This document shows, piece by piece, positions 1 through 13,691 of a stretch of DNA of 13,691 bases. Source of the stretch: a bacterium. Its GTDB lineage: Bacteria; AUK180. Position 1 is the first letter of the stretch; each line of letters starts with the position of its first letter. Below the pieces are notes generated by a model that saw only the letters and a list, made by a program, of their open reading frames with translations, was not told the origin of the DNA and did not search any database. The stretch spans positions 1-13,691 of the forward strand of contig JAUXGM010000050.1 in the NCBI GenBank assembly GCA_030622125.1. The letters are read 5' to 3'. The position numbers and the translations under genes are program-made.

Positions 1-310
1 TACTAAATCACTTTTCATTAAATCTTTTTTTTAAGTAGAAAATTGATTTTCTAATAATTAAAAAGATTTCGAATAATGAAATTTCATTTCATAACTGAAA
101 ATTTAAAGATGAATTTTAAAGATTTTTCTGATTTTAATAATTTTAATCTGTCAAATCTGTCTAATCTGTGGTTAATATTCTTACTTTTATGGGTGAAAAG
201 AAATTTCTGTTGTTCTAAATCCTGTCTTATTGGGGGTTTAGAATTTCGCAAATGGCTCACAATTTTCTTTACATACACTTCCATTGAGGTTTCGCAATGA
301 CACTATTTTT

Positions 311-340
311 ACCGTCATCCTGAACGAATGTGAAGGATCT
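311..340 (+). repeat. dispersed HSERSEES-type intergenic repeat, copy 1
   Basis: A GTCATCCTGAACG...GTGAAGGATCT unit of the kind common in intergenic DNA of many environmental bacteria. Related units lie at 5998-6025 and 6088-6145 in the opposite orientation, with the form GTCATTCTGAGCG...CGAAGAATCT. Short scraps reading CTGAATGAC follow at about 403-411 and 449-457. The function is unknown, and nothing here codes for a transposase. Confidence 0.6.
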
Positions 341-472
341 ACATTAGATTCTTTCCGATAAATTGAAAAATCGGAATTTGAATAATCGGTCGCTTTACTC
401 CTTCTGAATGACCCTGATCAAGTACGGGGTAAACTCCAAGGGGGGGCTCTGAATGACTAAAAGAGGACTGTC

Positions 473-517
473 ATTATCGGGTACCCATTTTCATGAGGAC
501 AGGCCCGACCCGATAAT
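473..517. repeat. 10-bp inverted repeat (hairpin)
   Basis: ATTATCGGGT at 473-482 is matched perfectly by ACCCGATAAT at 508-517, leaving a 25-nt loop. It lies about 45 bases past the stop of the minus-strand gene ending at 563. No T-run follows the hairpin in that direction, so it is not a typical intrinsic terminator. It may still be a 3' processing barrier or a REP-like palindrome. Confidence 0.6.
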
Positions 518-562
518 CCATTTTTTGTTTTCCGGATTCCTACCTTTTACCTTTTTACTTTT

Positions 563-1813
563 TTACTTTTCTACTATCTTTACCGTGCGAAAACCAACAC
601 CAGCGTTACTAACTGAAGGCTTAAGGTAGTAGCGATAAGCACACCGGCAATAGTAGGCATAGTTGAACCAGCCGCCGCCACGACGGACACGGTACGAGCC
701 CGATGATGGTCCTTTAGAATTATTTTTCGGAGAGGATTTGTAGTATCTCTTAGCATACCAATCGGAACACCATTCCCAGACATTCCCGCTCATGTCATAA
801 ATACCATATTCGTTTGATTTCTTTTCACCTACGTAATACGTCTTTGTCCCTGCATTCTTCAGATACCAACCAACATCTTTTAGATCATTGCTCCCGGAAT
901 ATTTGTAAGATTCTCCGCCTCTTGCAGCCTTCTCCCATTGTGCCTCCGTAGGCAAAGACATGCCGGCCCACTTGCAATATGCAACAGCATCATACCAATC
1001 TACATTCATAACAGGACGAGTTCCTCGCCCCCAACCGGCGTCAGTTGGTTTATTTCTCCCGGTTTCACTACAAAATCTGTCATACTGCTCAAAGGTGATC
1101 TCATATTTACTTATAAAATATCCGTCCAAATAAACCGTATGAACAGGCTTTTCATTACCATGTTTATTTGAGCCCATTGTGAATTCACCAGCAGGAATAT
1201 AAATCAATATTGAACCGTCTTTTTTATTTTTGTATTCCTTATAACCTTTTTTATTTGTTTCTATGTATGTAGGTTCCGGCGGTATATTTGCAGGGGTACT
1301 ATCTTTAATGATCTTTGTTAAGGTTTTTTCAATTTCACTACCAGTCATCTTAGATGCAATTATCTCTATTGCCTCCAACAATCCTTCCTTGCCTCCGGTT
1401 ACTTTTTCCGATTCTGCTTTTTCTATCTCTCCGGTTTCGATGTTCAACATTTTAATATTTAACAGATAAATGCTTCCGATTGCTCCCAAAGTTCCTGTGA
1501 AAATCTTTGAAACACCAAGCATTTGTCCCATTTGGACAACACATTCCTGACTTGTGCAACCGGATTGCTGAAAATTCTGTTCTTTTAATATTGCTTCCAT
1601 ATTTTCCCTTGTAACCATAATGTACCTATCGGTATTGAAAAGTTGAGTTCTAAGGTAGTCGGAAAGCATTGCTGCAATATCTTTAGAAACACCTTCCTTT
1701 GCCTGAAGATCAACTACCGCCACAGCCGGTTTTGCTTTTGCCGTATCAGCGAACAGATTAGCAGAAAATAAAAAAAATGTAACTGAAATAAAAATAACAA
1801 GGAATTTTTTCAT
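563..1813 (-). CDS. secreted CsgG-like + FGE-sulfatase (SUMF1-fold) domain protein
   Basis: This 416-residue envelope protein has two domains. A signal peptide occupies residues 1-22 (cleavage after LFA). Residues 29-156 resemble the CsgG/TolB-N-like fold (VAVVDLQ strand, the GCTSQEC pair, then GVSKIFTG and a TGEIE turn). Residues 205-414 are a formylglycine-generating-enzyme/sulfatase-modifying fold, with IPAGEFTMGS, the LPTEAQWEKAARGG box, MSGNVWEWCSDWY, RRGGGWF and a final GFRTV. The start at 1813 is chosen because GGAG sits 6 nt before it, whereas the longer frame from 1825 would swallow that ribosome-binding site. Such fusions are usually treated as structural or ligand-binding proteins. 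I cannot assign enzymatic FGE activity, because the active-site cysteine pair is not clearly present. The gene is visibly richer in G+C than its neighbours. It stands alone, divergent from the DUF1015 gene. Confidence 0.85.
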   Translation of the reverse strand: MKKFLVIFISVTFFLFSANLFADTAKAKPAVAVVDLQAKEGVSKDIAAMLSDYLRTQLFNTDRYIMVTRENMEAILKEQNFQQSGCTSQECVVQMGQMLGVSKIFTGTLGAIGSIYLLNIKMLNIETGEIEKAESEKVTGGKEGLLEAIEIIASKMTGSEIEKTLTKIIKDSTPANIPPEPTYIETNKKGYKEYKNKKDGSILIYIPAGEFTMGSNKHGNEKPVHTVYLDGYFISKYEITFEQYDRFCSETGRNKPTDAGWGRGTRPVMNVDWYDAVAYCKWAGMSLPTEAQWEKAARGGESYKYSGSNDLKDVGWYLKNAGTKTYYVGEKKSNEYGIYDMSGNVWEWCSDWYAKRYYKSSPKNNSKGPSSGSYRVRRGGGWFNYAYYCRCAYRYYLKPSVSNAGVGFRTVKIVEK

Positions 1814-1832
1814 CATTCTCTCCATTAAATAA

Positions 1833-1861
1833 ATTATACAACTTTTTTAGAAAAAAGGCAA
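1833..1861 (-). promoter_or_regulatory. sigma-70-type promoter for the CsgG/FGE gene
   Basis: On the minus strand, TTGCCT (1856-1861) is separated by 17 nt from a perfect TATAAT (1833-1838). The expected transcript start is near 1826, giving a leader of only about 12 nt that just contains the GGAG ribosome-binding site. This supports the start at 1813. Confidence 0.6.
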
Positions 1862-1875
1862 AATCAAATAAAAAC

Positions 1876-1903
1876 TTGACTTTAAAATTTTAAGTGGTAA
1901 AAT
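1876..1903 (+). promoter_or_regulatory. sigma-70-type promoter for the DUF1015 gene
   Basis: TTGACT (1876-1881), a 16-nt spacer and TAAAAT (1898-1903). The predicted leader is about 80 nt and ends in a perfect AGGAGG (1981-1986), 5 nt before the ATG at 1992. The divergent promoter at 1833-1861 lies only 14 bases away, so RNA polymerase bound at one could interfere with the other. Confidence 0.6.
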
Positions 1904-1991
1904 AAATACATAAAAAATGTTAATTATGGAAGATCAAACTGAAAGTTAAAAGAAATCATAGATGTTATCTGAATAAAATTAGGAGGCTGTT

Positions 1992-3218
1992 ATGGTTACA
2001 ATAAGAGCATTTAAAGGTTACAGACCAAAAAAGGGATTGGAAGATAAGGTTGCATCATTTCCTTATGATGTAGTAAATTCCAAAGAAGCAAAGGTTATTG
2101 CAAAAGGGAATCCAATTTCATTTCTACATGTGGTTAAGCCTGAGATCGATCTACCGGAAAATATCGACCTATATAGTGAACAAGTTTATGAAAAAGGTGC
2201 TGAAAATCTGAGAAAATTCATTAAAGACAGTATTCTATTACAGGATAATAAACCGATGCTCTACATATACAGTCAAAGAATGGGAAATGTTTTTCAAACC
2301 GGGATTGTTTGTCTCGCATCCTCTATTGAATACGATGAAGGGAAGATCAAAAAACATGAACATACAAGGGTGGTAAAGGTAAAGGATAGAACAAGGCATG
2401 TAATCACTCAGGGAGCACATTCCGGACCTATCTTTTTGACCTATAAACATAGCGATGAGATAGATAATATCATTAAAAATATTCAAAAGAACGAACCCGA
2501 ATACGATGTAACATTTGACGATGGCATTGAACACATCCTCTGGGTTGTTAGGGATGATGAGATCATCAACAAAATAATATCTGAATTTAATAAGATCAAT
2601 GCACTTTATATTGCAGACGGGCATCATAGAAGTGAATCGGCGGTTGAAAATTACAGAAGAACCAAAACACCGGAAACAGAGGGCTTTTTATCCGTTTTAT
2701 TTCCGGATAGAGAGCTCTATATAATGGATTATAACAGAGCGGTAAAAGACCTTTACGGTGCTGCAAAAGAGGATTTTTTTGATAAAGTAAAAGAAAAATT
2801 TGAGATCATTGATGGTGAATCGGATTGGGACGGAAAGTCAAAAGAAAGGCACAATTTCGGAATGTATATCGATGGGAAATGGTATCATTTAAAGGCAAAA
2901 AAAGAATTTATCAATGAAAATGATCCCGTTGAAAAGCTTGATTCTTATATTTTACAGAATAATCTCCTCAATCCTATTCTTGGTATTGATAATCCGAGAA
3001 CGAATGAAAGGATCAATTTCATTGGAGGAATTAGAGGAATGAAAGAGTTAAAAAGGATCGTTGATAATGGAAATTTTAAGGTCAGTTTCTCAATGTTCCC
3101 CATCTCTATTCAGGAACTTATGGATATTGCCGATGCAGGAAAGGTTATGCCGCCGAAATCAACCTGGTTCGAGCCTAAATTAAGAAGCGGCTTTGTAGTG
3201 AATGTTTTTAGGAAATAG
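1992..3218 (+). CDS. DUF1015 family protein
   Basis: A cytoplasmic 408-residue protein with no signal peptide and full family length. Recognisable family blocks are the N-terminal RAFKGYRP (residues 5-12), KHEHTRVVKVKDR near 121-133, ITQGAHSGPIF near 138-148, the highly conserved IADGHHRSESA (207-217) and the C-terminal MPPKSTWFEPKLRSG (386-400). The biochemical role of DUF1015 (COG4198) is not established to my knowledge. I recall relatives lying near serine-biosynthesis genes, but none is visible here. AGGAGG 5 nt upstream fixes the start. The next gene follows after 9 bases, and its ribosome-binding site overlaps this gene's TAG stop, so the two are probably co-transcribed even though the partner is an envelope protein. 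Confidence 0.9.
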   Translation: MVTIRAFKGYRPKKGLEDKVASFPYDVVNSKEAKVIAKGNPISFLHVVKPEIDLPENIDLYSEQVYEKGAENLRKFIKDSILLQDNKPMLYIYSQRMGNVFQTGIVCLASSIEYDEGKIKKHEHTRVVKVKDRTRHVITQGAHSGPIFLTYKHSDEIDNIIKNIQKNEPEYDVTFDDGIEHILWVVRDDEIINKIISEFNKINALYIADGHHRSESAVENYRRTKTPETEGFLSVLFPDRELYIMDYNRAVKDLYGAAKEDFFDKVKEKFEIIDGESDWDGKSKERHNFGMYIDGKWYHLKAKKEFINENDPVEKLDSYILQNNLLNPILGIDNPRTNERINFIGGIRGMKELKRIVDNGNFKVSFSMFPISIQELMDIADAGKVMPPKSTWFEPKLRSGFVVNVFRK

Positions 3219-3227
3219 GAGCAAAAT

Positions 3228-4622
3228 ATGAAAAAACAATTCGTTTTATTTTTGGTATTCTTTTTTGCAACGAGTATTTTTGCAAATGTAAGAATGGATT
3301 CAATGCTTTTACAAAATGGTGAATTAAAGGATATGATGGGAGATTATCTTTATTCTCCCACATTTTTTCCTGAACAAAATATGATCATATATTTCGGTAA
3401 TGGGGATAATACATATATAAATGAAAATACTGTATTTACCGAGACCAATAATTGGAGAAATAATGATATTTTAAAGACAACAGATAATAATTACCTTTTT
3501 AATTTTTTATTCCTTAAAAAAATGAAGAATATTGTTTTCGGTTTAAATTATAAACCAATTTTACAAGGCTATAAAAACGATGTGATAACAAAAAGGTATT
3601 CAAAAATTATGTCTATATATTTGACTAATGAAGAAGATATAAACTCAATAGATCTGTTTTCGCATGAATTAAATTTATCCGGTGCAATGAATATGGAAAA
3701 ATTCAATGTCGGGATTAGAATGGGAATGATCTATGGTAAAGAGGAAACAAAATATAATTTTTATGATATTCTTGATTCCAGTAACGATATAGATGATGAT
3801 TTATTGGATAAAAGTTTTAATTTTATATTATCTCCAGATATACTTTTTAAATTGAGTTTTGGGAAAATATTGGCATCTTTCAATATACAATCAATTTCAG
3901 TTCAAAGCGATGAGAATTATAATGATGGTGGTGGAAATAGTTATTTTATAAATTATAAAGAAACCGGAACGAATTTTATGCCGAAATTATTTTTTAGCAA
4001 TATGTTTTCATTCGGCATTATTAGATTCGGACTTACTTTTGGAAGTGAAAGTTTAAAAAGAAAGTATGGCTATTCTGAACCGGAATTTACATGGGAATAT
4101 TCCAATAAAACAAGCGGTGTAACTTCATTTATTACTTTGACAAAAGAATATAAACATTCGCTGATAACCGGTGGTTTCAGGATTCTCTCCACAAAAAACA
4201 CTGAATTATACAAATATGATCCGGACACTACAAATGCCACGACTTTTCAAGATCATACCAATACAAATAATGCAAGCGGGTTTACTTTGATACTTGCCTT
4301 TGAACAGCAATTGAATGACTTCATGACATTTTTTGGCGGAGTTAATTGGAATGCTTCAAATAATTTAACATCAAATACTCTTGTAAAGGATGAAACAGGT
4401 GCTATGATAAGTAATGATACTGATAAATTACAAACACCGAGTTTTGATTATGGTTTAGGAATTTCTTTTAAGATATGGAGTATTGGCAGCTTGAATTTTT
4501 CTATCTCAAATATTGCACAAGGGTTTGGTAATTTGGATGATAACATAGATGAATTGGCATTAAATAATATTAATACTTCAAATGAGAAGTGTTTTACATT
4601 CTATTTTGATTTTTTAAGATAG
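3228..4622 (+). CDS. predicted outer-membrane beta-barrel protein
   Basis: 464 residues with a clear signal peptide (about 1-19, cleavage after IFA). The mature part has no further hydrophobic helix. It shows alternating aromatic/polar strands separated by Asn/Asp/Thr-rich loops, and ends in a strand with terminal aromatics (FTFYFDFLR), the pattern expected of an outer-membrane barrel with a C-terminal targeting strand. No named family is recognised. GGVNWNASNNLTSN near the C-terminus recalls porin-like or long-barrel proteins, but only loosely. AGGAG (3217-3221) lies 6 nt before the ATG and overlaps the stop of the DUF1015 gene, indicating coupling. Cargo or substrate is unknown. Confidence 0.7.
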   Translation: MKKQFVLFLVFFFATSIFANVRMDSMLLQNGELKDMMGDYLYSPTFFPEQNMIIYFGNGDNTYINENTVFTETNNWRNNDILKTTDNNYLFNFLFLKKMKNIVFGLNYKPILQGYKNDVITKRYSKIMSIYLTNEEDINSIDLFSHELNLSGAMNMEKFNVGIRMGMIYGKEETKYNFYDILDSSNDIDDDLLDKSFNFILSPDILFKLSFGKILASFNIQSISVQSDENYNDGGGNSYFINYKETGTNFMPKLFFSNMFSFGIIRFGLTFGSESLKRKYGYSEPEFTWEYSNKTSGVTSFITLTKEYKHSLITGGFRILSTKNTELYKYDPDTTNATTFQDHTNTNNASGFTLILAFEQQLNDFMTFFGGVNWNASNNLTSNTLVKDETGAMISNDTDKLQTPSFDYGLGISFKIWSIGSLNFSISNIAQGFGNLDDNIDELALNNINTSNEKCFTFYFDFLR

Positions 4623-4628
4623 AAAAAC

Positions 4629-4726
4629 AGTATTTAGTATATCGTATACAGTATACCGTATTCCGTATTGAGTAAATAGGAATGGAATTACTTAAACTCA
4701 GTACGAAAAACTTAGTACTTAATACG
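4629..4726. repeat. heptamer tandem array with inverted partner
   Basis: From 4629 to 4677 the sequence is seven contiguous 7-nt units of the form (A/C)GTATNN, the last being AGTAAAT. Two complementary segments follow. ACTCAGTACG (4696-4705) pairs with 4664-4673 at 9 of 10 positions. TACTTAATACG (4716-4726) pairs with 4664-4674 at 10 of 11. The region fills the gap between the barrel gene and the lipoprotein gene. It has no T-run typical of an intrinsic terminator. Confidence 0.75.
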
Positions 4727-4772
4727 ATTGCTCCTTGGATCTTTGATTGATTTTAATAAAATGGAGGAAGAA

Positions 4773-5216
4773 ATGGTAACAAAAAGTTCTTTTGCATTTA
4801 AAATTGTAATTATTGCATTATTATTGTTCTTTGCAGGTTGTGCTACAGTGAAAATTTCAGAAATAAAAGATGATCCGCAAAAATTCAAGGATGTTACCGT
4901 TAATGTTAACGGTAAAGTGGAAAACTCAATTAAGCTTGCAGATTATAATATAATAAAACTCATAGATGATGATGAAAATTCAGTAATTGTTATCAAATAT
5001 AATACATTGCCGGAGATTGGGAAGAAAGCTGTATTAGAAGGGAAGGTAAAGGTCTATCATATACCCCTCATAGATAAGAATATTTATTATATAATGGGAG
5101 AGACCGCCGGAAAAAATCTTAAGAAATTACAAGATGAAAAATCAACAGAATTCAAACAATTCATGCAGGAATTAATAAAGAATATTAAAGAAATATCCAA
5201 TGATGAAAATAATTAA
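4773..5216 (+). CDS. small lipoprotein, OB-fold-like
   Basis: 147 residues from the ATG at 4773. An upstream in-frame start at 4728 is less likely, because GGAGG (4763-4767) lies 5 nt before 4773 and the lipoprotein signal then has normal length. The signal is KSS, a hydrophobic stretch, and FFAGC with the lipidated Cys at residue 23. The mature part (ISEIKDDPQKFKDVTVNVNGKV, a turn, VIVIKY, then GKKAVLEGKVKVY) has the strand pattern of bacterial OB-fold domains, in which a residue block with a buried PxxFK precedes a GKV strand. The C-terminus (about 112-147) is charged and helical. The last 17 bases overlap the next gene, suggesting translational coupling. The function is unknown; it is probably periplasmic and membrane-anchored. 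Confidence 0.75.
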   Translation: MVTKSSFAFKIVIIALLLFFAGCATVKISEIKDDPQKFKDVTVNVNGKVENSIKLADYNIIKLIDDDENSVIVIKYNTLPEIGKKAVLEGKVKVYHIPLIDKNIYYIMGETAGKNLKKLQDEKSTEFKQFMQELIKNIKEISNDENN

Positions 5217-5868
5217 ATATTTTGTTTTTCTTTTTTCATTTTTATTATTCGGGATAAATGTTTATTCTGTAAATTTTTGGGACTCTTTAGATATTCCTTT
5301 TCGTTATAAATTAGGAATATCCACATCTTCAATAAAAACAATTTCTTCTTCGGTTGAATTTATGCATACATTTTCTCTAAGCTTTGATTTTTTATATAAA
5401 TATAATTTAGATATAAATGCTTATATTTTTCCAGCGACCTATATTTCCGATTCGGTTTTTACAAAAAATGGTTCTAATTTCATTCCATATTTGTATAAGA
5501 AAAATATCTGGTCAATTTCAATTGGCTATTATTCCAAAATTTCAGAGAAGACCTATTTTCTACTTGGGGCAGGCATTGGATATTCAAAATACAGGTACAC
5601 TAATTCTTATGGAAATATAGTATATATTTTTAAGAATAACGATTATATACCCAATGGAATAATTGATAATGCCTTCAATAAATATTTTATGAAATATGAA
5701 ATTAAAGTAGCCATAAAATATTATTTTACCGAACGACCCCGCCAAGATGCCGGTGTGGAAATACTTTATAGACATAGTTCTATTTGGGAAAAAAATGAGG
5801 ATGTGATTTTTTTATCCATATATATAACCTTAAATCCAATTGGTTGTTTATGCTGGCTTCCAGTTTAA
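5200..5868 (+). CDS. predicted secreted/outer-membrane beta-barrel protein
   Basis: 222 residues. A signal peptide lies at about 1-23 (cleavage near VYS). Tyr/Phe-rich strands follow (FSLSFDFLYKYNLDINAYIF, WSISIGYYSKI, YFLLGAGIGYSKYRY), typical of small 8-strand barrels. ATG codons at 5200 and 5203 are both possible. There is no good Shine-Dalgarno, so initiation probably depends on coupling to the overlapping lipoprotein gene. The C-terminus (IGCLCWLPV) does not look like a barrel targeting strand and abuts a repeat-filled spacer, so the original end may have been replaced by read-through into repeat DNA. No family is recognised. Confidence 0.65.
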   Translation: MMKIIKYFVFLFSFLLFGINVYSVNFWDSLDIPFRYKLGISTSSIKTISSSVEFMHTFSLSFDFLYKYNLDINAYIFPATYISDSVFTKNGSNFIPYLYKKNIWSISIGYYSKISEKTYFLLGAGIGYSKYRYTNSYGNIVYIFKNNDYIPNGIIDNAFNKYFMKYEIKVAIKYYFTERPRQDAGVEILYRHSSIWEKNEDVIFLSIYITLNPIGCLCWLPV

Positions 5869-5903
5869 TAGGGGGACGGTGGCATAAAAGAAGTTTTGAG
5901 TGA

Positions 5904-5948
5904 TGAGTTTACCCCGCACTAAATATTGGTGCGGTGGTTGTGAGTTTA
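5904..5948 (-). repeat. GCACC/GGTGC hairpin element, copy 1
   Basis: CCGCAC (5914-5919) pairs with GTGCGG (5929-5934). The element is bracketed by the direct repeat TGAGTTTA at 5904-5911 and 5941-5948. Read on the minus strand it gives GCACC, a loop, then GTGCGGGGTAAA, matching copies 2 (9603-9653) and 3 (13585-13638). The left flank lies in AGTnnnG-type heptamers (5892-5912). Confidence 0.7.
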
Positions 5949-5997
5949 GTTGTAAGAAAAAAAATGCTGGATAAATAATGAAGAATAAAATAAAGAT

Positions 5998-6025
5998 AGA
6001 TTCTTCGCTACGCTCAGAATGACGG
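5998..6025 (-). repeat. dispersed HSERSEES-type repeat, copy 2
   Basis: Read on the minus strand: GTCATTCTGAGCG, then TAGCGAAGAATCT. Its minus-strand translation gives RHSERSEES. It is related to 311-340 and 6088-6145. Confidence 0.65.
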
Positions 6026-6041
6026 ATCTTCTTTGTTTTTG

Positions 6042-6079
6042 CATTCCCCATTCACTCATTCACTCATACACCCATTTCC
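6042..6079 (+). repeat. CATTCACT octamer array
   Basis: Consecutive units beginning with CAT: CATTCCC, CATTCACT, CATTCACT, CATACACC, CATTTCC. The period is 8 nt in the middle. It is a short tandem repeat of unknown role in a gene-free spacer. Confidence 0.65.
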
Positions 6080-6087
6080 TTCTTCAT

Positions 6088-6145
6088 AGATTCTTTGATC
6101 GTGAAGCCTGTTCTGAGTGAAACGAAGAGCTCCCTCGAATGACGG
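6088..6145 (-). repeat. composite dispersed repeat, copy 3
   Basis: Begins AGATTC and ends GAATGACGG, like 5998-6025, but has an internal segment (about 6108-6127, TTCTGAGTGAAACGAAG) in the opposite orientation. It looks like one copy inserted into, or recombined with, another. Confidence 0.55.
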
Positions 6146-6154
6146 GAAAAAAAA

Positions 6155-6183
6155 TTTGCATTTTCCTGAATTTTTGTTATAAT
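6155..6183 (+). promoter_or_regulatory. promoter abutting the lpxK start codon
   Basis: TTTGCA (6155-6160), a 17-nt spacer and a perfect TATAAT (6178-6183). The lpxK ATG begins at 6189, only 5 nt after the -10 box. The transcript would therefore start at or next to the A of the ATG, giving a leaderless or nearly leaderless mRNA. No Shine-Dalgarno is present upstream. Confidence 0.6.
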
Positions 6184-6188
6184 TTAAA

Positions 6189-7178
6189 ATGATTACAATT
6201 GAAAGTTATTGCAAAAGGAATCTTATCTTATCTGTATTAAAGTTTATCCTTCTCCCCTTTTCATTTATCTATCTTTTAGGATTTTATCTTAAAAAATTGA
6301 TTACAAAAAAGTATCATTTAAAAAATGCCGTTGTAATTGGAAATATAACAATGGGTGGAACAGGTAAAACACCAATAACTATAATGCTTGCAAATTATTT
6401 TAAAAATTCAGTAATTGTAACAAGAGGATACTCAGGGAATTTTGAAGGAATAATTACAGATAAAAAAATTTCCGATGGATATTCCGATGAAACTCTGTTA
6501 TACATTGATAAAACGGAGAAAATACCGATAGTCGTTGGGAAAAATAGGATCAAATTATTAAAAGAAAAAAAAATTTATAAAGATAATATTTTAATATTTG
6601 ATGACGCAATGCAATATTTTCCTCTTGTTCCGGGAATAACCATCTGTCTCATAGACGGCAATTGTCCGTTCGGTAATAATTTTGTTATACCGTCAGGTAT
6701 TTTAAGAGAGCCCATTTCAAGATTAAAAAAATGTGATATTGTTTTAATTAAAGATATAAAGGGATTAAAAAATAATGCTTTAAAAAGGATTAAAAAATAT
6801 AAAAAGCCAATCTTTGGTTTTAAATATAAGAATATTGGGATATTTAATCTTAAAACGGATAAAAAAATAGAACCACCCGAAAAGGTAATCGCATTTTGCT
6901 CCATTGGAAATCCCAATTCATTCAAAGAGAGTCTATTAAAAGAGGGTATTGATATCAAAAAATTTTATAGATTTTCGGATCATTACAAATACAAAGAAAG
7001 GGATATAAAAAAAATAAAAGAAGCGAATTTACCTTTACTTACAACGGAAAAAGATGGAGTAAAACTTAAAAAATTAGATTTAAATGATATATATTTTTTA
7101 AAAATAGAACCGATGATCGATAATGAAAAGGATTTTTTAAATACAATTGGAGAATTATTTGAAAATAACAATAATTAG
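6189..7178 (+). CDS. lpxK: tetraacyldisaccharide 4'-kinase
   Basis: Transfers the gamma-phosphate of ATP to the 4' position of tetraacyldisaccharide-1-phosphate, making lipid IVA at the inner membrane's cytoplasmic face. 329 residues, normal length. An N-terminal membrane-associated hydrophobic segment (about 12-35) precedes the family P-loop GNITMGGTGKTP (51-62). It then has VTRGYSG (77-83), SDETLL (99-104, the GDEP region), FDDAMQYF (137-144, the DDGLQH region), SDHYKY (263-268, with the family His) and TTEKDGVKL (285-293). The DDGLQH block is altered to DDAMQY. The start at 6189 agrees with the family N-terminus and no alternative in-frame start is available, yet it lies 5 nt from a -10 box. 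First gene of a four-gene overlapping LPS operon. Confidence 0.93.
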   Translation: MITIESYCKRNLILSVLKFILLPFSFIYLLGFYLKKLITKKYHLKNAVVIGNITMGGTGKTPITIMLANYFKNSVIVTRGYSGNFEGIITDKKISDGYSDETLLYIDKTEKIPIVVGKNRIKLLKEKKIYKDNILIFDDAMQYFPLVPGITICLIDGNCPFGNNFVIPSGILREPISRLKKCDIVLIKDIKGLKNNALKRIKKYKKPIFGFKYKNIGIFNLKTDKKIEPPEKVIAFCSIGNPNSFKESLLKEGIDIKKFYRFSDHYKYKERDIKKIKEANLPLLTTEKDGVKLKKLDLNDIYFLKIEPMIDNEKDFLNTIGELFENNNN

Positions 7179-8085
7179 ATTATCATCTTATGGCGATATA
7201 GCCTTAACCGAACCGATATTCAGAGCACTAAAAGAACTTAATTTTCAAACGGTAATTATTGTAAAAAAGAAGTTCTATGATATCGTAAAGAACAATCCAT
7301 TTATTGATGAGATATTACTTTATGAGGATTTAAGAGCTCTTAATACTGAAAAATTGAAAACGGACTATCTGATCGATCTGCAATTAAATATAGCCTCAAA
7401 AACCATTTTAAAAAGGATAAAAGCAGTAAGAAAAGTAAGGATAAAAAAATACTATTTTCAAAGATTCCTTTATGTGAATTTTCACATCAATATTCATTTT
7501 CCATCTGTAATAGAAAGGTATAGGCAGGTAATTGAAAAGGCAATCGGAAAAGAGATAAAACTCGAACCTATTGAATTTTTTCCAGCGGAAAGATCAAATT
7601 TGAATATTGAAAAACCATTCATAACACTTGCATTGACATCAAAATGGCGGACGAAATCCTATCCCTATCAAAGAGAATTGATCGATCTTATACTTAAATC
7701 TACTAAACTTAATATTGCCCTCGTAGGGAAAAATAATATAAAATTAAGAAATAAAAGGTTGATCAATTTAAATACCAATTATCCCATTGATGAAACAGCC
7801 GGTATTATTAAAGAGAGTAAATTACTTATCTCTACCGATTCCTTATGGATGCATATAGGAGTAGGACTTGATATACCTACAATAGCAATATTCGGTTCTA
7901 CAACACCGGAACTTGGATTTATATCTGATTACAATAAACCTAAAATAATTTTGCAAAGAAAATTACATTGCAGACCCTGCACAAAGATAGGCAAAAAAAG
8001 ATGTCCGCTCGGACATTTTAAATGTATGAAGCTCATAACACCCGAGAAAATACTTAGGGTAATAAAAAATGAATGTAATTGTTAG
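7159..8085 (+). CDS. LPS heptosyltransferase family (GT9), WaaC/WaaF-like
   Basis: Glycosyltransferase family 9 enzyme that adds heptose from ADP-heptose to the growing LPS inner core. The start is taken as TTG at 7159. GGAG (7149-7152) sits 6 nt before it, and the protein then begins KITIIRLSSYGDIALTEPI, the expected GT9 N-terminus with Asp13 at the catalytic-base position. 308 residues. The C-terminal half has the nucleotide-sugar binding motif STDSLWMHIGVGLDIPTIAI followed by FGSTTPE, then a Cys-rich tail (HCRPC...RCPLGH..CM). An alternative TTG lies at 7147. The first 20 bases overlap lpxK. Heptosyltransferase I is a likely role, because the next gene is the better match to type II. The acceptor specificity cannot be read from sequence. 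Confidence 0.85.
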   Translation: MKITIIRLSSYGDIALTEPIFRALKELNFQTVIIVKKKFYDIVKNNPFIDEILLYEDLRALNTEKLKTDYLIDLQLNIASKTILKRIKAVRKVRIKKYYFQRFLYVNFHINIHFPSVIERYRQVIEKAIGKEIKLEPIEFFPAERSNLNIEKPFITLALTSKWRTKSYPYQRELIDLILKSTKLNIALVGKNNIKLRNKRLINLNTNYPIDETAGIIKESKLLISTDSLWMHIGVGLDIPTIAIFGSTTPELGFISDYNKPKIILQRKLHCRPCTKIGKKRCPLGHFKCMKLITPEKILRVIKNECNC

Positions 8086-9040
8086 AGCACCGAACTGGAT
8101 CGGGGATGCTATAATGAGTTTCCCTTTTATTAAATCACTTATTTTAGAAAAAAATATTGATAAGGTATTTATATTTGCACGCCCGAATATAGCGTCTATA
8201 TATGAATTACTTGATGAAAAAAAGGTCTCTATTATTTCTGAAATTGGTAAATTTGCATTTTTGAAAAACAGAAAGATCATCCCGAAAAATATTGATATCG
8301 CCTTCGTACTGACACCAACCTTTCCGGCAACACTCCCCTTTTTCTTGAGAAGAATAAAAAATATTTATGGATTATATTCTTCTGAAAATAGGATCTTTCT
8401 AAAAAACGGGATCAATACAAAGAAAAGATCATTTAAAAAAACACACCTTTTGAATTCCTATCTCGAACTTTTAAAATTGGCTGGCTTTAAGATAAAAAAC
8501 AGGATACCAAAATTAAAAATAAATAAAGAGATATTAAATAAATTCGGTTTAAAGGAAAACGACTATTTTGTAATTGCACCAGGCGCAAAATACGGGCAGA
8601 CAAAAAGATGGTCATATAAAAATTATGCCATTTTATCTCAGAATATAATAAATAAAACAAAATTGAGATGTATTATTTTGGGTGGATCAGAAGATAACGA
8701 AATAGCAAGAAAAATTAGCACTATTCAACCTAATATTTTGAATCTTACAGGTAAAACTACTATTAAAGACCTATTTTCCGTAATGGCATACAGCAAATTT
8801 ACCGTTTCAAACGATTCCGGACTTATGCATATTTCATACATAACCGGAACAAAAACTTACGCAATATTCGGTTCAACTTCACCTCTATGGACGGAACCGA
8901 TTCAAAATGGAACGATTTTTTATTCACACCGTGATTGTTCGCCCTGTTTTAAAAGAAAATGTAAATACGGACATTATGGCTGTCTAACCGACATTAACCC
9001 GGATGAAGTATTTAATAAGATCATAGGAGACCTAAAATGA
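8069..9040 (+). CDS. waaF: lipopolysaccharide heptosyltransferase II
   Basis: Adds the second L-glycero-D-manno-heptose to the LPS inner core using ADP-heptose. GT9 family, 323 residues, normal length. It begins MNVIVRAPNWIGDAIMSFPF, with GD at residues 12-13 as in WaaF. It carries APGAKYGQTKRWSYKNYA, the type II nucleotide-binding signature (PGA.yG..KRW). The donor-site motif is SNDSGLMHISYITGTKTYAI followed by FGSTSP, then DCSPCFKRKC and GHYGC. It overlaps the previous gene by 17 nt and has only a weak upstream ribosome-binding site (AGGGT), so translation is probably coupled. Confidence 0.9.
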   Translation: MNVIVRAPNWIGDAIMSFPFIKSLILEKNIDKVFIFARPNIASIYELLDEKKVSIISEIGKFAFLKNRKIIPKNIDIAFVLTPTFPATLPFFLRRIKNIYGLYSSENRIFLKNGINTKKRSFKKTHLLNSYLELLKLAGFKIKNRIPKLKINKEILNKFGLKENDYFVIAPGAKYGQTKRWSYKNYAILSQNIINKTKLRCIILGGSEDNEIARKISTIQPNILNLTGKTTIKDLFSVMAYSKFTVSNDSGLMHISYITGTKTYAIFGSTSPLWTEPIQNGTIFYSHRDCSPCFKRKCKYGHYGCLTDINPDEVFNKIIGDLK

Positions 9041-9600
9041 AAAAAGTAGTATTTCTTGATAGAGATGGGACGATAAATGAAGAGATGGGCTATATCAACC
9101 ATTCGGATAGATTAAGGATCTTTCCCGAAGCAATTGAAGCGGTAAGACTGCTGAATCAAAATAATATCCTTGCGATTCTCTCATCAAATCAATCGGGACT
9201 TGCAAGGGGTTACTTTGATGAAAAGGTACTATTTCAAACGCATAAAAAGATGATTGAGATCTTTAAAAAAGGAAATGCTCATTTTGATCTTACATTATAT
9301 TGTCCATTCTTAAAGGAAGCAGTTGTAGAAAGATATAAAAGGGATCACCCCTGCCGAAAACCAAATACTGGAATGATAGATCTGGCAAGAAAGATATTTC
9401 CAATTGATATAAAAAATTCTTACATAATAGGAGATAGATATAAGGATATCCTGTTTGGAAAAAAGGTTGGTTTAAAAACAATCCTCGTTTTGACAGGCTA
9501 CGGTCGGGGAGAATATGAATTTCAAAGCAAAAATTGGGCGACAATGCCTGATATTATCGCTAAAAATGTATTGGAAGGCGTGAAGAAGATAGTGGAATAG
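9037..9600 (+). CDS. gmhB: D-glycero-beta-D-manno-heptose-1,7-bisphosphate 7-phosphatase
   Basis: Removes the 7-phosphate from heptose 1,7-bisphosphate in the ADP-heptose pathway, supplying donor for the two upstream transferases. HAD superfamily, 187 residues, full length. Motif I is FLDRDGTIN (nucleophile Asp8, acid/base Asp10), motif II SSNQSG (49-54), then CRKPNTG with the motif III lysine (Lys108), and motif IV GDRYKD (132-137). The structural zinc loop is atypical. The usual C-x-H...C-x-C is here C89-P-F91...H104-P-C106, so one ligand is lost and one Cys is replaced by His. An ATGA overlap with waaF and AGGAG (9025-9029) 7 nt upstream define the start. Last gene of the operon. Confidence 0.93.
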   Translation: MKKVVFLDRDGTINEEMGYINHSDRLRIFPEAIEAVRLLNQNNILAILSSNQSGLARGYFDEKVLFQTHKKMIEIFKKGNAHFDLTLYCPFLKEAVVERYKRDHPCRKPNTGMIDLARKIFPIDIKNSYIIGDRYKDILFGKKVGLKTILVLTGYGRGEYEFQSKNWATMPDIIAKNVLEGVKKIVE

Positions 9601-9602
9601 AA

Positions 9603-9653
9603 GTTAGAGGCATGCCCAGCACCAAGATGGTGCGGGGTGAAAGGTTAGAGGCA
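9603..9653 (+). repeat. GCACC/GGTGC hairpin element, copy 2
   Basis: CCCAGCACC (9615-9623), loop AAGAT, GGTGCGGGG (9629-9637), pairing 8 of 9. It is bracketed by the 10-nt direct repeat GTTAGAGGCA at 9603-9612 and 9644-9653. It lies 3 nt past the gmhB stop. No T-run follows, so it is not a canonical terminator, though it could stabilise the transcript end. Confidence 0.75.
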
Positions 9654-9687
9654 GTAAATAGTTGAGAGTTGAGAATTGAGAGTCAAA
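9653..9687 (+). repeat. heptamer tandem array
   Basis: Five contiguous 7-nt units: AGTAAAT, AGTTGAG, AGTTGAG, AATTGAG, AGTCAAA. Period and leading AGT match the array at 4629-4677, and AGTAAAT occurs in both. Confidence 0.7.
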
Positions 9688-9705
9688 TGTAATACAAAGC
9701 CGTAG

Positions 9706-9725
9706 GGGTCGTTCGTGAACGACCC
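9706..9725. repeat. perfect 20-nt palindrome between convergent operons
   Basis: GGGTCGTTC (9706-9714), a GT centre, GAACGACCC (9717-9725): 9-bp arms with a 2-nt centre. It lies between the gmhB end and the end of the minus-strand operon. It could act as a bidirectional barrier, but it lacks flanking T-runs. Confidence 0.65.
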
Positions 9726-9730
9726 GTCTC

Positions 9731-9769
9731 TGTCATTGCGAACCCCGAATATTTTCGAGGAGTGGCAAT
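9731..9769. repeat. nested palindromic dispersed repeat (TCATTGCGAACCCC type)
   Basis: Outer arms ATTGC (9735-9739) and GCAAT (9765-9769) enclose CCCCGA (9743-9748)/TCGAGG (9755-9760). The 18-nt inner core recurs with identical spacing and a different loop at 13673-13690. The first 12 bases recur inverted at 291-302. This is a dispersed intergenic palindrome family. Confidence 0.65.
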
Positions 9770-9790
9770 CTCCTGTCCGAACTCACAACT

Positions 9791-9985
9791 TTATCTTATA
9801 GCAACAACTTTTCCACGATCCTCATACCAATTCTGCCTTATTATCTGATAAGATCTAATTGATGTAGTATCAAAGTTTAATAATTTTAATGCTTCACTTG
9901 AGATTTTAATATGAACATCACTTACATGAGTACTGATAAAAATAAAAGTTTCAATAATAATAATAAATACCAAAAATTTTTTCAT
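9791..9985 (-). CDS. 64-residue secreted remnant of phospholipase C-like N-terminus
   Basis: The first 37 or so residues align without gaps to the start of the phospholipase C-like protein at 10686-11462. Both have a MKK signal peptide, then H20-x-SDVH25, then an AL pair near residue 32-33. The alignment is lost after that, and the protein ends at residue 64 (NWYEDRGKVVAIR), far short of any catalytic domain. It retains a perfect AGGAGG (9991-9996), 5 nt from its ATG, formed by the last two Arg codons of the preceding gene, so it is probably still translated. It is either a degraded gene copy or a small secreted product. Last gene of the six-gene operon. Confidence 0.6.
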   Translation of the reverse strand: MKKFLVFIIIIETFIFISTHVSDVHIKISSEALKLLNFDTTSIRSYQIIRQNWYEDRGKVVAIR

Positions 9986-9987
9986 AT

Positions 9988-10689
9988 TTACCTCCTATAT
10001 TCTAATGCAATCCCAAAAATATCATTACCATAATTTTTATAATACAACTTTACTCTAAAATTATTTATTTTATAAATAATACCTCCCATACCTGAAAATG
10101 CTAACGCAGGCATTAAAATATATGAAAAGTTAACATTAAAATTCAGGTAAATACCTAATTTTTTCATGGGATAAACTTCCCAATAAAGAGAAGGAATTAT
10201 GAAGAGAGCACCTTCCCATCGTATTAATTTTGTTTGAAAAATAAAAAACATATCCTTTTCTTGTTTTATTCTCGGCATATAACCTATAAACAAGAAATGA
10301 TGGCTTGAGGTTCGATATTCAATATTATATTTCCATAATAAATAACCAGAAGAATTTTGTGTAGTGGCATTTTTATATTCGTAACCAATTAAAAATTTAT
10401 TAAAAAATCTATAGATCATAAAAAATTCAGTTCCATACTCGTTTTCACCGAAATTTCCACAGTATATTGTTTTAAAGCCTATATTTAAATTTTTTATGAT
10501 CCCATAATTTACAAATAAATAATAGTTTAAAATATCATCATCAATAAAATCATTATTTACCAATTTATTAATACCTAATTCTAAATTTAATTGATTTTTT
10601 TCCATAAAAAAATTAAAATTACTTTCTTGATAAAATGAGTACCCTTCTACAAATAAGCCTATTATAAATAATATAATTATCTTCTTCAT
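9988..10689 (-). CDS. predicted secreted beta-barrel protein
   Basis: 233 residues. A signal peptide (about 1-18) is followed by aromatic/Asn-rich strands (LNLELGINKL, LNYYLFVNYGIIKNLNIGF, FFMIYRFFNKFLIGYEYKN, LGIYLNFNVNFSYILM, FRVKLYYKNYG, IFGIALEY). These are consistent with an outer-membrane barrel of roughly 10-12 strands. It is not obviously a copy of the 279-residue twins upstream. The ATG overlaps the stop of the preceding gene (ATGA), and the GAGGGAGAG ribosome-binding site lies inside that gene's duplicated tail. No family is recognised. Confidence 0.65.
   Translation of the reverse strand: MKKIIILFIIGLFVEGYSFYQESNFNFFMEKNQLNLELGINKLVNNDFIDDDILNYYLFVNYGIIKNLNIGFKTIYCGNFGENEYGTEFFMIYRFFNKFLIGYEYKNATTQNSSGYLLWKYNIEYRTSSHHFLFIGYMPRIKQEKDMFFIFQTKLIRWEGALFIIPSLYWEVYPMKKLGIYLNFNVNFSYILMPALAFSGMGGIIYKINNFRVKLYYKNYGNDIFGIALEYRR
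9991..9996 (-). promoter_or_regulatory. ribosome-binding site made from the preceding gene's last codons
   Basis: AGGAGG on the minus strand encodes the final Arg-Arg of the 9988-10689 protein and sits 5 nt before the ATG at 9985. It argues that the short downstream frame is a real translated unit. Confidence 0.7.
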
Positions 10690-10803
10690 CTCAACTCTCC
10701 CTCAACATAAAAAATTCTTATAAATTCTCCATCATTAGGATTATCTGAATTCATTCCTGAATACCAAATTTTTACCTTGTTCTTCTCATATTCATCATCA
10801 CCA
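10685..10803 (-). repeat. duplicated tail-plus-RBS module, copy 1
   Basis: About 119 nt aligning without gaps to 13130-13248. The distal 43 nt differ at only three positions and the other end is also well conserved, with a divergent 33-nt centre. It covers the last ~36 codons of the host gene, the GAGGGAGAG ribosome-binding site and the ATG of the following gene. In this copy the stop codon TAG has become TTG, extending the protein by Leu-Arg. Confidence 0.8.
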
Positions 10804-11462
10804 CCTATAATACCTGCATGTGGATCATTATGAACATGTGCAGGGACATTCATATCTTCTAATAAATGTATAATTCGACCCAATCTCCAAATTGAACCTC
10901 CAGGTTCAATTGGATTTATTTCGGAATCTCCATAATAATCAAAAATATCCTGTTTTTTCCAACCCATTACATCTTTATCACCAAGCCAGTAGTGCCTTGC
11001 TTTCTTAAATGCATTATCATAAGTCCCTAAATTAAGAGTATCCTCACATGTAATAATTCCCCCAATAATACGATAATATACTTTTGCTTTAGAAACTTTA
11101 TCATCTCCAAAAGGAAAATTATAATCTTGATTCCAAAAATGTGTACTTGTAGTAATTGGTAAAGATATTTTTGGTAACCCAAAATAAAGACATTTTGATG
11201 AATATGCTTTACAATTATAACCATAAATAGGATCACCTATTTCATCAGGATCTACTTCTGATAATTCTAAATCATCTTCTCTATTAGGTAAATCCTCAGT
11301 ATATGAACATTTTTTCAATGTATTAACAAAATTTGCATCATACCTTCCATAAGGAATAATATGAAGAGCTTGATCGGTAAGATATTTATGCACATCACTT
11401 TCATGAGCATAAATAAAAATACTTAATAATCCAAATAATAATATTAATAATAATTTTTTCAT
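10686..11462 (-). CDS. truncated zinc-dependent phospholipase C-like protein with grafted tail
   Basis: 258 residues. After a signal peptide (about 1-19), it shows the order of metal-ligand motifs of the zinc phospholipase C/S1-P1 nuclease superfamily: H20 and SDVH25 at the mature N-terminus, acidic TEDLP (55-59), STHFWNQD with H108, HLLEDMNVPAH (199-209) and HND.H (211-215), and DEYEK near 223-227. Family members normally continue about 100 residues beyond the last ligand. Here the protein switches to a tail (about 222-258: DDE.EKN.VKIWY...RIFYVEGE) that is also the end of the unrelated protein at 13137-13466. AGGAG (11470-11474) lies 7 nt upstream of the ATG, which overlaps the previous stop (ATGA). 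Activity is doubtful after the truncation. Confidence 0.65.
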   Translation of the reverse strand: MKKLLLILLFGLLSIFIYAHESDVHKYLTDQALHIIPYGRYDANFVNTLKKCSYTEDLPNREDDLELSEVDPDEIGDPIYGYNCKAYSSKCLYFGLPKISLPITTSTHFWNQDYNFPFGDDKVSKAKVYYRIIGGIITCEDTLNLGTYDNAFKKARHYWLGDKDVMGWKKQDIFDYYGDSEINPIEPGGSIWRLGRIIHLLEDMNVPAHVHNDPHAGIIGGDDEYEKNKVKIWYSGMNSDNPNDGEFIRIFYVEGELR

Positions 11463-12298
11463 AAATCAACTCCTATTATAAAATTTATGGGGAATATTTT
11501 GTAATATTTTCTTTCTGTCGAAGAAATTAATCTATCTAAACTTAAAACCAATGATAAATTTATATTTTTATATTTATATGAAAAATATGCACTTAGATCA
11601 CTCGAATAATCGTCCTGATGAGGATCATAATCAACCCCATCTAAAGAAATATGTATTGAACTTAAATTTATAACAGTTCTATAAAGGATAAAGCCGAAAT
11701 TAATTTTTTTTTCACTTAAAAATTCAAGTATAGTAAAACGCTCAAAACTAATAAATTTAAAATAATTTTTTAAATAAAATTCAAAATAAATATTATCAAG
11801 ATAGCCAAATGTCCAATCTCTATTTTCAAAGTAAACCTTTTTTGTATCTGGGAAATATCTAATATTATAAATAAAACCTATTTTTAAATTAACATATTGC
11901 CCTATTCTTATTTTTGATACCGCAGATAATTCTAATAAAAAAAGAACTAAATTCTTCTCATTCACAAGTAGTGTCATATTATTTAATCCTGGTTTGGTAA
12001 ATTCTTTATTTAAGTATATTTTTTTATCATAATTTCCAAAGACAGGCGAGATATTAAATTCAGCATATTTTAGGTTTATCTTATAATTAAATTTTATTCT
12101 ATAATTTTCATAAAGATAGAAATAACTATTTCCATTAACAGTATAAGGAACTAATTCTCTAGCTTCCTTATCAAAATCATCATAATAATAATTAAAATCT
12201 GATGAAAAGAAATGATTCAGTGATAATTCAAGACTTAAATTTTTTCCTGAAATTAAGATGAAAAATGTAATCATAAAAAATATTGTGATTTTTTTCAT
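11459..12298 (-). CDS. predicted beta-barrel protein, twin B
   Basis: 279 residues, the same length as its upstream neighbour and clearly a tandem duplicate. The first 41 residues are identical, as are IGFIYNIRYFPDTKK, LEFLSEKK and QDDYSS, with strongly diverged segments between. A signal peptide lies at about 1-19. The rest is alternating aromatic/polar strands, probably an outer-membrane or periplasmic barrel. GGAGG (12306-12310) is 7 nt before the ATG, which overlaps the previous stop (ATGA). No family is recognised. Confidence 0.7.
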   Translation of the reverse strand: MKKITIFFMITFFILISGKNLSLELSLNHFFSSDFNYYYDDFDKEARELVPYTVNGNSYFYLYENYRIKFNYKINLKYAEFNISPVFGNYDKKIYLNKEFTKPGLNNMTLLVNEKNLVLFLLELSAVSKIRIGQYVNLKIGFIYNIRYFPDTKKVYFENRDWTFGYLDNIYFEFYLKNYFKFISFERFTILEFLSEKKINFGFILYRTVINLSSIHISLDGVDYDPHQDDYSSDLSAYFSYKYKNINLSLVLSLDRLISSTERKYYKIFPINFIIGVDL

Positions 12299-13134
12299 AA
12301 TTCAACCTCCAATTTTAGATTTATTGGAAATATTTTATGATAATATTTCTCATCTGCTAAAACAATAAACCTATATATACTTAAATTTAAAATAATCTTT
12401 AAAAATTTATATTTATATGTAAAAAACATACTTAAAGGACTTGAATAATCATCCTGATAAAGATCGCTATATCTTAAAGAAATATACAATAAGCTTAAAT
12501 TTTTAACGCCTCCATAAATAATAAAGCCGAAATTAAATTTTTTTTCACTTAAAAATTCCAAAATCCATGTCCGCTCAAAACTATAAAATTTAAACCAATT
12601 CTTTAAATACAACTCAAGATAGATATTGCCAAGATAACCCAATGTCCACCAGGTATTATTGTCATAATAAAACTTTTTTGTATCAGGAAAATATCTGATA
12701 TTATAAATAAAACCAATTTTTAAATAATCATCTTTTCTTATTCTTATTTTTGATACCACAGATAATTTTAATAAAAAGAGAAGTAAATTCTTTTCATATT
12801 TTAATAAAGTCAATTTTTCAAGTTCATAACCATGTGGATCGTCATTTTTATATATTCTTTTATCATAGATTCCAACGATTGGTGAAATATTAATTTGAAA
12901 AATATTTAATGGAATTTTGTAATTCAATTTTAATCTGGCATTTTCGTAAAGATAATAATATCTTGTTTGGTCATAAGTATAAGGAGCTAAAATACTGGCT
13001 TCTTTATCAACATCATCATAGTAATAATTAAAATCAGATGAAAAGAAATGATTAAGTGACAATTCAAGACTTAAATTTTTTCCTGAAATTAAGATAAAAA
13101 ATGTAATCATAAAAAATATTGTGATTTTCTTCAT
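12295..13134 (-). CDS. predicted beta-barrel protein, twin A
   Basis: 279 residues, a tandem paralogue of the gene at 11459-12298. The signal peptide and first ~24 mature residues are identical, and the DNA differs at about six positions in the first 115 nt. Divergence then rises, especially in the charged/aromatic loop segments (residues 45-60, 95-110, 150-160, 215-225), while several strands stay the same. Translation starts 2 nt after the stop of the preceding gene, from the GAGGGAGAG site inside its duplicated tail. Probable envelope barrel of unknown role. Confidence 0.7.
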   Translation of the reverse strand: MKKITIFFMITFFILISGKNLSLELSLNHFFSSDFNYYYDDVDKEASILAPYTYDQTRYYYLYENARLKLNYKIPLNIFQINISPIVGIYDKRIYKNDDPHGYELEKLTLLKYEKNLLLFLLKLSVVSKIRIRKDDYLKIGFIYNIRYFPDTKKFYYDNNTWWTLGYLGNIYLELYLKNWFKFYSFERTWILEFLSEKKFNFGFIIYGGVKNLSLLYISLRYSDLYQDDYSSPLSMFFTYKYKFLKIILNLSIYRFIVLADEKYYHKIFPINLKLEVEL

Positions 13135-13248
13135 CTCTACTCTCCCTCAACATAAAATATTCTCATAAATTCACTATCCAAAAGATAATTTAAATTTACT
13201 CCCACATACCAGATTTTTACCCAATTCTTTTCATTTTCATCATCACCA
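13130..13248 (-). repeat. duplicated tail-plus-RBS module, copy 2
   Basis: Partner of 10685-10803. It encodes GDDENEKN, VKIWY, EF.RIFYVEGE and then TAG, followed after 2 nt by the next gene's ATG. Confidence 0.8.
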
Positions 13249-13466
13249 TAACCGGTATAATACATCAAATATTTCCCACTCACTTTTAAAACACAGAGAT
13301 CGGAGACGAATAGTGAATCAAATTCCCCTGAACTTCCAACATCCAAAACAAGCTGTGGTGAACTAATGTTAAAAGCTATTGGTTCATTTGATTGCCCCTC
13401 TATTGATATAACTGATATAAAAAATGCAATAAAAACAACAAAGCCAACTGTCTTGAGATTTTTCAT
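13137..13466 (-). CDS. secreted beta-propeller (glycosidase-like) blade fragment
   Basis: 109 residues. After a signal peptide (about 1-25), residues 47-72 (GEFDSLFVSD, then CVLKVSGKYLMYYTG) resemble one blade of the five-bladed propeller of GH43/GH32-type proteins, where F-D-S...D-P..(V/L)K..GkY.MyYtG is typical. The usual DP is DL here. A full propeller needs about 300 residues, so this is a fragment, ending in the shared tail found in the phospholipase C-like protein. AGGAGG (13471-13476) lies 4 nt before the ATG and a strong promoter is just upstream, so this is the first gene of the operon and probably expressed. The carbohydrate assignment is tentative. Confidence 0.55.
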   Translation of the reverse strand: MKNLKTVGFVVFIAFFISVISIEGQSNEPIAFNISSPQLVLDVGSSGEFDSLFVSDLCVLKVSGKYLMYYTGYGDDENEKNWVKIWYVGVNLNYLLDSEFMRIFYVEGE

Positions 13467-13483
13467 AACACCTCCTATATTTA

Positions 13484-13512
13484 ATTATAATCCAATCTTT
13501 CTAAAAAATCAA
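13484..13512 (-). promoter_or_regulatory. promoter of the six-gene minus-strand operon
   Basis: On the minus strand, TTGATT (13507-13512), a 17-nt spacer and a perfect TATAAT (13484-13489). The leader would be about 11-15 nt and contains AGGAGG. No comparable promoter was noticed inside the operon, and every downstream junction overlaps or nearly abuts. Confidence 0.65.
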
Positions 13513-13561
13513 TAATTTTCATATTTTTTAATAATAAAATTTTTATTAAAAGTGAAAAAAG

Positions 13562-13584
13562 GATAGATAGATATAGATAGATAG
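13562..13584. repeat. GATA tetranucleotide repeat
   Basis: Two runs of GATAGATAG separated by ATA, immediately left of hairpin copy 3. It is a simple sequence in a gene-free spacer. Confidence 0.7.
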
Positions 13585-13638
13585 GTGAAGAAGCATGCCC
13601 AGCACCGTGAAACTGGTGCGGGGTAAAAAGTGAAGAAG
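13585..13638 (+). repeat. GCACC/GGTGC hairpin element, copy 3
   Basis: CCCAGCACC (13598-13606), an 8-nt loop, GGTGCGGGG (13615-13623). It is bracketed by the direct repeat GTGAAGAAG at 13585-13593 and 13630-13638. It shares GCATGCCCAGCACC exactly with copy 2. The right flank continues into short AAGTGAG/AAGTAAA units. Confidence 0.75.
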
Positions 13639-13672
13639 TGAGAAGTAAAAAAGAAAAAACTGAATTCCCGTT

Positions 13673-13691
13673 CCCCGATCGGAGTCGAGGA
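13673..13691. repeat. partial dispersed palindrome at window edge
   Basis: CCCCGA (13673-13678), a 6-nt loop, TCGAGG (13685-13690): the same core and spacing as 9743-9760. It runs to the window end, so its full extent cannot be seen. Confidence 0.55.

What the first reader, a model, noticed from the sequence alone, without database searches (positions are those of the whole stretch)
9791..13512. Six-gene coupled operon alternating truncated secreted-enzyme fragments with barrel proteins
Seen: one strong promoter, then six signal-peptide genes whose starts overlap or nearly abut the previous stop, with each ribosome-binding site built into the previous gene's last codons. Three encode whole barrel-like proteins. 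The other three encode only the front parts of secreted proteins (one propeller blade; a phospholipase C-like domain cut after its zinc motifs; the first ~37 residues of a phospholipase C-like protein). Inference: the locus duplicates and swaps enzyme modules in front of barrel genes while keeping translation intact. It may be a decaying array, or a device making small secreted partners for each barrel. This is the best candidate here for an undescribed system.
Basis: partly seen in the sequence, partly recalled or inferred. Interest (0 to 1): 0.75.

Follow-up and report, generated by a model that had tools for sequence, protein, structure and literature searches.

The report
Fused leader genes before porin genes
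In an uncultured bacterial family, a set of genes for secreted enzymes and outer-membrane pores has been repeatedly duplicated and cut, leaving shortened, stitched-together enzyme genes that still hand the ribosome on to the pore gene behind them; the rearrangement is unusual and recurs independently, but the shortened proteins themselves are probably leftovers.

Summary
Six minus-strand ORFs (9791-13466) lie behind one promoter, joined by 4-nt ATGA overlaps or 2-nt gaps. Order is fragment-barrel-barrel-fragment-barrel-fragment, so not strictly alternating. g1 is a glycosidase-like propeller with an internal deletion: front blade joined to its C-terminal tail. g4 is a PLC-like front joined to that same propeller tail. 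g6 is a 64-codon PLC stub.

Family-level relatives have an inferred parent order propeller-barrel-PLC, with full-length propellers, and their own, different chimeras. All seven clear junctions keep the native frame of the tail or barrel. All seven strong copies of the tail in the phylum sit directly before a barrel, and the tail carries the barrel's ribosome-binding site. The promoter is conserved at eight loci. The barrel model best fits KdgM/NanC-type 12-strand oligosaccharide porins.

Best explanation: recurrent tandem duplication and deletion in a secreted-enzyme/porin operon. Barrels are kept, and enzyme remnants persist because in-frame leaders preserve coupled translation of the barrels. 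Some relatives show stubs, stops and frameshifts in the enzyme parts, or barrels alone. A 'small secreted partner' role has no positive support. New variant of a known kind; interest 0.4.

The parts
13484..13512 (-). sigma-70-type promoter TTGATT-17-TATAAT
   Evidence: same layout upstream of propeller-type fronts at eight loci; homologous upstream region in G002 (72% over 348 nt)
13137..13466 (-). g1, 109 aa: propeller signal peptide and blade 1 (13242-13466) fused in frame to the propeller C-terminal tail (13137-13241)
   Evidence: front 56% identical to full-length G001 propeller residues 25-96; tail aligns with the last ~30 residues
13106..13248 (-). copy 1 of the 143-nt tail plus barrel-start repeat
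   Evidence: 80% identical to 10661-10803
12295..13134 (-). g2, 279-aa barrel with signal peptide
   Evidence: tandem duplicate of g3, dN/dS 0.35
11459..12298 (-). g3, 279-aa barrel; ATGA overlap with g2
   Evidence: AlphaFold2 model pLDDT 66, pTM 0.66; best fold matches are KdgM/NanC/VhGalP-type porins
10686..11462 (-). g4, 258 aa: zinc-PLC-like front (10785-11462) fused in frame to the propeller tail (10686-10784); ATGA overlap with g3
10661..10803 (-). copy 2 of the 143-nt tail plus barrel-start repeat
9988..10689 (-). g5, 233-aa divergent barrel of the same family; ATGA overlap with g4
   Evidence: profile match E 9.4e-39; the profile A3 included this sequence
9791..9985 (-). g6, 64-aa PLC-like N-terminal stub
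   Evidence: E 1.1e-9; the profile included this sequence; weak coding score
9614..9637 (+). REP-like palindrome downstream of the operon
   Evidence: 16 copies in this genome, none in the other six of the phylum
13597..13623 (+). REP-like palindrome upstream of the operon

Best explanation
The operon descends from a unit in the order secreted glycosidase-like propeller, outer-membrane barrel (probably a 12-strand oligosaccharide-type porin), secreted PLC-like enzyme. Repeated tandem duplications and deletions with short-homology breakpoints multiplied the barrels and cut the enzymes. A duplication running from the propeller's 3' tail through the barrel into the PLC gene leaves exactly PLC-front/propeller-tail/barrel (g4-g5). 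A deletion between blade 1 and a tail copy leaves g1. The shortened fronts stay open because they are translated leaders: they supply the promoter, and termination at the native stop feeds ribosomes to the overlapping barrel start, whose binding site lies in the tail's last codons. Shown: parent genes in relatives, chimeric joins, in-frame junctions, tail-barrel linkage, conserved promoter. Inferred: the parent order, termination-reinitiation, barrels as the selected product, porin substrate.
For: Parent order: G001 C1 (propeller, barrel, then PLC genes) and G003 C11 and C26. Independent chimeras with other junctions: G003 C2 PLC|tail, G003 C11 PLC|tail, G001 PLC|mature barrel, G002 C219 propeller-front|tail, G003 C33 propeller start|barrel. 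With g1 and g4 that is 7 of 7 clear junctions in frame with the back part; counting only 5-6 as independent, chance is 1/243 to 1/729. Tail search: all seven strong hits lie directly before a barrel. Barrel exchange between loci: G003 C11 second barrel and C38 third barrel are 94.7% identical over 131 nt, starting at the ribosome-binding site. Barrels kept while enzyme parts erode: G003 C38 has a 39-codon propeller stub then three barrels; G002 C149 has a tail relic full of stops before an open barrel; G004 barrels stand alone. Literature: the last 15 nt of an upstream gene suffice for termination-reinitiation in tested E. coli pairs (PMC10666635).
Against: G003 propellers are full length with dN/dS 0.15, so enzymes are selected there. 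The chance of g1 and g4 staying open under neutrality is low if they are old (g4: 0.012 at 0.1 substitutions per site, about 0 at 0.23), which would also fit function of the fragment proteins; their age is unknown. One tail precedes a non-barrel secreted ORF (G002 C219). No expression data.
Confidence: 0.62

Rival explanations
1. Plain decay: the fragments are pseudogene remains with no role at all, not even as leaders, and their open frames mean only that the events are recent.
For: G002 and G003 copies show stops, frameshifts and stubs; G001 PLC-front copies have dN/dS 0.59, near what one relaxed copy would give; g6 scores weakly as coding.
Against: 7 of 7 clear junctions in frame; g4 has 258 codons with no stop in frame and strong codon bias; g1/g4 tails have diverged to dS 0.46, so at least one chimera is probably not very recent.
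Confidence: 0.2
2. The chimeric proteins are functional: small secreted partners (chaperone, plug or substrate-binding piece) for the barrel encoded next to them.
For: [quoted passage not shown] tail residues IW, G, N and FxRIF are invariant in the six copies aligned; ORFs are open.
Against: Barrels without any fragment (g3, G003 C38, G004); fronts of unrelated kinds and many lengths; one tail before a non-barrel gene; the tail is the last strand of the propeller, so its conservation may predate the fusion. The g4 model was uninformative.
Confidence: 0.12
3. Assembly artefact: repeats mis-joined in metagenome bins.
For: Several of these arrays sit at contig ends; g2/g3 share exact runs of 35 and 32 nt.
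Against: The longest exact match between the two tail copies is 19 nt, short for an assembler join; the copies differ by 20%; joins are in frame; four separate bins show the pattern.
Confidence: 0.04

Closest known systems
KdgM/NanC/VhGalP 12-strand acidic-oligosaccharide porins (PDB 4fqe, 2wjq, 8xua)
   Same: Best fold matches to the g3 model (Z 14.4-14.9); next to a glycosidase-like gene in the inferred parent operon.
   Different: No Pfam match at E 1, sequence identity 5-11%; other 12-strand barrels (COG4313, FapF, autotransporter domains) score Z 12-14.8, so only the fold class is indicated.
GH130 / GH117 / GH43-like five-blade propellers
   Same: Full-length G001 propeller passes the GH130 Pfam cut-off (29.5 against 26 bits); profile matches GH117 and GH130 structures.
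   Different: g1 keeps only blade 1 and the last strands, so it is unlikely to be a working enzyme by itself.
Zinc-dependent phospholipase C (PF00882)
   Same: HLLEDMNVPAHVHND-type metal motif; weak Pfam hit for the G001 copy (E 0.017).
   Different: Below the family cut-off; g4 lacks everything after the last metal motif; g6 is only the N-terminus.
Orphan modules of CDI/Rhs polymorphic toxin loci (PMC4927057, PMC3967940)
   Same: Works somewhat alike as an evolutionary layout: truncated gene pieces beside paralogous modules produced by recombination.
   Different: No toxin or immunity pair was recognised here; the repeated downstream element is a barrel and the front is what varies.
Translationally coupled leader ORFs / termination-reinitiation pairs (PMC10666635, PMC12548453)
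   Same: 4-nt ATGA overlaps, ribosome-binding site inside the upstream gene's end.
   Different: Here the leader is a chimera of unrelated enzyme genes, made anew several times.

Membership tests
KdgM-like porins | 12-strand outer-membrane barrel fold | tested here: inconclusive
   Model of moderate confidence (pLDDT 66); top Z 14.9 but tied with other 12-strand barrels
KdgM-like porins | sequence match to a KdgM/porin Pfam family | tested here: not met
   No Pfam family at E 1 for g2, g3 or g5
GH130/GH117 glycosidase | complete five-blade propeller with catalytic residues | tested here: not met
   g1 has 109 aa, blade 1 plus tail only
Zinc-dependent phospholipase C | match to PF00882 | tested here: not met
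   g4 has no Pfam hit at E 1; the G001 relative hits at E 0.017, under the cut-off
Zinc-dependent phospholipase C | complete domain beyond the HxxxD...H motif | tested here: not met
   g4 switches to the propeller tail just after DDEYE
Translationally coupled gene pair | start-stop overlap of 1 or 4 nt or a very short gap | tested here: met
Translationally coupled gene pair | downstream translation depends on upstream translation | not testable with these tools
   needs reporter fusions
CDI/Rhs orphan modules | toxin domain with immunity gene | not tested
   no dedicated toxin or immunity search was run; the repeated downstream genes are barrels

The most novel reading that the evidence does not exclude
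The family uses interchangeable expression parts: a promoter plus signal-peptide front and a ribosome-binding-site tail that recombination places before different outer-membrane porins (and at least once another secreted protein), so that porins can be swapped into coupled expression sites, a recombination-driven way of changing the outer membrane.
Probability: 0.13. Interest if true: 0.7.

Novelty: new variant of a known kind. Interest (0 to 1): 0.4.

Why it matters
It is a natural series, within one small bacterial family, from intact secreted enzyme to chimeric leader to 39-codon stub to a barrel standing alone, with the reading frame kept at each clear join. That makes a general question testable: does the need to keep ribosomes coupled to a downstream gene preserve otherwise dead coding sequence in operons? 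It also warns annotators that short 'secreted enzyme' genes in front of porins may be leaders rather than enzymes.

Tried and rejected
AlphaFold2 on g4 with four sequences gave no usable model (pLDDT 36). Pfam gave nothing significant for any of the six proteins. Rfam found nothing in the window. The genome-contig scan found only the same relatives plus distant propellers. A single ancestral PLC|tail chimera shared by G000 and G003 was considered because the junctions lie within about five codons, but each tail resembles the propeller tail of its own side more (G003's own propellers for C2, the G001 propeller for g4), so separate origin or gene conversion is likelier; not settled. A pairing of barrel and giant C-terminally sorted protein like SprF/SprB was considered: the G001 PLC continuation and the G003 S8 giant carry Por_Secre_tail, but the barrels match no known family.

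Full report
Setting. The window is a whole contig (C119) of a 2.08-Mb genome in 192 contigs, apparently a metagenome bin (G000). Seven genomes of its phylum are held; four others share its family, in three other genera, and none shares its genus. Relatives that carry related loci include public bins JAGLWT (G001), JAGGYO (G002) and CALMGJ (G003), identified by matching contig lengths.

The observation. Six minus-strand ORFs follow one promoter. Coordinates and overlaps were confirmed: three ATGA overlaps, two 2-nt gaps. The order is fragment-barrel-barrel-fragment-barrel-fragment, so 'alternating' is not exact. The promoter TTGATT-17-TATAAT lies 17 nt before g1. The same layout precedes propeller-type fronts at seven other places in G001, G002 and G003; the summed hexamer score is 85 against a shuffled mean of 62.6 and maximum of 68.

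What the fragments are. Full-length propellers in relatives (G001 351 aa, G003 318 and 320 aa) begin like g1 and end in a tail of about 30 residues, KIRIWFTGxNSxHPxxxxFMRIF, that overlaps or abuts the barrel start. g1 matches the front up to about codon 75 and then jumps to that tail. g4 matches PLC-like proteins up to DDEYE, just after the last metal motif, and then also enters the propeller tail. g1 and g4 share an 80%-identical 143-nt stretch made of the tail and the first codons of the next barrel. At the g1 junction the similarity to the propeller front and to the g4-type tail overlaps by about 15 nt (GATGATGAAnATGA), which fits a short-homology join. g6 is a PLC N-terminus of 64 codons with weak coding score.

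The inferred parent unit and its variants. G001: propeller, barrel, PLC-front fused in frame to a barrel lacking its own signal peptide, then a PLC gene split by a frameshift into an ORF that ends in a Por secretion tail. G003 C11: propeller, barrel, PLC-front|tail, next barrel running off the contig. G003 C26: propeller, barrel, PLC-front running off the contig. G003 C2: PLC|tail, barrel, broken PLC gene. G002 C219: propeller front joined to the tail at GEF, with a frameshift in the signal peptide, before a non-barrel secreted ORF. G003 C33: a barrel that begins with the propeller promoter and first codons. G003 C38: a 39-codon propeller stub, then three barrels. G002 C149: a tail relic with stops before an open barrel. 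G004: barrels with no fragment. The simplest history is parent order propeller-barrel-PLC, tandem duplication with breakpoints in the PLC gene and the propeller tail (giving g4-g5), and deletions (giving g1, C219 and C38). The parent order is inferred; the present layouts are shown.

Frame and selection. Seven junctions have a recognisable back part (g1, g4, G003 C2, C11 and C33, G001, G002 C219), and all seven are in the native frame of that tail or barrel. Fronts and tails were found by searches independent of each other's frame. Not all are independent (g1 and g4 share a tail), so the chance figure is about 1/243 to 1/729. C38 has no tail and is not counted. Neutral simulation says g4 would stay stop-free with probability 0.012 after 0.1 substitutions per site and about zero after 0.23; for g1 0.16 and 0.03. 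The ages of the joins are not known, so this is suggestive only. dN/dS: g2/g3 0.35, G003 propellers 0.15, g1/g4 tails 0.45, G001 PLC-front copies 0.59. The barrels and intact propellers are clearly constrained; the fragments are not clearly constrained at protein level.

Barrels. Profile search ties g2, g3, g5 and relatives' barrels into one divergent family (members of the profile match by construction, while G004 and C38 barrels are new). The g3 model is beta-rich and matches 12-strand porins best, KdgM/NanC/VhGalP at Z 14.4-14.9, with other 12-strand barrels close behind. With a GH130/GH117-like propeller as neighbour, oligosaccharide uptake is a reasonable but untested inference. G003 C11 and C38 barrels share 94.7% over 131 nt starting at the ribosome-binding site, so barrel genes appear to move between loci as units.

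How it most likely works. Each front supplies promoter, start and signal peptide; its ribosomes terminate at the native stop and restart on the overlapping barrel start, whose binding site is in the tail's last codons. In tested E. coli pairs, the last 15 nt of the upstream gene are enough for such reinitiation (PMC10666635). Out-of-frame joins would end translation away from that stop, which would explain why the joins are in frame. The encoded fragment proteins are then by-products. This leader role is inferred; rivals are plain decay, functional fragments and, least likely, misassembly (longest exact match between the tail copies 19 nt).

Verdict. A real and recurrent rearrangement, explainable by known processes: tandem duplication, deletion, coupled translation.

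Noticed in passing
window 9614-9637 and 13597-13623: A palindromic element GCCCAGCACC-n-GGTGCGGGG flanks the operon on both sides; 16 exact copies in this genome, none in the six other genomes of the phylum.
   Followed up: partly
window 9733-9772: A second dispersed-looking repeat (TCATTGCGA...GAGTGGCAATCTC) begins 18 nt beyond the end of g6; it may mark the point where a longer PLC gene was lost.
   Followed up: no
L051 369-7100 (G000 C137): Second locus in the same genome with a similar layout: a 191-aa secreted fragment with a subtilase prodomain match overlaps (ATGA) a barrel-like ORF, followed by an intact 1829-aa S8 protease with a propeller-like segment.
   Followed up: partly
L020 6509-6575 and L021 1166-1232: Signal-peptide-coding stretches of two otherwise dissimilar barrel-like genes in different genera are 91% identical over 67 nt.
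   Followed up: no
L019 5688-5779 and L052 6399-6488: 3' ends of a broken PLC-type giant and an S8-protease giant in G003 share 88% over 92 nt, so C-terminal sorting domains also recombine.
   Followed up: no
window 13045-13134 and 12209-12298: First 30 codons of g2 and g3 are identical in protein, dS 0.29 against 0.67 overall, with exact runs of 35 and 32 nt; possible gene conversion.
   Followed up: partly
L019 about 6190-6300 and L020 about 11000-11130: PLC-type genes in G003 and G001 are each interrupted by a frameshift at different places; decay, sequencing error or phase variation cannot be told apart.
   Followed up: no
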